Position numbers and translations under genes: made by a program
Notes under the pieces: generated by a model
Seen by the model: the letters and a program-made list of their open reading frames with translations, nothing else
Told to the model about the DNA's origin: nothing
The model's database searches: none
NCBI GenBank assembly: GCA_017303905.1
Contig: JAFLBH010000001.1
Span: 1,403,809-1,467,808 of the forward strand
Length of the DNA: 64,000 bases
Source of the DNA: Bacteroidota bacterium
GTDB lineage: Bacteria > Bacteroidota > Bacteroidia > B-17B0 > Aurantibacillaceae
Reading direction: 5' to 3'
Shown here: positions 1 through 64,000 of the stretch, one piece after another
How the letters are laid out: each line of letters begins with the position of its first letter
Position numbering within the stretch: the first letter of the stretch is position 1

Positions 1-2
1 CA

Positions 3-698
3 ATCAATTTAGGAATTAAGTTTAATGTAGATTATCGCATCAGTGTAAAAGTGGCTATGAATTATAATTTGGCATTTACTGATTACATCGATAATTATAA
101 AAACGGCGGTAACGATAGTTGGATGGGAGCGAATGTATCGGTAAACTATTCGTTAAACAAAAAACCTAAATCTCCTTACGATGGTGTAGATTTTAAGGCG
201 ATTGACAATAGTGATTATGATACCGATGGAATCGTTGACTTAAAAGATAATTGTTTAGGAACACCAAAAGGAGCGAAGGTAGGTAACGAGGGTTGTGCAG
301 TAGATACGGATATGGATGGAACTCCGGATTACATGGACAACGAACCAAACACAAAACCGGGTGCACTTACAGATGGTTATGGTGTAACGATTAATGAAGA
401 AGATTATGCTGCGCGTCAGTTAGAATGGGATTCTTTAGCTACTTCACGTAGCGGAGGGTTTAATGAAATGCCAAGTTTAGATTATTTAAAGCAAGTTGAA
501 ACGAAGGGAAAGGAAATAAAAGAAAAGTCAGGTAAGACAGCGTCTATACCTGCCGAATTGAAATCGGCCGACGTCAATAATGACGGGTACATCTCGGCGG
601 ATGAAATTCGAAAAACAATCGATATGTTCTTCGAGGGAGAATCCGACTTCAATGTTGAGAGAATAAATCGATTGATCGATTTCTTCTTTGAACAATAA
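3..698 (+). CDS. C-terminal part of an outer-membrane protein with TSP3 calcium loops (truncated by window start)
   Basis: The frame is open to the window edge, so the true N-terminus is outside; the in-frame GTG at 51 is internal. What is visible is the last part of a beta-barrel-like region, then thrombospondin type 3-like acidic loops (DYDTDGIVDLKDN and DTDMDGTPDYMDN), a charged linker, and an EF-hand-like loop (DVNNDGYISADE) before the last 25 residues. The same barrel-plus-TSP3 order occurs in the protein at 2208..4682, so the two look like paralogues. Calcium binding is inferred from the loop pattern. It probably sits in the outer membrane; its job is unknown. It is followed 7 bases later by the repeat/SPOR protein, suggesting one transcription unit. 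Confidence 0.8.
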   Translation: MNLGIKFNVDYRISVKVAMNYNLAFTDYIDNYKNGGNDSWMGANVSVNYSLNKKPKSPYDGVDFKAIDNSDYDTDGIVDLKDNCLGTPKGAKVGNEGCAVDTDMDGTPDYMDNEPNTKPGALTDGYGVTINEEDYAARQLEWDSLATSRSGGFNEMPSLDYLKQVETKGKEIKEKSGKTASIPAELKSADVNNDGYISADEIRKTIDMFFEGESDFNVERINRLIDFFFEQ

Positions 699-705
699 AT
701 AAACT

Positions 706-2178
706 ATGATAAAATACCTTTTAGTAGCAATCAATTCAATAGCGCTGTTTTTTTACAGCATCTTTTTTGAAAACGGGCCGGTAACAGTTAAGGGAAACTT
801 CCCGGCAAGTATGAAACCAGGAACGGAAGTAACAGCCGAACTGATTGTAAACAAAGGTAGCCTTGGCGGCTTTGCTAAGCTGCAGGTAGAAGTGCCGGAA
901 GGCATGTCAGTAAAAGAATCCGACAATAAAGGAGCAACTTTCTCTTTTGCTTCCGGTATTGGTAAATGGATCTGGACAGGAGTGCCATCCGATGCCGAAT
1001 TTACTATCAAATTTGTATTAGTGGCCGATGCCGCTGCCAGCGGAGCTAAGTCTATTGCTGCAAAATTCTCCTATATCGAAAACAATAATAAGCAAGTGGT
1101 AGAAATGCCGGCCGTGGAAGTGATGGTTGGTGATGGAAATGCTGTGGCAAAAACCGAAACGCCTACAGAAACAAAAACCGAAACTCCGGCAGTAACGGAA
1201 ACACCAAAAACAACAGAGCCTGCTAAAACAGAAACTCCAACAGAAACTGCAAAAACAGAAACTCCAACAGAAACTAAAACCACTGAAACTGCTAAAACCG
1301 AAACAAAGGCTCCTGAAACAACAAAAACTCCTGAACCTGTTTCGGCCGAAGAACCAAATAGTTTAGTGAGTGCTGTAAGAACTATAACTAAAGGTGCAAA
1401 TAATGGCGAATGGAATGTGAATGTGAAAATCAAAAAAGACGGTATCAAAGGATTCGCTCGCTACAGCGATAATTTACCGGAAGGTTTTTCTGCTAAATCA
1501 GATAAAACAAATGGTAGCTCATTCTCAGTTGCTGATAATCGTATCAAATTTGTATGGGTAAATGTTCCTGAAACAGAAGAATTAGAAATCTCTTATGTGT
1601 TAAGCGGAACTCTTAAAACAGATGTAATGATGGAAGGTGAATTTTCTTATTTAGAAAGCAATCAATCTAAGTTCTATAAATTACCATTCGAAAAATTACC
1701 GGCATTTGAAGAAACTACCACTCCGGTTACAACCGAAACAAAAACCGAAGCACCTGTAGTAACTACGGAAACTAAAACAGAAACGCCTGTAACTACCGAG
1801 ACTAAAACCGAAACTCCCGTGGTAACTACCGAAACAAAAACCGAAACACCGTCTGCTACTACCACTCCAACGGAAACTGCAAAAACAAACAGTAATATTT
1901 CTTATTGTGTGCAAATCGGAGCCTACACAAATGTTAATGTAACGTCTTCAAAATTGGCGGCCATGTACAAAATTTCAGAAAGCATACGCAGCGAAATGGC
2001 AGGCGGCTTTACTAAATTTATGATTGGAAAACACGGCGAATACAAACAGGCTCGCGATCACCGTGAAACAACTAAAGGAAAAGGTGTAAATGGCGCTTTT
2101 GTGGCCGCTTATAACGGTCCAACCCGCATTACGGTTCAGGAAGCCTTGATGATTTCCAACCAAAAATGGTACAAGTAA
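706..2178 (+). CDS. Secreted protein with two beta domains, Thr/Glu-repeat linkers and a C-terminal SPOR-like domain
   Basis: 490 residues. A hydrophobic N-terminus (about 1-20) suggests export. Two homologous domains follow (about 22-140 and 220-335); both share a PEG(M/F)S segment, a W(I/V) strand and an FSY(I/L)E segment, so they arose by internal duplication. Each is followed by a low-complexity linker rich in TETKTETP-type repeats (about 146-220 and 336-395). The end (about 396-490) resembles a SPOR domain: CVQIGAY at its start, GKHGEYKQARD in the middle, GAFVAAYNG near the end. SPOR domains bind glycan strands lacking stem peptides, so attachment to peptidoglycan is a reasonable guess. 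No enzyme motif is seen. It lies between two TSP3 outer-membrane proteins. Confidence 0.8.
   Translation: MIKYLLVAINSIALFFYSIFFENGPVTVKGNFPASMKPGTEVTAELIVNKGSLGGFAKLQVEVPEGMSVKESDNKGATFSFASGIGKWIWTGVPSDAEFTIKFVLVADAAASGAKSIAAKFSYIENNNKQVVEMPAVEVMVGDGNAVAKTETPTETKTETPAVTETPKTTEPAKTETPTETAKTETPTETKTTETAKTETKAPETTKTPEPVSAEEPNSLVSAVRTITKGANNGEWNVNVKIKKDGIKGFARYSDNLPEGFSAKSDKTNGSSFSVADNRIKFVWVNVPETEELEISYVLSGTLKTDVMMEGEFSYLESNQSKFYKLPFEKLPAFEETTTPVTTETKTEAPVVTTETKTETPVTTETKTETPVVTTETKTETPSATTTPTETAKTNSNISYCVQIGAYTNVNVTSSKLAAMYKISESIRSEMAGGFTKFMIGKHGEYKQARDHRETTKGKGVNGAFVAAYNGPTRITVQEALMISNQKWYK
1141..1350 (+). repeat. Coding tandem repeat, Thr/Glu/Lys/Pro linker 1
   Basis: Degenerate tandem copies of a hexa- to octapeptide with consensus TETKTETP, encoded by ACN-GAA-ACN units. 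It separates the two beta domains of the host protein. Such repeats are prone to length change by slippage. Confidence 0.8.
1717..1885 (+). repeat. Coding tandem repeat, Thr/Glu/Lys/Pro linker 2
   Basis: Second block of the same repeat type, here with the longer unit TKTETPVVTTE. The unit is repeated four or so times and leads into the SPOR-like domain. Confidence 0.8.
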
Positions 2179-2207
2179 TTTTTGTATCTTTAACGTATTA
2201 ATAATTT

Positions 2208-4682
2208 ATGAAGCAGTTACTTGGTTGCTTAATATTTTTACTGTTACCGGTTTTATCGTTCTCGCAAACCGACAGTACTGCTGCTTCTACTCCTGAAGAT
2301 ACAACCTCCGTTTTTCTTAATCCGAAGGCGCCAATGGTACCGCCTTATGATATTAATTTTTTCCTCGGACCTGATACTGCTAAAAAAAGTATTTTTCCGG
2401 CTTACGAAGAATTTGATTACGGTCCGGGAATGCCTGTTTTTAATCCTAAAATTTCTTTAGGAACAGGAATGTTATCTTTTTATGGTGACCTTTATAAAAA
2501 GCATTATCAGTCTCCATGGACATCTCGCGTGGGTTATGATTTAAATGTATCGCACCGTTTAAATCGTTACCTGATGATTAACTTCAATTTGCTGTTTGGT
2601 AAATTAGGAGCCTATGAAAATCTTCCGAATCGTCACGAAAATTTCCAATCCGAAATAAGAGCAGGCGGAATTAATTTACTTTATGACTTCGGAAATTTTA
2701 TTCCTGACAGATACCGTATTCGTCCGTTTGTAAGTTTAGGAATTACAAGTTTCGAATTTTTATCTAAAACGGATTTGTATGATCGTAACGGAGAAAAGTA
2801 TCATTATTGGAGCGATGGATCTATTAAGAATATGGAAGAAGGAAGCGCGGGCTCGCAATTTGCGAAGGATTTAGTGAGGGATTACAGATACGAAACGGAT
2901 ATACGCGAACTTAACGCGGATGGATTTGGAAAATATCCTGAACGCGCATGGGCTGTTCCGTTCGGATTCGGCGCCATCATGCATATTACCGAGCGTTTTG
3001 ATTTCAAAATGGGGGTTCAGTATTATTTCACCAATACCGATTATATTGATGGAATTACCAATAAGAGTGTGGGAAATCGTGCCGGAACAAAAGCCATGGA
3101 TAAATTTGTTTATACATCGGTATCATTGCAATATGATTTAGTTCTAAACAGAAAGAAGAAAGACACTTTACCTGCTGAGTATTATGATAATTTAGATTGG
3201 TTGGCGATTGATAATGCGGATTATGATAAAGACGGTGTTCGCGATTGGGACGATAATTGCCAGGGAACTCCGGAAGGTGTAAAAGTGGATAAATTTGGGT
3301 GTCCTTTAGATGAAGATATGGACGGTGTTCCGGATTACCGAGATGAAGAACTGCCTTCGCCAAAAGGTTTTGAGGTTAATCTTAAAGGTATTGCCTTAAC
3401 GGATGAATTCTGGCAAGATTGGTACGACCATTATTTTGATTCGGTAGGCATTGACAGAACTACAGAGCAAATTGGAAATGCATTTGACTTAGTGATGCCA
3501 AAGACAAATAAGAAAAAGAAGAAAGAGCAAAGAAGCTATACAGTTGAATTGGCGCGTTATGCAGGCGGTGTGCCAAGTGATGAGATGGCTTATTTATTAA
3601 GTATTGGCGATATGAAGTCGACTGTTTTAGACGATGGAACAACAGTTGTTTATACGGCCGGTACATATGAAGAAGTGAAACAAGCGGCAAAACGTAGAGA
3701 TGAGTTTATGGCGGAAGGAAACAAAAAGGCCATGGTAGGTTATTTTAAAAACGACAAATACTCTACGATGACCGAGGAAGAATTGCAGGCCGCAATTAAA
3801 GAGTCGGATTTAGAAGCTGCGAATAACGCAACTCAAACTGCAGTTACAAGCGGTACAATAGCAGCAAACAACAATAATCAAAACAACCAGAATAACAATC
3901 AGGGTAACGAAACCGGTAATAACGCGAATAATAATCAAGGCAATGAAACCGGTAATAATGTAAATAATGCCAATAACAATCAAGGTAACGAAACCGGCAA
4001 CACTACAGGAAACAATACCGCAAATGCAAGCGGAACTACAACTGCAAGTTCAGGCGGAAATGAAACAGGTACATCTTCAGGTTCCGCTAACTTCGAAAAA
4101 GGATCGGTTGTTTATCGTGTGCAATTAGGCGCGTACAAGAATAAAATTTCAACCGCTGCATTTAAAAATTCGGATGTAGTAGAGTTAAAAACTGAAGACA
4201 ATTATTTCCGTTACGTTACCAATGGTTATAAAACATTGCAAGAAGCAGCTTCTAAACGTGCAGATTTAGTGTTATTAGGATATACAGATGCGTTTGTAAC
4301 TGCATATAAAGATGGAAAACGAATTGCAATGGAGAAGGCAGGCGCTACCATGGAAACAAAGCAAAAAGAGGACTTGAACGAAAGCAAAACATTCAGCACA
4401 ATTGATAAATCATTAATCAGTTTCAAACTACAAATTGGAGCATTAAAACGGCCTGCTGCTTCGGCGGATATGGATGAAAAAACCAAAGACTTACAAGGTG
4501 TAGAAAAACAAACCACTTCAACAGGCATGATTCGTTACAGCATTGGTTCTTATAAAGAGTATCAAAAAGCCGAAGAAGCACGTAAGCAGCTTGAAGACAA
4601 AGGTTTCCCTGAAGCATTCATAATCGCAATCTTTAAGGATGAAATTATTTCCTTGCAAGAGGCCATGGAATTGTTGAAATAG
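2208..4682 (+). CDS. Outer-membrane protein with TSP3 loops and three SPOR-like domains
   Basis: 824 residues with a clear signal peptide (MKQLLGCLIFLLLPVLSFSQ). Residues about 60-320 look like an OmpA-type or porin-like beta barrel. A TSP3-like calcium region follows (about 327-390; DYDKDGVRDWDDN and DEDMDGVPDYRDE). Then comes a SPOR-like unit from SYTVELARY (about 443-520), an Asn/Gly/Thr-rich linker (about 553-627), and two better SPOR-like domains starting VYRVQLGAY (about 634) and FKLQIGA (about 739). Inference: the barrel sits in the outer membrane and the SPOR units reach the peptidoglycan, tethering the two layers. It is a paralogue of the truncated protein at the window start. A weak -7-like box (TATCTTTA, 2185-2192) precedes it. 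Confidence 0.82.
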   Translation: MKQLLGCLIFLLLPVLSFSQTDSTAASTPEDTTSVFLNPKAPMVPPYDINFFLGPDTAKKSIFPAYEEFDYGPGMPVFNPKISLGTGMLSFYGDLYKKHYQSPWTSRVGYDLNVSHRLNRYLMINFNLLFGKLGAYENLPNRHENFQSEIRAGGINLLYDFGNFIPDRYRIRPFVSLGITSFEFLSKTDLYDRNGEKYHYWSDGSIKNMEEGSAGSQFAKDLVRDYRYETDIRELNADGFGKYPERAWAVPFGFGAIMHITERFDFKMGVQYYFTNTDYIDGITNKSVGNRAGTKAMDKFVYTSVSLQYDLVLNRKKKDTLPAEYYDNLDWLAIDNADYDKDGVRDWDDNCQGTPEGVKVDKFGCPLDEDMDGVPDYRDEELPSPKGFEVNLKGIALTDEFWQDWYDHYFDSVGIDRTTEQIGNAFDLVMPKTNKKKKKEQRSYTVELARYAGGVPSDEMAYLLSIGDMKSTVLDDGTTVVYTAGTYEEVKQAAKRRDEFMAEGNKKAMVGYFKNDKYSTMTEEELQAAIKESDLEAANNATQTAVTSGTIAANNNNQNNQNNNQGNETGNNANNNQGNETGNNVNNANNNQGNETGNTTGNNTANASGTTTASSGGNETGTSSGSANFEKGSVVYRVQLGAYKNKISTAAFKNSDVVELKTEDNYFRYVTNGYKTLQEAASKRADLVLLGYTDAFVTAYKDGKRIAMEKAGATMETKQKEDLNESKTFSTIDKSLISFKLQIGALKRPAASADMDEKTKDLQGVEKQTTSTGMIRYSIGSYKEYQKAEEARKQLEDKGFPEAFIIAIFKDEIISLQEAMELLK
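3866..4085 (+). repeat. Coding Asn-rich tandem repeat (NNNQGNETGN type)
   Basis: At least three copies of NNNQGNETGNN with Asn/Thr/Ser spacers form a flexible linker between the first SPOR-like unit and the two C-terminal SPOR domains of the host protein. Confidence 0.8.
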
Positions 4683-4722
4683 ACTTAACATTTTTTATCC
4701 ATTGTTTTAGCTATCTCCATCA

Positions 4723-4731
4723 TAATATTTG
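4723..4731 (+). promoter_or_regulatory. Candidate Bacteroidota promoter for the Lys/Glu-rich protein
   Basis: TAATATTTG, one base longer than the TAnnTTTG -7 consensus, with TTG at 4702-4704 giving an 18-base spacer. It lies 24 bases before the start codon at 4756. Confidence 0.45.
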
Positions 4732-4755
4732 TACTTTTAATTAAAATTCTGAAGC

Positions 4756-5037
4756 ATGAAAAAAACAATACTTACCACCTTAGCTTTATCTTTGATGTTT
4801 GCATTTTCAGTGAATGCACAAGACGATAAAAAACAGGACACTAAACAAGAGCCTAAAAAAGAACAAAAGAAGGAAGAAAAGAAAGAAGAGAGTTCAGCGC
4901 CGAAAACACGTATGGCTATTAACGAAAAGGGATTACCCGGAAAAAATAGCCCCAAAAAGAATAATAACGAAAGCAGCAAAACTTCAAACTCAGGTACTAC
5001 CAAAAAGGAAGAGCCTAAGAAAGAGGAGCATAAATAA
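4756..5037 (+). CDS. Small exported Lys/Glu-rich low-complexity protein
   Basis: 93 residues. A signal peptide (about 1-21, ending VNAQ) is followed by a nearly pure Lys/Glu/Gln/Ser stretch broken by one less biased segment, TRMAINEKGLPGKNSPKK (about 50-67). No known domain is recognised. It is likely unstructured and periplasmic. It has its own candidate promoter and is followed by a hairpin terminator, so it seems to be a single-gene unit. The +1 frame also encodes a Lys/Arg-rich reading frame here, but that one lacks a signal peptide and runs on past the terminator, so I take it as a shadow. Confidence 0.65.
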   Translation: MKKTILTTLALSLMFAFSVNAQDDKKQDTKQEPKKEQKKEEKKEESSAPKTRMAINEKGLPGKNSPKKNNNESSKTSNSGTTKKEEPKKEEHK

Positions 5038-5055
5038 TTTATTATCATTTAGATT

Positions 5056-5087
5056 TAAAGCCTTTCCAACCGGAAGGGCTTTTTTAT
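5056..5087 (+). terminator. Rho-independent terminator
   Basis: AAGCCTTTCC, loop AACC, GGAAGGGCTT (one T-G pair), followed by a T run. It ends the Lys/Glu-rich gene before icd. Confidence 0.8.
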
Positions 5088-5119
5088 TGGATATAATTCG
5101 CAATTTAAATCTGAATTTA

Positions 5120-5127
5120 TATATTTG
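5120..5127 (+). promoter_or_regulatory. -7 box of the icd promoter
   Basis: TATATTTG is an exact TAnnTTTG match, 27 bases before the chosen ATG at 5155. No good TTTG box is visible at the usual distance upstream. Confidence 0.55.
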
Positions 5128-5154
5128 GAGCTCTTAAAATTTAAATCAATTGTT

Positions 5155-6387
5155 ATGAGCAAAATAAAAGTAGCCAATCCCGTTGTAGAGCTTGATGGCG
5201 ATGAAATGACCCGTATTATCTGGAAATTCATTAAGGATAAATTAATTCTTCCTTACCTTGATATAGATATTAAATATTATGACTTAGGTATTGAGTACCG
5301 CGATCAAACAAATGATCAAGTTACTATCGATGCTGCTGAAGCAATTAAAAAATACCAGGTAGGTATTAAATGCGCAACCATCACACCTGATGAAGCGCGT
5401 GTAAAAGAATTTAATTTAAAGCAAATGTGGAAGTCTCCTAACGGAACTATTCGTAACATTCTTGATGGGACAGTTTTCCGCGAGCCTATCGTTTGTAAAA
5501 ATGTTCCGCGTTTAGTGACTAACTGGACTTCTCCAATTATTGTTGGTCGTCACGCTTTTGGTGATCAATACCGCGCAACCGATACAGTTATCAAAGGGAA
5601 AGGCAAATTAACTATGACCTTCACTCCGGAAGACGGTTCTGCTCCGGTTGTTCATGAGGTTTATAATTTCAAAGGTAACGGTGTGGCAATGGGTATGTAT
5701 AATACGGAAGAGTCTATCCGTGGTTTCGCACACTCATGTTTTAATGTAGCGTTAAATAAAAAATGGCCTTTATATTTATCTACAAAAAATACCATCCTTA
5801 AAAAATACGATGGTTTCTTTAAAGATATTTTCGAAGAAATTTACCAAAAGGAATACAAAGCTAAATTTGAAGCAGCCGGTATCGTTTACGAACACCGTTT
5901 GATTGATGACATGGTGGCTTCTGCTTTAAAATGGAACGGAAGTTTCGTTTGGGCTTGTAAAAATTATGATGGCGACGTTCAATCTGATTCAGTAGCTCAA
6001 GGTTTTGGTTCATTAGGATTAATGACTTCTGTGCTTGTAACTCCGGATGGAAAAATCATGGAAGCTGAAGCGGCTCACGGTACCGTAACCCGTCACTACC
6101 GCGATCACCAAGCAGGTAAACCAACATCAACTAATCCAATTGCCAGTATTTTTGCCTGGACTCGCGGTTTAGAGTTCCGTGGTAAATTAGATGGTAACAA
6201 GGAATTAATGAATTTTGCTCAAGCATTAGAGCAAGTTTGCGTTGAAGTTGTTGAAAGCGGCAAAATGACGAAAGATTTAGCGGTTTGTGTACATGGCAAT
6301 AAGGTTGAGCACGGCAAACACTATTTATATACCGAAGAATTCTTAACCGAATTAGATAATGCCTTAAAAAAGAAATTAGGTAAATAA
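5155..6387 (+). CDS. icd: NADP-dependent isocitrate dehydrogenase, eukaryote-like type
   Basis: Oxidatively decarboxylates isocitrate to 2-oxoglutarate in the TCA cycle, making NADPH; cytoplasmic homodimer by family. 410 residues from the ATG at 5155 ([20 protein letters not shown]); an upstream in-frame TTG at 5125 overlaps the promoter box and is rejected. The sequence follows the animal IDH1/IDH2 subfamily closely: [27 protein letters not shown] and [10 protein letters not shown] are all present. Arg132 of [10 protein letters not shown] falls at the same residue number as the catalytic arginine of human IDH1. It is a single-gene unit with its own promoter and a strong terminator. Confidence 0.97.
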
Positions 6388-6408
6388 GTAATTTCTGAAA
6401 TTCATCAA

Positions 6409-6437
6409 AAAAAGCCCCGATTTGGGGCTTTTTTTAT
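6409..6437 (+). terminator. Rho-independent terminator after icd
   Basis: Stem AAGCCCC (6412-6418) and GGGGCTT (6424-6430) with loop GATTT, A run before and T run after. Confidence 0.9.
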
Positions 6438-6512
6438 GAAAATCCGTCGATTTTGTTGATTTTTTGGTCAAAAATGCCCGAAAATATAGTTTTTTGCTAA
6501 TAAAATTAATTC

Positions 6513-6520
6513 TATTTTTG
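6513..6520 (+). promoter_or_regulatory. -7 box of the accB-accC promoter
   Basis: TATTTTTG matches TAnnTTTG exactly; TTTG at 6493-6496 lies 16 bases upstream, slightly short of the usual 19-21. The accB start codon is 25 bases downstream. Confidence 0.6.
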
Positions 6521-6545
6521 ACCCCACTAACTAAAAACACTAACT

Positions 6546-7046
6546 ATGAAATTAAACGAAATTCAAGATCTCATTAAGTTTGTTTCCAAAAGCGGCGTAA
6601 ACGAAGTAGAACTGGAAACGAAGGAGATTAAAATCGTTATTAAAACAGGAAAGCAAAACGGACCGGTAATGGTTCAGGCAGCTCCTCAAATGATGCAGGC
6701 AGCTCCAACTCAAATGGTAACTGCAGCCCCTGTTGCTAACCCAACTCCTGTTACAGAAACAAAAGCTACACCAACACCTACTAACACAGGTGCCGACGAA
6801 TCAAAGTACATTACCATTAAATCCCCAATGATTGGTACTTTCTATCGCTCACCGGGTCCTGATAAACCTTCATTCGTAAACGTTGGCGATGAGGTAAACG
6901 CAGGAAAGACTGTTTGTATCATTGAAGCTATGAAGTTGTTCAATGAAATCGAAAGCGACATCAAAGGTAAAATTGTTAAGGTATTGGTTAACGACGCTAC
7001 TCCGGTAGAATACGATCAGCCTTTATTCTTAGTAGATCCAAATTAA
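6546..7046 (+). CDS. accB: Biotin carboxyl carrier protein of acetyl-CoA carboxylase
   Basis: Carries the biotin that is carboxylated by AccC and then used to make malonyl-CoA, the first step of fatty-acid synthesis. 166 residues. The N-terminal helix region (MKLNEIQDLIKFVSKSG) is typical of AccB, followed by a Pro/Ala/Thr-rich flexible linker (about 40-83) and the biotinyl domain (about 88-166). The biotinylation motif EAMKL is present with Lys130 as the modified residue. It is followed by accC after 67 bases that hold a 7-base repeat element. Confidence 0.97.
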   Translation: MKLNEIQDLIKFVSKSGVNEVELETKEIKIVIKTGKQNGPVMVQAAPQMMQAAPTQMVTAAPVANPTPVTETKATPTPTNTGADESKYITIKSPMIGTFYRSPGPDKPSFVNVGDEVNAGKTVCIIEAMKLFNEIESDIKGKIVKVLVNDATPVEYDQPLFLVDPN

Positions 7047-7110
7047 TTAGTTTAATGTTTCATGTTCTTGGATAAACCTTGAACCTTAAATTTTAAACTT
7101 TAAACCTAAC
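7047..7110 (+). repeat. Intergenic element of 7-base repeats between accB and accC
   Basis: The right half (7074-7108) is five back-to-back 7-mers of consensus AAACYTT with few deviations. The left half (7047-7067) is three 7-mers near NATGTTT, roughly the reverse complement, so the RNA could fold as an imperfect hairpin. It ends 5 bases before the accC start codon. A similar element precedes carB (56603-56679). Confidence 0.6.
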
Positions 7111-7113
7111 ATT

Positions 7114-8454
7114 ATGTTTAAAAAGATATTAATTGCCAATAGGGGAGAGATTGCCTTGCGCATTATCAGAACCTGTCGTGAAATGGGTATCAAAACGGTT
7201 GCTGTTTATTCAACGGCCGATAAAGAATCCTTGCACGTAAAATTTGCTGATGAAGCAGTTTGTATTGGTCCGCCGCCAAGTAAGGAAAGTTACCTTAATA
7301 TGGCTAACATTATCGCGGCTGCCGAAATTACAAATGCTGATGCTATTCATCCGGGTTATGGTTTTTTAAGTGAAAACGCGAAGTTTTCTGAAATCTGTCG
7401 CCAGAATAAAATAAAATTTATTGGTGCTTCACCCGAAATGATTAATCAGATGGGTGATAAAAGTAATGCTAAATCAACTATGATTAAAGCCGGCGTTCCT
7501 TGTGTTCCCGGTTCTGAAGGATTATTGAAAGATTTAGCAGAAGCTAAAGAAACCGCCAAAGGTATAGGATACCCTGTTATCATTAAAGCAACTGCAGGTG
7601 GTGGTGGTCGTGGTATGCGTATCATTTGGAAAGAAGAAGATTTAGACACTCAATTTGAATCAGCAAGTAAGGAGGCTGAAGCAGCTTTCGGAAATGGAGC
7701 CATGTATATGGAGAAATTTATCGAAGAGCCGCGCCATATCGAAATTCAAATTGTAGGTGATCAATACGGTAAAGCATGTCACCTAAGTGAGCGTGATTGC
7801 AGTATTCAGCGTCGTCACCAGAAATTAGTAGAAGAAACTCCTTCTCCTTTCATGACGCCTGAATTGCGTGATGCCATGGGTGAAGCTGCAATTAAGGCAG
7901 CCTTGTCTATCGGATACGAAGGTGTTGGTACAGTTGAGTTTTTAGTGGATAAGCACCGCAACTTTTACTTCATGGAAATGAATACACGTATTCAGGTAGA
8001 ACATCCTATCACCGAAGAAGTAATTGATTACGATTTAATCCGCGAACAAATCCTAGTGGCAGCAGGCGTTCCTATTTCGGGTAAAAATTATTATCCGCAG
8101 TTACACGCCATCGAATGCCGTATCAATGCCGAAAATCCATTTATGAATTTCGTTCCTTCACCTGGTAAAATAACTACTTTACATACACCGGGCGGACATG
8201 GAGTTCGTGTAGATTCGCATGTTTACAGTGGTTATTCAATTCCACCGAATTACGATAGTATGATTGGTAAATTAATTACTGTTGCACAAACACGCGAAGA
8301 AGCATTGGCAAAAATGCACCGTGCTCTGAGCGAATATGTGATTGAAGGTATTAAAACTACGATTCCATTCCACTTAAAGCTTATGCAAAATGAAGACTTT
8401 AAGAAAGGAAATTATACAACTAAGTTCCTGGAAACCTGGGATTTTAAAAGCTAA
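7114..8454 (+). CDS. accC: Biotin carboxylase subunit of acetyl-CoA carboxylase
   Basis: ATP-dependent carboxylation of biotin on AccB using bicarbonate. 446 residues, the usual length. It has the N-terminal preATP-grasp domain ([19 protein letters not shown]), the ATP-grasp domain with the glycine-rich loop [11 protein letters not shown], the catalytic [11 protein letters not shown] segment and the biotin carboxylase C-terminal domain ([12 protein letters not shown]). It is likely co-transcribed with accB from 6513. The transferase subunits accA and accD are not in the window. A GAAA-tetraloop terminator follows directly. Confidence 0.98.
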
Positions 8455-8456
8455 TT

Positions 8457-8486
8457 AAAAAGGCCGCTGAAAAGCGGCTTTTTTCT
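8457..8486 (+). terminator. Rho-independent terminator after accC
   Basis: Stem GCCGCT (8463-8468) and AGCGGC (8473-8478) closed by a GAAA tetraloop, followed by a T run. Confidence 0.9.
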
Positions 8487-8531
8487 TTTATGGAATTTCA
8501 AATCCGTTTGCATCTAAATAGAAAACGGATT

Positions 8532-9047
8532 ATGAAAATAGAAATCAATAAACCTTGTCACGAAAATTGGGATGCGATGACACCCAATGAAAAGGGCGCT
8601 TTTTGTTCTTTATGCAAAAAGAATGTTGTAGACTTTAGTCAGAAAACGTTAAGCGAAATCAAAGATTTTTTTAGTGAGATTTCTTCTAATGAAAAAGTAT
8701 GCGGACGATTTGAAGAAACACAATTGCAAGCTTTAAGTTTTGATCATTTTTTCGAGCGTTTTAAAAGTTGGAAGCCGGTGCAGCGTTTGGCTTTAATCGT
8801 GTTTTTTGTTTTCGGATTTAGTTTGTTTGGTTGTGCACAGTCACACCCAAAAACACCTGAAATCGTCATGGGAGCGGTTGCTTATGTTCCTCCGGTAGAT
8901 ACAACAAAAAAGATTTCTAAAAGGGATACAGTTCACGCGCCGATTAAAAGCAAAGTAAAAGTTACTCCCGATAGGCCTAAGCAAAAATCAAATAATCGTC
9001 CTCCAAAAATTATGGGAGATGTAATGGTAGAAGATAAACGTCAGTAA
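8532..9047 (+). CDS. Small Cys/His-motif membrane protein, tandem copy 1
   Basis: 171 residues from the ATG at 8532. An upstream in-frame ATG at 8490 sits in the terminator tail and would add 14 residues absent from the paralogue, so it is rejected. The N-terminal domain has Cys9-His10, Trp13, Cys25-x-x-Cys28 and Cys57 (motifs PCHENWDAM, FCSLCKKNVVDFS, VCGRF), a pattern I recall at the head of some Bacteroidota TonB-like proteins; zinc binding is inferred. A single membrane segment (about 85-103, ALIVFFVFGFSLFG) and a Lys/Pro-rich tail follow. Function unknown. The next gene is a close paralogue. Confidence 0.75.
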   Translation: MKIEINKPCHENWDAMTPNEKGAFCSLCKKNVVDFSQKTLSEIKDFFSEISSNEKVCGRFEETQLQALSFDHFFERFKSWKPVQRLALIVFFVFGFSLFGCAQSHPKTPEIVMGAVAYVPPVDTTKKISKRDTVHAPIKSKVKVTPDRPKQKSNNRPPKIMGDVMVEDKRQ

Positions 9048-9065
9048 AATTTAAAATATAAGAGT

Positions 9066-9593
9066 ATGAAAATCGAAATCAATAAACCTTGTCACGAAAA
9101 TTGGGATGCAATGACACCCAATGAAAAGGGCGCTTTTTGTTTAGTTTGTACTAAAAACGTCATTGACTTCAGTAAACAAACCTTGGATGAGATTAAGGAT
9201 TTTTTCTCGAATCTTCCAAAGTCAAACAAAGTATGTGGTCGATTTAAAGAGAGTCAATTGGAAGAATTAAGCTTCGAGCATTTTGCCAATCAGTTTGTAG
9301 GATGGAAACTGATGAATAAAATGGCGGTGGTGTTGTTTTTGGTTTTTGGAATGAGTTTATTCGGTCATGCGCAAAATCCTCCAACCAAACATGTGATGAT
9401 TAAAGGTGAAATCGCCTATGTTCCTAAAGACACATCAAAAATAAAATCCACATCGACAAAAACAATTACACCAAAACCGGAAGATCACCATATCATGGGT
9501 GGGCCGCGTTTTATTCCTGATAAACCTAAGGATGAACCTAAAAAATTAATGGGAAAACCCGCTGTTATCCGCGACCCAAAAGAGAATAGATAA
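9066..9593 (+). CDS. Small Cys/His-motif membrane protein, tandem copy 2
   Basis: 175 residues. Same layout as copy 1: Cys9-His10, Trp13, Cys25-x-x-Cys28, Cys57-Gly-Arg-Phe, one membrane helix (about 86-105) and a Pro/Lys-rich tail containing HIMGGPRF. The first 75 or so bases are almost identical to copy 1, while the tails are quite different. The membrane helix ends FGHAQ where copy 1 has FGCAQ. It is 18 bases downstream of copy 1, so the pair is probably one operon. Likely anchored in the inner membrane with the Cys domain inside; topology is inferred. Confidence 0.75.
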   Translation: MKIEINKPCHENWDAMTPNEKGAFCLVCTKNVIDFSKQTLDEIKDFFSNLPKSNKVCGRFKESQLEELSFEHFANQFVGWKLMNKMAVVLFLVFGMSLFGHAQNPPTKHVMIKGEIAYVPKDTSKIKSTSTKTITPKPEDHHIMGGPRFIPDKPKDEPKKLMGKPAVIRDPKENR

Positions 9594-9596
9594 ATA

Positions 9597-9627
9597 AAAA
9601 ACCCCGATGAAAATTCGGGGTTTTGTT
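9597..9627. terminator. Bidirectional terminator
   Basis: Stem AACCCCGA (9600-9607) and TCGGGGTT (9615-9622) between convergent genes, with A-rich flank on the left and T run on the right. Confidence 0.88.
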
Positions 9628-10116
9628 TTAAAATAATCCTTTAATGTGATTGAGCGTGGAAGGATCATCCCAATGCAGATAACCTACTTGCTCTTTAACG
9701 ATTTGTAAATCTGTATTGACGATATATGTAACCGGTATCGAATGTATGCCTATATCCGGAAAGCGTTTGTTTAGTTTCAGAAATTTAAACGGATATCCGG
9801 TGTTTGATTTAAAATTATTCAGTTTTTCCAATGATTCATCTGTAATACACACAATTTCCACATCACTTAATTCCTTTTCTTTTATTTTATTGATTACTTC
9901 TAATTCCTCCAAACAATTGCCGCACCAGCTGGCATAAAAGGAAATCACCACTTTTTTACCTTTGAGAGTATTGATATCAAAAACAGCTCCGTTTTCGTCA
10001 ACTAAACCTAACTCGTTTAATTTTAGATCGGGCGCAACCCGGTATTTGTTGTAGAAATAAATCGCAGCTAAAGCCGCAATAATCAGCAAAAACAGGTTAA
10101 TTAGCTTTTTTGACAT
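9628..10116 (-). CDS. Membrane-anchored thioredoxin-like protein (TlpA/ResA type)
   Basis: 162 residues. An N-terminal hydrophobic helix (about 4-22) acts as membrane anchor or signal, and a thioredoxin fold follows with the active site WCGNC (Cys65 and Cys68) and the cis-proline segment SIPVTYIV. It should work in the periplasm as a thiol-disulfide reductase, for example in cytochrome c maturation or repair of exported proteins. The partner is not evident from its neighbours. It faces the Cys-motif gene pair tail to tail across a shared terminator. Confidence 0.88.
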   Translation of the reverse strand: MSKKLINLFLLIIAALAAIYFYNKYRVAPDLKLNELGLVDENGAVFDINTLKGKKVVISFYASWCGNCLEELEVINKIKEKELSDVEIVCITDESLEKLNNFKSNTGYPFKFLKLNKRFPDIGIHSIPVTYIVNTDLQIVKEQVGYLHWDDPSTLNHIKGLF

Positions 10117-10181
10117 AAGAAATTAAAAACCGATGGTTAATTGATTATTGGTTTAGGTCGATTTTAGTACAAAATTACGAA

Positions 10182-10189
10182 TAGATTTG
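10182..10189 (+). promoter_or_regulatory. -7 box of the mtgA promoter
   Basis: TAGATTTG, an exact TAnnTTTG match, only 10 bases before the ATG at 10200, so the 5' leader would be very short. Confidence 0.55.
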
Positions 10190-10199
10190 TGTTTTGCGG

Positions 10200-10934
10200 A
10201 TGAAAATTTTGCGTAAAATATTGGGCATCATTTGGCGATTGGTGTTAGGTTTTGTGATTTTATCGGTGGTGTCGGTGATTATTTTTCGCTGGGTTCCGGT
10301 ACCAATTACACCATTAATGGTGATAAGGAGCATAGAACAAAAGATGGATGGCAAGAAAATGAAGATGGAGCATGACTGGGTACCGTTAGAAGAAATTTCT
10401 CCAAAATTACAGCTCGCGGTAGTGTGCAGTGAAGACCAAAATTATTTGAAGCATTTTGGATTTGATTGGGGTGCAATAGAAAAGGCGATGAAAGAAAATG
10501 AAGAGGGAAAGCGCATGAGAGGAGCCAGCACTATTACACAGCAGACTGCCAAAAATGTATTTTTATGGCCGGGTCGAAGTTATATAAGAAAGGCATTTGA
10601 AGTTTGGTTTACACTGTTGATTGAAATTTTTTGGAGTAAAGAGCGCATCATGGAAGTGTACTTGAATAGCATTGAAATGGGTGATGGTGTGTACGGTGCG
10701 GAAGCGGCGGCTCAACATTGGTATAAGAAGAAAGCGATAAAGCTAACGAAGGATGATGCAGCAGGTATAGCAGCGGTGTTACCTAATCCGCGAAAATACA
10801 AAGCGAATCCTCCAACAAATTATATAACAAAACGAAAAGTATGGATTAAACAACAGATGAATTATTGGGGAAATAAATTGGATTACAACAAGTACAAAGA
10901 CGAAGACGAACCCGAAAAACCATCTGAAAAATAA
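10200..10934 (+). CDS. mtgA: Monofunctional peptidoglycan glycosyltransferase
   Basis: Polymerises lipid II into glycan strands at the outer face of the inner membrane. 244 residues from the ATG at 10200; a TTG two codons upstream overlaps the promoter and is not favoured. One N-terminal transmembrane helix (about 9-28) precedes the GT51 domain. The GT51 motifs are visible: EDQNYLKHFGFD with the catalytic Glu, GASTITQQTAKN, KERIMEVYLN and GVYGAEAAAQHWYKK. There is no transpeptidase domain. The next gene, a penicillin-binding-like serine hydrolase, starts 2 bases later, so they are likely co-transcribed. Confidence 0.95.
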   Translation: MKILRKILGIIWRLVLGFVILSVVSVIIFRWVPVPITPLMVIRSIEQKMDGKKMKMEHDWVPLEEISPKLQLAVVCSEDQNYLKHFGFDWGAIEKAMKENEEGKRMRGASTITQQTAKNVFLWPGRSYIRKAFEVWFTLLIEIFWSKERIMEVYLNSIEMGDGVYGAEAAAQHWYKKKAIKLTKDDAAGIAAVLPNPRKYKANPPTNYITKRKVWIKQQMNYWGNKLDYNKYKDEDEPEKPSEK

Positions 10935-10936
10935 TT

Positions 10937-12100
10937 ATGAAGCGCCTTGTATTCATCATCTTTTGGCTCACTTGCCTCAGCTGCGGACAATCCAACTCCG
11001 GAGCAGAATTATATCGTTTACTCGAAAAGGGAGAACCTGAAGTTAAAGATGAAGTAAATGCCAAGTATCGCGAAACTGTAAATAAGCTGGATGAGTTTTT
11101 TAATCATTTGGTAAGTTTGAAGGCATTTAATGGTTCTGTGATCGTGGCTAAAGAAGGAGAAATCATTTATCACAAAGCCTTCGGAATTGCTGACAAAGAA
11201 AATCGTATGCCTGTAACAGATACCACTTCTTTTCAATTAGCTTCAGTTTCAAAAGTAATTACAGCTACAGCTGTAATGATGTTGGTCGAAAAAGGATTGG
11301 TTAAATTGGAAGATACATTTGCTTCTTATTTCCCTGAATTTCCTTATGAAACAATAACCATCAAGCAATTATTAGCGCATCGTTCAGGTCTTCCCAACTA
11401 TTTATATTTCTTAAATGATGTTGTTTCCAATAAAACTACTGTGCTTACAAATCAGGAAGTATTACGATTAATGGCAGAACGAAAACCAAAACCGTATTTA
11501 CGTCCGAATAAAGCATTCAATTATTGCAACACCAATTACGCCATGCTTGCTTTACTAATTGAAAAAGTAAGCAGGAAAACTTATTCTAATTTTTTATATG
11601 AGGAAATTTTCAGACCATTAGGCATGAAGCATTCCGGAACAATTCTGAGCTTGGATAAATTTGAAAAGGCCGTATCAAAACCATATGATTTGCGTTGGAA
11701 GCCAATTGATGTGGAAGCTGCCGATTATGTTGTTGGTGATAAGAGTGTATATTCTACGGCTTACGATATGTTTTTATTCAGCGAAGCTTTGTATCAGGGG
11801 AAATTATTAAATCCTGAGTCGCAACAATTGGCTTACACAGCGATGAGTCGTGAATTAAAACAAAGTAATTATGGATTAGGTTGGCGCATGCGCGATTTCC
11901 GTTCGGATGAAAAGAAAGAAGTGTTTCATAATGGTTGGTGGCATGGTTATCGTACGGCCTTTCACCGACGATTAAGCGACAAGGTAACAATTGTAGTACT
12001 GAGTAATCAATTGAATAAAACAGCCTACCAAACCTGGAAAATTTATGAAGTTTTAGATTCTAAACCTGCTTCTGATAGTACCATGGTTGACGAAGAGTAA
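10937..12100 (+). CDS. Lipoprotein serine hydrolase of the beta-lactamase / class C PBP family
   Basis: 387 residues. The N-terminus ends in a lipobox (LTCLSCG), so it should be a lipoprotein. The beta-lactamase fold is shown by Ser103-Val-Ser-Lys106 (SxxK), Tyr196-Cys-Asn198 (YxN) and a C-terminal HNGWWHGY segment standing for the third motif. Family members include D-aminopeptidases, esterases and EstB-type enzymes, so the substrate cannot be told; true antibiotic resistance is not implied. It follows mtgA by 2 bases and precedes an esterase by 2 bases, which suggests a three-gene operon with a possible cell-wall role. Confidence 0.88.
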   Translation: MKRLVFIIFWLTCLSCGQSNSGAELYRLLEKGEPEVKDEVNAKYRETVNKLDEFFNHLVSLKAFNGSVIVAKEGEIIYHKAFGIADKENRMPVTDTTSFQLASVSKVITATAVMMLVEKGLVKLEDTFASYFPEFPYETITIKQLLAHRSGLPNYLYFLNDVVSNKTTVLTNQEVLRLMAERKPKPYLRPNKAFNYCNTNYAMLALLIEKVSRKTYSNFLYEEIFRPLGMKHSGTILSLDKFEKAVSKPYDLRWKPIDVEAADYVVGDKSVYSTAYDMFLFSEALYQGKLLNPESQQLAYTAMSRELKQSNYGLGWRMRDFRSDEKKEVFHNGWWHGYRTAFHRRLSDKVTIVVLSNQLNKTAYQTWKIYEVLDSKPASDSTMVDEE

Positions 12101-12102
12101 GC

Positions 12103-12777
12103 ATGATACATTATTTTCAAACACAAAAAACCGCCAAAGTAGTTGTTGAAGGTGAAGTAAGTCCAAAACTGAAATCGGTTTGGCTGGTTGCGCATGGTTA
12201 CGGACATCTCGCTTCTTACTTCATTAATAAATTGAAACCTATTTTGAATGAAGAAAATTTAGTGATTGTTCCTGAAGGTTTGCATCGCTATTATTTAAAT
12301 GGTGTGAGCGGAAGAGTGGGCGCCAGTTGGATGACAAAGGAAGAAAGGGAGCATGATATTGCGGATTACTGTAATTATCTGGATGAAGTATATAAGCAAT
12401 TCATTCTTCCGTTAAGTGATAAAATTATAATTAATGTTTTAGGCTTTTCGCAAGGAGGAGCCACCGTTTGCCGATGGGCCTCGTCAACGGAATATAAAAT
12501 TGATAATTTAATAATTTGGGGATCGGTTATTCCGCCGGATATGGTTCCTATAACTGTAGGCAGGGAAAAATTTCTTTCCAAAAACAACATCGGACAATGG
12601 ATTTATGTTGCGGGCGACAAGGATGAATTTCTGAGTCATGAGCAACAAAATGCGCAATTGGAAGAGTTGAAAAAGTATAATATACATCCTGAAACCGTCT
12701 TTTATCAGGGAGGACACGATATAATAGAGGAACCGCTGAGGTTATTAACTCAAAAATGTGTTAAAAAGCGAATGTAA
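12103..12777 (+). CDS. Alpha/beta hydrolase, carboxylesterase/phospholipase-like
   Basis: 224 residues with no signal peptide, so cytoplasmic. The nucleophile elbow GFSQGG has Ser116 in place; HGYGHLASYF near the N-terminus matches the oxyanion region, GDKDEF fits the acid position, and GGHDI at about 207-211 supplies the histidine. This is the layout of the small carboxylesterase/phospholipase family. The natural substrate is unknown. It is probably the third gene of the operon that starts with mtgA. Confidence 0.87.
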   Translation: MIHYFQTQKTAKVVVEGEVSPKLKSVWLVAHGYGHLASYFINKLKPILNEENLVIVPEGLHRYYLNGVSGRVGASWMTKEEREHDIADYCNYLDEVYKQFILPLSDKIIINVLGFSQGGATVCRWASSTEYKIDNLIIWGSVIPPDMVPITVGREKFLSKNNIGQWIYVAGDKDEFLSHEQQNAQLEELKKYNIHPETVFYQGGHDIIEEPLRLLTQKCVKKRM

Positions 12778-12803
12778 ACTATCGTTGTAATTTGCTTTAA
12801 TCT

Positions 12804-12811
12804 TATTTTTG
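12804..12811 (+). promoter_or_regulatory. -7 box of the gldF-gldG promoter
   Basis: TATTTTTG, exact TAnnTTTG, with TTG at 12785-12787. The gldF ATG at 12817 follows after only 5 bases, so the mRNA may be leaderless or nearly so. Confidence 0.6.
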
Positions 12812-12816
12812 CCTTA

Positions 12817-13557
12817 ATGTTTACACTTTATCTCAAAGAAATACGCAGTTTCTTAAGTTCTCTTATTGGTTATGTAGCCATTGGTGTATTCATCACCCTC
12901 ATTGGTGTGTTTATGTGGTTAATACCATCAGAAAGCACGGGTACCAATGTGTTGGAGAATGGTTTTGCCAATATTGATTCCTTATTTATGTTGGCTCCAT
13001 GGGTGTATTTGTTTTTAATTCCAGCCATCACCATGCGTACATTTTCAGAAGAGAAAAAAACCGGCACCATCGAACTTCTTTTAACCCGCCCACTAACCGA
13101 TTTACAAATTGTTTTAGCAAAATATTTTGCCGGATTTACGTTGGTGATTGTGTCATTACTTCCAACTCTTATTTATTATTATTCTGTACATCAATTGGGA
13201 TATCCTAAAGGAAATATTGATACGGGAGCTATGTGGGGTTCTTATATTGGTTTACTTTTTTTAGGTGCAGGGTTTGTGTCTGTTGGAATTTTTGCTTCGG
13301 CTGTTTCAGAAAATCAGGTGATTGCGTTTATCATCGCCATGCTGCTTTGTTTTTTTACGTATACCGGTTTCGATTTTATTGCAGCCTCGGGTTTGTTCGG
13401 TAAGTATGATGCCTTGGTAAAATCATTGGGGATTAATGAACATTATTTAAGCATGAGTCGTGGGGTGGTTGATTCACGCGATGTGATTTATTTCGTAAGT
13501 GTTATCGCCTTGTTTAACGTGTCTACTAAATTAGTTTTACAAAGTCGTAAATGGTAA
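12817..13557 (+). CDS. gldF: Gliding-motility ABC transporter permease GldF
   Basis: 246 residues with six predicted membrane segments. The ABC-2 permease signature region EEKKTGTIELLLTRPL is clear, and the start MFTLYLKEIRSFLSSLIGY matches GldF proteins. In gliding Bacteroidota, GldA (ATPase), GldF and GldG form an ABC transporter linked to gliding; its cargo is not known. The gldA ATPase is not next to it, which is usual. The stop overlaps the gldG start by 7 bases, implying coupled translation. Confidence 0.96.
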   Translation: MFTLYLKEIRSFLSSLIGYVAIGVFITLIGVFMWLIPSESTGTNVLENGFANIDSLFMLAPWVYLFLIPAITMRTFSEEKKTGTIELLLTRPLTDLQIVLAKYFAGFTLVIVSLLPTLIYYYSVHQLGYPKGNIDTGAMWGSYIGLLFLGAGFVSVGIFASAVSENQVIAFIIAMLLCFFTYTGFDFIAASGLFGKYDALVKSLGINEHYLSMSRGVVDSRDVIYFVSVIALFNVSTKLVLQSRKW

Positions 13558-15254
13558 ACGAGAAAAAACATACAGGCACAAATAAAAAACGTGATATCAC
13601 CAATTTTTTAATGGTGGCAGCTATCGTTGTGCTCGCAAATTTCGTTTTCTCATTCTATTTTAAACGATTTGATTTAACAGCCGAAAAGAGATACACGCTG
13701 GCTCCGTCTACGATGAAGCTATTAAAAAACCTCGATGATGTAGTGTTTTTTAAAGTGTATTTGGATGGTGATTTAAATCCTGATTTTACACGCTTGCGTA
13801 ACGAGACAAAAGAGTTGCTCGATGTTTTCAGAGCATATTCAGATAATCAAATCGAATACGAGTTTATCAATCCTTTGGAAAATCCGAACAAGGATGAAAC
13901 GGAAAAGATAGAAAAACAATTATATGAAAAAGGTGTAATACCGGAGGAAGTCACCGACCGTAAGAATAAAAAAACAACCAAGTCATATATTTATCCTGCT
14001 GCTCTGGTAACTTACAAAGGCAAGGAAATTCCTTGGCAAATTTTTAAACGTCAATTGGGTATTTCGCCGGAGGTAGCTATCAATAACTCGGTGCAGGATT
14101 TAGAATACGGATTAACCAACTCCATTCGTAAACTACAAGCGAAAGGAAAAACAGAAATTACCTTTTTAGAAGGTCATGGCGAGCTGGATACACTGCGTCA
14201 GTATGATTTCATGCGCTCGATTGGCGAATACTACAGTGTGAGCCGCGTGGCGATTAATCACAATTTAGAAGCTTTAAAAGGAAGCAGTGCTATTGTTATT
14301 TCACAACCGGATTCAGCTTTTGATGATAAGGATAAGTTCATCATTGATCAATTCATTATGAAAGGTGGAAAGGTTTTATGGATGATTGATCCGGTGTACA
14401 TTAATTATGATACACTCAGAATAAAGGGATTTACATTAGGATTAAACAACGATTTGAATCTGGATGATATGTTGTTTAAATACGGTGTGCGCTTAAATCC
14501 TGTTTTAGTTCAGGATATGCAATGCGGTTTTTTAAATATCAATGTTGGATTTAAAAACGGACAACCCAACTTTCAATTGTTTCCTTGGCTTTATCATCCT
14601 TTAATATTATCCGATGTTGATCATCCAGTAGTGAAAAATCTTGATTTAATTAAGTTTGAGTTCCTGAGCACACTGGATACTGTTTCCGCTAAAGGAATTA
14701 AGAAAACCATTTTATTACGCAGTTCGCGCTATACCAAAACGCAACCTACACCTGCACGCATTGGATTAGCTATGGTTAAGTTTACACCAAAGGAAGATCA
14801 GTTTCATAATTCTTATCAATCGGTAGCGTGTTTATTAGAAGGTTCTTTTAGCTCGGTATTTAGTAATCGCTTACCAAGTGCTATTTTAAATGATTCTACA
14901 ATAGCGTTTCGCGATAAAGGTGTTCCAACAAAAATGATTGTGATTGCAGACGGAGATGTAGCGAAGAATGATATCCGTCCGGGTGTTGGTCCGTTAGCAT
15001 TAGGTTTTGATAGAAATACAGGACAAACTTTCGCTAACAAAACGTTTTTATTGAATTGTATCAATTACCTGGTGGATGATGAAGGTTTGTTGCAATTACG
15101 TGCAAGAGAAGTGAAATTACGTTTATTGGATAAAAAGAAAATTGCCAATCACGAAACCAAATGGCAACTCATAAACATTGCCTTACCATTGGGTATCATT
15201 ATTGTATTCGGATTAATTCAATTTTACTTACGTAAAAAGAAATACGCTTCATAG
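13551..15254 (+). CDS. gldG: Gliding-motility ABC transporter auxiliary protein GldG
   Basis: 567 residues. A short cytoplasmic tail and one transmembrane helix (about 20-38) lead into a large periplasmic part with the ABC-type uncharacterised transport domain (motifs FDLTAEKRYTLAPST, EFINPLENPNKDE, NNSVQDLEYGLTNSIRKL, FLEGHGELDT), and a second transmembrane helix near the C-terminus (about 542-562) ends in KKK. This is the standard GldG layout. It overlaps gldF, with which it forms the permease complex. The genes around are not gld genes. Confidence 0.96.
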   Translation: MVNEKKHTGTNKKRDITNFLMVAAIVVLANFVFSFYFKRFDLTAEKRYTLAPSTMKLLKNLDDVVFFKVYLDGDLNPDFTRLRNETKELLDVFRAYSDNQIEYEFINPLENPNKDETEKIEKQLYEKGVIPEEVTDRKNKKTTKSYIYPAALVTYKGKEIPWQIFKRQLGISPEVAINNSVQDLEYGLTNSIRKLQAKGKTEITFLEGHGELDTLRQYDFMRSIGEYYSVSRVAINHNLEALKGSSAIVISQPDSAFDDKDKFIIDQFIMKGGKVLWMIDPVYINYDTLRIKGFTLGLNNDLNLDDMLFKYGVRLNPVLVQDMQCGFLNINVGFKNGQPNFQLFPWLYHPLILSDVDHPVVKNLDLIKFEFLSTLDTVSAKGIKKTILLRSSRYTKTQPTPARIGLAMVKFTPKEDQFHNSYQSVACLLEGSFSSVFSNRLPSAILNDSTIAFRDKGVPTKMIVIADGDVAKNDIRPGVGPLALGFDRNTGQTFANKTFLLNCINYLVDDEGLLQLRAREVKLRLLDKKKIANHETKWQLINIALPLGIIIVFGLIQFYLRKKKYAS

Positions 15255-15351
15255 AAAGTCGTTAGTAGGCATAGCGAGAGACGCATTTCATTAGACAAAA
15301 GCCTTGTAACCAAAAAAGAATTTCCCGTTATATGGACGTAATTTTAACCTT

Positions 15352-15768
15352 ATGACAAAATTTAGACTCTTAATAATCCTATTATTCTCGTTAATTGTCT
15401 CTATTCAGACAACTATCGGACAAACTCAATTATATGGTGAATGGGAAGTGTTTTGCCCAATGGAAGTAGTTGAAGGTAAAGTGACAAAATATTGTGATCT
15501 ATGTGAATCCGAAATCTCAACCAACAAAATGATGGGTAAAATTGTATATGGCTTCGACACAAAAATCGATAGAGACAGTCTTTATTTAAAAAATAGTGAA
15601 GGAAGAAAATCTATAAAATATTCTTGGGACAAAGAAACTAATGAGATTGAATTTCAATACAAGCAAAAAACTTACAAGTTCATTTCTTTAGGTACCGGCA
15701 GTCCAGATAATCTTGTGCTAAAAGACAAGGATTGTCTATTACTTACATTTACACGCAAGAAAAAATAG
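15352..15768 (+). CDS. Small exported protein of unknown function, lipocalin-like in size
   Basis: 138 residues. A signal peptide (about 1-24, ending TIGQ) precedes a mature part that begins LYGEWEVFCPMEV and shows alternating strands, which hints at a small beta-barrel of the lipocalin or DUF-type stress proteins. It has four cysteines, three of them in YCDLCESE and FCPM. I do not recognise the family. Its flanks (15255-15351 and 15769-15947) hold nothing I can name, and the gene is flanked by unrelated units, so it may be an accessory insertion. Confidence 0.6.
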   Translation: MTKFRLLIILLFSLIVSIQTTIGQTQLYGEWEVFCPMEVVEGKVTKYCDLCESEISTNKMMGKIVYGFDTKIDRDSLYLKNSEGRKSIKYSWDKETNEIEFQYKQKTYKFISLGTGSPDNLVLKDKDCLLLTFTRKKK

Positions 15769-15947
15769 TGGACACATAAGAAAGACGTATCTGTGTAGAG
15801 GTTACAACCTTCTAATACCAAGCAAGCGACGATTTTTTACAGGTTAATGCTTGACTGTGTAACTTGACAAAGCAAAAAACAGACGCCTAGCTTGGGGAAC
15901 GCCGGATTCTATTTGTATTTTCTAAAATCCAGCGACTAAATCTTAAC

Positions 15948-16814
15948 TTATTTATAAGTTTTTGTCATATTGCTTGGTGTCACAATAATGAAATCACCTG
16001 AATCGACAGCATCCTGATTTAATTTTGTAATATCATCTTGTTCGGTAGAAGAAATCACCATCACTTTTAAATTCGGATTTTGTTGTTTTAAATACCATTC
16101 AATAGCTGAATGATGATTGCTGTGATAGGCACCATTGTAATGAATAAAGGTTTGTCCTTTTGTCCAGTTCTTCATAATGAAATGCGCCATGGTCGCATCT
16201 TTAATGGCTTGTGATTTTGGTAAGTTTTCCCCGCCATGTCCGCCACCATTTTCAAAAATATCTTTATAGGCCTTTACACTACCATCATACTTAAAGGGTA
16301 GTGGAGCAATCCATTTTTTTGCTTCTGCATCAATACTGTCTAAACATGCAGTTCCGCGTGAGTAAACCATGTTGGCATAGCGGCGCGGAATATTTGCTGC
16401 CACAAATTTTAAATTGTTTTTTTTAGCAAAGTCTAATAATGGTTTGTAATCAGTGGCGAAGTTGTTCCATAATTTCACTTCATCTTTAAGTGTTTTTTCA
16501 CTGATTCTTCCTGCTAAATATTCATTTAATGCAATTTGATCGTCAGCTTCAAACATTTCGGCACCTAAAACTAATTTGTCTTTTTTCTCGGCATGTACAT
16601 CGCGAGTTAATTCTTTTTGTAGCCAGTGAATAATCGGGTTGTCATGTAATTCACCGAATAATACGATATCGGCTTTTTTAGCTTCGGTAAGCATGGCAGT
16701 GTAATCGGTGACTTTTCCTTTAGCGTCGTAAAGTGCATAAGCGTTTCGGGTATCAGTAACCAAAGTAAAGCTCATCAGAGCAAGTGTGAAGGCGAAGAGT
16801 AATAATTTTTTCAT
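15948..16814 (-). CDS. ChaN-like exported protein (haem-binding uptake, Tiki superfamily)
   Basis: 288 residues with a signal peptide (about 1-20). The mature protein has the ChaN-family motif VLFGELHDN (Gly54 to Asn59), an AEMFE segment, NIPRRYANMV, and HYNGAYHSNHHSAIEWYL toward the C-terminus. ChaN proteins bind haem and the wider family is related to Tiki/TraB proteases. Whether this one binds haem or cleaves a protein cannot be told. The MazG-like gene lies 37 bases upstream on the same strand, so they may share a transcript, although the two jobs are unrelated. Confidence 0.85.
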   Translation of the reverse strand: MKKLLLFAFTLALMSFTLVTDTRNAYALYDAKGKVTDYTAMLTEAKKADIVLFGELHDNPIIHWLQKELTRDVHAEKKDKLVLGAEMFEADDQIALNEYLAGRISEKTLKDEVKLWNNFATDYKPLLDFAKKNNLKFVAANIPRRYANMVYSRGTACLDSIDAEAKKWIAPLPFKYDGSVKAYKDIFENGGGHGGENLPKSQAIKDATMAHFIMKNWTKGQTFIHYNGAYHSNHHSAIEWYLKQQNPNLKVMVISSTEQDDITKLNQDAVDSGDFIIVTPSNMTKTYK

Positions 16815-16851
16815 GATTGTTTTTTAGTTTTAAGAGAATTGTTTGAGCTGA

Positions 16852-17178
16852 TTATTGTAATTTATTGTTGTTGATATGTCGCGAAGCATCGCGTTGAGTT
16901 TTTTTATCTAAGTTTTTCCGCATGGCTTCTTCCAAATTAATTCCGGTTTGATTGGCGATGCAAATAAGTACAAACATTACATCGGCGAGTTCATCCCCAA
17001 GGTCTTTGTTTTTGTCACTTTCTTTTTCGGATTGTTCACCATAGCGTCGTGACATAATTCGTGCTACTTCTCCAACCTCCTCAGTAAGGATTGACATGTT
17101 TGTGAGTTCGCTGAAGTAGCGTACACCGTAAGTTTTAATCCAATTATCGACTTGATTTTGTGCTTCTGAAATCGTCAT
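16852..17178 (-). CDS. MazG-like nucleotide pyrophosphohydrolase
   Basis: 108 residues. The metal-binding MazG signature is present as EEVGE (33-37) and GDELADV (61-67). Enzymes of this group hydrolyse nucleoside triphosphates to monophosphates and clean up abnormal nucleotides. It is a single MazG domain, of the short all-alpha NTP-PPase type, not the two-domain MazG. It is divergent from the symporter gene at 17246. Confidence 0.9.
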   Translation of the reverse strand: MTISEAQNQVDNWIKTYGVRYFSELTNMSILTEEVGEVARIMSRRYGEQSEKESDKNKDLGDELADVMFVLICIANQTGINLEEAMRKNLDKKTQRDASRHINNNKLQ

Positions 17179-17218
17179 AATAGATGCTTTTTCTTTATGT
17201 TACCTTAAATATAATTAT

Positions 17219-17226
17219 TAAGTTTG
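17219..17226 (+). promoter_or_regulatory. -7 box of the symporter promoter
   Basis: TAAGTTTG, exact TAnnTTTG, 19 bases before the ATG at 17246. Confidence 0.5.
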
Positions 17227-17245
17227 AAGTACATAAAACTATCTG

Positions 17246-18580
17246 ATGTTTTCTAAGAAAAACCGACTTATTACAAGTATAATTATTGCCATGATTGTAG
17301 GCATCTTTTGTGGCTTTATTATAAATAAATCAATCACTTCCGAAAAACCGGATTTCAGCAAAACCGTTTTAGTGAAAAGCGGGAATCCTGAAATAATTAA
17401 AACCACACAAGCTGCTTTGGATAAGCAAAGTGCTAAGTTTTACAAGGATTATAAAAAGAAGATTGCTTCTCGTTTCTCTATTTTAAGTGATATTTTTCTC
17501 CGACTGATCAAAATGATTATTGCACCATTGGTGTTTGCAGTTTTGGTTTTAGGTGTAGCCAAAGTGGGCGATTTTAAGTCGGTAGGAAGGATAGGACTTA
17601 AAACAATTGTTTATTTTACGGTTGCCACATTAATTGCTTTGAGTTTAGGTTTGGTGATTGTTAACACCTTTGAGCCGGGTAAAGTCATGCATCTGGATTT
17701 GCCGGAAGCAAACGCCGATACCGGTGTAAAGTCGAATGCGCAAGACGCAAAGAATTTTATTTCCCACGTCATTCCTGAAAGTATTTTTGATGCCATGGCA
17801 AAAAATGATGTGTTGCCTATTGTTGTGTTTGCTTTATTCTTTGGTGTGGCTGCTGCTTCGGTTGGCAAGCAAGGCGATTCATTAGTGAAAGCATGTGATG
17901 GATTAGCTCATATTATGTTTAAGGTGACAAATTACGTCATGAATTTTGCACCCATTGGTATTTTTGGCGCTATCACGGCTGTTGTTATTCAGCAAGGACT
18001 GGATGTATTAAGTGGATATGTTTATTTAATTGTGTGTTTTTTCGGAGGCTTGTTGTTTTTTGTGTTTGTAGTGTTGTGGTTTATTTCAATGCTATTCAAA
18101 ATTAAATTCTACAAATTACTTTCACATATTAAGGAACCCATTTTGTTGGCTTTTAGTACAGCAAGTTCTGAAAGTGCCATGCCAAAAACCATTGAGGCAT
18201 TGGAGAAACACGGAATCAGTAACCGTATTGTGAGTTTTGTATTGCCTTTAGGTTATTCATTTAATTTAGATGGTTCTATTATGTATATGACTTTTGCAAC
18301 CGTGTTCATTGCGCAGTCGTACGGAATAGAAATCGGAATGACCGATCAAATTAAGATGATGTTAATCTTGTTAGTTACAAGTAAAGGAATGGCCGGTGTG
18401 CCGCGTGCATCCTTAGTGGTGATTGCCGGTATGTTGGGTATGTTTAATATTCCCGGCGAAGGCTTATTACTTTTATTGGCCGTGGATCAAATTTTAGACA
18501 TGGGCCGTAGTGCAACCAACGTAGTCGGTAATGCAGTGGCCTCTGCAGTTGTAGCCCGATTAGAAGGAGAGAAATTTTAG
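17246..18580 (+). CDS. Dicarboxylate/amino acid:cation symporter (DAACS family)
   Basis: 444 residues of an inner-membrane carrier that brings in glutamate, aspartate or C4-dicarboxylates with Na+ or H+. The family hallmarks are visible: MIIAPLVFAVL in an early helix, the re-entrant loop STASSESAMPKTIEAL, LPLGYSFNLDGS, and TSKGMAGVPRAS before VVGNAVASAVVAR. The early loop between the first helices (about 32-75) is Lys-rich and somewhat long. The exact substrate is not clear from sequence. It stands alone, with the palindromic repeat right after the stop. Confidence 0.95.
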   Translation: MFSKKNRLITSIIIAMIVGIFCGFIINKSITSEKPDFSKTVLVKSGNPEIIKTTQAALDKQSAKFYKDYKKKIASRFSILSDIFLRLIKMIIAPLVFAVLVLGVAKVGDFKSVGRIGLKTIVYFTVATLIALSLGLVIVNTFEPGKVMHLDLPEANADTGVKSNAQDAKNFISHVIPESIFDAMAKNDVLPIVVFALFFGVAAASVGKQGDSLVKACDGLAHIMFKVTNYVMNFAPIGIFGAITAVVIQQGLDVLSGYVYLIVCFFGGLLFFVFVVLWFISMLFKIKFYKLLSHIKEPILLAFSTASSESAMPKTIEALEKHGISNRIVSFVLPLGYSFNLDGSIMYMTFATVFIAQSYGIEIGMTDQIKMMLILLVTSKGMAGVPRASLVVIAGMLGMFNIPGEGLLLLLAVDQILDMGRSATNVVGNAVASAVVARLEGEKF

Positions 18581-18581
18581 A

Positions 18582-18668
18582 ACTCACCCCTAGTCTCGCT
18601 TCGCTTGCCTTTCCCCCTCTCTACGCGTAGAGAGGGGGTGGCCGAACAAAGTGAGGTCAGGGGTGAGT
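18582..18668. repeat. GC-rich nested palindromic element
   Basis: Outer arms ACTCACCCC (18582-18590) and GGGGTGAGT (18660-18668) enclose a perfect 26-base palindrome (18613-18638, arms CCCCCTCTCTACG and its complement). The rest of the arms pair imperfectly. It is much richer in G+C than its surroundings and starts 1 base after the symporter stop. It could be a mobile palindromic repeat; it might also act as terminator for the symporter. Confidence 0.8.
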
Positions 18669-18677
18669 CCAACAAAT

Positions 18678-20213
18678 ATGAAAAAGAAAATAAAATACAC
18701 GATTCTATTTTTTTGGATAGTGATGCTATCCTTTGCTCAGCAATTACCCGATTTAATTCCCTATCGCATCGGAAAAAAATGGGGCTATTGTAATTCAAAT
18801 AAGGAAATGGTTATTTCTGCAAAGTACGATGAAGTGCGTTTATTTGCGGGGGATAAGGCGGCAGTGAGAATAGGAATTTACTGGGGCTACATCAATAAAA
18901 AAGGAAAGTTGGTAATTCCGATAAAGTATTATTGGGTTTCTGATTTTTACGGCGATAATTACGACAATGCTAAAGTTGTTGAGCTTATTAAGAAAACCCC
19001 AAAGGGTGGAGGAAGTAAAAAAGATAATTTAAAAGAATGCGGAACGTTTGATGCTACAATTGCCAATCCTGAATTAACTTCCGAGTATAGAGATATGCTG
19101 GTGAAATCTTCTCCCTGCGTGTTGGAGTATGTTTTTATCATAAACGGTAAAGGAAAAAATATTGAGCGAGTTGATTATGAAATTAATTATCCTGATGGGA
19201 AGAAAAATTACTCGACAAAATTATTAGGTAAAGAAATTGTAAGAGTAGAGCACATTGAAAATCCGCCACCGAATACAAAAGGCTATGATGTTTTTTTAAC
19301 TGCAGGCGAAGGTTTAGTCTCGGTGAAGAAAAACGGTAAGTGGGGATACGCGGATACTTCCGGCACACTTAAAGTAGATTTAAAATACGATTACACCGGA
19401 AGTTTCAGTGAGGGCATTGCAATCGCACAATTGGGTGAGAAATTTATTGCCTTAGATAAGAAGGGTAATGAATTGTTTGTGTATGATAAAGGCATTTTAA
19501 CCGGAGAATTTCATGATGGTTTAATTTGTGCTAAGGAAATTAATAAGAATGAGTCAGCTTCCTATAAGCGCGATAAGTTTGGTTATTTAAACACAAAGGG
19601 CGAGTATGCCATTCGTGCTCAGTATAAAAACGCTACTTCATTTTATCAGGGTTATGCTGTTGTAAAGGATAGTGCCAATAAATTTTATTACATCGATATA
19701 CAAAGTAATAAAGTACCATTAGAGAGTAATCTCGAGATTCCGGCAGAGTGTTGTACAGAGTATTTAGGTCCGGTTGAAAATATTGTCATGCAAGGCGGAC
19801 TTTTAAAAGTGAAACGTAAATTTTCAAAGAAGGCTGAAGAAATGAGTGAAACATCCACGTTTCAATACAATGAAAAATTCGGATTCGTTAATGGCAAAGG
19901 ACAAATTATTAGTCCATGTGAATACGACAGTGTTGGTCGATTTACCAATGGCGTTTGTAAAGTGATTGTAAACGGTAAAGAAGGTTTAATCGATGCAGGC
20001 GGAAAAGTAATCGGCGAAATTAAATATGAGGAATTAAATATGCCCAAACCTTTCGGGTGTAATTATCCGCGTTACAAATACAAAACGTTAATGGATTATT
20101 ATGCTCCATACGAATTGCTGAAACAAGGTTTGATTCGCGTGATCTATAATGAAAAGGTGGGATTGATAGATTTGCAGGGGAGAGAATATTTTGAAGAGCC
20201 TCTAGTAAAATAA
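18678..20213 (+). CDS. Exported WG-repeat protein
   Basis: 511 residues from ATG 18678; an in-frame ATG 27 bases upstream lies in the palindromic element and is rejected since MKKKIKYTILFFWIVMLSFAQ is a good signal peptide. The mature protein is built of WG (KWGY) repeats: GKKWGYCNSNKEMV, YWGYINKKGKLV, GKWGYADTSG, KFGYLNTKGEY, KFGFVNGKGQI, GKEGLIDAGGKV, EKVGLIDLQGRE. Such repeats form small beta units that probably fold into a solenoid or propeller-like array, and the function is not known. No enzyme motif is seen. Confidence 0.85.
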   Translation: MKKKIKYTILFFWIVMLSFAQQLPDLIPYRIGKKWGYCNSNKEMVISAKYDEVRLFAGDKAAVRIGIYWGYINKKGKLVIPIKYYWVSDFYGDNYDNAKVVELIKKTPKGGGSKKDNLKECGTFDATIANPELTSEYRDMLVKSSPCVLEYVFIINGKGKNIERVDYEINYPDGKKNYSTKLLGKEIVRVEHIENPPPNTKGYDVFLTAGEGLVSVKKNGKWGYADTSGTLKVDLKYDYTGSFSEGIAIAQLGEKFIALDKKGNELFVYDKGILTGEFHDGLICAKEINKNESASYKRDKFGYLNTKGEYAIRAQYKNATSFYQGYAVVKDSANKFYYIDIQSNKVPLESNLEIPAECCTEYLGPVENIVMQGGLLKVKRKFSKKAEEMSETSTFQYNEKFGFVNGKGQIISPCEYDSVGRFTNGVCKVIVNGKEGLIDAGGKVIGEIKYEELNMPKPFGCNYPRYKYKTLMDYYAPYELLKQGLIRVIYNEKVGLIDLQGREYFEEPLVK

Positions 20214-20224
20214 TACTACAAATT

Positions 20225-20668
20225 ATGACTGAACAATTATTAAAAATGTACAAAATGGGACGTACCCGTTTAACCAATCAACTACCAAATATTAAAGAAA
20301 CTGATCTAAGCAAAAAGCTGCATCCGAATTCTAATTCTATTGGTTTTTTGTTACGACATATAGCCGAAGTTGAACACCTCTTCGCAAAAAATGTATTTGG
20401 ATTGGATATAAAGGTGACATTACAAACTGTAGGTAAAGGAATTCATGATAGCGGTAAATTTGTAGACCTTTCAAAGGAGTTAGAATTTCTGAACGAAGCG
20501 GCATCCGTTATGGAGCAAGCGATTTTAAAAACAACGGATGAAGATTGGAAGAATAATATTACCACAGCTGAATTCGGTACTGTAACAAAAGCAGAAGCAC
20601 TTTCGAGAATCATTTCGCATACGGGTTATCACGTAGGGCAGGTGGGATTGATATTGAAATACGCGTAA
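20225..20668 (+). CDS. DinB-family four-helix protein
   Basis: 147 residues. The DinB/YfiT-like metal site is visible as His51 in RHIAEVEH (45-51) and His132/His136 in SHTGYHVGQ. The family is a four-helix bundle; members include thiol transferases that use bacillithiol or mycothiol, and many are of unknown function. No thiol substrate can be named here. It follows the WG-repeat gene by 11 bases and may be co-transcribed. Confidence 0.85.
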   Translation: MTEQLLKMYKMGRTRLTNQLPNIKETDLSKKLHPNSNSIGFLLRHIAEVEHLFAKNVFGLDIKVTLQTVGKGIHDSGKFVDLSKELEFLNEAASVMEQAILKTTDEDWKNNITTAEFGTVTKAEALSRIISHTGYHVGQVGLILKYA

Positions 20669-20788
20669 AGTAGCTCTATTTCATTGCTAAGTCAATCTTC
20701 TAAATTGGCTCCTAACCCTACGTGTTGGTTTTGTAAATCATTAACGTTTAGTCTATTACATAGGTTATGCCGTTCCCAGCAAAAATGC

Positions 20789-20796
20789 TAAATTTG
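20789..20796 (+). promoter_or_regulatory. -7 box of the yidC promoter
   Basis: TAAATTTG, exact TAnnTTTG, 21 bases before the GTG start at 20818. Confidence 0.55.
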
Positions 20797-20817
20797 CCCT
20801 TCAAAATTTAAGCACAA

Positions 20818-22728
20818 GTGGATAAGAAATCGTTAATAGGTCTGGGTTTAATTGCAGTTATTTTGGGTGTATGGCTTTTTATGAGCGGCCCCAGTAAAGA
20901 ACAGATTGCCCGTAATAAACAAAAGCAAGATTCAATAACTAATGTACAAAAGAAGTTAGCTGAAGAAGAAGCGAAGAAAATTGTACAACAAACTCAAACC
21001 ATTCAGGATACTTTAAAGCCCGCAACTGTTTTAAGCGATTCAGCAATGAACGCTTTAAAAGTGGATGCTTACAAAGATTTTGCGGTGGCTGCACAAGGCA
21101 CTGAAGAAATCGTTACCATCGAAAACGAATTACTCAAAGCTTATGTCTCCACTAAAGGAGCACAGGTAATAAAAGTTGAATTGAAAAAATTCTCGCGTTC
21201 AGGTAAAACAGAGCCATTGGTTTTATTTGATAATGATAGTTTGCAATTCGCTTTAAAATTAGATGCCTATGAACGTTCCCGCATACTTTCAACGGATAGC
21301 TTTTACTTCAAACCATCTGAAAAGAACATAACGGTTAGCGGCACTACGTCAAAATCGGTTTCTTTCAAACTCGAAACTTCAAAGCCCGGTTCTTATATTG
21401 AGTATGTATATTCTTTAAAGGGTAATGATTATATGCTTGGTTACGATATCAAATTCGTAGGCATGGATAAAATCATTTCTTCAAATGTCGATCAAATGAC
21501 ACTTAACTGGCGTATGACTTTGCCTCAGCAAGAGAAATACGTGGAGAAAGAGCGTGAAGTAGCAACTGCTTATTATAAGTTCACAGTAGACGAACCGGAT
21601 TATATTAATCCACGTACGGATGAAGACAAACCGTTGAACGATGCGCCTATCAAATGGATAAGCTTTAAACAACAATTCTTTAACTCTACTTTAATTGCTG
21701 AGACTGAATTCTTGAAAGACGGTAGTTTTGTAAAAACCGGTAGTCGTACTAATACCAGTAACGTGGTTAAAGTGATTAATTCAGATTTAGGAATTCCATT
21801 TAATCATACGCCAAGTGAAAAGTTCGCGATGAAGTTTTATTTCGGACCGAATGATTACAAGACTTTAAAAGAATACGGTAACGAATTAGAGCAAATCATT
21901 CCAACCGGATGGAGCATTTTCAGCTACATTAATAAGTGGATGGTTATTCCTTTATTCGATTGGTTAGGGAGCATGAACATGGGTATTGTGATTTTGATAC
22001 TCACCTTAATTGTAAAAATTATTTTGTTACCAATCGCGTACAAAACTTACATGTCGGGTGCGCGTATGCGTGTTTTAAAACCGGAAACGGAAGCAATTAA
22101 TGCTAAGTTTAAGGATGGTGACCCAATGAAGAAGCAACAAGAAACAATGGCTTTATACCGTAAAGCCGGTGTTAATCCGCTTTCAGGTTGTGTGCCTTTG
22201 TTATTACAGTTTCCTATTTTAATTGCCTTATTCGCCTTTATTCCTGCAGCGATTGAGTTACGTCAAAAAGGATTTTTATGGGCCGATGACTTATCAACTT
22301 ACGATAGTATCTGGACATTCGGTAAAGTAGCTATCATTAATAGCATTTACGGCGACCATGTTAGTTTATTTGCTTTATTAATGTTCGTGTCTACGCTTGT
22401 GTATACGTATATGAACAGCAGTATGATGGCGCCACAACAAGGTACTCAAATGCCTGGCATGAAATTCATGATGTATTTTATGCCGGTAATTTTCTTAGCG
22501 GTTATGAATAGTTATGCGGCCGGTTTAAGCTGGTATTATTTCTTAGCGAACATGTTTACCTTCTTACAAAACTGGGTTATCAAGAAAATTGTATCAGATG
22601 AAAAAGTGCGTGCAGAAATTGATGCGAATATGAAGAAGCCTGTAAAGGTTTCCAGTTTCTCTAAGAAATTGGAAGAAATGGCAAAGCGTCAGCAGCAATT
22701 ACAGCAAGAGCAACGAAAGAAGAAATAA
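20818..22728 (+). CDS. yidC: Membrane protein insertase YidC
   Basis: Inserts and folds inner-membrane proteins, alone or with SecYEG. 636 residues starting with GTG (MDKKSLIGLGLIAVILGVWLFMSG), the expected first transmembrane helix. The large periplasmic domain of Gram-negative YidC (about 60-355) follows, then the conserved five-helix core (motifs GIVILILTLIVKIILLPI, LSGCVPLLLQFPILIALFAF, and SWYYFLANMFTFLQNW) and a Lys/Gln-rich tail. The ATG alternative is far inside, so the GTG is used. A strong terminator follows, shared with the amidase gene. Confidence 0.97.
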   Translation: MDKKSLIGLGLIAVILGVWLFMSGPSKEQIARNKQKQDSITNVQKKLAEEEAKKIVQQTQTIQDTLKPATVLSDSAMNALKVDAYKDFAVAAQGTEEIVTIENELLKAYVSTKGAQVIKVELKKFSRSGKTEPLVLFDNDSLQFALKLDAYERSRILSTDSFYFKPSEKNITVSGTTSKSVSFKLETSKPGSYIEYVYSLKGNDYMLGYDIKFVGMDKIISSNVDQMTLNWRMTLPQQEKYVEKEREVATAYYKFTVDEPDYINPRTDEDKPLNDAPIKWISFKQQFFNSTLIAETEFLKDGSFVKTGSRTNTSNVVKVINSDLGIPFNHTPSEKFAMKFYFGPNDYKTLKEYGNELEQIIPTGWSIFSYINKWMVIPLFDWLGSMNMGIVILILTLIVKIILLPIAYKTYMSGARMRVLKPETEAINAKFKDGDPMKKQQETMALYRKAGVNPLSGCVPLLLQFPILIALFAFIPAAIELRQKGFLWADDLSTYDSIWTFGKVAIINSIYGDHVSLFALLMFVSTLVYTYMNSSMMAPQQGTQMPGMKFMMYFMPVIFLAVMNSYAAGLSWYYFLANMFTFLQNWVIKKIVSDEKVRAEIDANMKKPVKVSSFSKKLEEMAKRQQQLQQEQRKKK

Positions 22729-22738
22729 TATTTCTCAA

Positions 22739-22772
22739 ATAAAAAAGCCCTTCAGAAATGAGGGGCTTTTTT
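22739..22772. terminator. Bidirectional terminator between yidC and the amidase gene
   Basis: A-rich flank, stem AAGCCC-T-TCA and TGA-G-GGGCTT around a GAAA loop (22743-22754 and 22759-22770), T run on the other side. Confidence 0.9.
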
Positions 22773-22796
22773 TGTAAAAAATAATTTATGTTTGAT

Positions 22797-24320
22797 TTAT
22801 TTCTTTTCAGTAAGAGTTTTAGCTTCTTTTAAATCAATGCGTGTGCCGTTTTTGAAAGCCACCGCAAAACAATCTTTAAACCCGGCATCTCTCAATTTAG
22901 CCTGATGTTTAAACGCATCGTTCGCGTTATTAAAATTACCTGAAGTGTATTTATAAAAGCTTCCTACCTTGTAGTAACTGCCATTTTCAATCGCGGAAAA
23001 CTTGGCATCTTTTAAGTTCAGTTCCACATCGCTGCTGGCAAATTGCACTTTAAATTCAATTTTATCTTCAGTGTTACCTTCCATTTTTACCGGTGTGCTT
23101 TCCGGTTTTTCATCAGGGTCATTCACTACAACTTCTTTAGCAGGTGTTTTTTCAGGTTCCGGTTTCTTGTCTTCTTTCGGTTCTTGTTTTACGGTTTCTT
23201 CTTTGGTGGTTGAATCTGCCGGGTCAATTTCTTTCTCAGGAGTTTTTGTTTTTGCACTATCGGGTTTTGCCGCGGTTTCCTTACCGTTACCATTTCCATT
23301 TTCTTCTTCAACGGCATAGTCGTCTTTTTCTTCTTTCACCGGTTTACCGGTATTTCCCGCTTTTAAATTTTCATTTTCGAGTGGCTCCAGATTCGCGTAT
23401 TCATCATTGTATTCTTTCTTTTTTCCTTCTACTTCATCTTTAAACTTTCTGAAGCCATTGAAAATAGAAGCAGCCACATATTTTTGTCCTTTCTCCGAAC
23501 CTAAAAATTGTTCTTCTAATGGATTCGTTAAGAAACCTATTTCGGTTAATACACTCGGCATGGCTGTCCGCCACAATACCCAAATACTCTGACGATGCAC
23601 CCCTTTATCAACGCGTCCGGCTTTACTGGCGTACTCCGACTGAATTTTTAAAGCCAGATTAGCACTTTGAATCACGTAAGCAGACGTGTAATTACTCATG
23701 ATGATGTAACTTTCTTCGCTTTCAGGGTCAAAGCCCGCGTACTTTTGTTCGTAGTTGTCTTCTAATAAGATTACGGAGTTCTCACGTTGCGCCACTTTCA
23801 TCTTCCCCTCTTCATTTTTCAATCCCATCACATAAGTTTCAGAGCCAAACGGAACAGGATTGGTCGTTTCCACCACTACAATTTTTCCTTTTTTGTTTTT
23901 GTAAGTCTTAGCACGCAATTTTCCTGTTTTCTTATCACGAATCATAACCGGTTTACCGGCTGCGTTACAGTGTATGGAGATGAATAAATCCGCTTTATTT
24001 TTATTGGCAATCTGAGCACGATCTTCCAGTTCAACAAATACATCGGTAGTCCGCGTGTAAATGACTTTTACATCTTTGCAATGCTCTTCTATCAGTTTCC
24101 CTAACCTTAATCCTACAGCTAGCGAAATGTCTTTTTCCTTATGCGTGACGCCATTACAACCGGGGTCTTTTCCGCCATGTCCGGGGTCAATAACCACCAC
24201 TTTGATACCTTTCGGTTCATCCTTGCCAAAGGAGGCAAATAACACAAGGGAAAACAGGCAAACTGAGAGTAAAATGCCTATTTTTTTAAGGTTTTTTATT
24301 AATATCTTCTTATTGAGCAC
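22797..24320 (-). CDS. N-acetylmuramoyl-L-alanine amidase (Amidase_3) with SPOR-like tail
   Basis: Cleaves the amide bond between N-acetylmuramic acid and the stem peptide, as in cell division and cell-wall turnover. The frame runs back to 24542 without a stop, but the signal peptide begins at GTG 24320 (MLNKKILIKNLKKIGILLSV), giving 507 residues. Amidase_3 motifs include VVIDPGHGGKDPG with the zinc histidine, DLFISIHCNA and VLTEIGFLTNPLEE. An insertion of about 60 residues sits after SIHCNAAG (around 130-190). A long Lys/Glu/Pro-rich linker then leads to a SPOR-like end (KVQFASS to FAVAFKNGTRID). Its promoter (24360-24367) overlaps that of the lptD-like gene. Confidence 0.93.
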   Translation of the reverse strand: MLNKKILIKNLKKIGILLSVCLFSLVLFASFGKDEPKGIKVVVIDPGHGGKDPGCNGVTHKEKDISLAVGLRLGKLIEEHCKDVKVIYTRTTDVFVELEDRAQIANKNKADLFISIHCNAAGKPVMIRDKKTGKLRAKTYKNKKGKIVVVETTNPVPFGSETYVMGLKNEEGKMKVAQRENSVILLEDNYEQKYAGFDPESEESYIIMSNYTSAYVIQSANLALKIQSEYASKAGRVDKGVHRQSIWVLWRTAMPSVLTEIGFLTNPLEEQFLGSEKGQKYVAASIFNGFRKFKDEVEGKKKEYNDEYANLEPLENENLKAGNTGKPVKEEKDDYAVEEENGNGNGKETAAKPDSAKTKTPEKEIDPADSTTKEETVKQEPKEDKKPEPEKTPAKEVVVNDPDEKPESTPVKMEGNTEDKIEFKVQFASSDVELNLKDAKFSAIENGSYYKVGSFYKYTSGNFNNANDAFKHQAKLRDAGFKDCFAVAFKNGTRIDLKEAKTLTEKK

Positions 24321-24325
24321 TGTAG

Positions 24326-24343
24326 CTAAATACAAGTATTTAG
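24326..24343. promoter_or_regulatory. Palindrome in the amidase/lptD promoter region, candidate operator
   Basis: CTAAATAC and GTATTTAG, perfect 8-base arms with a 2-base centre, directly abutting the lptD -7 box and lying in the leader of the amidase mRNA. Confidence 0.55.
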
Positions 24344-24351
24344 TAGATTTG
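24344..24351 (+). promoter_or_regulatory. -7 box of the lptD-like gene promoter
   Basis: TAGATTTG, exact TAnnTTTG, 28 bases before the chosen TTG start at 24379. Confidence 0.55.
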
Positions 24352-24359
24352 TATCTTAT

Positions 24360-24367
24360 CAAAATTA
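24360..24367 (-). promoter_or_regulatory. -7 box of the amidase gene promoter
   Basis: TAATTTTG on the minus strand, exact TAnnTTTG, 40 bases before the GTG at 24320. It is 8 bases from the plus-strand box, so the two promoters overlap. Confidence 0.55.
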
Positions 24368-24378
24368 CTTTTAAAGGT

Positions 24379-26901
24379 TTGACCCTTACCGGCCGCGTTA
24401 TATTAGTTTTCTTATGGGCTTTGTTAATATCTGCCCCTAATAACGCCTCTGCGCAGACTACGTTACCCAAGGATAGTGTTAAAACTGTTAATTTGGATAC
24501 CCTTAAAGAGGAAGAAACTCTCGAGCATAAGGTGATTACCAACGCACGTGATTCGAGTCGTTTTGAAGCGGATGGGAAGAAGCTTTATTTGTTTGGGGAG
24601 GCTTATGTGGAGTATGATAACATGAATTTAAAGGCTGAGTTCATTGAGGTTGATTACGAAAAGAACCTGGTAACTGCTTACGGAAGGGTTGACTCTACCG
24701 GTAAAAAAACAGGAACTCCTGTTTTTAAGGATGCCAATGAGGAGTTTAACGCCGAAAAAATCATGTACAATCTTAAAACCAAAAAGGGAAAGATTTACAA
24801 TGTACTCACCAAACAAGGCGATTTATTGGTGTTTGGAAATGAAATTAAAAAAGATAGTACCGACATTGTTTACATGCGAAATTTAAAATGTATTCCTTGT
24901 CAGTATGATGATGCGCGCACTGTTTTTCGTGCTACTAAAGCTAAAATTATTCCCGATGATAAAATTGTTACCGGTCCGATGTATCTGGAAGTAGGAGGCG
25001 TGCCAACACCGCTGGTATTGCCTTTTGGATATTTTCCTAATTCGAAGCGTCGTCACAATGGCGTTTTATTGCCATTTGTTGGTAATTCACCCGGACAAGG
25101 TTATTTCCTGAAGGATGGTGGTTTTTATTGGGGAATAAGTGATAAAACCGATATGGTAATTCGTGGCGATATTTATTCGAATGGAAGTTGGGGCTTACGT
25201 ACAACGAATTCGTATAATGTTTTGTATAAATACAGCGGTGCTTTGAATTTAGGTTTTTCTGAATTTGTGATTGGAGATAAAGATGTGCCGTCGAGTTTTA
25301 GTAAGCAGCAATCTTATAATATTGGTTGGCTTCACACGCAGGATAATAAAAACAATCCATCGGTTCGATTTACATCCAATGTAAATTACATTAATCAGAA
25401 GTATAATAAATTTAATGCGCTGAATTCCGGACAATACTTAGCAAACACCTTTCAATCGAACATCAATTTCACAAAAAGTTTTCGTCGCAGTTCTTTAAGT
25501 GTGAATGCCACCGGAAGTCAAAATACCATTACGGGCTTGGTTGATTTATCATTTCCTCAACTCACCTTTAACGTGAATCGTTTTTTTCCTTTTAAACGAG
25601 AAAATGCGGTTAAGCAAAATGTATTAGACAAAATCGGAATTAGTTATTTGCTCGAAGCAAGAAATACTTTAACAGGATTTGATTCAGTCTTGTTTAAAGG
25701 TAATATTGCCGACCGTTTGCGCTACGGTATTAAACATAGTTTACCTATCTCCACTAATTTTAATGTGTTTAAATATATCACGGTTACACCGGCCTTAAAT
25801 TTAAGTTCGGTGATGTATACTAAGTCTACCAGAAAGGAATTTTTGTATTCCGATTACAAAGTTAATACAGATACCGTCAAAGCTTTCATTGCAGGATATG
25901 ATGCTAATTTTAGCACCAGCGCCTCAACCAAATTGTTCATGGATTACATTTTTAAATCGAAGCGTGTAAAACAAATCCGTCATTTATTAATTCCATCCTT
26001 AACTTATTTGTATCGTCCTGATTTCGGTGAAGAACAATATGGATTCTGGAAGAAGGTACAAGTAGATACCTTAGGCAATCAGCAATATTACAGCGTATTT
26101 GAGCAAAATATTTTTGGGGGTCCGGCATTGGGTGAACAAAATTCTTTGAGTTTAAATTTGAGTAATAACATTGAAGCCAAGGTTCGCCAGAAATCCGATA
26201 CAGGAATTACCTATAAAAAGGTAACTGTATTACAAAATTTAAGTGCAGGAGTGAGTTATAATTTTGCGGCAGATAGTTTTCAGTGGAGCAATGTTTCGGT
26301 AAGTGCGCGAAATAAACTTTGGAAGTTTTTTGATTTGGTAGGAAGCGCGACATTTGATCCGTATGGTTATAACTACACGACTAAAAAACGAATCAGCGTA
26401 TTAGCCAAAGAGTATAACGGAGAAATAGCACGATTAACCGTAGCGAACATAGCGGTAAACGCTTCCTTTAGTTCAAACATGGTAGAGGCGATGCGTAATG
26501 CACGTAAGCCGCCTAATATGACGAATGCTGCAGAGCGTGGCGCAGAGCAAAAAGCATCACCTCAAGAAAGATTGCCTTGGAATTTAAATGTGTATTATAA
26601 TTTAACCATTGATAAATCCATCACTGTTAAACCAAAGTTTGTACAATCTTTAAACTTTAATGGTGATATAAGCGTCACTAAATTCTGGAAACTTGGTGTG
26701 ACGAGCGGATATGATTTCACGAATAAAAAATTAAGTTATACGAGTGTGAATGTGTACCGCGATTTAAAGTGTTGGGAGGCTCGTATCGATTGGGTGCCCT
26801 TTGGCTTTAGAAAAAGTTACAGCTTAACCATCAATATCAAAACCAGTATGCTCAGCGATTTCAAAATTCCTCGTCAGCGTAACTGGTACGATAACTTCTA
26901 A
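24379..26901 (+). CDS. LptD/OstA-like outer-membrane LPS assembly protein
   Basis: LptD family proteins form the outer-membrane barrel that inserts lipopolysaccharide. The frame is open back to 24061, but that part lies over the amidase gene in antisense. The best start is TTG 24379, just downstream of the promoter and opening a good signal peptide (MTLTGRVILVFLWALLIS...NASAQ); this gives 840 residues. An OstA-like beta-jellyroll follows (GKKLYLFGEAYVEYDN, FNAEKIMYNLKTKKGKIYNV), then a long beta-barrel with VLPFGYFPNSKRRHNGVLLP. Only a single Cys pair (CIPC) is seen, unlike the multi-disulfide LptD of proteobacteria. It could be any Bacteroidota LptD paralogue, so I leave the symbol blank. 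Confidence 0.85.
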   Translation: MTLTGRVILVFLWALLISAPNNASAQTTLPKDSVKTVNLDTLKEEETLEHKVITNARDSSRFEADGKKLYLFGEAYVEYDNMNLKAEFIEVDYEKNLVTAYGRVDSTGKKTGTPVFKDANEEFNAEKIMYNLKTKKGKIYNVLTKQGDLLVFGNEIKKDSTDIVYMRNLKCIPCQYDDARTVFRATKAKIIPDDKIVTGPMYLEVGGVPTPLVLPFGYFPNSKRRHNGVLLPFVGNSPGQGYFLKDGGFYWGISDKTDMVIRGDIYSNGSWGLRTTNSYNVLYKYSGALNLGFSEFVIGDKDVPSSFSKQQSYNIGWLHTQDNKNNPSVRFTSNVNYINQKYNKFNALNSGQYLANTFQSNINFTKSFRRSSLSVNATGSQNTITGLVDLSFPQLTFNVNRFFPFKRENAVKQNVLDKIGISYLLEARNTLTGFDSVLFKGNIADRLRYGIKHSLPISTNFNVFKYITVTPALNLSSVMYTKSTRKEFLYSDYKVNTDTVKAFIAGYDANFSTSASTKLFMDYIFKSKRVKQIRHLLIPSLTYLYRPDFGEEQYGFWKKVQVDTLGNQQYYSVFEQNIFGGPALGEQNSLSLNLSNNIEAKVRQKSDTGITYKKVTVLQNLSAGVSYNFAADSFQWSNVSVSARNKLWKFFDLVGSATFDPYGYNYTTKKRISVLAKEYNGEIARLTVANIAVNASFSSNMVEAMRNARKPPNMTNAAERGAEQKASPQERLPWNLNVYYNLTIDKSITVKPKFVQSLNFNGDISVTKFWKLGVTSGYDFTNKKLSYTSVNVYRDLKCWEARIDWVPFGFRKSYSLTINIKTSMLSDFKIPRQRNWYDNF

Positions 26902-27116
26902 TCTTCGATACTGCAGTACGTTTCGCTCCAGGGAATATCGCCCCAATGGTCTTCGTAGTATTGATCGCATTTCTCTTTTGCCTTTGTTTTGGAACTATGC
27001 GTGGTAAATACTTTTTCAGTACCACCAGGGCTAGTGCATGAGCATGTATAGCTTTTTTTGCAGGCAATTAAAGTCAAGGCTGTCAGCAAAACAGCAGGTA
27101 TTAAAATAGATTTCAT
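26898..27116 (-). CDS. Short Cys-rich lipoprotein
   Basis: 72 residues. A signal peptide ends in the lipobox LIAC, so the mature form starts at Cys19. The mature part has six cysteines including the lipid-anchored one (CKKSYTCSCTS and CDQYY, CSIED near the end) and a KAKEKCDQYYEDHW helix. I do not recognise the family by name, though short Cys lipoproteins of this type are common in Bacteroidota. The gene overlaps the end of the LptD-like gene tail to tail by 4 bases. Confidence 0.65.
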   Translation of the reverse strand: MKSILIPAVLLTALTLIACKKSYTCSCTSPGGTEKVFTTHSSKTKAKEKCDQYYEDHWGDIPWSETYCSIED

Positions 27117-27145
27117 TAGAAAAAGTCTTGGTTTAAAATAAAACG

Positions 27146-27763
27146 TTATTCAACGCGCTTTATTGTACAACCAATTGATTTGGTTTCCTGAGTTGCAGGA
27201 ACAGCTCCTTTGGCCACTGCAGTTAAAGCGTCTTTTAAGTAAGGTGCTTTTACGGCAGCCGGATCTTTTACGTTATCATCAATGGCTCCTTTATAAACAA
27301 GTCCTTTATTATTGAATAAAAAACATTGTGGTGTACGTGTAGCGCCGAAGGCGTTCGCCAATTTAGAGGAGGCGTCAACGGTATATAAACATTTCAAATT
27401 TTGTGCTTGATGGTATTTCACCATGGCATCGAAGCTATCTTCTTCGCTACGTTGCGCTTCATTACTATTAACAATAATACAGCCAATCCCGTTTGCTAAA
27501 CAGTAGTCGCTATACTCTTTAATACGGGTTTCGCTGAGTTTAACATAAGGACAAGTATTACATGAGAAAATAACCAATAAGCCTTTTTCTGTCTTAGCGT
27601 CATTAAGTGCCACTTCTTTACCGCTTACATCCTTCATCTTATAGGCAGCTTCAGGCATAGGCTTATTGAGGGCTAATTCCTCGAATGTAGGAGCAGGTTT
27701 TACAAAAGCTAATGATAAAACTCCGGCTAGGGCTAAGGCACCGATTGAAAGTAATTTCTTCAT
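27146..27763 (-). CDS. Exported thioredoxin-like protein with CNTCPYV active site
   Basis: 205 residues from the ATG at 27763 (MKKLLSIGALALAG); an in-frame ATG 30 bases upstream would add a tail before the signal peptide and is rejected. The signal peptide (about 1-24) precedes an AhpC/TSA-redoxin-like thioredoxin fold with Cys68-Asn-Thr-Cys71-Pro in IFSCNTCPYV, VDASSKLANAFGATRTPQCFLF as the cis-Pro region, and a C-terminal SIGCTIKRV. Family members without a peroxidase signature are annotated as thioredoxin family proteins. The likely role is periplasmic redox work. It is divergent from the T9SS cargo at 27996. Confidence 0.87.
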   Translation of the reverse strand: MKKLLSIGALALAGVLSLAFVKPAPTFEELALNKPMPEAAYKMKDVSGKEVALNDAKTEKGLLVIFSCNTCPYVKLSETRIKEYSDYCLANGIGCIIVNSNEAQRSEEDSFDAMVKYHQAQNLKCLYTVDASSKLANAFGATRTPQCFLFNNKGLVYKGAIDDNVKDPAAVKAPYLKDALTAVAKGAVPATQETKSIGCTIKRVE

Positions 27764-27847
27764 GACATAGGGTTTATATTCATAAATGTACAAAATTCAT
27801 ACCATAAATGGGGGCATAACGTGTGTTAAATTTAATAATTTGTTAAT

Positions 27848-27874
27848 GAAGGTAGTACTGAAAATACTACCTTC
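27848..27874. promoter_or_regulatory. Perfect inverted repeat in a divergent intergenic region
   Basis: GAAGGTAGTA and TACTACCTTC, 10-base perfect arms around a 7-base loop, 7 bases upstream of the -7 box at 27881 and so over its -33 region. It could be an operator or an RNA hairpin for the minus-strand gene. Confidence 0.6.
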
Positions 27875-27880
27875 ATATAC

Positions 27881-27888
27881 TAATTTTG
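27881..27888 (+). promoter_or_regulatory. -7 box, candidate promoter of the T9SS cargo gene
   Basis: TAATTTTG, exact TAnnTTTG. The gene starts at 27996, so the leader would be about 100 bases, longer than for other genes here. Confidence 0.4.
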
Positions 27889-27995
27889 GTGCCCGGAATT
27901 GGTAAAAAAGTGATCACCCTAAAGGAATTTTAACATTCGCAATCCTTCGTTAAAAGAATCCTTAACCGCTTTTTTCAGCTACTATAAAATGGTAA

Positions 27996-29180
27996 ATGAA
28001 AAAAAGTAAAGTCATATCACAATTCAGTTTAATTGCAGGATTTTTTCTTTTGCCTATACTTTTTAAAGCTCAGGTTTCTTTTTCCGGTTGTTATATCAGT
28101 GGTGCATTAATCGACCCGGGTTCTACTGCAGGATGTGGCAACAGTGGAACAAATAATTATTGCAACTTAGCTTCTTTGTATGTGCCGGCTTTTACGCCAA
28201 CTGCTTGTGGTACATTTACTAGTTCGAGTGGAGTTAATCATGTGAAGGGAACAATTTACACTTTGCCTGCCGGGTGTACAGCCACAATTGAAGCCGAATT
28301 TAAAAAAAGAAATTATTTAGGAGTAGGAGCTACGGCAACAGGTTGCAGTAATAGCGGAATGGATGGTTCTCCGGATGGATTAACGATTACTCAGTCGGGA
28401 GGCACCATTATTTCTCAATTTTCTCAAATAGATGTGAATGTCGGAACTTGTGGCGCATACGGTGCATTGGGTTCCTACACTACTGCTGTTGCTACTATTT
28501 CTCCTGGATGTAATAACGCAGATGGTTATGTAAGGATGGTATTAACCGGAGGTACATTTACCGTAGGAGGCGCATCCAACCGTGCTGATGAAATAATAAC
28601 CTTTACTATTAATCTTTCCGGTACTTGCGGACCATCTTGCAGTAATGTGTTGCCTATAGAATTGGTTTCTTTTTATGGAGTTCCCGACGAAAATAAAGTG
28701 AATCTCCAATGGAAAGTTGCGAGCGAACTTAATGTGGCCTATTACATCATTGAAAAAAGTTTCAACGGTGTCGATTGGATGGAGATTTCCCGAATTCCAT
28801 CCAATAGCGAAACCTTTGGTGTCAATCAAACTTACCAAACCTGGGATTATTATCCGCAAACAGGAATTAATTATTATCGTTTGAATAATTTGGATAAGAA
28901 TGGCGATAGAGGAGATTCGCGGGTAATTATGGTCAATTTTTCAAGGGAAACAATGCCGTTTTGGTTAGAGCAAAATAAAGACGAATTGATTTTACATGCC
29001 GGCGCACTAAGTCAAAACGAAACGGTAGAATTATATGATGTTTCCGGACGATTGATTAATACGTTTGTGTTTTCAAATGGACTGGCTGTGCTGAGCAAAC
29101 AAAATCTAGCAAAGGGTTTGTACAATTTGCGAGCCACTTCCAATAAAAGTTTTAAATTTAGCAAAGTGATTATTTATTAA
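27996..29180 (+). CDS. Secreted T9SS type A cargo protein
   Basis: 394 residues. The signal peptide (about 1-26) is followed by a Cys/Gly/Ser/Thr-rich domain of unknown type (about 30-218, with at least ten cysteines), then a fibronectin-like module (LPIELVSFYG to YYRLNNLDKNGD, about 222-310) common in Bacteroidota surface proteins, and a C-terminal T9SS sorting domain (about 320-394; VELYDVSGRLINTF, GLYNLRA, KVIIY). It should be exported by type IX secretion and attached to the cell surface or released. The function of the Cys-rich domain is unknown. The stop overlaps the next start by one base. Confidence 0.85.
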   Translation: MKKSKVISQFSLIAGFFLLPILFKAQVSFSGCYISGALIDPGSTAGCGNSGTNNYCNLASLYVPAFTPTACGTFTSSSGVNHVKGTIYTLPAGCTATIEAEFKKRNYLGVGATATGCSNSGMDGSPDGLTITQSGGTIISQFSQIDVNVGTCGAYGALGSYTTAVATISPGCNNADGYVRMVLTGGTFTVGGASNRADEIITFTINLSGTCGPSCSNVLPIELVSFYGVPDENKVNLQWKVASELNVAYYIIEKSFNGVDWMEISRIPSNSETFGVNQTYQTWDYYPQTGINYYRLNNLDKNGDRGDSRVIMVNFSRETMPFWLEQNKDELILHAGALSQNETVELYDVSGRLINTFVFSNGLAVLSKQNLAKGLYNLRATSNKSFKFSKVIIY

Positions 29181-29626
29181 TGCGATTATTCATTTATATA
29201 ATTTCATCTTTCTTGTTTTTCGCTTGTTCTGAATCGGCACACCAACCTGTGTTTGAAAAGTTAGTTGGAGTTTGGCAGATTGAAGGGGAAAATGAATTTG
29301 AGCAATGGACTAAAAACAACGATGGTACATTTTTCTCGGCCATGTTTAAAGTCAAGGATGGCGATACAACTTTTAGCGAAACTGTTAAAATTTATAAAAA
29401 CGAAAAGTCGAAGTGGGTGTTTGAGCCATTGGTAAGCGGACAAAACGCCGGTAAGTCGGTTGCGTTTACAGAAGTACTACTCAACGAAACCCAAGTTAGT
29501 TTCGAGAACCAACAGCATGATTTTCCGAAGTATATTCATTATTCATTAGTATCCCCCGTAAAACTGGAAGCATTTATTGCGGGTGGCAGCGATACAGTTC
29601 GGTTTAACTTTAAGCGCTTGCCTTAA
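29180..29626 (+). CDS. DUF6265-like lipoprotein
   Basis: 148 residues with a lipobox (FFACSES), so an outer- or inner-membrane lipoprotein. The mature part carries the pattern LVGVWQIEGENEFEQW, VSFENQQHDFPKYIHYSL and GGSDTVRFNFKRL, which I recall from the DUF6265 family (a lipocalin-like beta barrel). No function is known. Its ATG overlaps the stop of the T9SS cargo (TAATG), so the two are translationally coupled and may work together at the surface. Confidence 0.75.
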   Translation: MRLFIYIISSFLFFACSESAHQPVFEKLVGVWQIEGENEFEQWTKNNDGTFFSAMFKVKDGDTTFSETVKIYKNEKSKWVFEPLVSGQNAGKSVAFTEVLLNETQVSFENQQHDFPKYIHYSLVSPVKLEAFIAGGSDTVRFNFKRLP

Positions 29627-29714
29627 AGTATCTTTTAATTATCAAGACGTTATTGTTTAAATTAAGTCGCACGTATCAAATTTGCGTGGCTCAATTTTCT
29701 GCAATTTTATTTCA

Positions 29715-32321
29715 GTGGAAAATAACGTTACAATACCGGAGAAAAAATCAAGTGGTCCGATAAAAAGGATTTTTAAGTTTTTTGCATGGCTATTATTTAT
29801 CACTGTCTTTTTAATTGGATCAGCCATAGCCTTAGTATTTTTTTATGAAGATGAAGTTAAGCAAGCAATTATTGGTGAGCTGAATAAAAATTTAAAATCG
29901 GAAGTGCGAGTTGATCCCAAAAACATTGATATAACTTTTATAAAATCATTCCCAAAATGCGCCTTGGAGTTTAAGGATGTATTGATTCTGGAAGCATTGG
30001 AAAAAAAGGAGCGTGATACTTTAATCTACGCGAATGATATTTTATTAATGTTTAGTTTACAGGATATCTGGAATAAGAATTATACCATCAATAAAATTAA
30101 ATTAAACAAAGCGAATTTTTATCCCGCCATTGATAAAAGAGGAAACCCAAATTATATTTTCTGGAAATCGACTGAAACAAAAGGAAATGAAAAGGTAAGT
30201 TTTAAATTAGAAGAAATTTCACTGAGCGATATCCGCCTTCGGTTTAAGAATGCAAAAAACAGATTTAAAACCTCATTGCATTTTCATAATTCGGAGTTTA
30301 CAGGAAATTTTAGCGATAAGGAATTTGCCTTAGTCGCCAAAGGGAAAGCGGATGTGAATTACATCACAGGAAATAAAACCAATTACCTGCGAAATAAAAA
30401 AATTCGATACGACTTAGAGTTGAATGTTACAGGCTCTAATTACAATATCAATAAGGCAGAGCTTGCGCTTAATGAAATGTATTTTGCGCTGGAAGGTAAT
30501 TGTAAATATTCCGATAGTTTAGAAAAAGCCGATTTAACGTTCAGCGGTAAAAATCTGGACATAGCTTCCGTCTTATCGTTGTTGCCTGACGAACATTCCA
30601 ACAGAATAAAAGATTATGAGAGCGACGGTCAGTTTTACGGCAAAGGGAAAATAAACTATAAATCCGGTTTTGCACCGAACATTACGGCCGATTTTGGAAT
30701 AAAAAACGCGACAGTAACCTACAAGCCTAACAATACTCAATTAAAGGAATTAATTGTTGAAGGAAAACTTGTGAGCAATGAGAATGACAGTTATCTGAAT
30801 TTTGCCAATGTATCGGCAAACATGGGAAAGAATTCTATATCCGGTTTTTGCCTTCTGAGTAATTTAAGTGATCCTTATTTAAACATGAATGCAGAAGTGA
30901 ATACTGATTTAGCAGAATTAAATTCCTTTTGGCCAATTGACACATTAGAATATATAAGTGGTTCCATTCATTTAAACGCCTCTGTAAAAGGTAAACTCAG
31001 TGAAATAAAAAAGTCTGCTTTCTCTAATGATGTGATTGCGCAAGGAAAAGCAGACTTAAAGGAAATCAAAACTAAATTCAAAGATAAACCCAACGAAATA
31101 AATATTAGTACTGGTCATTTCGAAATGGCCAACCGCAGCGTGAAGCTGAATGATTTTAAAATTATCATTGGTAAATCTGATGTAGAATTGAATGGCGAAT
31201 TACCAGGTTTCATTAATTATTTAACCGATCAAAATGCACCGTTAGTGATTGATGCGAGTTTAAAATCAGGAAATTTAATTTTAGAGGATGTAATGTATGG
31301 AGGAGAAAGCAAAGGAGAATCACAACAAATAAATATTCCTTCTAATTTGAATTTTAAATTGGCTGCTGTTATCGAGAAATTGAGTTTTTCGAAATTTGAA
31401 GCCACAAATCTAAAAGGTGATGTGGTAATTGCTAATCAAAAGATTCTATTAAGTGATTTGTCGTTGAATACAATGGATGGGCACGCAGTCTTAAATGCCA
31501 GTGCAGATGCTTCCGGTGAAAACATTCATATCAAAGCTGCGTCGGATTTAAGCAAGATTAATATTTCGAAATTATTTTATCAATGCAATAACTTCGGACA
31601 AAACACACTTAATGAAAAACATTTGAATGGTTTTGCTACGGCAACTATAAATTTTTCGGGCGACTGGAGCAAAGCGTTGAATGCTGATTTGAATAGTGTA
31701 GCTGCAACCGGAAACTTAAGTATAGAACAAGGAAGGTTAGTTGATTTTAAGCCCTTGTTGAGTTTGTCAAAATATATTGAAGTAAATGAGTTGCGTGATA
31801 TAAAATTTCAGGCTTTGCAGAGTCATTTTGATATTGCGAATCAGGTTATTTCCATTCCAAAAACAACCATTAAAAATTCAGCCATGAATATTGATTTATG
31901 GGGTAAGCATACATTTAAAAACGAAATTGATTATCATATCCAGCTTTTGTTAAGCGAATTATTAGCGAATAAGAAGAGAGCGAACAAGCAATTGGATGAA
32001 GAAATGGAGGTGATGGAAAATGATCCCGAAAACAGAAGAAGTGTTTTTATTGTGATGACTGGAACAGTTGACAATCCTATTATTAAATACGACAGAAAAG
32101 GCTTGAAGCAAAAAATAGGTGAGGATATTAAAGCTGAAAAGCAAACCTTGAAACAAATACTGAAGGAAGAGTTTGGTTTGTTTAAAAAGGACAGCACACT
32201 CCTTAAGAACGAGAAACCAAAAGCTGAGGAAAAGTTTAAAATCGACTATGGCGATAACAAGGAGAACAAGCCAAAGCCATTACAACCTAAGAAAAAAGAA
32301 GAAGACGATGATGACTTTTAA
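29715..32321 (+). CDS. AsmA-like envelope protein
   Basis: 868 residues from the GTG at 29715 (MENNVTIPEKKSSGPIKRIFKFFAW by convention); an in-frame TTG at 29682 is possible but less likely. A short cytoplasmic tail leads into one transmembrane helix (about 20-42), followed by a long periplasmic part with the AsmA start pattern (LNKNLKSEVRVDPKNIDITF, FPKCALEFKDV) and an AsmA C-terminal region (LDLSKYIEVNELRDIKFQ-like, residues about 685-740). Its tail is highly charged. AsmA-type proteins act as lipid bridges between the two membranes; this role is inferred from the family. Its stop overlaps the desaturase stop by 4 bases. Confidence 0.85.
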   Translation: MENNVTIPEKKSSGPIKRIFKFFAWLLFITVFLIGSAIALVFFYEDEVKQAIIGELNKNLKSEVRVDPKNIDITFIKSFPKCALEFKDVLILEALEKKERDTLIYANDILLMFSLQDIWNKNYTINKIKLNKANFYPAIDKRGNPNYIFWKSTETKGNEKVSFKLEEISLSDIRLRFKNAKNRFKTSLHFHNSEFTGNFSDKEFALVAKGKADVNYITGNKTNYLRNKKIRYDLELNVTGSNYNINKAELALNEMYFALEGNCKYSDSLEKADLTFSGKNLDIASVLSLLPDEHSNRIKDYESDGQFYGKGKINYKSGFAPNITADFGIKNATVTYKPNNTQLKELIVEGKLVSNENDSYLNFANVSANMGKNSISGFCLLSNLSDPYLNMNAEVNTDLAELNSFWPIDTLEYISGSIHLNASVKGKLSEIKKSAFSNDVIAQGKADLKEIKTKFKDKPNEINISTGHFEMANRSVKLNDFKIIIGKSDVELNGELPGFINYLTDQNAPLVIDASLKSGNLILEDVMYGGESKGESQQINIPSNLNFKLAAVIEKLSFSKFEATNLKGDVVIANQKILLSDLSLNTMDGHAVLNASADASGENIHIKAASDLSKINISKLFYQCNNFGQNTLNEKHLNGFATATINFSGDWSKALNADLNSVAATGNLSIEQGRLVDFKPLLSLSKYIEVNELRDIKFQALQSHFDIANQVISIPKTTIKNSAMNIDLWGKHTFKNEIDYHIQLLLSELLANKKRANKQLDEEMEVMENDPENRRSVFIVMTGTVDNPIIKYDRKGLKQKIGEDIKAEKQTLKQILKEEFGLFKKDSTLLKNEKPKAEEKFKIDYGDNKENKPKPLQPKKKEEDDDDF

Positions 32322-33418
32322 GCCATTTTAGGTTGTTGACCTAATTGGTACAAAAGCTTAGCGTGTGAAGCAACAGCACCTAAAAACGTTTTCTTGCTGT
32401 GATAAGGTAAATTAAACTCTTTAGCAGTTTCCTTAATAATTGGCGCGATGTTTTTGTAGTGCACGTGACAAATATTAGGGAATAAATGATGCTCAACCTG
32501 GTAATTTAATCCGCCAACAAACCAAGATAAGATTCTTGCATTTGGTGCAAAATTAGCAGTCGTTTTCATTTGGTGAGACGCCCAATCGTCTTGCATTTGG
32601 TGTGTTTCTTCACTTGGCGTTGGGAATTCGGTCATTTCAACAACGTGTGCCGGTTGGAAAATTAAGGCAAGAATTAATCCGCAAGTAAAGTGCATGATTG
32701 CGAAGCCAAGAAGAACTTTCCACCAAACCAAATTCACGAAAATAATAGGAATGATGATGGTGAAAGTCCAATAAAAAAACTTATACATCAATAAACGTAG
32801 AAATTCTTTTCTGTAAGTTGTGTTATGAGTTTTTAATAACCCCATTTTGTTATAGCGGGATAATTGATTGAAATCTTTCGTGGTTGCCCACATTAAAGTC
32901 ATTAAACCATAAAAGAACCAAGCATAGATAAACTGGAACTTGTGAATTTTTCTGTACTCGGCATGTGGCGAAAAACGAAGAAAGCCAAGTGGAGCAATGT
33001 CTTCATCATGACCTTCAATGTTAGTGAAAGTATGGTGAAGATTGTTGTGCTGTAGATGCCAGTTTAAAGAGCTTCCGCCGATAAAAGCCATGCTTAAGCT
33101 CATCAATTTATTAATTCCTTGTTTTTGAGAATAGCTTCCGTGAACTGCGTCATGCATAACTGAGAGGCCGATGCCGCTCATGCCGATGCCCATGGCAATA
33201 CATAAACCAATTAAAATATAACCATTACTAAAAGTATTAGTTACAAGAAGAAAGTAAGGAGTTAAATAGAAGGCGAACATAGCGATGGATTTTATGACCA
33301 TCTTGTAGTTACCGTATTTTGAAATGTTGTTCTGACGGAAATAATCGTCAACTCTTTTCTTAACAGTCATATAGAACTGACGATTGCTGTTGTTGAATCG
33401 AATGGCGTTGGTACTCAT
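32318..33418 (-). CDS. Membrane fatty-acid desaturase
   Basis: 366 residues with about four to six membrane helices. The three histidine boxes of the di-iron desaturases are all there: HDAVH (89-93), HNNLHH (124-129) and QVEHH (307-311). The last box, QxxHH, is typical of the delta-5/delta-6 group, although there is no cytochrome b5 domain. It should add double bonds to acyl chains in the inner membrane to keep the lipids fluid. It stands alone with its own promoter and has an inverted repeat upstream. Confidence 0.93.
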   Translation of the reverse strand: MSTNAIRFNNSNRQFYMTVKKRVDDYFRQNNISKYGNYKMVIKSIAMFAFYLTPYFLLVTNTFSNGYILIGLCIAMGIGMSGIGLSVMHDAVHGSYSQKQGINKLMSLSMAFIGGSSLNWHLQHNNLHHTFTNIEGHDEDIAPLGFLRFSPHAEYRKIHKFQFIYAWFFYGLMTLMWATTKDFNQLSRYNKMGLLKTHNTTYRKEFLRLLMYKFFYWTFTIIIPIIFVNLVWWKVLLGFAIMHFTCGLILALIFQPAHVVEMTEFPTPSEETHQMQDDWASHQMKTTANFAPNARILSWFVGGLNYQVEHHLFPNICHVHYKNIAPIIKETAKEFNLPYHSKKTFLGAVASHAKLLYQLGQQPKMA

Positions 33419-33448
33419 TGGGGTATTCTGTTTTAATTTTTAATTGTA

Positions 33449-33456
33449 CAAATATA
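33449..33456 (-). promoter_or_regulatory. -7 box of the desaturase promoter
   Basis: TATATTTG on the minus strand, exact TAnnTTTG, 30 bases before the start codon. Confidence 0.55.
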
Positions 33457-33484
33457 GCTCATAAATGACCTAAATCTGCTAAGG

Positions 33485-33507
33485 CAATGTTTATTTATCA
33501 AACATTG
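33485..33507. promoter_or_regulatory. Inverted repeat upstream of the desaturase gene, candidate operator
   Basis: CAATGTTT and AAACATTG, perfect 8-base arms with a 7-base spacer, about 29 bases upstream of the -7 box and before the 3' end of rlmH. Confidence 0.4.
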
Positions 33508-33553
33508 GCATTGTGAATTTTAGATTAGTTTAAATACTTGATTGCCAAATGGC

Positions 33554-34027
33554 TTATTGGTGATGATATTTCTCACCTTTTGAAATTGTAAATGCACGGT
33601 ATAATTGCTCTGTAAAGAATAATCTTACCATTTGATGAGAGAAAGTCATCGCTGATAAGGATAATTTATAATTCGCTCTTTGATAAATACTCTCATCAAA
33701 GCCATAAGGGCCTCCAATTAAGAAAACCATATTTTTAACATTTTCAAGGGCTTTTTTGTCCAAAAATTTACTGAAATCAACCGAATTTAACATTTTTCCG
33801 CCCTCATCTAAGAGAATTAAATAATCGTTATCTTTCAATGATTTCAGAATAAGCTTGGCTTCCTCACGTTTTTGTTCAGCTTCCGGCCTCATTCTCACGG
33901 CTTTTGGCACATTTATTGTGGTTATTTCAAACGCCGCATAATTTTTTAATCGTTTGTTATAAATCTCTATACCCTCAATTAAATAGTTTTCGGTGGTTTT
34001 GTCAATTTGCAGTAGAGAAACTTTCAT
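33554..34027 (-). CDS. rlmH: 23S rRNA (pseudouridine1915-N3) methyltransferase
   Basis: Methylates pseudouridine 1915 in helix 69 of 23S rRNA on the assembled ribosome. 157 residues, the usual length for RlmH. Diagnostic segments are visible: MKVSLLQIDKT at the start, LILLDEGGK, VFLIGGPYGF for the SAM knot, and LSLSAMTFSHQMVRLFFTEQLYRAFTI near the end (split here across the fold). It is divergent from the DUF4783 gene, with 50 bases between them. Confidence 0.97.
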   Translation of the reverse strand: MKVSLLQIDKTTENYLIEGIEIYNKRLKNYAAFEITTINVPKAVRMRPEAEQKREEAKLILKSLKDNDYLILLDEGGKMLNSVDFSKFLDKKALENVKNMVFLIGGPYGFDESIYQRANYKLSLSAMTFSHQMVRLFFTEQLYRAFTISKGEKYHHQ

Positions 34028-34077
34028 TGATATTAAACGTATAAAAAATTAAGATTTAGTAAATTTAGCACCAATAA

Positions 34078-34449
34078 ATGAAACTCATCATATCTATAGC
34101 ACTTTTTGTTTCTACTTTCTTCAATGCATTTGATGTGACGGATGATGTGGTAGCGGCCATCAAATCGGGTAAGTCTTCCGAATTAGTTAAGTTTTTTGAT
34201 GAAAAACTTTCAGTGAAAATTTTAAATCAGGAAGACTTATTAAGTAAATCGCAGGCCGAGGCTAATATTAAATTCTTTTTCGAAAAGCATGCAGTAAAAA
34301 ACTTTATTGTTTCTCACTCTAATTCGGTAAATGCTAATGTTCAATTTATCACCGGTACGCTCGAAACATCAGCCGGAAAATACAGAGTATCTGTTTTAAT
34401 CCGACGTAATTTAATTTCGCAATTCAGAATCGAGAACGAGAATGAGTAA
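34078..34449 (+). CDS. DUF4783 domain protein
   Basis: 123 residues with a signal peptide (about 1-17). The mature part (VVAAIKSGKSSELVKFFDE, NIKFFFEKHAVKNF, FITGTLETSAGKYRVSVLI) fits the DUF4783 family, small alpha+beta NTF2-like proteins seen in Bacteroidota, commonly next to nadC as here. Function unknown. Its stop overlaps the nadC start by 8 bases, so the two are coupled. A near-consensus -7 box (TAAATTTA) sits just upstream. Confidence 0.85.
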   Translation: MKLIISIALFVSTFFNAFDVTDDVVAAIKSGKSSELVKFFDEKLSVKILNQEDLLSKSQAEANIKFFFEKHAVKNFIVSHSNSVNANVQFITGTLETSAGKYRVSVLIRRNLISQFRIENENE

Positions 34450-35311
34450 TTACATTCAGCTGCACAGTAAGCACTTTGATTTTAAAAAATTTGTATTGTC
34501 TTGTCTACAAGAAGATGTAGGTGATGGCGATCATACTTCTCTTTCAACAATTCCCTCTCAGCATAAAGGCAAAATGCAGTTATTGGTGAAGGAAGATGGT
34601 ATTTTAGCAGGTGTAGAAGCAGCTCTTCAGATTTTTAAAATCATCGATAAGACCATTAAGGTAAAGTTACTTTTGAAAGACGGCACGCGTGTAAAAAAAG
34701 GTGATGTCGCTTTCTTTGTAGAGGGTAAAACACAAAGTCTGCTCACGGCTGAACGATTAGTGTTAAATGTGATGCAACGCATGAGTGGTATTGCAACTAA
34801 AACAGCACACTTACAAATTCTCTGCAGTGGAACCAAAGCAAAAGTGATTGATACACGTAAAACAACTCCAGGATTTCGTTTTTTTGAAAAGTGGGCCGTT
34901 GTTATTGGTGGTGGTGCCAATCATCGTTACGGCTTGTTTGATATGATTTTAATTAAGGATAATCATGTTGATTTTGCAGGTGGAATTACACAAGCAATTG
35001 ATGCGGCAAATGCTTATCTGAAATCGAAAAGAAAAAAGCTGAAGATAGAAGTTGAAACACGCACCATAGAGGATGTAAAAAAAGTATTGAAACATGGAGG
35101 TGTACACCGAATTATGCTCGATAATTATACACCTGCGCAAACTAAAAGAGCCGTTCAGCTCATCAATGGCCGGGTAGAAGTGGAGTCTTCAGGTGGTATT
35201 ACTGAAAAGAACATTGCTAAATACGCGCAAGCCGGGGTTGATTTTATATCCATAGGAGCCCTTACTCATCATATTAAAAGTTTGGATTTAAGTTTGAAAG
35301 CACTTAAATAA
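34442..35311 (+). CDS. nadC: Nicotinate-nucleotide pyrophosphorylase (carboxylating)
   Basis: Converts quinolinate and PRPP to nicotinate mononucleotide, in de novo NAD synthesis. 289 residues. Motifs are complete: EDVGDGDHTS at the N-terminus, AERLVLNVMQRMSGIAT, DTRKTTPGFR, NHRYGLFDMILIKDNH, VEVESSGGI and GVDFISIGALTH. No other NAD-synthesis gene is in the window. It is preceded by the DUF4783 gene with an 8-base overlap. Confidence 0.97.
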   Translation: MSNYIQLHSKHFDFKKFVLSCLQEDVGDGDHTSLSTIPSQHKGKMQLLVKEDGILAGVEAALQIFKIIDKTIKVKLLLKDGTRVKKGDVAFFVEGKTQSLLTAERLVLNVMQRMSGIATKTAHLQILCSGTKAKVIDTRKTTPGFRFFEKWAVVIGGGANHRYGLFDMILIKDNHVDFAGGITQAIDAANAYLKSKRKKLKIEVETRTIEDVKKVLKHGGVHRIMLDNYTPAQTKRAVQLINGRVEVESSGGITEKNIAKYAQAGVDFISIGALTHHIKSLDLSLKALK

Positions 35312-35342
35312 CTTTTATCTTTAATCATTATTATTCCATCTT

Positions 35343-38300
35343 ATGAGGTTAATTCTTTTAGCTTTGATATTTCCTTTTTGCTTATTAGCTCAAACTGAAT
35401 ATATCGATTACCGTTCTGTTACCAACCCTCTTTATTGGAAAAACCGTAAACCACATGCCGCCTATTGGCAGCAGGATGTACATTATACAATCAAAGCCGA
35501 AATTAATGATAGTACTGATATTGTAAGCGGACATGAATCATTAACCTACTGGAATAACTCTCCTAATGATTTAAGCTTCGTTTATTTTCATTTATATAGT
35601 AATGCGCAAAACAAAGATTCTTATTTATCCGATCTGTATAAAAATAACGGGTACAAATTAAAGTATAGCAAATACAGAGAGAAAAATTTGGGAACCGTGG
35701 TTGAAACAATTTCCTTAAACGGAAAGGAGTTAAAAACCGAATTGGATAACACCATTTTAAAAGTGTATTTGCCTAAGCCTATTCCTTCCGGCGAATCAGT
35801 AACTTTTGAAATTGATTTTAAAACTTATTTTGATCAGGAAGTAATTCGTAACCGAATGAAAATGTTTAACTCGTTTGGAAGTAAACATTATGATTTGGTG
35901 CATTGGTACCCTCGTATTTCTGTATTTGATCGTAAGTTTAATTGGGATACAGATCAACACATGGACCATGAGTTTTATGGTGACTATGGTTCGTTTTATG
36001 TGGAGTTAACCATGCCGAATTATTACATTGTTGACGGTACCGGAACGATGGTGAATGAGAACGAAATGTTGCCTGACACATTACGCGCTAAACTTGATAT
36101 CAGTAACTTCTTCAATAAAAAATGGAATTCTCCTCCAAGTAAAATCATTGCAAAAAACGGAACCAAAAAAACCTGGAAATTCAGTTCGATAAATGTTCAT
36201 GATGTTGCTTACACTGCGGACCCAAATTATAGAATTGGTGAAGCCATTGCTGAAAATGGCGTGCGTTGTATTGCGCTTGTGCAAGAGCCGCATGCCGCAG
36301 GTTGGCGAAATGCGGCACAATACATGACTAAAATTATTGAGGTTAATAATTACAATATTGGTGTTTATCATTATCCTAAAATGATTTGTGCGGATGCCAA
36401 CGATGGGATGGAATATCCAATGATTACCTTAAACGGTGGCTATGATCCGGATTATCGATCACTTTTTATTCACGAAATGACGCACAACTGGTTTTTCGGG
36501 ATGGTGGGAAGTAACGAAACATACCGGGCTTTTTTAGATGAAGGTTTTACGCAATTTTACACTGCCGATACTTATCAGTTTATTGATGGGCCTTTATCAA
36601 AACGTATTCCGCCAAAAGGCAAGTATGCACAAAAATTCACATCATCTGTTCGTGTCATTGATGAACAAATTTACAATGGCTATTATGGCTCAGTGGTTAC
36701 ACGTGGCGAAGAAGTTTCGTTAAATACACATAGTGATGATTTTAATGGAGGTATCCGTCATGGTGGAGGTTACAGCAGTGTTTATTTTAAAACTGCAACC
36801 ATGCTAAAAAATTTGGAGTATGTTTTGGGGCGCGCCTTTTTTGACAAGGCTATGCAACATTATTTTAATCAATGGAAGGTATGTCATCCGTATCCCGAAG
36901 ATTTCAGAAACTCTATCATTCAATATACCGGTGTTGATTTAAATTGGTTTTTTGATCAATGGTTAGAAACCGGAAAAACTATTGATTACTCAATTGGAAA
37001 AATAAAAAAGAAAAAGGGAAGTGTTTATGAGATTACGTTTAAGCGTAAAGGTTCTATGCAAATGCCGGTTGATTTTACCATTATCGATAAGAATGATTCG
37101 GCACATCATTATTCTATTCCTAATACGTGGTTTCAAAAACCTACTGGCGCTAATACCTTGCCGCGTTGGATTGGATGGGGTCCAAAACTAAAAACTACCT
37201 ACACGGCAACAGTAACAATTAAGGAAAAAATCAAAAATATTATCATTGATCCTAGTTATCGCTTGGCGGATGTGGATATGGTTAACAATGTAAAGCGAAA
37301 TAAAATTGATTTAAAATTCGATTCAAAAATTTATAATCCTCCAAATTGGAAACAATACGATATGCGCGTTAGACCTGCTTTATGGTATAATGGATATGAT
37401 GGAATAAAAATTGGTGCGCATCTGAATGGAAATTACATGAATGTTAAACATGTTTTTGATTTAACCGCATGGTTTAGTACAGGATTAGGTCAAGCTCCTT
37501 TCGATAGTACGGTAAGTACTAACAGTTACAATCAGATTTCTTTTTTGTTTAATTATAAAACAAGTTTAAATCGATACTTGAAACGTAGTAATTTCTATTT
37601 GCAATTGAAATCCTTAGATGGATTAGATGGCGGTACAATTGGACTAGAAAGAAAAAACAATAGTGACAAAACTCGTTTTTATGCTCATTATAAAGCGATG
37701 CTGCGAGATCTACCGCAAGACATGATTTATTTACTCAATGATAAAGAGTGGGGGTATCAAAAGTTTAATGGAGCGTTTCATTTGGGTATGGAGCACAACT
37801 ATAAGTATAAACGTGGCGTAGGAAATATTTTACTTAATTTCCGTGCGTCAGCATTTACCAAGGATTACGATTACTCTGCTGTTACTTTAAATGTTGTAAA
37901 TAAAAATGATTTAGGAAGAATTAATATCAATACACGTGTTTTTGCGCAAATGGGATTCGGTAATAATATTCCTTCCGAATCAGCCTTGTATGTAGCAGGA
38001 GCCAATAATGAGGAATTAATGGATAATAAATACACGCGTTCAATGGGAATTTTTCCATCCGATTGGGCAGGTCATGGAAACATAACGAATCATTTTACTG
38101 CCGGCGGTGGCTTGAATTTAAGAGGTTATTCGGGCTATTTGTTGGCAGAGAAGGGTAGCGATGGTATTGTGAGATATAATTATAAAGGAACAAGCGGAGC
38201 GGCGTTTAATACAGAGATTGAATTTGGAGAATTATTCCGATTTATGAATTTCAAGTTTTTAAAGAACAGCATCAAAATGCAACCTTATTTATTTGCCGAT

Positions 38301-38528
38301 GCAGGACTCATCAATACAAATTACACATTTGAACCTTACAAGTTTAGTGAGATAATGTATGATGCTGGCGTTGGTACAACATTCAGCATTGTTCGTTGGG
38401 GATCACTATATGGCATCGCTCCATTAACGATTCGTTTTGATATGCCGATTTTCATTAGCCGTTTGCCTTATCAAGAAACAGACTATCTTCAATTCCGTTG
38501 GATGATAGGAATCAATAAAGCCTTTTAA
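35343..38528 (+). CDS. M1 zinc metallopeptidase fused to an outer-membrane beta-barrel
   Basis: 1061 residues with a signal peptide (about 1-17). The N-terminal half is an M1 peptidase: His377-Glu-Met-Thr-His381 and Glu400 give HEXXH-x18-E, with GG around 364 and the NETYRAFLDEGFTQF segment. The catalytic domain is followed by an M1-like helical part (residues about 480-560). From about 680 on the chain turns into alternating strands and ends with an outer-membrane-barrel-like terminal Phe; Leu926-Arg-Gly-Tyr929 recalls the loop-6 (V/L)RGY/F motif of Omp85 proteins. So it looks like a peptidase held at the outer membrane by its own barrel. The peptidase call is firm, the Omp85 link is tentative. 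Confidence 0.85.
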   Translation: MRLILLALIFPFCLLAQTEYIDYRSVTNPLYWKNRKPHAAYWQQDVHYTIKAEINDSTDIVSGHESLTYWNNSPNDLSFVYFHLYSNAQNKDSYLSDLYKNNGYKLKYSKYREKNLGTVVETISLNGKELKTELDNTILKVYLPKPIPSGESVTFEIDFKTYFDQEVIRNRMKMFNSFGSKHYDLVHWYPRISVFDRKFNWDTDQHMDHEFYGDYGSFYVELTMPNYYIVDGTGTMVNENEMLPDTLRAKLDISNFFNKKWNSPPSKIIAKNGTKKTWKFSSINVHDVAYTADPNYRIGEAIAENGVRCIALVQEPHAAGWRNAAQYMTKIIEVNNYNIGVYHYPKMICADANDGMEYPMITLNGGYDPDYRSLFIHEMTHNWFFGMVGSNETYRAFLDEGFTQFYTADTYQFIDGPLSKRIPPKGKYAQKFTSSVRVIDEQIYNGYYGSVVTRGEEVSLNTHSDDFNGGIRHGGGYSSVYFKTATMLKNLEYVLGRAFFDKAMQHYFNQWKVCHPYPEDFRNSIIQYTGVDLNWFFDQWLETGKTIDYSIGKIKKKKGSVYEITFKRKGSMQMPVDFTIIDKNDSAHHYSIPNTWFQKPTGANTLPRWIGWGPKLKTTYTATVTIKEKIKNIIIDPSYRLADVDMVNNVKRNKIDLKFDSKIYNPPNWKQYDMRVRPALWYNGYDGIKIGAHLNGNYMNVKHVFDLTAWFSTGLGQAPFDSTVSTNSYNQISFLFNYKTSLNRYLKRSNFYLQLKSLDGLDGGTIGLERKNNSDKTRFYAHYKAMLRDLPQDMIYLLNDKEWGYQKFNGAFHLGMEHNYKYKRGVGNILLNFRASAFTKDYDYSAVTLNVVNKNDLGRININTRVFAQMGFGNNIPSESALYVAGANNEELMDNKYTRSMGIFPSDWAGHGNITNHFTAGGGLNLRGYSGYLLAEKGSDGIVRYNYKGTSGAAFNTEIEFGELFRFMNFKFLKNSIKMQPYLFADAGLINTNYTFEPYKFSEIMYDAGVGTTFSIVRWGSLYGIAPLTIRFDMPIFISRLPYQETDYLQFRWMIGINKAF

Positions 38529-39016
38529 TGAAGGAATTCAAGGAAGAACAACGTTTTAATCAAATTTGGGTATGGGCTATTTTAATTGCTCCAATGGTAA
38601 TGGTGTTTTCGCAGTTAGCGATTGTCATAACAGGCAAGGAGGAGTTTAAGACCGAAGAAATTATTGCTTTCCCCTTCCTCATTCTCGTGTTTACGATTTT
38701 AATTATTTGGTTCAAGCGAATGGTTCTTGAAACAGTAATAACAGCAGAGGGAATTAGTATTCATTATAAAGGTCTCTTCACTAAAAAACAATTTCCTAAA
38801 TCAAAAATTTTGAAAGCTGAGATCGTTACCTATGATCCACTTTGGCATTATGGTGGCTGGGGATTACGCTATAGCTCCAAACGAGGTTGGTGCTACAATG
38901 TAGCAGGAGATAAGGGATTAAAACTAACTCTTAGTAATGGTAAAACTGTAATGATTGGCACACAGCAGCCAGAAGAGATAGATTCAATACTAAAATTATT
39001 TCAATATCCTTTTTAG
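38528..39016 (+). CDS. Membrane protein with a PH-like domain
   Basis: 162 residues. Two transmembrane helices (about 13-34 and 45-62) come before a soluble beta-rich domain (about 70-162) with YKGLFTKKQFPKSKIL, WGLRYSSKRGWCYNVAG and LKLTLSNGKTVMIGT, reminiscent of bacterial PH-like domains. I do not recognise a named family with confidence. Its ATG overlaps the stop of the M1 fusion gene (TAATG), so it is likely translated with it; whether it helps the peptidase is not known. Confidence 0.7.
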   Translation: MKEFKEEQRFNQIWVWAILIAPMVMVFSQLAIVITGKEEFKTEEIIAFPFLILVFTILIIWFKRMVLETVITAEGISIHYKGLFTKKQFPKSKILKAEIVTYDPLWHYGGWGLRYSSKRGWCYNVAGDKGLKLTLSNGKTVMIGTQQPEEIDSILKLFQYPF

Positions 39017-39109
39017 TTTTATATGTTTGGCTGTTTATGATTAAATTGATTCTATAAGATATAATCAAAAGGATTATTAATTAGAGTAACTAGACTTCAT
39101 TTATAATCA

Positions 39110-39146
39110 ATAAAAAAGCCCCTGATATTCTCAGGGGCTTTTTTAT
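39110..39146. terminator. Strong bidirectional terminator
   Basis: 14-base perfect stem (39112-39125 and 39131-39144, core GCCCCTGA / TCAGGGGC) with loop TATTC, between convergent genes. Confidence 0.95.
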
Positions 39147-39163
39147 TGATTTAGATGTTATGA

Positions 39164-42100
39164 TTAGCGTGTAATCACTAATTTGCTAGTGCCGTTAAAA
39201 TTATTGCTACCGTTAATGGTAACAAAGTAAACGCCGCTGTTTAATGCTGAGGTATTTAATGTTAATGTATTTTCTCCACCCATTAACTTAGCTGTAGTTT
39301 CTTGAATTAAGATACGACCACTGATGTCATATACAGTTACTTTGTAGCTTGCATCGCCTTGTGCAGTAAATAACACGTTGGTTGCATCGCTAGCAGGATT
39401 TGGATATAATTTTAAATTTTCATTTGCAGATAATTTAACTTCATTTTCTTCTATACCGATTGCGTAAGGAATAGCATATTTATCTGTAGACCATAAACCA
39501 CGACCGTGTGTTGCAGCATAGATGACACCGTGGTTATAACACTGATAAGAAGGGAAAGTTTGCTGGCGTAATTGGAACACAGGAACGTTAGGGAAATTAC
39601 CGCCATTCTCTTTTACCCAAGTTGGAGAGGCAATCGTAATATCTGAAGTACTATAGATACCGTTCTCAGTTCCCACTAAAGCAACCTTGTTATCACTTAC
39701 TTCAAATAAACCGGTGTACGCAGGAATTAATGGTAAACCGGTTCCGTTCTTAGCGGTAAAGTTTGAAGCATCTGTGTTATTCATATTCATAGTAGTGATA
39801 TCGCTATTGCTTGTATAAACCGTAGCAGATTTGTTTTTATAACCACCACAAGTAATCATAAGAGTCTTGTCATCGTTAGAAATCGCTATACCTGTAACCG
39901 GATATTTAAAGCGACCTAAAGCAGTTGTTCTTGTAAGTGCTTTACGGCTATAGGTTGATGCAGAGTCAATATCAGACGAGAAAGTACCGCTATAATCAGC
40001 ACTTGAAGAATCTCCAAGAACTTCTAAGTGAGAAACTCTGTAAACATAATATGTAGTGTCGTTTTGTTTAGTTGTGAAATAGATATAATTACCATTATTA
40101 GCCCATTCTAAACGCGTGATTGTTGTTCCAATAACAGGAGATATTGTAGTTGAAGGTACGCCACCGGGACCATCCATACGAGAGTTTTTACCGGCAACTT
40201 TAAACCAATCAGGATTTGTACCAAAGTTTAGCGGACGTTTTACAATAAACACATTAGGACTTTCGGTGGTTCCGCTTGCACTAGTTCCTACAGCTAAACG
40301 TGCAGAACGCTTAAGCGGTAATTTCACGATTGGCATAATGGTAGCGTTTGCTGTAGAGTTTAATGGTGAGGTTAAACTTACTGTAGTTGTGAACGGTTGA
40401 CCACTGATGTCGGTATTTTCTAATTCAATAACGTCACCAATATCGTAACGAAGTTTTGTTGTTACAAATATATTACAAGAATCGCCGGGGTTGTTAGCGA
40501 AAGAAAAACGCACACTGTCAACCTTATTGCTATTTATGAAAACAGTATTATTACTTACAGAAGATGTATTTCCTTCACCAATTACATTAACAGCTGTGAT
40601 AGATGAACCCGAATATGTAGGAACTAATTTTAAATTCTGAGAGTATTTGTAACGAATTCTAATAGAGATGACAGATGAATCATTTGGAGCATTGTTAAAA
40701 GTAAATCGAATACTGTCATTTAAACTGCTGTTTGGGAAAACCATATTATTAGTAGCAGTTAATGTATTTGCACCCGCGCCTACAATTCTATATCCTGTTA
40801 CTACAGAACCGGTATAGGCTAGTGTCATTGAGAAACTCTGAGCAGCAGGAGGTGACAATAACTTGAAGCTGGTCATTTTTACAATAACTGAATCATATTT
40901 AGCAGTTGCTTTAGAGCGAGTGTTAGGTACCGTAAAAGTTGTAGCAGATACATTTGTATTAGTGAAAGCCTGTGTAGCAACTAATGATTGACCGGTCTTT
41001 TTTAAACTGGTAGTTGTAATAGCAACTGTATCGTATTTAGCACTTGCTTGAGGGCGAGTATTACCAACAGTAAAAGTTGATTTGGAATTAATTGTGTTTT
41101 GGAAAACCAAAGACGAAATCTCGTTCATGAATATGGCAGAGTCGAGCGTTTTGTAATTTTCCCATAAACGCATTGGAGTGTTTTCATTAGCAAAACCTGT
41201 TCCGCCCGGAGTTCCTGCACCACCTTTTAAGCGATACTGGATGTCGTAAAAAGTAGAAAAAGGAGAGAGACTGATATCACTTGTTCTGAAGATTGTTCCA
41301 TAAGCGCCTGAATAGAACATAACTTTAGGAGATAATTTTGAAAAGTCAGATTGGAAAGCGTCTGATGATCCAAAACTATTTGAATTTTGTATCGTATTAA
41401 GATTTCCAGGCAAGTATGTTAAACTATTTCCAATTGAACCACCCGCAATACCGGCATAAGGTACAACTACGTTAGTTGGAGTTCCCGGGTTGTTACGCGG
41501 ATAAATAGGGAAAGTAACAGAGTTGAATTGCGAGATATTTAAACCATTATTGAACGGTAAAAATCCGGCATTACTGGAAACTGATTTATAAACTCCGGCA
41601 TCTGTAGCTACATATAATACATTGTTTACACCATCAAATTTAAAGTCGTGTATTTTAGAGTGAACATAAACAGCCAATGGTAATGGAGCTGAAGTAAAGG
41701 CAATTTGAGTCCAATTTCCTTGTCCTAAAGGATTTCCGACAATTTGATTCCAGCCATAAAAAGATTCACTACCTAAATACAACATGGTTTTATTAGCCGG
41801 ATCCACAGCAATAGTGTTAGCATAATCTCCAAATCCGGTTGTTCCAAATACCATTGGATCAACTTGTGATGTTGGAGGCGTAATTGTTGCCCATGTAGTT
41901 CCTTTATTATCTGATACTAAGATACCACCCATATTGCCTGAGGTAGTTGTTACTGTTTTTTGTTTGGCAATACTTAAGTAAACATAGTTAGGGTCGGAAG
42001 GAGCAACAGCAATCTCAATCCGGCCACGATCTGTAATATTAGTTGGTGTGATATCGGTATATGTTGAACCAGATGCTGGTTTAAAAAACACTTTAGAAGT

Positions 42101-42727
42101 TTTGATATCTTTTGAACCTGCAGAGAAAAACACATCACCTAATGTGTTGATTTTAACATCCATACCGGGTAAAGAACCTGATTCGGTAACCTGAGTGAAA
42201 TTTGCCCCTGCGTCAGTTGAGAAGAAAAATCCTTTATTCGCCGCAACATAAATTGTTCCAGATTGGTCGATAGCTAATTCATTTACATTACCAAAAAGCG
42301 AAGAATCTTTCACTAATGTAACTGTACCCGCTGAATTCATTTTATACAATCCGGTTCCAATAAATCCGGAAGAGCCAGCACCATCGCCACCGCGACCAAA
42401 AGTTTCCCCTGTCCCAAAAAATATAGTTCCGTCAGAAGCTTGAGCCATAGTGCTAACAATCAATGAGGTTGATTGATCATTCATCGGCAACCAGGTTCCA
42501 CCACTATTCGTAGATTTGAAGATTCCACCTGAAACACCCGCAGCGTAAACTGTCTTGTTTGTCGGATCTTGGCGATCGATTAAGATAGAACGAGTTCTTC
42601 CCGAAATATCATTTGGACCCATTTCCGACCAGGTTAAACCTAATTGCGCCAAAGCATTTCCGCCTACAAATAAAGCACCTAAAAGAAGCGCATTTTTCAA
42701 TTGATTTTTAATAAATTTTGAAATCAT
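39164..42727 (-). CDS. Large secreted sortilin/BNR-repeat T9SS cargo protein
   Basis: 1187 residues. The signal peptide (about 1-28) leads into a long beta-propeller-like region with BNR/sortilin-type repeats (VSGGIFKSTNSGGTWLPM, STDAGANF, VSDNKGTTWATI, TDAGVYKSVS). In the middle (about 560-800) lie modules unlike the rest, including two related pairs: FTVGNTRPQASAKYDTVAI against FTVPNTRSKATAKYDSVIV, and NDSIRFTFNNAPNDSS against VDSVRFSFANNPGDSC. The end is a T9SS type A sorting domain (LKLYPNPASDATNVLF to KLVITR). So the protein is probably exported to the surface. Function of the propellers, binding or hydrolysis, cannot be told. Confidence 0.9.
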   Translation of the reverse strand: MISKFIKNQLKNALLLGALFVGGNALAQLGLTWSEMGPNDISGRTRSILIDRQDPTNKTVYAAGVSGGIFKSTNSGGTWLPMNDQSTSLIVSTMAQASDGTIFFGTGETFGRGGDGAGSSGFIGTGLYKMNSAGTVTLVKDSSLFGNVNELAIDQSGTIYVAANKGFFFSTDAGANFTQVTESGSLPGMDVKINTLGDVFFSAGSKDIKTSKVFFKPASGSTYTDITPTNITDRGRIEIAVAPSDPNYVYLSIAKQKTVTTTSGNMGGILVSDNKGTTWATITPPTSQVDPMVFGTTGFGDYANTIAVDPANKTMLYLGSESFYGWNQIVGNPLGQGNWTQIAFTSAPLPLAVYVHSKIHDFKFDGVNNVLYVATDAGVYKSVSSNAGFLPFNNGLNISQFNSVTFPIYPRNNPGTPTNVVVPYAGIAGGSIGNSLTYLPGNLNTIQNSNSFGSSDAFQSDFSKLSPKVMFYSGAYGTIFRTSDISLSPFSTFYDIQYRLKGGAGTPGGTGFANENTPMRLWENYKTLDSAIFMNEISSLVFQNTINSKSTFTVGNTRPQASAKYDTVAITTTSLKKTGQSLVATQAFTNTNVSATTFTVPNTRSKATAKYDSVIVKMTSFKLLSPPAAQSFSMTLAYTGSVVTGYRIVGAGANTLTATNNMVFPNSSLNDSIRFTFNNAPNDSSVISIRIRYKYSQNLKLVPTYSGSSITAVNVIGEGNTSSVSNNTVFINSNKVDSVRFSFANNPGDSCNIFVTTKLRYDIGDVIELENTDISGQPFTTTVSLTSPLNSTANATIMPIVKLPLKRSARLAVGTSASGTTESPNVFIVKRPLNFGTNPDWFKVAGKNSRMDGPGGVPSTTISPVIGTTITRLEWANNGNYIYFTTKQNDTTYYVYRVSHLEVLGDSSSADYSGTFSSDIDSASTYSRKALTRTTALGRFKYPVTGIAISNDDKTLMITCGGYKNKSATVYTSNSDITTMNMNNTDASNFTAKNGTGLPLIPAYTGLFEVSDNKVALVGTENGIYSTSDITIASPTWVKENGGNFPNVPVFQLRQQTFPSYQCYNHGVIYAATHGRGLWSTDKYAIPYAIGIEENEVKLSANENLKLYPNPASDATNVLFTAQGDASYKVTVYDISGRILIQETTAKLMGGENTLTLNTSALNSGVYFVTINGSNNFNGTSKLVITR

Positions 42728-42809
42728 ATCAATCTATGTAATTTTAATATTTAGATTATTTTAACAAATCTGACTAAATTTTGTCAAATATAAAAATAAA
42801 TGGAAATAA

Positions 42810-43419
42810 ATGATTCAAAAAGTACTCAACATTTTAAAAGTGGTCGCATTTTCTTTATTAGTGGCTGATTTAGAGGCACAAGATACCGTTTTAGTTAAAA
42901 AACTGGCTCTTGAAAAGCATCAATTAAATAAGCGTGGGATGGTTTATTTAACCTCTTGGGCATCAGTAAATATTGCATCCGGAACAGCAGTTTTAATCAC
43001 TCACTCCCATGAGGAAAAATGCTTTTTATGCGATGAATTCAGGATGGGGACTCGTTAATTTAATAATTGCGGTTCCTTCACTAGTTGCTAACCCCAAAAC
43101 CTATTCAAATACTCAGCAATTATCAACTGACCTTAAGAGGACAGAAAAAATATTTTTGATTAATGCCGGATTGGATGTCGTTTACATTGGAGCAGGAATC
43201 GGAGCCATGGAATTCGCGAAAACCCGCCAAAATATTAAAGAAAAAGAAATGTATCGTGGATTTGGTAAATCATTCATCGTTCAGGGCACCGCCTTATTAT
43301 TTTTTGATGCGTTCATGTATCAGATGAATAAAAAACTGAGAAAAAAAGTAAAGGCCAATCAACAACAGGTGGCATTATCCGTGAGTCCTTCCAATCTTTA
43401 TTTTATTTACAGGTTCTAG
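42810..43419 (+). pseudogene. DUF6992-like membrane protein, split by a frameshift
   Basis: The first frame (42810-43058) encodes a signal peptide and LNKRGMVYLTSWASVNIASGTAVLI, then drifts off into CFLCDEF. The frame from 43009 encodes FYAMNSGWGLVNLIIAVPSL and runs on to 43419 with three or so membrane helices. Joined near 43012-43030, the two make one continuous protein of about 200 residues with the pattern I recall from DUF6992 proteins (NxRGMxxLxxWxxxNI ... FxxMNxGWxLVN). The shift is +1 and falls next to A5 (43015-43019) and T5 (43023-43027) runs. It could be a real pseudogene, a sequencing error or programmed frameshifting. Confidence 0.7.
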
Positions 43420-43439
43420 CTTTAATTACTCATTTGTAA

Positions 43440-43471
43440 TTTGTTGATTATGTACAGTTTTCTTATGTTTG
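43440..43471 (+). promoter_or_regulatory. Promoter of the nucleotide-sugar operon
   Basis: TTTG (43440-43443), 20-base spacer, TATGTTTG (43464-43471): a full match to the Bacteroidota promoter. The wlbB-like gene starts at 43485. Confidence 0.7.
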
Positions 43472-43484
43472 TTGTTTGTCTTTT

Positions 43485-44069
43485 ATGGAAATTGTTAAAG
43501 AATATTTTGCGCATCCAACAGCTGTGATCGATGATGGTTGTAAAATAGGAAAGGGTGTTAAAATTTGGCACTTTTCACATATCATGCCCAATTGTGTTTT
43601 AGGAGATAACTGTAACATAGGTCAAAATGTGGTTATTTCTCCCGATGTTGTTCTAGGTAAAAATGTGAAGGTTCAAAATAACGTTTCAATTTACACCGGT
43701 GTTACTTGCGACGATGATGTTTTTCTTGGTCCTAGCATGGTTTTTACAAATGTAATTAATCCAAGAAGCGCAGTGAATCGTAAATCTGAATATGCAAAAA
43801 CGCATGTAGGCAAGGGCGCTTCTATTGGCGCTAATGCAACTATTGTATGCGGACATGATATCGGAGAGTTTGCTTTCATCGGTGCTGGCACAGTAGTTAC
43901 TAAAACGGTTCCTGCATATGCTCTTATTGTTGGAAATCCAGGACGTCAAATGGGATGGATGAGTGAATTTGGCCATCGTTTGGAATTTGATAAAGATGGT
44001 TTTGCAACTTGTAAGGAAAGCGGACAAAAATATAAATTGGAAAATAATTCTGTTAAGCGCATCTCTTAA
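43485..44069 (+). CDS. wlbB: Left-handed beta-helix N-acetyltransferase, WlbB/WbpD-like
   Basis: 194 residues from ATG 43485; a TTG three codons upstream is next to the promoter and not used. Hexapeptide repeats run through most of the chain (GVKIWHFSHIMPNCVLGD, IGQNVVISPDVVLGKNV, VGKGASIGANATIV, FIGAGTVVTKTVPAYALIVGNPGR). This matches WlbB/WbpD, which acetylates the 3-amino group of UDP-2-acetamido-3-amino-glucuronate. It starts a close-packed operon with the matching dehydrogenase and UDP-sugar dehydrogenase, so the pathway fits. The aminotransferase (WbpE type) is not in the window. Confidence 0.88.
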   Translation: MEIVKEYFAHPTAVIDDGCKIGKGVKIWHFSHIMPNCVLGDNCNIGQNVVISPDVVLGKNVKVQNNVSIYTGVTCDDDVFLGPSMVFTNVINPRSAVNRKSEYAKTHVGKGASIGANATIVCGHDIGEFAFIGAGTVVTKTVPAYALIVGNPGRQMGWMSEFGHRLEFDKDGFATCKESGQKYKLENNSVKRIS

Positions 44070-44071
44070 TT

Positions 44072-45103
44072 ATGACAAAAATAAAATTCGCGGTAATAGG
44101 GCAAGGGCATATTGGTAAGCGTCATGCGGAAATGGTTCGAAGAAATGAAGCATGCGAACTAATAGCGGTATGTGATATTTTACCAAAGGAAAAATTAGGC
44201 CTTGATGATTTAAAGGAAAAGTTTTACTCTAATGTAGACGATCTTTTAAAAAATCATCCTGAAGTTGAGGTAGTAAATGTTTGTACTCCTAACGGTCTGC
44301 ATGCAGAGCATTCATTAAAAGCATTGGAGTCGGGAAAGAATGTTGTAGTTGAAAAACCAATGGCTCTCTCTAAATCCGATTGCGAAAAAATAATTTACAA
44401 AGCACTACACCAACATAAAACAGTTTTCTGTGTAATGCAAAACCGTTATTCACCTCCAAGTGTTTGGTTAAAGGAAGTGGTAGAGAAGAAAATCATAGGC
44501 GATATATACATGGTTCAGTTAAATTGTTACTGGAATCGTGATGAGCGTTATTATAAACCTGGTGGATGGAAAGGTACGCAAGCATTGGATGGAGGCACTT
44601 TATTCACTCAGTTCTCACATTGGATTGATATTATGTATTGGTTATTCGGCGACATACAAAACATACAAGCAAAATTCGCCGATTTCAATCATCAAAAATC
44701 AACGGCATTCGAAGACAGCGGATTTGTGAGTTTCGATTTTGTAAATGGCGGCATGGGTTGTATCAATTACAGCACAGCTGTGTGGGACAAAAATTTAGAA
44801 TCTTCATTAACTATTGTTGGAAGCAAAGGAAGTGTAAAGGTGGGCGGACAATACATGGATCAAATTGAAGTGTGTAACATTAAAGATTACACTATGCCAA
44901 AGTTGGACGCCACAAATCCTGCAAATGATTATGGAGCATACAAAGGCTCGGCTAATAATCATAATTATGTTATTGATAATGTAGTTGAAACTTTAACCGG
45001 TAAAAATAAAATCACCACGAATGCCTTAGAAGGATTAAAAGTGGTTGATATCATTGAGCGTATTTACGCTTTACGTCCCGATTCAGTAATTAAAAACATG
45101 TAA
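44072..45103 (+). CDS. wlbA: Gfo/Idh/MocA-family dehydrogenase, WlbA/WbpB-like
   Basis: 343 residues. The N-terminal NAD-binding fold has GQGHIGKRHAEM, then NVCTPNGLHAEHS and the catalytic VEKPMALS; the C-terminal part holds GGTLFTQFSHWIDIMYWLFG. WlbA/WbpB oxidises UDP-2-acetamido-glucuronate at carbon 3, giving the substrate for transamination and then acetylation by the WlbB-like enzyme. The neighbours support this. Starts 2 bases after the previous stop, so translation is coupled. Confidence 0.87.
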   Translation: MTKIKFAVIGQGHIGKRHAEMVRRNEACELIAVCDILPKEKLGLDDLKEKFYSNVDDLLKNHPEVEVVNVCTPNGLHAEHSLKALESGKNVVVEKPMALSKSDCEKIIYKALHQHKTVFCVMQNRYSPPSVWLKEVVEKKIIGDIYMVQLNCYWNRDERYYKPGGWKGTQALDGGTLFTQFSHWIDIMYWLFGDIQNIQAKFADFNHQKSTAFEDSGFVSFDFVNGGMGCINYSTAVWDKNLESSLTIVGSKGSVKVGGQYMDQIEVCNIKDYTMPKLDATNPANDYGAYKGSANNHNYVIDNVVETLTGKNKITTNALEGLKVVDIIERIYALRPDSVIKNM

Positions 45104-45113
45104 TAATTTCTAT

Positions 45114-46406
45114 ATGAGTATCTATAAAAGAATTTTAGACAAAGACGCGAGAATTGCAGTAATAGGTTTAGGTTACGTTGGTTTACCAATTGCGCTTGCC
45201 TTTGCTAAAAAGGTAAAAGTAATTGGATTCGATATTAATGAGAAACGCGTTAATATGATGAAGAAGGGCATCGACCCAAGTCAGGAATTGACTAAGAAGG
45301 ATTTTGCTAATTCAGATATTACGTTCACACATAAATTGGAAGATTTAAAGAAGGCCAACTTCTTTATTGTTGCAGTGCCAACACCAATTGATGAGCATAA
45401 TTTACCGGACTTAAAACCATTAATCGGCGCTTCAACAACTGTAGGAAAAGTATTGAAGAAAGGCGATTACGTTGTTTATGAATCAACTGTTTATCCGGGT
45501 TGTACCGAAGAGGACTGTATCCCTGTTTTGGAAAAGGAATCAGGATTAAAATTTGTGAAGGATTTTAAAGTTGGATATTCACCTGAGCGCATCAATCCGG
45601 GTGATAAGGAACATACTATCACTAAAATTTTAAAAATTGTTTCGGGCTGCGATAAAGAAAGCTTAGAGAATATTTCTAAAGTTTACGAAATTATTGTTGA
45701 GCCGGGTACACATAAAGCTTCTTCTATAAAGGTTGCTGAAGCAGCAAAAATTATTGAGAACACGCAACGCGACGTAAACATTGCTTTAATGAATGAGCTT
45801 TCAATTATTTTCTCACGCATTGGAATTAATACATATGAAGTATTGGAAGCAGCAGGTACTAAATGGAATTTCTTAAAATTTTCTCCAGGCTTAGTTGGCG
45901 GACATTGTATTGGTGTTGATCCATACTACTTGACTTACAAGGCGGAAGAAATGGGTTATCATGCACGCGTCATCAACAGTGGTCGTTATGTAAATGACAG
46001 CATGGGTTTCTACGTTGCTAAAACCTGTGTGAAGAAAATTATAGCTGCCGGTAAAAATATTTCTAAGTCAAAAGTATTAGTGATGGGTGCCACATTTAAA
46101 GAAGATGTTAGTGACATTCGTAACAGTAAAGTGGCTGATATCGTGAAGGAATTAAAATCATTTGGCGTTAAAGTTGAAATTGTAGATCCGCATGCAGACA
46201 GTGACGAACTTAAACACGAATATGGTTTTGGTTTAAATAAATTAGGCAAAGGATATGATGGAGTTATTGTTGCCGTAAATCATAAAGAGTATAAGGCCTT
46301 GGATGAAAAATACTTTAACTCTATTTTAAGTAAAAAAGGAATTTTAGTGGATGTTAAAGGTATGTATAAGGGCAAGGTTAAAAATCTTACTTATTGGAGT
46401 TTATAA
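45114..46406 (+). CDS. Nucleotide-sugar 6-dehydrogenase (WbpA/TviB-like)
   Basis: 430 residues, with all three UDP-glucose/GDP-mannose dehydrogenase domains. Visible are VIGLGYVGLPIALAFA near the start, VAVPTPID, ESTVYPGCTEE, the substrate-binding AKIIENTQRDVNIALMNE, the catalytic LVGGHCIGVDPYYLT with its Cys, and KVLVMGATFKEDVSDIRNS in the C-terminal domain. The VGGHCIGVDPYYL form is that of UDP-N-acetylglucosamine/galactosamine dehydrogenases. It should make UDP-N-acetyl-glucuronate or -galacturonate for the steps run by the two preceding enzymes. Ten bases separate it from wlbA. Confidence 0.92.
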   Translation: MSIYKRILDKDARIAVIGLGYVGLPIALAFAKKVKVIGFDINEKRVNMMKKGIDPSQELTKKDFANSDITFTHKLEDLKKANFFIVAVPTPIDEHNLPDLKPLIGASTTVGKVLKKGDYVVYESTVYPGCTEEDCIPVLEKESGLKFVKDFKVGYSPERINPGDKEHTITKILKIVSGCDKESLENISKVYEIIVEPGTHKASSIKVAEAAKIIENTQRDVNIALMNELSIIFSRIGINTYEVLEAAGTKWNFLKFSPGLVGGHCIGVDPYYLTYKAEEMGYHARVINSGRYVNDSMGFYVAKTCVKKIIAAGKNISKSKVLVMGATFKEDVSDIRNSKVADIVKELKSFGVKVEIVDPHADSDELKHEYGFGLNKLGKGYDGVIVAVNHKEYKALDEKYFNSILSKKGILVDVKGMYKGKVKNLTYWSL

Positions 46407-46476
46407 TTAATGTTAAGGATAGAGGTTTTAAACAATAAAATTTCATCCTGCACATTAACTAAATAAAAAAACGAAA

Positions 46477-47529
46477 ATGAAAATTTTAATAACAGGTGGC
46501 GCAGGCTTTATTGGTTCTCACGTCGTGAGATTATTTGTAAATAAATATCCTTCTTACACCATTTATAATTTAGATAAGTTAACTTATGCAGGCAATCTGG
46601 CTAATCTAAAAGATATTGAAAGCAAACCGAATTACAAATTTGTAAAGGGAGATATTGTTGATGCAGATTTTATCAATAAACTTTTTGCTGAACATAAATT
46701 TGGCGCAGTAATTCATTTAGCGGCCGAAAGCCATGTCGATAGAAGTATTACGAATCCATTGGAGTTCGTTTATACAAATGTAATTGGAACCGTTAACTTA
46801 CTTAACGCCGCAAAAACAATTTACAAAGAAAACAACGCAGCATTTAAGTTATTTTATCATGTAAGTACCGATGAGGTGTATGGTTCTTTAGGCGAAACAG
46901 GCATGTTTACCGAAACAACTTCTTACGATCCTCATAGCCCGTATTCAGCTTCAAAAGCAAGCTCCGATCATTTTGTAAGAGCTTATCATGATACTTACGG
47001 ATTGCCTGCACTAATTTCAAATTGCTCTAATAATTACGGTCCAAATCATTTTCCTGAGAAATTAATTCCGCTTTGTATCAGTAATATTAAAAACAACAAG
47101 CCATTGCCTATTTATGGTAAAGGTGAAAATGTGCGTGACTGGCTATTTGTAGAAGATCATGCGCGTGCGATTGATGTAATATTTCATAACGCAAAGGCAG
47201 GAAGTACTTATAACATAGGTGGACATAACGAATGGACAAACATTGATGTAATTCGTTTGCTATGTAAAATTATGGATAAGAAGTTGGGTAGAGCAGAAGG
47301 TACCAATGAAAAACTAATCACATTTGTAAAAGATCGTGCCGGTCACGATTTACGTTATGCTATAGATTCTACAAAATTGCAAAACGAATTAGGATGGAAA
47401 CCAAGCTTACAGTTTGAAGAAGGACTTGAAAGAACAGTAGATTGGTATTTGGCGAATGAGGAATGGTTGCAAAATGTAACTTCAGGCGATTATCAAAAAT
47501 ACTACGAGCAACAATACGTAAAGAGGTGA
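46477..47529 (+). CDS. rfbB: dTDP-glucose 4,6-dehydratase
   Basis: Converts dTDP-glucose to dTDP-4-keto-6-deoxyglucose, the branch point for rhamnose and other deoxysugars. 350 residues. It has the short-chain dehydrogenase signature ITGGAGFIGSHV, HLAAESHVDRSI, HVSTDEVYGSLG, the catalytic Tyr-Lys pair in SPYSASKASSDH, and NCSNNYGPNHFPEKLIP. No other rfb gene (A, C, D) is next to it, so those must be elsewhere. It lies 70 bases after the UDP-sugar dehydrogenase and may have its own weak promoter or be part of the same operon. Confidence 0.96.
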   Translation: MKILITGGAGFIGSHVVRLFVNKYPSYTIYNLDKLTYAGNLANLKDIESKPNYKFVKGDIVDADFINKLFAEHKFGAVIHLAAESHVDRSITNPLEFVYTNVIGTVNLLNAAKTIYKENNAAFKLFYHVSTDEVYGSLGETGMFTETTSYDPHSPYSASKASSDHFVRAYHDTYGLPALISNCSNNYGPNHFPEKLIPLCISNIKNNKPLPIYGKGENVRDWLFVEDHARAIDVIFHNAKAGSTYNIGGHNEWTNIDVIRLLCKIMDKKLGRAEGTNEKLITFVKDRAGHDLRYAIDSTKLQNELGWKPSLQFEEGLERTVDWYLANEEWLQNVTSGDYQKYYEQQYVKR

Positions 47530-47585
47530 TCGGTTATAGGGTGTCAGTTAACTCTTATTAGTGTTAAGGAAAACAAATTTATAGT

Positions 47586-47990
47586 ATGGCAAGTATAAAT
47601 TCTTTTGAGGAGTTGGAATGTTGGAAGGAAGCAGTGGTGTTGAGAAAAAGAATTCGTACAATAACTAAATCATTTCCGGCCGATGAAAAATATAAATTAA
47701 CAGATCAGCTAGTAAGAGCATCGCGGTCAGTTACTGCAAATATAGCTGAAGGTTATGGTAGATTTCATTATTTAGAAAATTCAAAATTTTGCAGAAACTC
47801 ACGTGGTTCTTTGACTGAGATAATAGATCATCTTATTTTGGCCGAAGAAGAGGGTTATATCACGATGGAAGAATTAGTCGAATTGAAAACTGAGACCAAT
47901 AAGTGCATCAGGATATTAAACGGTTATATCAATTATTTGCAAAAGGCCGAAAAAGCAAAGAAGTCAGCTCCTGCAACAAGTAACAAATAA
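47586..47990 (+). CDS. Four-helix-bundle protein (23S rRNA intervening-sequence protein family)
   Basis: 134 residues. Typical family features are the start FEELECWKEAVVLRKRI, LTDQLVRASRSVTANIAEGYGR, FCRNSRGSLTEIIDHL and LILAEEEGYI. The family was first seen inside intervening sequences of 23S rRNA genes, but most copies, like this one, are found elsewhere and their function is unknown; copies close to polysaccharide gene clusters are common in Bacteroidota. The last 15 residues are Lys/Ala/Pro-rich. It is 56 bases after rfbB. Confidence 0.9.
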   Translation: MASINSFEELECWKEAVVLRKRIRTITKSFPADEKYKLTDQLVRASRSVTANIAEGYGRFHYLENSKFCRNSRGSLTEIIDHLILAEEEGYITMEELVELKTETNKCIRILNGYINYLQKAEKAKKSAPATSNK

Positions 47991-48012
47991 CCAAAAACAG
48001 TTAACCTATAAT

Positions 48013-48375
48013 ATGGAAAAGAAAGTTTGTTTAGATTGCGGTGAGCCGATTAAAGGTAGGGCAGACAAAAAATTCTGCAATGATATTTGCCGGAATTCCT
48101 ATAACAATAAACTTAATAGCGATACCAACAATCACGTTCGAAACATTAATAACATCCTTCGTAAAAACAGAAGGATCATGGAGGATTTATTAACCGGAAC
48201 TACGGTGACGGTTTCCAAACAAAAACTATCATCAGCAGGATTTAATTTTAATTATTTCACCAATCTCGTGAAAACGAAAGAAAGTAAGTTGTATTACTTC
48301 TGTTATGAATTTGGTTATTTACCCCTGGAAAACGAAAAAATTCTCTTAGTAAAGAGCAAAAAAGAAGCCGATTAA
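48013..48375 (+). CDS. Small zinc-ribbon-like protein of unknown function
   Basis: 120 residues, no signal peptide. The N-terminus has a four-cysteine cluster, Cys6-x-x-Cys9 and Cys22-x-x-x-Cys26, in the setting CLDCGEPIKGRADKKFCND and CRNSYNN, a pattern of treble-clef or zinc-ribbon folds such as DUF2116. The rest is Lys/Asn-rich helical with ILRKNRRIMEDLL and a conserved-looking FGYLPLENEKILLVK end. Zinc binding is inferred. It is 22 bases after the four-helix protein. Its stop codon sits inside a terminator hairpin. Confidence 0.75.
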   Translation: MEKKVCLDCGEPIKGRADKKFCNDICRNSYNNKLNSDTNNHVRNINNILRKNRRIMEDLLTGTTVTVSKQKLSSAGFNFNYFTNLVKTKESKLYYFCYEFGYLPLENEKILLVKSKKEAD

Positions 48376-48395
48376 TTTAATAGGCTTCTTTTTTA
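48362..48395. terminator. Terminator overlapping the stop codon
   Basis: Stem AAGAAGCC (48362-48369) and GGCTTCTT (48383-48390) followed by a T run. The left arm is coding sequence of the zinc-ribbon gene, and the loop includes its stop codon. Confidence 0.75.
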
Positions 48396-48409
48396 TAGAG
48401 ACTAATTTT

Positions 48410-49510
48410 TTAATTATCGAATAATTGACTATCCGGAACACAGGTGCACTTTGGTGCCGGCTTAGGCAGATAGTTTATTTCAGATGGACGTAAAGCCTTA
48501 GTAGAGTTATCATACTTTAATGTTAGTCTAACTTCCGATTTAATCGTTACGCCACCTTTCACCGCCGGATACCAGGTATTCATGTTATTCTTAATGGTTT
48601 CCTCAATCAGTTTATTTATATCAGGATCGCCACCTTGAACAAAAATCTTTTTAATAGTTCCATCGAAATTCAATTGTAAACGAACAATAGTAGTTAAATC
48701 TTTTACGGCCTTCTTTTGTTTTTTGTTTAACGGTAAATTCTCTTTGAAGAAATCATAAATTTCTTCGCCGCCACTTTCATAACATGGAGGGCGACAAGCC
48801 TTCACGTCTTTAGATTTTTTCGGAGTAGCATAACCTTCACGTTTTTGAATAGGTGCTTTTACTACCGGAGCTTCTTCTTCTTTCTTAGACTTTTTAGGTT
48901 CTGCTGCAACTTCTTCTTTTACCTCTTTTTCTTTTTTCGGTTTTTCGGCTTTCGCTGCTTTTTCCTCTTTAACCTTTTCTTCCTTTACCTTTTCTTCTTT
49001 TTCTTTCTTTGGTTTTTCTGCTTTTGCAGATTTTTCTTCTTTCACCGGTGGAGCAGCTACAGGTTCAGGAGCCTTTGGTTCTTCTTTTCCGGCGTAATAA
49101 ATATAAAAACCTTGCACTTGTTTAAATGCTTCAGCATCACCTGTGGTACTGCACTGACAAATATTATACAAGTTGGTATTATCCTGAAAAAATTGCGGGT
49201 AGGTTTTAATTAGATTTTCCCAGCGCTCTCGGTTAGCAGTTTCACGTTTGGCAAGGTCACTAGCTTCGTTTTCTGTAAAAACTAACACAATATCATTAAT
49301 TGGCAGATTAATAATTGAGTCGCCGGTTGAGGTTTTACCAACACCTTCGGTGCCACGTTTAGATCGAATGAACGCGTAGTTTTTATTTTTCGCTTTATAA
49401 GCTTTGGTAATAGAATCAGATTCGAAAATCAAATCGTCATAAAGAATTTCTTGTGCATTCACATTAATTGCAAAAAGGCAAAGGAGTAAAAATCCAATAA
49501 GTTTTTTCAT
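48410..49510 (-). CDS. Exported Lys/Glu/Pro-rich protein with TonB-like C-terminus
   Basis: 366 residues from ATG 49510, which opens a good signal peptide (MKKLIGFLLLCLFAINVNAQ); the frame extends upstream into ftsY and that part is rejected. A domain of unknown type (about 25-140, with AYKAKNKNYAFIRSKRG) comes first, then a repeat linker made of KAEKPKKEKE and KVKEEK units (about 150-230), and a C-terminal part (about 240-345; VRLQLNFDGTIKKIFVQGG, VRLTLKY) that resembles a TonB C-terminal domain. It lacks a membrane anchor after the signal, so it is not a classical TonB. It has a possible promoter with TAnnnTTTG at 49527-49535. Confidence 0.78.
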   Translation of the reverse strand: MKKLIGFLLLCLFAINVNAQEILYDDLIFESDSITKAYKAKNKNYAFIRSKRGTEGVGKTSTGDSIINLPINDIVLVFTENEASDLAKRETANRERWENLIKTYPQFFQDNTNLYNICQCSTTGDAEAFKQVQGFYIYYAGKEEPKAPEPVAAPPVKEEKSAKAEKPKKEKEEKVKEEKVKEEKAAKAEKPKKEKEVKEEVAAEPKKSKKEEEAPVVKAPIQKREGYATPKKSKDVKACRPPCYESGGEEIYDFFKENLPLNKKQKKAVKDLTTIVRLQLNFDGTIKKIFVQGGDPDINKLIEETIKNNMNTWYPAVKGGVTIKSEVRLTLKYDNSTKALRPSEINYLPKPAPKCTCVPDSQLFDN

Positions 49511-49526
49511 CAGGTTAATTTTACTC

Positions 49527-49535
49527 CAAATTATA
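49527..49535 (-). promoter_or_regulatory. Candidate promoter of the TonB-like gene
   Basis: TATAATTTG on the minus strand, one base longer than consensus like the box at 4723, with a TTG 19 bases upstream. Confidence 0.35.
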
Positions 49536-49553
49536 AAAATAAAAGTGATATTA

Positions 49554-50516
49554 TCAAGCCCTGTTAAAAAGGCTATCCACAAACTCGGGTGCATTAAATA
49601 GCTGGAGGTCGGTCATTTTTTCACCAACTCCTATGTATTTAACCGGAATTTTAAATTCATCGCTAATGCCTATTACAACTCCGCCCTTAGCGGTACCGTC
49701 GAGTTTTGTAACGGCTAAAGCATTTACATCGGTGGCAGCAGTAAACTGACGACATTGCTCGATGGCGTTTTGCCCTGTACTACCATCTAAAACCAATAAA
49801 ACTTCGTGTGGCGCGTCAGGAACCACTTTTTTCATAACATTTTTAATTTTGGTTAATTCGTTCATCAAATTAACCTTGTTATGTAAACGCCCTGCTGTAT
49901 CAATAATAACTACATCGGCATTTTTTGAAACCGCGCTACTTAATGTATCAAAGGCAACACTCGCCGGGTCGGCACCCATTCCTTGCGATACAATAGGAAC
50001 ACCAACACGTTCACTCCAGATAATTAACTGGTCAACAGCCGCAGCTCTGAAAGTATCCGCTGCACCAAGTACAACACTCTTTCCGGCTTGTTTAAATTGA
50101 TGAGAAAGTTTGCCAATAGTAGTTGTTTTTCCTACACCATTAACGCCCACCACCATTATGACATATGGTTTTTTTGTAAGCGGTGCGGTAAAATCGAAAG
50201 CATTGTTGGCAGAATTGTTTTCTTTGAGAAGCGCTGCAATTTCATCACGAAGAATGGTATTGAGCTCGTTGGTTGAAACGTATTTATCACGCGCTACGCG
50301 TTCTTCAATACGTTTAATGATTTTAATGGTGGTGTTAACGCCAACATCGCCGCTAATTAATACTTCTTCCAGATTATCCAGAACATCAGCATCCACCGTG
50401 CTTTTTCCGGCAATAGCTTTTGCTATTTTGCCAAAAAAACTCTCTTTGGTTTTCGACAAGCCTTCATCGAGGCTCTGCTTTTCTTCTTTGCTGAATAATT
50501 TCGAGAAAAATCCCAT
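49554..50516 (-). CDS. ftsY: Signal recognition particle receptor FtsY
   Basis: Docks ribosome-SRP complexes at the membrane for co-translational insertion, working with Ffh and the translocon. 320 residues, an NG-domain form with a short A domain. GTPase motifs are complete: GVNGVGKTTT (124-133), AADTFRAAAVDQL, DTAGR (206-210), TKLDG (270-274), and the closing GEKMTDLQLF. It follows the DUF4295 gene by 73 bases in a ribosomal-protein operon, an order I know from other Bacteroidota. Confidence 0.98.
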   Translation of the reverse strand: MGFFSKLFSKEEKQSLDEGLSKTKESFFGKIAKAIAGKSTVDADVLDNLEEVLISGDVGVNTTIKIIKRIEERVARDKYVSTNELNTILRDEIAALLKENNSANNAFDFTAPLTKKPYVIMVVGVNGVGKTTTIGKLSHQFKQAGKSVVLGAADTFRAAAVDQLIIWSERVGVPIVSQGMGADPASVAFDTLSSAVSKNADVVIIDTAGRLHNKVNLMNELTKIKNVMKKVVPDAPHEVLLVLDGSTGQNAIEQCRQFTAATDVNALAVTKLDGTAKGGVVIGISDEFKIPVKYIGVGEKMTDLQLFNAPEFVDSLFNRA

Positions 50517-50589
50517 TATAGAAACGTCCTAAAATAAAAATTTCTTTCCTTGTTGGGGGAAAGAAATTTTAATGCAATCGATTAATAAA

Positions 50590-50745
50590 TTATTTAGATT
50601 TTAAAAAATCTGCAATGTGATCGTTATGAACGATTTCTTCTTTAAATGTGTAAGCTCCGCTTTTGCCGGATTTAACCATTTTAATAACCTTGGTAAAATC
50701 TTTACCTTTTCCGGTTTTTAATGTTGCAACTACCTTCTTTGCCAT
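50590..50745 (-). CDS. DUF4295 domain small protein
   Basis: A 51-residue reading frame that is too short for many gene finders. It translates to a very basic peptide beginning MAKKVVATLKTGKGKDFTKV and ending HIADFLKSK. This matches DUF4295, a family limited to Bacteroidota and nearly always found between rpmG and ftsY, as here. It is probably a ribosome-associated protein; that is inferred from its place and charge. It starts 21 bases after the rpmG stop. Confidence 0.9.
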   Translation of the reverse strand: MAKKVVATLKTGKGKDFTKVIKMVKSGKSGAYTFKEEIVHNDHIADFLKSK

Positions 50746-50766
50746 TGTTCTTTATTTTTAAGGTTA

Positions 50767-50949
50767 TTACTTAATTTCTTTGTGAACAGTCATACGCTTT
50801 AAGATAGGGTTGTATTTTTTCAACTCTATACGATCAGGCGTATTCTTTTTGTTTTTAGTAGTGATATAACGAGAAGTTCCCGGTTTACCGCTTTCTTTAT
50901 GCTCGGTACACTCTAAAATAACCTGTATTCTATTTTTACTACGTGCCAT
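50767..50949 (-). CDS. rpmG: 50S ribosomal protein L33
   Basis: 60 residues; sequence motifs [27 protein letters not shown] and KKYNPILKR are those of L33. Only one cysteine (in LECTEHKES) remains where zinc-binding forms have four, so this is the zinc-free type. It sits 17 bases after rpmB and 21 before the DUF4295 gene, all one operon. Confidence 0.97.
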
Positions 50950-50966
50950 TTTTTCTATTTTTTATA

Positions 50967-51203
50967 TTATGCTAAAATGCCGTTTTCTTTGGCATCTTTT
51001 AAGCAGGCGTAAATACCTAACTTGTTAATGTTTTTTAATGCTGAAGTAGATACACGAAGTGTAACCCACTCACCTGTTTCAGGTACAAAAAAGCGCTTAC
51101 GCTTTAAGTTTACTTTAAACTGACGGCGAGATTTTGCATTAGAGTGCGATACTTTGTTACCGCCCATCGCCTTTTTTCCTGTTATCTGACAAATACGTGA
51201 CAT
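50967..51203 (-). CDS. rpmB: 50S ribosomal protein L28
   Basis: 78 residues with the L28 start SRICQITGKKAMGGNKVSHS and the RVSTSALKNINKLG segment. First gene of the rpmB-rpmG-DUF4295-ftsY operon, with a consensus promoter at 51240-51270 and a leader that contains a CCCTT/AAGGG inverted repeat. Confidence 0.98.
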   Translation of the reverse strand: MSRICQITGKKAMGGNKVSHSNAKSRRQFKVNLKRKRFFVPETGEWVTLRVSTSALKNINKLGIYACLKDAKENGILA

Positions 51204-51218
51204 GACTTAAAATCTTAA

Positions 51219-51238
51219 ATTTCCCCTTAAAAAGGGAC
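51219..51238 (-). promoter_or_regulatory. Leader inverted repeat of the rpmB operon
   Basis: CCCTT-TTT-AAGGG hairpin (minus strand) followed by GGAAAT. The 12 bases at 51219-51230 (plus-strand ATTTCCCCTTAA) recur exactly in the lysC leader at 53805-53816. Confidence 0.45.
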
Positions 51239-51239
51239 G

Positions 51240-51270
51240 CAAATATACAACATTAACCAGAACCTGCAAA
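51240..51270 (-). promoter_or_regulatory. Promoter of the rpmB-rpmG-DUF4295-ftsY operon
   Basis: On the minus strand TTTG (51270-51267), a 19-base spacer, TATATTTG (51247-51240): a full match to the Bacteroidota promoter. Confidence 0.75.
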
Positions 51271-51305
51271 ATTATAAACCCAAATATCTTAATAAATGGG
51301 AATAA

Positions 51306-52472
51306 TTATTCTGAAAACACTTTTGGAGCCTCTTCCCGCAAATTATACCCCGATGCCATCACCTCCCCATAAGCCCCGGTACTTCTTATGGCGATTAAGT
51401 CACCTCTTTGTGTTTCAGTAAGTTCCATTGATTTTCCAAAGCAATCACTGCTTTCACAAATGGGTCCTACCACATCATATTTAAATAATTGTCCTGACGA
51501 CGAACTTCTCAGGCTACCGCTCAAATTTTCGATTTTATGGTAGGCTTGGTACAAGGCCGGTCTTATTAATTCGGTCATACCCGCATCCAAAATGGCAAAA
51601 TTGGTATTGATGGCTTTCTTAATATATAATACACGGCTTATCAAACTTCCGCATTGCGCTACAATGGCACGGCCCAATTCGAAGTGCACTTCCTGTCCGG
51701 GACGAACTTCTAAAAATTCTTTAAAAACGGTAAAGAAGGATTTAAAATCTACAATGCTTTCTTTGTCGGGCTCTTTATAATTGATGCCTAAACCGCCACC
51801 TACATTTAAAATTTGCAAATCAAAACCTTTGTGTAAAAACCAGGTGTTGATTTCATTCACACGCTGACATAATTTTTTAAACGGACTCAAATCTGTAATC
51901 TGCGATCCGATATGAAAATGCAATCCGATAAGTTGGATGTTTGGAAGTTTTTTAATCAAATCAATAACGGTATCGAACTCATACGGATTTATACCAAACT
52001 TATTTTCTTCCAAACCGGTTGTAATGTACTTATGAGTATAAGCATCCACATTCGGATTAATACGCAAGGCTACTGGAGCTATCTTATTTTTCTTTTGTGC
52101 CAGTTCATTGATAACTTCCAGTTCCATTGTACTTTCCACATTGAAACATAAAATATTTTGATCCAAGGCATAATTAATTTCCGCATCGCTTTTTCCTACG
52201 CCGGCAAAAACAATTTTAGCGGACTTGTATCCTGTTTCAACAGCACGCTTTACTTCACCACCACTTACACAATCAGCACCCAAACCATACGACTGAATGA
52301 GTTTTAATATTTCAGGATTTGAATTAGCTTTTAAAGCGTAATGAACATGAAAGTTGTTTGCCTTACTGAGCGATTGAACTTCACTCAATGTTTTTTTCAA
52401 TACCGCTAAATCATAATAATAAAACGGCGTTGAAAGTCTTTCGAATTTTTGGATTGTCTCTTTGGTAAACAT
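51306..52472 (-). CDS. lysA: Diaminopimelate decarboxylase
   Basis: Last step of lysine synthesis, meso-diaminopimelate to lysine and CO2. 388 residues, a PLP alanine-racemase-like barrel with Lys in HYALKANSN, CVSGGEVKRAVE, GLHFHIGSQI, NVGGGLGI and CESSDCFGK near the end. The start is ATG 52472. The lysC stop is 6 bases upstream, so the two form an operon that feeds both lysine and peptidoglycan DAP pools. Confidence 0.96.
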   Translation of the reverse strand: MFTKETIQKFERLSTPFYYYDLAVLKKTLSEVQSLSKANNFHVHYALKANSNPEILKLIQSYGLGADCVSGGEVKRAVETGYKSAKIVFAGVGKSDAEINYALDQNILCFNVESTMELEVINELAQKKNKIAPVALRINPNVDAYTHKYITTGLEENKFGINPYEFDTVIDLIKKLPNIQLIGLHFHIGSQITDLSPFKKLCQRVNEINTWFLHKGFDLQILNVGGGLGINYKEPDKESIVDFKSFFTVFKEFLEVRPGQEVHFELGRAIVAQCGSLISRVLYIKKAINTNFAILDAGMTELIRPALYQAYHKIENLSGSLRSSSSGQLFKYDVVGPICESSDCFGKSMELTETQRGDLIAIRSTGAYGEVMASGYNLREEAPKVFSE

Positions 52473-52478
52473 GTTTAC

Positions 52479-53798
52479 TTAGTTATAATTAAACAATCCT
52501 TTATTTAATGCCTGCAATGCTTCTTTCTTTAATTTTGAATCAATCAAAACCGAAATATTATTAGCACTTCCACCATAAGAAACCATACGCACAGGAATAT
52601 CTTTCAGTGCAGCTAAAACTTTGTATCCATAACCGGCCGCATCTTTTGGTACACTACCAACAACGCAAATAATCGTTTGATTTTCGTCTATTTCAACATT
52701 GGCAATTTCTTCCAACTCTTTACGGATTTCTTTTAAGTATTTAGTGTTATCAATTGTGAGTGAAACAGCCACCTCCGAAGTCGTAATCATATCAATTGGT
52801 GTTTTGTAACGCTCAAAAATTTCAAACACGGCACGTAAGAAACCATGCGCTAAAAGCATTCGGTCGCTTTTAATATTAATAGCTACAATGCCATCTTTTG
52901 CGGCAACTGCCTTTATGCCTTCTTTGGTTTGAATATTGGCAATTAAAGTTCCTTCTGCCTCCGGTTGCATCGTGTTTTTTAAGCGTACCGGAATGTTTCT
53001 TTTCTGCGCCGGTAAAATACAGGTAGGATGTAAAATTTTTGCCCCGAAGTAAGCCAACTCAGCCGCTTCATCAAAACTCAATTCGTTGATTGGATGTGTT
53101 TTGTTAACGAAGCGCGGATCATTATTGTGCATCCCATCAATATCAGTCCAAATTTGAACTTCTTCACTGTATAATGCAGCACCAATAATCGAAGCCGTGT
53201 AATCACTTCCGCCACGTTTTAAATTATCAATTTCACCAAAGGCGTTTCTGCAGATGTAACCTTGCGTGATAAATAAAATTTCTCCTGGATATTTTTTTAA
53301 TTCAGTCTGTAAATTGGTTTCAATATATTTTATATCCGGTTCTTCGTTTTCATCGATGCGCATGAAGTTGAGAGCCGGTAATAAAACAGATTTCACGTTT
53401 ATTTCCGATAAATAAAAATGAAACATGGCAGTGCTTAACAATTCACCTTGTGCTAAAACGGCTTTTTCCTCATTAGCGGTGAACATATCTAAAGTGAAAG
53501 CACGCAAATAATTAAAATGATTGGTAATTAAGTCACCTGCTTTTCTTAAAAACTCCTCCGATTTATACAATAAGGTAATTTCTTTACGGTACTTTTCCTC
53601 GAGTTTATTAATTAACTCGTTGGCTTTAGCCGTATCCTTTTTATATAAAGCCTCACTAATTTCAACTAAAGAATTTGTTGTGCCGCTCATAGCCGATAAC
53701 ACCACAATTTTAGGTTCATTGTTAACGACTAATTTTACAAGTGCCTGAATGCGTTCTGCGCTGCCTACGCTGGTACCGCCAAATTTTAAAATTTTCAT
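52479..53798 (-). CDS. lysC: Aspartate kinase
   Basis: Phosphorylates aspartate, the first step toward lysine, threonine and methionine. 439 residues, with KFGGTSVGSAERI at the start, LKRGGSDYTASIIGAALYS, DGMHNNDPRFV and a C-terminal pair of ACT domains (VAINIKSDRML, VSLTIDNTKYL, ICVVGSV) that usually mediate feedback inhibition. It is not fused to a homoserine dehydrogenase. Operon with lysA. The promoter is at 53824-53831 and the leader shares a motif with rpmB. Confidence 0.96.
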   Translation of the reverse strand: MKILKFGGTSVGSAERIQALVKLVVNNEPKIVVLSAMSGTTNSLVEISEALYKKDTAKANELINKLEEKYRKEITLLYKSEEFLRKAGDLITNHFNYLRAFTLDMFTANEEKAVLAQGELLSTAMFHFYLSEINVKSVLLPALNFMRIDENEEPDIKYIETNLQTELKKYPGEILFITQGYICRNAFGEIDNLKRGGSDYTASIIGAALYSEEVQIWTDIDGMHNNDPRFVNKTHPINELSFDEAAELAYFGAKILHPTCILPAQKRNIPVRLKNTMQPEAEGTLIANIQTKEGIKAVAAKDGIVAINIKSDRMLLAHGFLRAVFEIFERYKTPIDMITTSEVAVSLTIDNTKYLKEIRKELEEIANVEIDENQTIICVVGSVPKDAAGYGYKVLAALKDIPVRMVSYGGSANNISVLIDSKLKKEALQALNKGLFNYN

Positions 53799-53804
53799 AA
53801 TTGT

Positions 53805-53821
53805 ATTTCCCCTTAAGGGAT
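53805..53821 (-). promoter_or_regulatory. Leader motif of the lysC operon
   Basis: Palindrome CCCTTAAGGG (53810-53819) followed on the minus strand by GGAAAT, lying between the promoter and the start codon. Twelve bases are identical to the rpmB leader. Confidence 0.4.
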
Positions 53822-53823
53822 GT

Positions 53824-53831
53824 CAAATTTA
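53824..53831 (-). promoter_or_regulatory. -7 box of the lysC-lysA promoter
   Basis: TAAATTTG on the minus strand, exact TAnnTTTG, 25 bases before the lysC start. Confidence 0.6.
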
Positions 53832-54100
53832 TAAATTAATGTGAATACTAAATTGAATTTACGAAAACACGAAAGCGCGTAGCTCTCAGAACTATTGAAT
53901 GGCCATGCCGGCCTTACATTTTCGTTTTATGGTAATGATGTGTTTCATTAACGGTGACAAAGAAACAAAGATTTTCCAGCGTACGCAAAAAAGTAATTCA
54001 CTAATCGTTAACAAAAACACTGATTAAACTCATTCTTTTTAATTGTATTCATCAGTCTTCTGTGTTTGATAATGTGATAACTATGTCTTACTTTTTTACT

Positions 54101-56491
54101 ATGAAAACAAACTTTATAATTTCATTTGACGCATTGGGTAAAAACGATGTGGCTCTTGTTGGAGGTAAGAATGCCTCTCTTGGCGAAATGGCTAATAATT
54201 TAAAGTCGAAGGGAATTCACGTTCCCAATGGTTTTGCAACAACAGCTTCTGCATTTCAATACTTTTTACAATACAATAAGCTTAATCAACCTTTATACGA
54301 TTTGTTTTTAAGGTTAGATACCAAAGATTTTTCTAATCTGTCGCAAATAGGAGAACAGGCACGAATGCTTGTTAGGAACGCGGAAATTCCTTCAGATTTT
54401 AAATCGGAAATTATCTCTGCCTATAAAGAGCTTTGCGGAAACGAAGGTCGTGAGGTGGATGTAGCTGTCAGGAGCAGTGCCACCGCTGAAGATTTGCCAA
54501 CGGCTAGTTTTGCCGGTCAACACGATTCGTTTTTAAATATTAGCGGAGCTGAAGATGTAGTAAACGCAGTTCATCGCTGTTTTGTTTCTTTGTTTAACAA
54601 CCGTGCCATCAAATACCGTGAGGATAACGGATTCGAACAAATGAAAGTGTATTTATCGGCAGGTGTGCAATTGATGGTACGTTCCGATTTATCTTCGGCC
54701 GGTGTAATATTTACGCTAGAACCCGAATCGGGATTTAAAGATGTTATTGTCATATCCGGTGTATGGGGCTTAGGAGAAAACATTGTACAAGGCGCAGTAA
54801 CTCCCGATGAATTTCATGTTTTCAAAACAACGTTACAGCAAAACAAGAATGCTATTATCTCCAAAAAACTGGGAACGAAGGCGAAAACAATGGTGTATTC
54901 TACCACTGATAAATCAAGTATTGTGAATACAGATACGCCTGAAGAAAAAAGAAAGCAATGGGTGTTAAATGATGAAGAAATTACTCAATTGGCGAGCTGG
55001 AGTTACACCATTGAGCAACATTATAAAATGCCTATGGATATTGAATGGGCTAAAGATGGAATGACAGGAAAACTTTTCATAGTGCAAGCACGCCCCGAAA
55101 CAGTACATTCTAAAAAGGACCCGTATTTAAAGACTGAATACATTGTAAAAGAAAAAGGAACAATTTTAACTAAGGGTAATGCCATTGGCTCCGGAATTGC
55201 TTCCGGCAAAGCGCGTATTATTATGTCGAGTGCTGATGCAGATAAATTGCAGGAGGGTGAAGTGCTTGTGACGGATATTACAAATCCGGACTGGGATCCT
55301 ATTCTTAAAAAAGCAGCGGCAATTATCACCAATAAAGGAGGAAGAACTTCTCATGCAGCCATTGTGGCGCGCGAAGTAGGTGCGGTGGCTGTAGTTGGAA
55401 CAGGTGATGCTACCGAAAAAATAAAGGATGGTATGATTGTGACCGTTAGTTGCGCACAGGGAAAAACAGGTTTTGTATACAATGGAAAATTAAACTGGAC
55501 TGAGCAAAATCTGGATTTTAAAAACATGACCATGCCAGAAACGCAGCCAATGATGATATTAGGTGATCCTGAGAAAGCCTATGGATATTCGTTTTATCCG
55601 AACAAGGGAATTGGACTTATGCGCTTGGAGTTTATCATTAATGGTGCCATTAAAATTCACCCGATGGCTTTGGTGAACTATCCGAATTTAAAAGATAATG
55701 AAGCCAAAAAACATATAGATGAAATTACCTATCAATACTCTGACAAGAAGGAGTATTTTATTGATAAATTATCGCAAGCTGTTGGTACAATTGCAGCAGC
55801 GTTTTATCCCAAGGATGTGATTGTGCGAATGAGCGATTTCAAAACCAACGAATATGCGAATTTGATTGGTGGAAAAGAGTTTGAGCCGGAAGAGGAAAAT
55901 CCTATGATTGGTTTCAGAGGGGCTTCGCGTTATTATAACGAGCGTTACCGCGAAGGTTTTAAATTAGAGTGCGAAGCCATGAAACGGGTGCGAAATGAAA
56001 TGGGCTTAACCAATGTGAAATTGATGATTCCGTTTTGCAGAACGGTTGAAGAAGGAAAGAAAGTTGTGGAATTGATGAATACTTATGGTTTAAAACGCGG
56101 CGATAATGGATTAGAAGTTTATGTGATGGCTGAAATTCCAAGTAATGTTATTCTGGCAAAGGAATTCTCGGAAGTGTTTGATGGATTTTCTATCGGCTCC
56201 AACGATTTAACCCAGTTAACTCTAGGTTTAGACAGAGATTCTGCCATTGTGAGTGATTTGTTTGACGAGAATAATAAAGCGGTAAAAACTATGATTGCCA
56301 CTGTTATTAAATCTGCTAAGGAAAATGGCGCAAAAATTGGATTATGCGGACAAGCGCCAAGCGATTATCCGGAGTTTGCACAATTTTTAGTGGAGCAGGG
56401 CATCAACAGCATTTCATATAATCCGGATGCGCTCTTGAAAGGAATAGAAAATATGGTAAAGGCCGAGGAGAAACTAAAGACAAAGCATTAA
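54101..56491 (+). CDS. ppsA: Phosphoenolpyruvate synthase
   Basis: Makes phosphoenolpyruvate from pyruvate and ATP (water as phosphate acceptor) in gluconeogenesis. 796 residues from ATG 54101 (MKTNFIISFDALGKNDVALV); in-frame ATG 54083 and GTG 54062 are possible but would add residues with no match to the family. The N-terminal ATP-grasp domain starts with VGGKNASLGEM and has AVRSSATAEDLPTASFAGQ, the phosphohistidine domain has GGRTSHAAIVAREVG with His418, and the C-terminal PEP domain shows GFRGASRYY, MIPFCRTVEE and GLCGQAPSDYPE. Regulation by a DUF299 kinase is known in the family, not seen here. Confidence 0.95.
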   Translation: MKTNFIISFDALGKNDVALVGGKNASLGEMANNLKSKGIHVPNGFATTASAFQYFLQYNKLNQPLYDLFLRLDTKDFSNLSQIGEQARMLVRNAEIPSDFKSEIISAYKELCGNEGREVDVAVRSSATAEDLPTASFAGQHDSFLNISGAEDVVNAVHRCFVSLFNNRAIKYREDNGFEQMKVYLSAGVQLMVRSDLSSAGVIFTLEPESGFKDVIVISGVWGLGENIVQGAVTPDEFHVFKTTLQQNKNAIISKKLGTKAKTMVYSTTDKSSIVNTDTPEEKRKQWVLNDEEITQLASWSYTIEQHYKMPMDIEWAKDGMTGKLFIVQARPETVHSKKDPYLKTEYIVKEKGTILTKGNAIGSGIASGKARIIMSSADADKLQEGEVLVTDITNPDWDPILKKAAAIITNKGGRTSHAAIVAREVGAVAVVGTGDATEKIKDGMIVTVSCAQGKTGFVYNGKLNWTEQNLDFKNMTMPETQPMMILGDPEKAYGYSFYPNKGIGLMRLEFIINGAIKIHPMALVNYPNLKDNEAKKHIDEITYQYSDKKEYFIDKLSQAVGTIAAAFYPKDVIVRMSDFKTNEYANLIGGKEFEPEEENPMIGFRGASRYYNERYREGFKLECEAMKRVRNEMGLTNVKLMIPFCRTVEEGKKVVELMNTYGLKRGDNGLEVYVMAEIPSNVILAKEFSEVFDGFSIGSNDLTQLTLGLDRDSAIVSDLFDENNKAVKTMIATVIKSAKENGAKIGLCGQAPSDYPEFAQFLVEQGINSISYNPDALLKGIENMVKAEEKLKTKH

Positions 56492-56602
56492 TCCATTTAG
56501 AATCTGACTAAGCGCCTGAGAATTATTTTATTAATAATTCGTTAATATCTTGTTTTTCCTAACAGGGGCTGAGAGCCTATCTTTACGCGATTTAATTTGT
56601 TC

Positions 56603-56679
56603 GGAGTTTGTAGTTAGTAGATCGTAGAAATTTCTTCTAGAACCCGACTACGAACTATGAACTCTAAACTATCAACTCG
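56603..56679 (+). repeat. Intergenic element of 7-base repeats before carB
   Basis: The left part (56605-56625) is three 7-mers close to AGTTNGT. The right part (56648-56679) is four to five 7-mers close to ACTNTNA, roughly its reverse complement, so the RNA could fold on itself. It ends 5 bases before the carB ATG. It resembles the accB-accC element. Confidence 0.55.
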
Positions 56680-56684
56680 TAGAT

Positions 56685-59501
56685 ATGCCAAAAGATAGCT
56701 CAATAAAGTCAGTTTTAATTATAGGTTCCGGTCCGATTATTATCGGACAAGCTTGTGAATTTGATTATTCCGGTTCTCAAGCCGCCAGAAGTTTACGTGA
56801 AGAAGGAATTGAAGTGTCGCTTATCAATAGTAATCCGGCGACTATCATGACAGACAAAGTAACTGCTGATCATGTATACTTGTGGCCGTTAGAAGTAAAA
56901 TCTATCGTTAAGATTTTAGAAGAACGCAAAATTGACGCTGTACTTCCAACTATGGGCGGACAAACCGCATTGAATCTCGCGTTGAAATGCGATGATATGG
57001 GTATTTGGAAGAAGTATGGTGTAAAGATGATTGGTGTGGATATTGATGCTATTAAAGTCACTGAAGACCGTGATTTATTCCGTGCACGCATGGAAGAAAT
57101 CGGAGTAGGCATGGCACCAAGTAAAATTGCAAAAAGTTTCTTAGAGGGTAAATCTATTGCACAGGAGTTTGGTTTCCCTTTGGTAATTCGTCCTTCATTT
57201 ACTTTAGGAGGAAGCGGAGGTTCAGTTGTATACGAAAAGGAAAATTTTGATACACTATTAAACCGTGGTTTACAAACTTCACCTATTCATGAAGTATTGA
57301 TTGATAAAGCGGTTTTGGGTTGGAAGGAATATGAGTTAGAATTATTGCGCGATAAAAACGATAACGTTGCTATTATCTGTTCCATTGAAAACTTTGATCC
57401 GATGGGCGTGCATACAGGCGACAGTATCACTGTTGCGCCGGCTATGACTTTAAGTGATAGTACATATCAAAAGATGCGTACGATGGCTATCAAAATGATG
57501 CGCAGTATCGGAAATTTCGCCGGAGGATGTAATGTGCAGTTTGCGGTAAGTAATGATGAAAAAGAAGAAATCATCGCGATTGAAATTAATCCACGTGTAT
57601 CTCGTTCATCTGCTTTAGCAAGTAAAGCCACCGGTTATCCAATTGCGCGCATTGCTTCTAAATTAGCCATTGGTTATCATTTGGATGAATTGATTAATCA
57701 AATTACAAAATCTACTTCGGCATATTTCGAGCCAACTTTGGATTACGTAATCGTAAAAATCCCTCGTTGGAACTTTGATAAATTTAAAGGCACCAACCGT
57801 GAGTTAGGTTTCCAGATGAAATCGGTAGGTGAGGTAATGGCTATTGGAAGAAGTTTCCAGGAAGCATTGCAAAAAGCCTGTCAGAGTTTAGAGATTAAAC
57901 GTAATGGTTTGGGTGCTGATGGAAAAGAAAACACGAATCAGGCAGAATTATTAAAAGGGTTAGAACGCCCAAGCTGGAATCGATTGTTTATGATTTATGA
58001 TGCCATGAAATTAGGCATCTCCATCAAAACTATTCAGAAGCTGACGCAAATTGATATGTGGTTCCTTGAGCAAATCGAACAAATGATTGCCATGGAGAAA
58101 GAGATTGAGAAACACAATCTTTCTAGTCTTCCAAAAGATTTATTGTACGAAGCAAAACAAAAAGGATATGCCGATCGTCAGATAGCGCATTTGTTGCGTT
58201 GCCTCGAAAGTGAAGTTTATAAAAAGAGAAATGAATTCGGTATTAAGCGTGTATATAAATTAGTAGATACCTGTGCTGCCGAGTTTGAAGCAAAAACACC
58301 TTACTACTATTCAACTTTTGAAGATGAAAATGAAAGTGTTCGCAGTGAAAGAAAGAAAGTAGTGATTTTAGGAAGCGGTCCTAACCGTATCGGACAAGGT
58401 ATCGAATTTGATTACAGTTGTGTGCATGGCGTATTGGCAGCTAAAGAATGCGGTTATGAAACGATTATGATTAACTGTAATCCGGAAACCGTTAGTACCG
58501 ATTTCAGTACTGCAGATAAATTATATTTTGAACCGGTATTCTGGGAACATATTTACGACATCATTCAGCACGAAAAACCGGAAGGCGTAATTGTGCAATT
58601 AGGCGGACAAACCGCATTAAAGCTCGCAGAGAAATTAGATAAATACGGAATTAAAATCATCGGTACCGATTTCAAATCTTTGGATTTGGCGGAAGACAGA
58701 GGAAGCTTCTCTACTTTATTAAAAGAAAACAATATTCCATATCCTAAATTTGGTGTAATCACTGATGCGGAGGAAGCAATTAATCTCTCTAAGGAATTAG
58801 GTTTCCCATTGTTGGTTCGTCCGAGCTACGTGTTAGGCGGACAAAGCATGAAGATTGTGATTAATGAAGAAGAGCTGGAACAACATGTTGTAAAATTATT
58901 GAACGATTTGCCGGATAATAAAGTTTTACTGGATCACTTCCTCGATGGAGCTATCGAAGCGGAAGCGGATGCTATTTGCGACGGAAAAGATGTTTACATC
59001 ATCGGCATCATGGAGCATATTGAGCCGGCAGGTATTCACTCCGGAGATTCTTATGCTGTATTGCCTCCGTTTGATTTGAGCGAAAACGTCATTAAGCAAA
59101 TTGAACAACACACAAAAACCATCGCTTTAGCTTTAAATACAGTTGGTTTAATTAACATTCAGTTTGCAGTGAAGGATGAAATCGTTTACATCATTGAAGC
59201 GAATCCGCGTGCAAGTCGTACAGTACCGTTTATTGCTAAAGCTTACGATGAGCCTTATGTGAATTACGCAACAAAGGTGATGTTACGTGATAAAATGGTG
59301 AAAGACTTCAAATTCAATCCACGTAAAAAAGGATATGCGATAAAGATTCCTGTATTCAGCTATGAAAAATTCCCTGATATTCAGAAGGAGTTAGGTCCTG
59401 AAATGAAGAGTACAGGTGAGGCGATTTATTTCATCGATGATTTATACGATGAATATTTTCAGAACATTTACAGCGAGAGAAATCTATACCTGAGCAAATA
59501 A
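56685..59501 (+). CDS. carB: Carbamoyl-phosphate synthase large subunit, short form
   Basis: Makes carbamoyl phosphate from glutamine-derived ammonia, bicarbonate and two ATP, for arginine and pyrimidine synthesis. 938 residues. Both ATP-grasp halves are complete (SVLIIGSGPIIIGQACEFDY and KVVILGSGPNRIGQGIEFDY; FTLGGSGG and YVLGGQSM). It stops after ELGPEMKSTGEAIYFIDDLYDEYF, so the C-terminal MGS-like allosteric domain (about 130 residues in the E. coli enzyme) is missing. This is seen in other members of the phylum and suggests loss of UMP and ornithine control. The small subunit carA is not in the window. Confidence 0.97.
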   Translation: MPKDSSIKSVLIIGSGPIIIGQACEFDYSGSQAARSLREEGIEVSLINSNPATIMTDKVTADHVYLWPLEVKSIVKILEERKIDAVLPTMGGQTALNLALKCDDMGIWKKYGVKMIGVDIDAIKVTEDRDLFRARMEEIGVGMAPSKIAKSFLEGKSIAQEFGFPLVIRPSFTLGGSGGSVVYEKENFDTLLNRGLQTSPIHEVLIDKAVLGWKEYELELLRDKNDNVAIICSIENFDPMGVHTGDSITVAPAMTLSDSTYQKMRTMAIKMMRSIGNFAGGCNVQFAVSNDEKEEIIAIEINPRVSRSSALASKATGYPIARIASKLAIGYHLDELINQITKSTSAYFEPTLDYVIVKIPRWNFDKFKGTNRELGFQMKSVGEVMAIGRSFQEALQKACQSLEIKRNGLGADGKENTNQAELLKGLERPSWNRLFMIYDAMKLGISIKTIQKLTQIDMWFLEQIEQMIAMEKEIEKHNLSSLPKDLLYEAKQKGYADRQIAHLLRCLESEVYKKRNEFGIKRVYKLVDTCAAEFEAKTPYYYSTFEDENESVRSERKKVVILGSGPNRIGQGIEFDYSCVHGVLAAKECGYETIMINCNPETVSTDFSTADKLYFEPVFWEHIYDIIQHEKPEGVIVQLGGQTALKLAEKLDKYGIKIIGTDFKSLDLAEDRGSFSTLLKENNIPYPKFGVITDAEEAINLSKELGFPLLVRPSYVLGGQSMKIVINEEELEQHVVKLLNDLPDNKVLLDHFLDGAIEAEADAICDGKDVYIIGIMEHIEPAGIHSGDSYAVLPPFDLSENVIKQIEQHTKTIALALNTVGLINIQFAVKDEIVYIIEANPRASRTVPFIAKAYDEPYVNYATKVMLRDKMVKDFKFNPRKKGYAIKIPVFSYEKFPDIQKELGPEMKSTGEAIYFIDDLYDEYFQNIYSERNLYLSK

Positions 59502-59502
59502 C

Positions 59503-59520
59503 CCCGACCTTCAGGTCGGG
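59503..59520. terminator. Hairpin after carB
   Basis: Stem CCCGACC and GGTCGGG with loop TTCA. No T run follows on either strand, so it may be a weak terminator or just an mRNA end structure. Confidence 0.5.
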
Positions 59521-59533
59521 ATAAATGCAGGGC

Positions 59534-59872
59534 TTAACCAAACACTTCATATAATCCGTAAAATATAACGAGTAATCCAACGCTTGTAAAGCCGTACATG
59601 ACGTAGGCAAAGGAAGTGTTGGCGTAAAAATTGGAAACGGTTAGCAGAAAACCAATCAATAATAATATCGATCCAACTAAGATGATCATTCCTCCTTTTT
59701 GGCGTTTTTGCGCATAGTGTATCAGCTTTACTTCCTTTACAATTTCCGCCGCTTCCAGATCATCACACCCTTCTTTAATTAAGTCATCATGAATGTCGGA
59801 GAACGTTTTGTGTTGTTGTACCCAAATAATAGCTTTGTGATGCAATTCCTCGTATTTTTCTTCGTTTAGCAT
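59534..59872 (-). CDS. Small membrane protein of unknown function
   Basis: 112 residues. The first 60 are soluble and charged, with a helix-rich pattern (YEELHHKAIIWVQQHKTFSDIHDDLIKEG is two short helices), followed by two transmembrane helices (about 62-81 and 88-108). No family recognised. It is convergent with carB, separated by a hairpin. Confidence 0.65.
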   Translation of the reverse strand: MLNEEKYEELHHKAIIWVQQHKTFSDIHDDLIKEGCDDLEAAEIVKEVKLIHYAQKRQKGGMIILVGSILLLIGFLLTVSNFYANTSFAYVMYGFTSVGLLVIFYGLYEVFG

Positions 59873-60008
59873 ATAATTACTTAATAATTAGATAAATATA
59901 TTAAAATTCCGATACCCGATTTATGATTTTTCTCAGCTTCGGGTCTTAAGTAAATTTAACTATCAAAGAAGCTCAATAATTCGGATATTTGAGGAGTAGA
60001 TTTAAGCC

Positions 60009-60230
60009 ATGCGCGATTTAATTTGGACCATCATTGCAATTTGGGTTGTTTGGAAGTTAATAGATGCTTTCAGAAGTTACTCAGCAAAAAGCACTCAGGG
60101 AAGTACTGCAAATAATAACCGTACCTCGTACAATTATAATACAACTAATCAGCAGCAAAATCATTCGCCAAAAAAAGGTGAATTAAAGCCCGATGCCGGA
60201 GAGTACGTAGATTATGAAGAGGTGAAATAA
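60009..60230 (+). CDS. DUF4834-like small membrane protein
   Basis: 73 residues. One N-terminal membrane helix (about 4-20, IWTIIAIWVVWKLI) is followed by a Ser/Asn/Thr/Gln-rich segment and a conserved acidic end, EYVDYEEVK. This combination is typical of the DUF4834 family of Bacteroidota, of unknown function. It is probably anchored in the inner membrane. It precedes mdh by 80 bases. Confidence 0.75.
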   Translation: MRDLIWTIIAIWVVWKLIDAFRSYSAKSTQGSTANNNRTSYNYNTTNQQQNHSPKKGELKPDAGEYVDYEEVK

Positions 60231-60310
60231 TTTTGAGTAAAAATTCACCGTTAATTCCTTCAAATCATTTATATTTAAACAAAATTATTAATCATTAATT
60301 CTTATATAAA

Positions 60311-61249
60311 ATGAAAGTATCAGTTATTGGCGCAGGAAACGTAGGCGCATCATGTGCAGAGTATATTGCATTAAATCGTATTGCAAGCGAAGTAGTAATT
60401 TTAGATATCAAAGAAAATTTCGCTGAAGGTAAAGCTTTAGACTTAATGCAAACCGCAACATTAAATGGATTCAATACACGTATCAGCGGAAGTACAAACG
60501 ATTATACTAAAACTGCAAACAGTGATGTTGTTGTTATCACAAGTGGTATTCCTCGTAAGCCGGGCATGACGCGTGAAGAATTAATCGGCATCAACGCTGG
60601 TATTGTAAAAACAGTAACTGAAAACGTATTAAAAAATTCACCGAATGCAATTATCATCGTTGTAAGTAATCCAATGGATACGATGACTTACTTAGCACTT
60701 AAGTCAAGCAAATTGCCTAAGCAACGTGTTATCGGTATGGGTGGAATTTTAGATAGCTCTCGCTTTAAATATTATTTATCTACAGCATTAAATGTGCCTG
60801 CTAGTGATGTGCAAGGTTATGTTGTAGGCGGACACGGAGATACAACCATGATTCCTTTAACTCGTTTAGCTACATATAATGGAACTTCGGTTTCAAAATA
60901 CATGGATGCTGAAAAATTAAAGAAAGTAGCTGCTGATACAATGGTAGGTGGTGCAACTTTAACCGGCATGTTAGGTACTTCTGCATGGTATGCACCGGGA
61001 GCTTCTGTGGCTGCATTAGTTGACAGCATCGTAAACGATCACAAAAAATTATACACTTGCTGCGTTGCCTTAGATGGAGAATACGGACAAAAAGATATTT
61101 GCTTAGGTGTTCCAGTTGTTATTGGTAAAAATGGTTGGGAAAAAATCGTTGACTTCAACTTAAATGATGAAGAGAAGGCAGCATTCGCTAAGAGCGCAGA
61201 TGCAGTTCGTGCAATGAACAATGTATTAAGTGAAATCAAAGTATCTTAA
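60311..61249 (+). CDS. mdh: Malate dehydrogenase
   Basis: Interconverts malate and oxaloacetate with NAD(H) in the TCA cycle. 312 residues of the LDH-like MDH group. Visible: GAGNVGASCAEY for NAD binding, SGIPRKPGMTREEL with the substrate-binding arginine loop, VVSNPMDTMTYLA, GMGGILDSSRF and VVGGHGDTTM with the catalytic histidine. A single-gene unit, with a perfect terminator palindrome after it and a near-consensus -7 box (TATATTTA) upstream. Confidence 0.97.
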   Translation: MKVSVIGAGNVGASCAEYIALNRIASEVVILDIKENFAEGKALDLMQTATLNGFNTRISGSTNDYTKTANSDVVVITSGIPRKPGMTREELIGINAGIVKTVTENVLKNSPNAIIIVVSNPMDTMTYLALKSSKLPKQRVIGMGGILDSSRFKYYLSTALNVPASDVQGYVVGGHGDTTMIPLTRLATYNGTSVSKYMDAEKLKKVAADTMVGGATLTGMLGTSAWYAPGASVAALVDSIVNDHKKLYTCCVALDGEYGQKDICLGVPVVIGKNGWEKIVDFNLNDEEKAAFAKSADAVRAMNNVLSEIKVS

Positions 61250-61266
61250 TAATTCAGAATATCAAT

Positions 61267-61296
61267 AAAAGGGAAGCAATTGCTTCCCTTTTTTAT
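61267..61296. terminator. Terminator after mdh (perfect palindrome)
   Basis: 26-base perfect palindrome (61267-61292) with core GGGAAGCAA and its complement, followed by a T run. Confidence 0.88.
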
Positions 61297-61359
61297 TAAT
61301 ATTAATTAATTGTTTACACCTTGGTTGAGAATTACACGATTATTCAAAGAATAGAAAGG

Positions 61360-63147
61360 ATGAAAAATATTCATTTCATTCTGCCAACGGTTATTCTATT
61401 GTTTACTCTTGTAGTTTACTTTGGTTCTTTAAGTAATGGTTTTGTTAGCAATTGGGATGATGGTATTTATCTTTTGGACAACGTTGAATTAAAATCTATC
61501 GATCATAGCGGGTTTGGTACATTCGCTAAAAAGGCTTTTACAGGTTTCTCTAATGGACATTATCATCCAATAACAACATTAGTCTATGGAGTAGTGTATA
61601 AGATGTTTGGGCTAAATCCAATCGCTTATCATGTATTAAGCTTGTTAATTCATTTATTAAACTCTTTATTGATTTATTTTTTTGTGAGATTGCTGCTGGA
61701 AAACGCATTTATCGCTTTTTTTGTCTCTTTACTGTTTGCAATTCACCCTATGCATGTTGAATCCGTAGCTTGGATATCCGATTTAAAAGATTTGTTGTGT
61801 ACATTATTTTATGTTTCCGGTTTATATGTTTATGTTAAAAATTATAACCAACCTAATTTGAAATCAAAATCAAAGGTTTTCGTTTTGTTTTTCCTTGCTT
61901 TGTTAAGTAAGTCAATGGCGATTACAATGCCATTTGTTTTGATTTTATATGATTTCTATAAGGAAAGGAAAATAGTAATGAGCGCTATTTTAGCAAAGAC
62001 TCCAATGATTTTGTTGTCAGTACTATTCGCTTATTTGTCTGTTCTTTCACAAAAAAGTTCTAATGCCCTTGGTGAGATGGGTTCAATTCCGTTTTACTTC
62101 AGAATTTGCTTCGCCAGCTATGCTCTGATGATGTACCTTGTAAAATTGGTTTGGTTTGGAGGTTTATCCGCGTTTTACAATTACCCCTTAATAAATGATG
62201 CTAAGTTGCCGTTAATTTATTATTTAGCAGTATTGGTTCCAATAGCTCTAATGCTTTTGCTATTTTTATCTAAATGGAATAAGCATTTTCTGTGGTTCTG
62301 CATTGGTTTTTTTGTAATAACTATATTCCCTGTATTGCAATTAGTGCCTGCAGGGAATGTTAATTTGGCAGACCGTTATACTTATCTGCCGTATTTAGGA
62401 CTTTTCATATTATTGGGTGTGATTTTGAATCAGGTATTAACTTATTGCAATGAGCTTTTAAAGAAAATAGTTTACATGACTTCCATTTTGTTTATGGTTT
62501 TTTCAGGGTATGTTAGCTATAGTCGCACTAAGGTATGGAAGGATAGTCAATCCCTGTGGGATGATACAATTAAAAAGAATCCTCAGGCTGCGCTGCCTTA
62601 TTGCAACAGGGGCGTATTGTCTTTTCAAAAGGGAAATTTAGAAAGTGCCCTTGCGGATTTTAATACAGCTTTACAGCTAAGTCCGTGGCATGTGTCATCC
62701 CATTACAATCGTGGATTGATATTAATGAAGTTTAATCGCTATAAGGAAGCCTTGCCTGATTTTACGTATGTGTTGAATAACAATCCGAGAGATGTTGTTT
62801 CAGTTTTAATGAATAGAGCCTTGGCTTATACTTATTCAGGCGGCTATATGGATGCAATCAATGATTATACAGCCGTATTAAAGCTTAATCCAAATATAGC
62901 GGATGCTTATTATTACCGCGCTCTCAATTGGCATACCATCAATCAATTTCCAAATGCTGTTGTGGATCTGGATATAGTTCTAAGAATGAATCCGAAAAAT
63001 TCAAAAGCAATTGTTTTAAGAGGCTTAAGCTATTATAAACTATCTGAATTCACTAAAGCCTACAATGATTTAATTTTAGCATATCAATTAGGAGAAGCAG
63101 TAGATGCGGCACTATTAGAAGAACTTAAATCCAGAGTGAGCCAATAA
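61360..63147 (+). CDS. Multi-spanning membrane protein with TPR tail (TMTC-like)
   Basis: 595 residues from ATG 61360 (MKNIHFILPTVILLFTLV); a TTG 39 bases upstream is possible. The N-terminal part (1-400) has about ten transmembrane helices and the pattern NGFVSNWDDGIYLLDN in the first loop and AIHPMHVESVAWISDLKDLL, recalling the GT-C-fold glycosyltransferases of the TMTC/O-mannosyltransferase type. The C-terminal part (about 405-595) is tetratricopeptide repeats (YCNRGVLSFQKGNLESALAD, HYNRGLILMKFNRYKEALPD). It may be a protein-glycosylating enzyme; no substrate can be told. It lies after mdh and before a cupin. Confidence 0.82.
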   Translation: MKNIHFILPTVILLFTLVVYFGSLSNGFVSNWDDGIYLLDNVELKSIDHSGFGTFAKKAFTGFSNGHYHPITTLVYGVVYKMFGLNPIAYHVLSLLIHLLNSLLIYFFVRLLLENAFIAFFVSLLFAIHPMHVESVAWISDLKDLLCTLFYVSGLYVYVKNYNQPNLKSKSKVFVLFFLALLSKSMAITMPFVLILYDFYKERKIVMSAILAKTPMILLSVLFAYLSVLSQKSSNALGEMGSIPFYFRICFASYALMMYLVKLVWFGGLSAFYNYPLINDAKLPLIYYLAVLVPIALMLLLFLSKWNKHFLWFCIGFFVITIFPVLQLVPAGNVNLADRYTYLPYLGLFILLGVILNQVLTYCNELLKKIVYMTSILFMVFSGYVSYSRTKVWKDSQSLWDDTIKKNPQAALPYCNRGVLSFQKGNLESALADFNTALQLSPWHVSSHYNRGLILMKFNRYKEALPDFTYVLNNNPRDVVSVLMNRALAYTYSGGYMDAINDYTAVLKLNPNIADAYYYRALNWHTINQFPNAVVDLDIVLRMNPKNSKAIVLRGLSYYKLSEFTKAYNDLILAYQLGEAVDAALLEELKSRVSQ

Positions 63148-63200
63148 GTTATTTTATTATGGCTTTGTATACAATTTTGTAAAATATAAACAAACAACAG

Positions 63201-63488
63201 ATGAATTTAAACTCAATTCACACAGAAGAAAAGTCGCTAAGCACTAAAAAAATATTCTCGGGAGGCGAAGGGAGTGTAGTTTCTATACAATTAAAAGCAG
63301 GTGGTCTGTTAAAGGAACATATTACAACTATACCGGCCTTATTAATTTGCATAAATGGAAAAGCTATTTTTAAAAGCGAAAAGGGAGAAGAATATAATTT
63401 GTCATCCGGTGATTTCGTAAATATTGAAGCCAACGTTAAGCACTTGGTGGAAGGTGTAGAGGATGCCCAGCTGGTGTTGGTGAAGTAG
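63201..63488 (+). CDS. Single-domain cupin protein
   Basis: 95 residues. A small beta-barrel pattern with KAGGLLKEHITTIPALLICINGKAIF, SSGDFVNIEANVKHLVEGVE matches the cupin family, although only two of the four usual metal ligands (His-x-x and His near 80) are clear. It could be a sugar-binding, regulatory or metal-binding cupin. It starts 53 bases after the TPR gene and converges with the HhH gene with only 2 bases between the stops. Confidence 0.8.
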   Translation: MNLNSIHTEEKSLSTKKIFSGGEGSVVSIQLKAGGLLKEHITTIPALLICINGKAIFKSEKGEEYNLSSGDFVNIEANVKHLVEGVEDAQLVLVK

Positions 63489-63490
63489 GA

Positions 63491-64000
63491 TTAAAATCCC
63501 AAATAAGCTTCAATCTTTTTGAATGTTTCTTCGCCAACAATTTCGATCACTTGCTCTTTACTTTTAATGGCTCCGTTTTTTCTACGCCAGTTAAATATGG
63601 CTTTGGTTTCTTCGTAACTAATGTATGGATGGGCATTCAGCTCTTTAAAATTTTCGGTATTCAAATTTAGTTTGGAAACTAATGCTGCATCAACTTTAAC
63701 ATGGTTCTTTATAGATAAATACAAAGTATCGGTAAAGCCATACACTTCTTTCAATTGTTCTGTACTGTAAAATCCTCCCAGTAAACTTCTGTATTTTAAA
63801 ATCCGTTTCGCATAGCCTCCGCCAATTCCGGGTAAAGGAAGTAAACTTATGCTGTCGGCACTGTTTAATTCTATGACTTTAATTTCCTTTTTCGCAATCG
63901 GTTTTTCAGCTGACGCTAATTTGTTTTCATTCTTATTTTCGACTTCAATAAAAATGTAAGGTTCAATGGAAGCGTATAATTCAGGACTGATACCATAAAC
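63491..64000 (-). CDS. ComEA-like helix-hairpin-helix DNA-binding protein (truncated by window end)
   Basis: The frame on the minus strand is open to the window edge (codons at 64000 downward), so the N-terminus lies outside. At least 169 residues are visible. Two helix-hairpin-helix units are clear: LNSADSISLLPLPGIGGGYA, KRILKYRSLLGGFYSTEQL, and LNLNTENFKELNAHPYISYE, KAIFNWRRKNGAIKSKEQV. This is the ComEA-type repeat that binds DNA non-specifically and serves uptake in competence. A role in DNA uptake is inferred only. Confidence 0.88.
   Translation of the reverse strand, partial: VYGISPELYASIEPYIFIEVENKNENKLASAEKPIAKKEIKVIELNSADSISLLPLPGIGGGYAKRILKYRSLLGGFYSTEQLKEVYGFTDTLYLSIKNHVKVDAALVSKLNLNTENFKELNAHPYISYEETKAIFNWRRKNGAIKSKEQVIEIVGEETFKKIEAYLGF

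Follow-up and report, generated by a model that had tools for sequence, protein, structure and literature searches.

An M1 metallopeptidase predicted to be fused to an Omp85-type outer-membrane barrel in Bacteroidota

Gene and protein architecture

The window analyzed here, a stretch of 64,000 nucleotides from a Bacteroidota bacterium of the family Aurantibacillaceae, carries the unbroken reading frame of a 1061-residue protein in which an intact M1 zinc-peptidase site is combined with a separate C-terminal 16-stranded barrel (Table 1). The N-terminus reads, by inspection, as a Sec-type signal peptide, as had been claimed in the original prediction made from the sequence of this gene; the N-termini of most orthologues are likewise hydrophobic, and the conservation of Gln17 among orthologues is at least 90%. 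The possibility that the gene is an artefact, i.e., a frame fusion or an assembly join of two adjoining genes, is practically negligible: the fused form occupies a single frame in more than 100 full-length orthologues, which stem from many different assemblies, with identities down to approximately 27%, and these open frames refute the artefact. Among plasmid records, none reached a query coverage of 80%; those listed matched through M1 only, with a coverage of at most 58%.

The full-length protein was modelled with AlphaFold2 from an alignment of 35 diverse sequences (pLDDT 87.7, pTM 0.84), and the pTM value suggests that the enzyme and barrel halves are packed in a defined way. No Pfam match to POTRA (PF07244) was obtained for the fusion protein at E up to 1. 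The segment linking the enzyme to the barrel was considered as a POTRA domain and ruled out, since it is all-beta in the model. The M1 peptidase occupies the slot where BamA and TamA carry their POTRA domains.

Table 1. Features of the fusion gene and its conserved neighbour in the window
Feature	Residues	Position	Strand	Basis
M1 peptidase-Omp85 barrel fusion, 1061 aa		35343..38528	+	ORF, Pfam, AlphaFold2 model
Putative Sec signal peptide	1-16	35343..35390	+	By inspection; likely cut between A16 and Q17
M1 peptidase region (N-terminal beta domain, catalytic domain, beta domain)	43-640	35469..37262	+	PF01433, Foldseek, VIA-align
GMEY, counterpart of M1 exopeptidase motif GXMEN	355-358	36405..36416	+	Glu357 kept in 114/115 rows
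Zinc motif HEMTH	377-381	36471..36485	+	Sequence, alignment of 115 rows
Glu400, third zinc ligand	400	36540..36542	+	Kept in 115/115 rows; aligned to Glu of PepN LKEG
Tyr481	481	36783..36785	+	Profile-aligned to catalytic Tyr381 of E. coli PepN (2dq6); kept in 114/115 rows
All-beta domain linking enzyme to barrel	548-635	36984..37247	+	Secondary structure of the model
16-stranded Omp85-type barrel (predicted)	672-1061	37356..38525	+	Two AlphaFold2 models, Foldseek, VIA-align
Long loop 6, strands 11/12	873-951	37959..38195	+	Model, alignment
LRGY	926-929	38118..38129	+	Arg-Gly in 115/115 rows
nadC, conserved neighbour, outside the mechanism		34442..35311	+	PF01729, E 1.7e-56

The M1 peptidase half

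The only significant Pfam match of the protein was PF01433 (Peptidase_M1), which covered residues 373-540 with an E-value of 1.2e-12 and 48.3 bits (cut-off 27.7); the same family was matched by all 35 members of the alignment at E up to 1. The complete M1 zinc site that had been claimed was confirmed in the translation, with HEXXH at residues 377-381 (HEMTH) and Glu400 placed 19 residues past His381 (HEXXH-X18-E). The upstream GMEY is a variant of GXMEN with Tyr replacing Asn.

Regarding structural comparisons of the full-length model, the best Foldseek match was ERAP1 (6m8p, E 2.6e-21), and VIA-align gave a Z-score of 28.6 with 3q7j and approximately 27 with LTA4H; for this predicted model the Z-scores to tricorn factor F3, IRAP, ERAP1 and LTA4H were about 27-28. 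M1 structures alone occupied the top rows of the fold search with the whole model and the M1 domain filled the list, and because of this dominance the barrel was folded separately. The conserved zinc ligands and Tyr481, together with the predicted M1 fold, lead us to expect that most members would be active aminopeptidases.

The Omp85-type barrel half

The barrel alone, modelled with AlphaFold2 from 42 sequences, reached a pLDDT of 88.5 and again had 16 strands, and an alternation of polar and non-polar residues was seen by eye in nearly all of them. Barrel strands ending in Phe had been proposed for the last 350 residues; the barrel and the terminal Phe stood, whereas the extent had to be enlarged to approximately 390 residues (672-1061). 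A beta-sandwich or propeller, the outcomes that would have spoken against a barrel, is absent from both models. The longest loop of the barrel (residues 873-951) holds the LRGY motif, lies between strands 11 and 12 in the full-length model as well as in that of the barrel alone, and was placed as loop 6 of Omp85 proteins. The likening of LRGY at residues 926-929 to this loop, first made from sequence, agrees with the predicted position and with the Arg-Gly pair found in every row of the alignment. Loop 6 of BamA from F. johnsoniae also carries LRGY (PMC12611786).

When the barrel model was searched with Foldseek, 50 of the 50 best matches listed were Omp85 entries (BamA and TamA), the best being TamA (4n74, 6.4e-9). 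The list obtained with VIA-align consisted of BamA, TamA and mitochondrial SAM with Z-scores of 18-20 (BamA of D. radiodurans 20.3, BamA of F. johnsoniae 19.3, TamA 18.1-18.8). A structure prediction of the C-terminal part and a search against barrel families had been put forward as a check; the prediction gave a 16-stranded barrel and the 50 best matches listed were of the Omp85 type. The idea of an M1 peptidase built into a barrel is upheld by the prediction of two folds, the structural matches of which are M1 and Omp85, respectively.

At the level of sequence, no direct Omp85 domain match, including PF01103, was obtained for the window protein in the Pfam and NCBIfam searches, and the barrel profile had no match among PDB chain sequences. 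A relative with the M1-barrel architecture (L144) matched PF01103 with a score of 27.3 (cut-off 24), and TIGR03303, the NCBI BamA model, was matched by three sequences of the barrel alignment (best E 3.5e-5). Other Omp85 proteins are encoded separately in the genome of the window, and POTRA domains are present in two of these. A profile comparison between the barrel and the family of one of them, a plain Omp85 protein (L135), yielded an hhalign E-value of 0.0018 and a probability of 15%, in register at LRG-Y and the last strands; comparison with a POTRA-bearing Omp85 protein (L136) yielded no in-register alignment (E 0.18). The C-terminal half is probably homologous to known Omp85 proteins, to which it is linked via relatives of the same architecture.

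Conservation among orthologues

The alignment comprised 115 rows, i.e., the query and 114 full-length orthologue sequences, including the window's own copy and some from near-identical genomes. Glu378, Glu400, Arg927 and Gly928 are present in 115/115 rows, His377 and His381 each in 114 and Phe1061 likewise in 114. Among the 114 orthologue rows the zinc ligands and Tyr481 are intact in 113, the exception being L049, and the Arg-Gly of the loop is found in all. The pattern was unchanged in 35 rows selected at less than 68% identity. Conservation over 115 rows argues that the co-occurrence of the motifs is not due to chance, and the retention of zinc ligands and catalytic Tyr in 113/114 orthologues speaks for selection on catalysis in most lineages.

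Distribution in Bacteroidota

An orthologue, in some cases fragmented, was present in 34 of the 37 Aurantibacillaceae genomes searched; in the remaining three (G005, G016 and G022) the best matches were the paralogue or weaker. The fused form was found in 17 of 23 other sampled families of the class, and two further families have a degenerate enzyme (L049, genome G037) or the barrel only (L048, genome G040). In the phylum as a whole, a match to the barrel profile was obtained in 89 of 395 genomes, and distant families also encode relatives with the M1-barrel architecture (L139, L141, L142, L144 and others), so that the proposed search for further fusions in Bacteroidota found them across many families.

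A second M1 protein of the window's own genome, with 1033 residues (L031:1408-4506; G000:C1, about 1771673-1776355), belongs to a family of 21 members that is conserved in related genomes, and all of the members retain HEXXH and the following Glu. Profile comparison makes the C-terminal half of this family a homologue of the barrel over its first half (hhalign probability 95%, E 2.8e-8), and L031 is a probable second M1-barrel fusion in the same genome.

Separated halves and degenerate forms

In L049 (4001-7039, reverse strand) the M1-like region lacks HEXXH, with barrel and LRGY intact, which makes this protein a candidate pseudo-enzyme. In L048 (4001-5812, reverse strand) the barrel is kept and an unrelated N-terminal part of approximately 200 residues, for which no significant Pfam match was found, replaces the M1 region; the gene adjoins nadC, and the succession of rlmH, the DUF4783 gene and nadC ahead of it matches that in the window. 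Stand-alone relatives of the barrel with approximately 420 residues and the motif NLRGY (L237-L256) come mostly from one other family and score below the Pfam Omp85 threshold; in L252 two such barrels are encoded in tandem (1495-2808 and 2870-4153, both reverse strand). M1 peptidases of approximately 630 residues, which are common in Bacteroidota (for example L050, L052 and L156), are close relatives of the enzyme half and are missing the barrel.

In the barrel tree, M1-free barrels appear at two separate places (L048 and the group of approximately 420 residues), both inside the fused forms as drawn, and in the enzyme tree the M1-only peptidases are nested among fused forms; both trees were made by a quick method and midpoint-rooted. 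The nesting of the M1-only peptidases makes loss of the barrel likely, and an ancestral fusion with later loss of either half is tentatively favoured as the order of events. Two results are robust: either half is also found on its own, and the barrel outlives the loss of catalysis. As the zinc site is lost in L049 and the M1 region is absent from L048 and the proteins of approximately 420 residues, the barrel is apparently useful without the enzyme and may be more than an anchor.

Genomic neighbourhood

Upstream of the barrel gene, rlmH and nadC were found in 20 of the loci examined, with a DUF4783 gene also present in 18 of these 20, and their recurrence indicates an old chromosomal position. 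In one distant family, nadC and the M1-barrel gene are separated by an inner-membrane gene of the BrkB family (PF03631; L035:7333-8256, reverse strand), which is absent from the window. The recurrent neighbours in the loci examined were limited to rlmH, DUF4783, nadC and the BrkB-family gene, with no co-conserved cargo gene among them; considered as functional partners, these four were set aside, as they show no obvious mechanistic link.

Other genes were noted in the window. Downstream, at 39164-42727 on the reverse strand, a protein of 1187 residues is encoded that has sortilin-like repeats (by eye) and whose C-terminus looks like a type IX secretion sorting domain. Envelope genes resembling LptD/OstA-type barrels and AsmA (by eye) lie at 24061-26901 and 29682-32321, respectively, on the forward strand; the AsmA-like neighbour is present in just four of the loci checked.

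Interpretation

Both ends of Omp85 barrels are periplasmic, so that a domain preceding strand 1 is expected in the periplasm. In PlpD, a patatin-Omp85 protein of Pseudomonas aeruginosa, the enzyme domain is periplasmic (PMC11116518), and on topology and this analogy taken together an M1 domain facing the periplasm, i.e., an aminopeptidase fixed to the inner side of the outer membrane, is favoured. The preferred reading, to which we assign a probability of about 0.62, is that of an exported M1 metallo-aminopeptidase tethered periplasmically by its own Omp85 outer-membrane barrel. The gene product would be exported via its signal peptide, and the barrel would insert into the outer membrane and hold the enzyme at the barrel's periplasmic opening; there the enzyme may remove N-terminal residues of nearby peptides or protein termini. 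The original prediction had allowed for either a surface or a periplasm-facing peptidase on its own barrel; the periplasmic option is the one favoured, whereas surface display is without support. Transfer of the M1 domain to the cell surface through its own barrel, in a type Vd-like manner, is very improbable: the order of an N-terminal enzyme and an Omp85 barrel is identical in PlpD, which was originally described as exporting its patatin domain, but that description was later overturned (PMC11116518), and a folded M1 protein of approximately 600 residues would have to traverse a barrel whose loop 6 is long.

An unlikely alternative is a barrel that is still an Omp85 insertase or translocase, with the M1 domain trimming or docking the passing cargo. 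Apart from the patatin type, all characterized Omp85 proteins assemble or translocate proteins (PMC11116518), the Arg-Gly of loop 6 is invariant, and retention of the barrel where the enzyme is degenerate or absent indicates a function of its own; however, the protein has no POTRA domain to take in cargo, the conserved neighbourhood offers no cargo gene, and the POTRA-bearing Omp85 proteins of the same genome are encoded separately. Nothing was found in support of the earlier suggestion that one protein both translocates and trims its cargo. Distinctly improbable is a barrel acting as a sensor or transporter for a lipid or small molecule, with the M1 part as a regulatory or structural module and catalysis secondary; the lost zinc site of L049, the unrelated part in L048 beside nadC, the stand-alone barrels and the altered membrane lipids upon loss of PlpD (PMC11116518) would fit such a role, but the near-universal retention of zinc ligands and catalytic Tyr does not.

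Returning to the tethered periplasmic aminopeptidase, the invariant residues of loop 6 and the persistence of barrels that have no enzyme suggest a role beyond anchoring, for which the barrel may also be a pore, an insertase or a sensor. A rather doubtful extension is that the M1-Omp85 proteins form an ancient Bacteroidota subfamily in which barrel and peptidase are one working unit, the M1-only and barrel-only proteins being its broken-off halves; for example, a gated pore might pass or sense peptides, which the aminopeptidase would trim at the periplasmic mouth.

Comparison with known systems

Known M1 aminopeptidases are normally soluble or bound by a single helix. The catalytic domain, HEXXH-X18-E, a GXMEN-like motif and the catalytic Tyr are shared with PepN, ERAP1, LTA4H and the two-domain M1 peptidase of Deinococcus, whereas in the present protein the enzyme is followed by an outer-membrane barrel. 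Regarding the other half, the 16-stranded barrel is common to TamA and to the Bacteroidota BamA of F. johnsoniae, the latter also sharing LRGY in loop 6 (PMC12611786); BamA and TamA, however, carry POTRA domains in place of the enzyme, and the identity across the aligned barrel is approximately 13%.

PF00149, the calcineurin-like phosphoesterase family, had no match in the window protein in the Pfam search, whereas it defines the 'Metallo' subfamily in the catalogue of Heinz and Lithgow (2014), in which ten Omp85 subfamilies, including patatin, WD40 and barrel-only types, are distinguished (PMC4104836). That subfamily likewise places a metal-dependent enzyme domain other than POTRA ahead of an Omp85 barrel, but with PF00149 instead of M1 (PF01433), and was reported to be conserved at the genus level only (PMC4104836); the M1 form, in contrast, was found here in many families. 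The M1-Omp85 combination is absent from these ten subfamilies (PMC4104836). A full-text literature search, with preprints and most subscription-journal papers outside its coverage, returned no experiment on any family member and no paper on an M1-Omp85 fusion, which as predicted here would be an enzyme-bearing, POTRA-free Omp85 protein that is apparently undescribed.

The nearest known analogue is PlpD. This type Vd protein likewise combines an N-terminal enzyme with a C-terminal 16-stranded Omp85 barrel, but its enzyme is a patatin phospholipase accompanied by POTRA, whereas the window protein lacks POTRA and carries an M1 zinc peptidase; a patatin domain was not found in the latter, PF01433 being its one Pfam match. 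The M1-Omp85 protein hints at outer-membrane proteolysis in a phylum of environmental and medical importance, and with its naturally occurring relatives, some enzyme-dead and others reduced to the barrel, the role of each half can be tested separately. Omp85 barrels are known as universal devices that insert outer-membrane proteins or export them. The view of every Omp85 protein as a protein mover was overturned by PlpD, the enzyme-bearing form that has been studied well, and the widespread M1 form provides a second, independent test of a possible reuse of the Omp85 scaffold as an enzyme anchor.

Follow-up and report, generated by a model that had tools for sequence, protein, structure and literature searches.

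Seven-base-phased hairpins of changing sequence before carB, accC and other genes in a Bacteroidota genome

Translation starts in Bacteroidota largely lack a Shine-Dalgarno sequence, and how expression is set within their operons is poorly known. Elsewhere, the STRR of cyanobacteria are heptanucleotide repeats, tandem 7-mers lying between genes; RAYT transposases are associated with REP palindromes; and the 5' stabiliser stem-loops of Escherichia coli, such as that of ompA, are leader hairpins in which structure matters more than sequence. Immediately 5' of start codons, heptamers of the sequence TAACTGA have been described in Beggiatoaceae, in Cyanobacteria and in five Bacteroidetes (MacGregor 2015, PMC4679880). 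In the parts of that paper used here, they are direct repeats without predicted structure, with one inverted case; 7-nt indels are reported, and S1- or cold-shock-type OB folds are proposed as their readers. REP and GTAG-tagged palindromes are treated in PMC3733652. According to the sections of PMC9723704 drawn on here, the Flavo-1 RNA motif is a structured element of Bacteroidota leaders, and Bacteroidota promoters have a -7 box with the consensus TAnnTTTG, positioned at -12 to -5 from the transcript start.

Our analysis of the window, the whole stretch of 64,000 nucleotides from a member of the Aurantibacillaceae, confirmed that a phased hairpin with two arms of imperfect 7-base units lies directly 5' of carB, the gene for the carbamoyl-phosphate synthase large chain (56685–59501, forward strand; Pfam CPSase_L_D1/D2/D3). 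Read directly, the sequence from 56599 to 56677 is made up of GTTNNNN units on the left and AACNNNN units on the right, and can be folded into a hairpin. The left (5') arm (56599–56628, forward strand) has GTT units starting at 56599, 56606 and 56613 (GTTCGGA, GTTTGTA and GTTAGTA), followed by a degenerate fourth unit, GATCGTA, and the bases GA. After an approximate loop region placed from the sequence and the RNA fold (56629–56642, forward strand), the right (3') arm (56643–56677, forward strand), delimited by AAC units, TRF and the RNA fold, contains units (AACTATG, AACTCTA and AACTATC) starting at 56653, 56660, 56667 and 56674, the last AACT ending at 56677, 7 bases short of the ATG at 56685. 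The RNA fold of -24.6 kcal/mol (z -3.2 versus dinucleotide shuffles) has a predicted outer stem in which 56603–56615 pairs with 56653–56665. TRF reports a period of 7 with 4.4 copies at 56647–56677, and the pattern CGAACTN2GAACTN3AACT (at most two mismatches) has four matches versus 0.12 expected, all four inside the carB element. In-phase GTT/AAC hairpins with at least three unit pairs gave two matches in the window versus none in 100 window shuffles; we read these as two registers of one carB element, because the de-overlapped list holds this element alone. The 7-base-repeat arms that a sequence-only reading had described before carB are therefore upheld. Its span of 56603–56679 contains the element and, as it stated, leaves 5 bases before the ATG, but the left arm begins 4 bases earlier than it had proposed.

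A predicted Bacteroidota -7 promoter box, TATCTTTA (56578–56585, forward strand; consensus TAnnTTTG at -12 to -5), suggests a carB transcript start near 56590. The hairpin would therefore occupy most of the predicted 95-nt carB leader, starting about 9 nt past the predicted transcript start. The box is kept 5' of carB in many relatives. We also looked for a sigma-70 -35/-10 promoter at carB and found none, the Bacteroidota -7 box fitting instead. No intrinsic terminator (a GC stem followed by a T run) was detected in 56450–56750, and the carB element matched no family among the Rfam covariance models. In the element-free carB leader of L033 the distance from the box to the ATG is 55, and that of genome G006 looks similar by eye. 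A TTTGTTTTTTTG-like stretch 3' of the -7 box is common to element-free carB leaders (L033, L045, L306 and others), in which a TTAATATCTT-like block lies 5' of the box.

A sister element, delimited from the sequence and the RNA fold, fills the 67-base gap (7047–7113) between a biotin carboxyl carrier gene (accB-like, 6546–7046; Biotin_lipoyl) and accC, encoding biotin carboxylase (7114–8454; Pfam), all on the forward strand. This element is real as well: folding, which had been suggested as a check on both leaders, gave a z of -2.5 here in addition to the carB value. Another array in the window has a single arm of five AACNNNN units (47975–48005, forward strand) and ends 7 nt before an ORF at 48013. 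Tandem repeats with periods of 9 to 33 bases are also present at 1147–1304 and 1732–1852, within an ORF (706–2178) that probably encodes a repetitive protein.

A search for further examples, also suggested by the sequence-only reading, found 30 phased elements in 692 kb of the genome from which the window derives, some of it retrieved around arrays that a genome-wide search had located. In this whole genome the pattern AACN4AACN4AACN4AAC has 45 matches versus 1 for the backward-read pattern, and NAACTN3 repeated three times has 50 versus 4 for its control. The paired pattern AGTTN3AGTT...AACTN3AACT is found in six of the eight genomes of the genus, with 71 matches per strand in total versus 2 for the reversed control. 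In-phase hairpins of at least three pairs with period 7 and polarity from a GTT 5' arm to an AAC 3' arm numbered 14 in the genome itself, 26 in genome G025 and 12 in the carB loci, while 0 to 2 were obtained with any other trinucleotide, with the polarity reversed, or at periods of 5, 6 and 8 to 11; all these counts include alternative registers. The near restriction of GTT...AAC hairpins to period 7 and to that polarity supports the proposal that the carB and accC elements form one class, free in sequence and locked in phase. The AAC/GTT core is shared across genera and across the taxonomic class while four positions vary; the loops are non-homologous between elements, and the copies have no common sequence. 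A set of 35 oriented hairpins, selected for arm complementarity, has a mean fold z of -4.1.

The best period (range 4–20, z > 4.5) in 403 intergenic gaps of 50–250 bases was 7 (10 gaps), 8 (3), 14 (7) or 16 (3) and no other, but the share of phased gaps is not representative because 11 of the 13 period-7/8 gaps come from the 22 G025 stretches in the set, and that genome was chosen for its abundance of AAC runs. Read by eye, octad units consist of AATT or AATC and four free bases, and some parB gaps have an ACT core. In a sample of the phylum, a stricter pattern occurred in 40 of 148 genomes. Of the 37 genomes belonging to the same class 21 had it, as did 19 of the 111 from other classes, among which the excess over control is weaker; in one genome of the class (G073) control matches were as many as true ones. 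Genome G025, a distant member of the class, has more than 1500 AAC-heptad matches, many of which consist of AAACCCG-type units arranged in long pure arms (L212, L214, L219 and L221). The window's own genome has a nearly pure AACTCCT array of 12 AAC units (L166 12252–12331; C1 near 1398251).

Most of the 30 elements (22) lie in tandem gaps, with 4 in divergent gaps, 1 in a convergent gap and 3 inside ORFs called by a simple longest-ORF script. The ATG of a long ORF lies within 15 nt of 12 of the 22 tandem-gap elements, versus 0.32 expected for random placement of a 50-nt element in tandem gaps. One heptad hairpin (L154 6306–6329; C6 near 21305 of the same genome) lies beside apparent tRNA sequence instead of a protein gene. 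Since carB and accC both carry an element in the window, a tie to biotin- or bicarbonate-dependent ligases had been proposed. This is contradicted by the many kinds of downstream genes genome-wide: according to Pfam, for which 10 of the downstream proteins were scanned, elements precede genes for GroEL, DUF58, phosphatidylserine decarboxylase, peptide deformylase (def), cytochrome c assembly, SecE, a ParA-type ATPase, ParB, SAICAR synthase (purC) and FtsZ, as well as CarB and AccC. We regard the tie to ligases as hardly credible.

At carB, a two-armed element occupies the same place in four of the eight genus genomes examined (G000, G007, G005 and G004), and the leaders of G006, G001, G002 and G003 lack it. 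G006 is the nearest genome, with 94% DNA identity over the carB gene region, yet is without the element. In a survey by eye of the upstream sequences available for 79 of 80 carB relatives, L042, L054, L075 and L089 showed two-armed heptads, L034 had one arm alone, and AAGTT/AACTT arms of a looser kind were seen in L055, L057, L064, L065 and L087; some of these genomes are also in the genus set. A second dispersed hairpin-like repeat, of conserved sequence beginning TCGYGATGGCGAGTA, has three exact matches in the window's own genome (C2:126136, C3:291089 and C5:108097) and five in the eight genus genomes, including G002 C63:10262 and G001 C180:4918; in G002 it occupies the carB leader, where other species carry the heptad element.

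Presence or absence at carB between sister species, together with many copies per genome, would suit a mobile repeat of the MITE or REP type inserted 5' of carB. We consider this very improbable, as no sequence or loop is common to the copies and the difference between carB leaders is not a clean insertion. A REP/RAYT system was likewise rejected: the conserved palindrome is absent, a DNA search of the genome with the carB element giving a single further match, a partial one over 33 of 95 bases, and the loci of the two Y1 transposase (Y1_Tnp) genes contain no phased element.

At accC, each of the seven genus loci that were read has a hairpin phased at 7 or 8 bases, in part of unrelated sequence; an eighth match, L322, is a paralogue. 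Conservation of position and 7-base phasing in close relatives, which the sequence-only reading had made decisive, was thus found throughout at accC but in only half of the genus at carB. Across the family, a phased hairpin (fold z < -2 plus period-7/8 z > 3 in a gap) is present in 17 of 27 accB–accC gaps, mostly with unrelated sequence, versus 1 of 77 control gaps (1 of 37 unbiased gaps of the own genome and 0 of 40 carB-locus gaps; controls from the window, L168–L182 and carB loci L033–L080). The p value of ~1e-11 is without correction for relatedness, and such values overstate independence because family members are related. These 27 usable gaps derive from 31 loci given, of which 29 were readable, and form 19 groups that show no similarity to one another; a phased hairpin is present in 12 of these groups. 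Two sets fetched around arrays (16 of 58 and 3 of 26 phased) were left out of the gap test. Phased hairpins also occur at parA–parB, in 11 of 23 readable loci (of 30). The left arms of the accC elements of G000 and G006 differ by two heptads. The accB–accC gap is the clearest case of the class recurring with replaced sequence.

Base-by-base selection of an RNA hairpin would be expected to leave more G-U than A-C mismatches on the transcribed strand. Mismatches in the arms showed no bias towards an RNA strand, with G-U at 22 versus A-C at 20 and no excess of G-U. Sense and antisense folds were the more stable in 16 and 18 of 35 hairpins, with one tie, and in 12 and 15 of 27 at accC, revealing no strand preference in either set. 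Pairing at the free positions was 0.524 within elements versus 0.392 between elements, a value reached by none of 1000 shuffles, whereas in-register pairing (0.516) was no better than after shuffling the unit order inside the element (0.529). The arms therefore share a vocabulary and not a precise register. A shared vocabulary is what slippage combined with arm-to-arm copying would give. The strand and register results speak against an RNA structure tuned in detail and leave room for a structure-only hairpin. That the same gaps have been filled repeatedly is an argument in favour of some function.

These results bear on a DNA-level origin without function, in which slippage of 7- or 8-base units and template switching between inverted arms would create phased palindromes in tolerant gaps, and the proximity to start codons would merely reflect short gaps and absent Shine-Dalgarno constraints. 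It agrees with the missing strand bias, the vocabulary shared without register, the heptad-sized indel between the accC elements of G000 and G006, the non-homologous loops and the slippage-like AACTCCT array, which makes it look as if some elements had arisen recently by slippage. It does not account for the refilling of the same gaps, at 17/27 for accB–accC and 11/23 for parA–parB against 1/77 for controls, and slippage alone leaves the fixed, class-wide GTT-to-AAC polarity without explanation. We take this origin to be a serious possibility, albeit a doubtful one.

Our tentative preference, held with somewhat less than half of our confidence, is that the element is a hairpin of mRNA leaders and intercistronic spacers, serving as a spacer or stabiliser; it ranks above a functionless DNA-level product because the strand and register nulls were weighed against the repeated gap filling. 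The stem-loop would fill the non-coding stretch between the promoter, or the upstream stop codon, and the start codon: at carB most of the predicted 5' untranslated region, and at accC the gap 3' of accB. Such a hairpin would work at the mRNA level through its structure alone, and most likely would protect the message 3' of it from degradation following initiation or intercistronic cleavage; alternatively, it may set the relative expression of neighbouring genes. Units would be gained and lost through 7-nt (or 8-nt) slippage, and the likeness of the arms could be maintained by copying between them. Against a role in mRNA would stand the missing strand bias and register, the absence at carB in half of the genus, the three of 30 elements in ORFs and the single convergent one.

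A further explanation is a binding array, in which a protein, either an S1- or cold-shock-type OB fold or a DNA-binding protein, would recognise AAC at 7-nt intervals, with the two inverted arms forming arrays of opposite orientation. The constancy of the AAC/GTT core beside four variable positions, across genera and class, is consistent with this, as is the occurrence of single-arm arrays 5' of start codons, and the same idea is argued for the related TAACTGA heptamer in the consulted part of PMC4679880. However, some accC and parB gaps use AATT/AATC octads or ACT-core heptads, so that a single reader would have to accommodate two pitches, and we think a binding array improbable. The RRM protein RbpB was considered as a reader and set aside, the passages of the RbpB paper used here containing no heptad motif.

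More broadly, Bacteroidia may maintain gene-gap hairpins defined by pitch (7 or 8 nt) and GTT-to-AAC polarity, refilling the same junctions with new versions; this generalisation is speculative, and we would sooner expect it to fail than to hold. If such a class of pitch and polarity is true, it implies a dedicated pitch reader or an active hairpin-writing process; if the elements are mutational, a process of 7/8-nt slippage and palindrome copying shapes intergenic DNA across a class. Hairpins before housekeeping genes that are conserved in pitch and place and free in sequence would escape alignment-based RNA searches, and the recurrence at accB–accC makes a putative function directly testable.

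A literature search for the degenerate inverted-arm form, from which subscription journals were mostly excluded, found no description, and a text search for five concrete heptad strings found none. Among the known systems, E. coli stabilisers of the ompA type resemble our putative leader hairpin in that structure may count for more than sequence, but they lack phased units. Cyanobacterial STRR are likewise intergenic 7-mers, but are nearly exact direct repeats and are not known to have paired arms. Flavo-1, as presented in the consulted part of PMC9723704, is also a structured Bacteroidota leader, whereas the carB element matches no Rfam family. REPs are, like the present elements, short dispersed intergenic palindromes, but those covered by the parts of PMC3733652 used here share a sequence and a terminal tetranucleotide, which our elements do not. 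The TAACTGA repeats, as far as the consulted sections of PMC4679880 describe them, are alike in having 7-nt head-to-tail units that are mostly intergenic, end a few nt before start codons and follow no gene-function pattern. Read in another phase, TAACTGA is AACTGAT and hence falls within the AACNNNN pattern; TAACTGA-like units are also present in other genomes (G022, L244). TAACTGA is, however, one fixed heptamer in structure-free direct repeats, while the present class has degenerate units of period 7 or 8 in paired inverted arms, as in the carB fold, and, unlike TAACTGA in those sections, it shows a turnover of sequence in a given gap from one species to the next. The TAACTGA system is thus, on the sections consulted, the closest one published, and the present class is broader.
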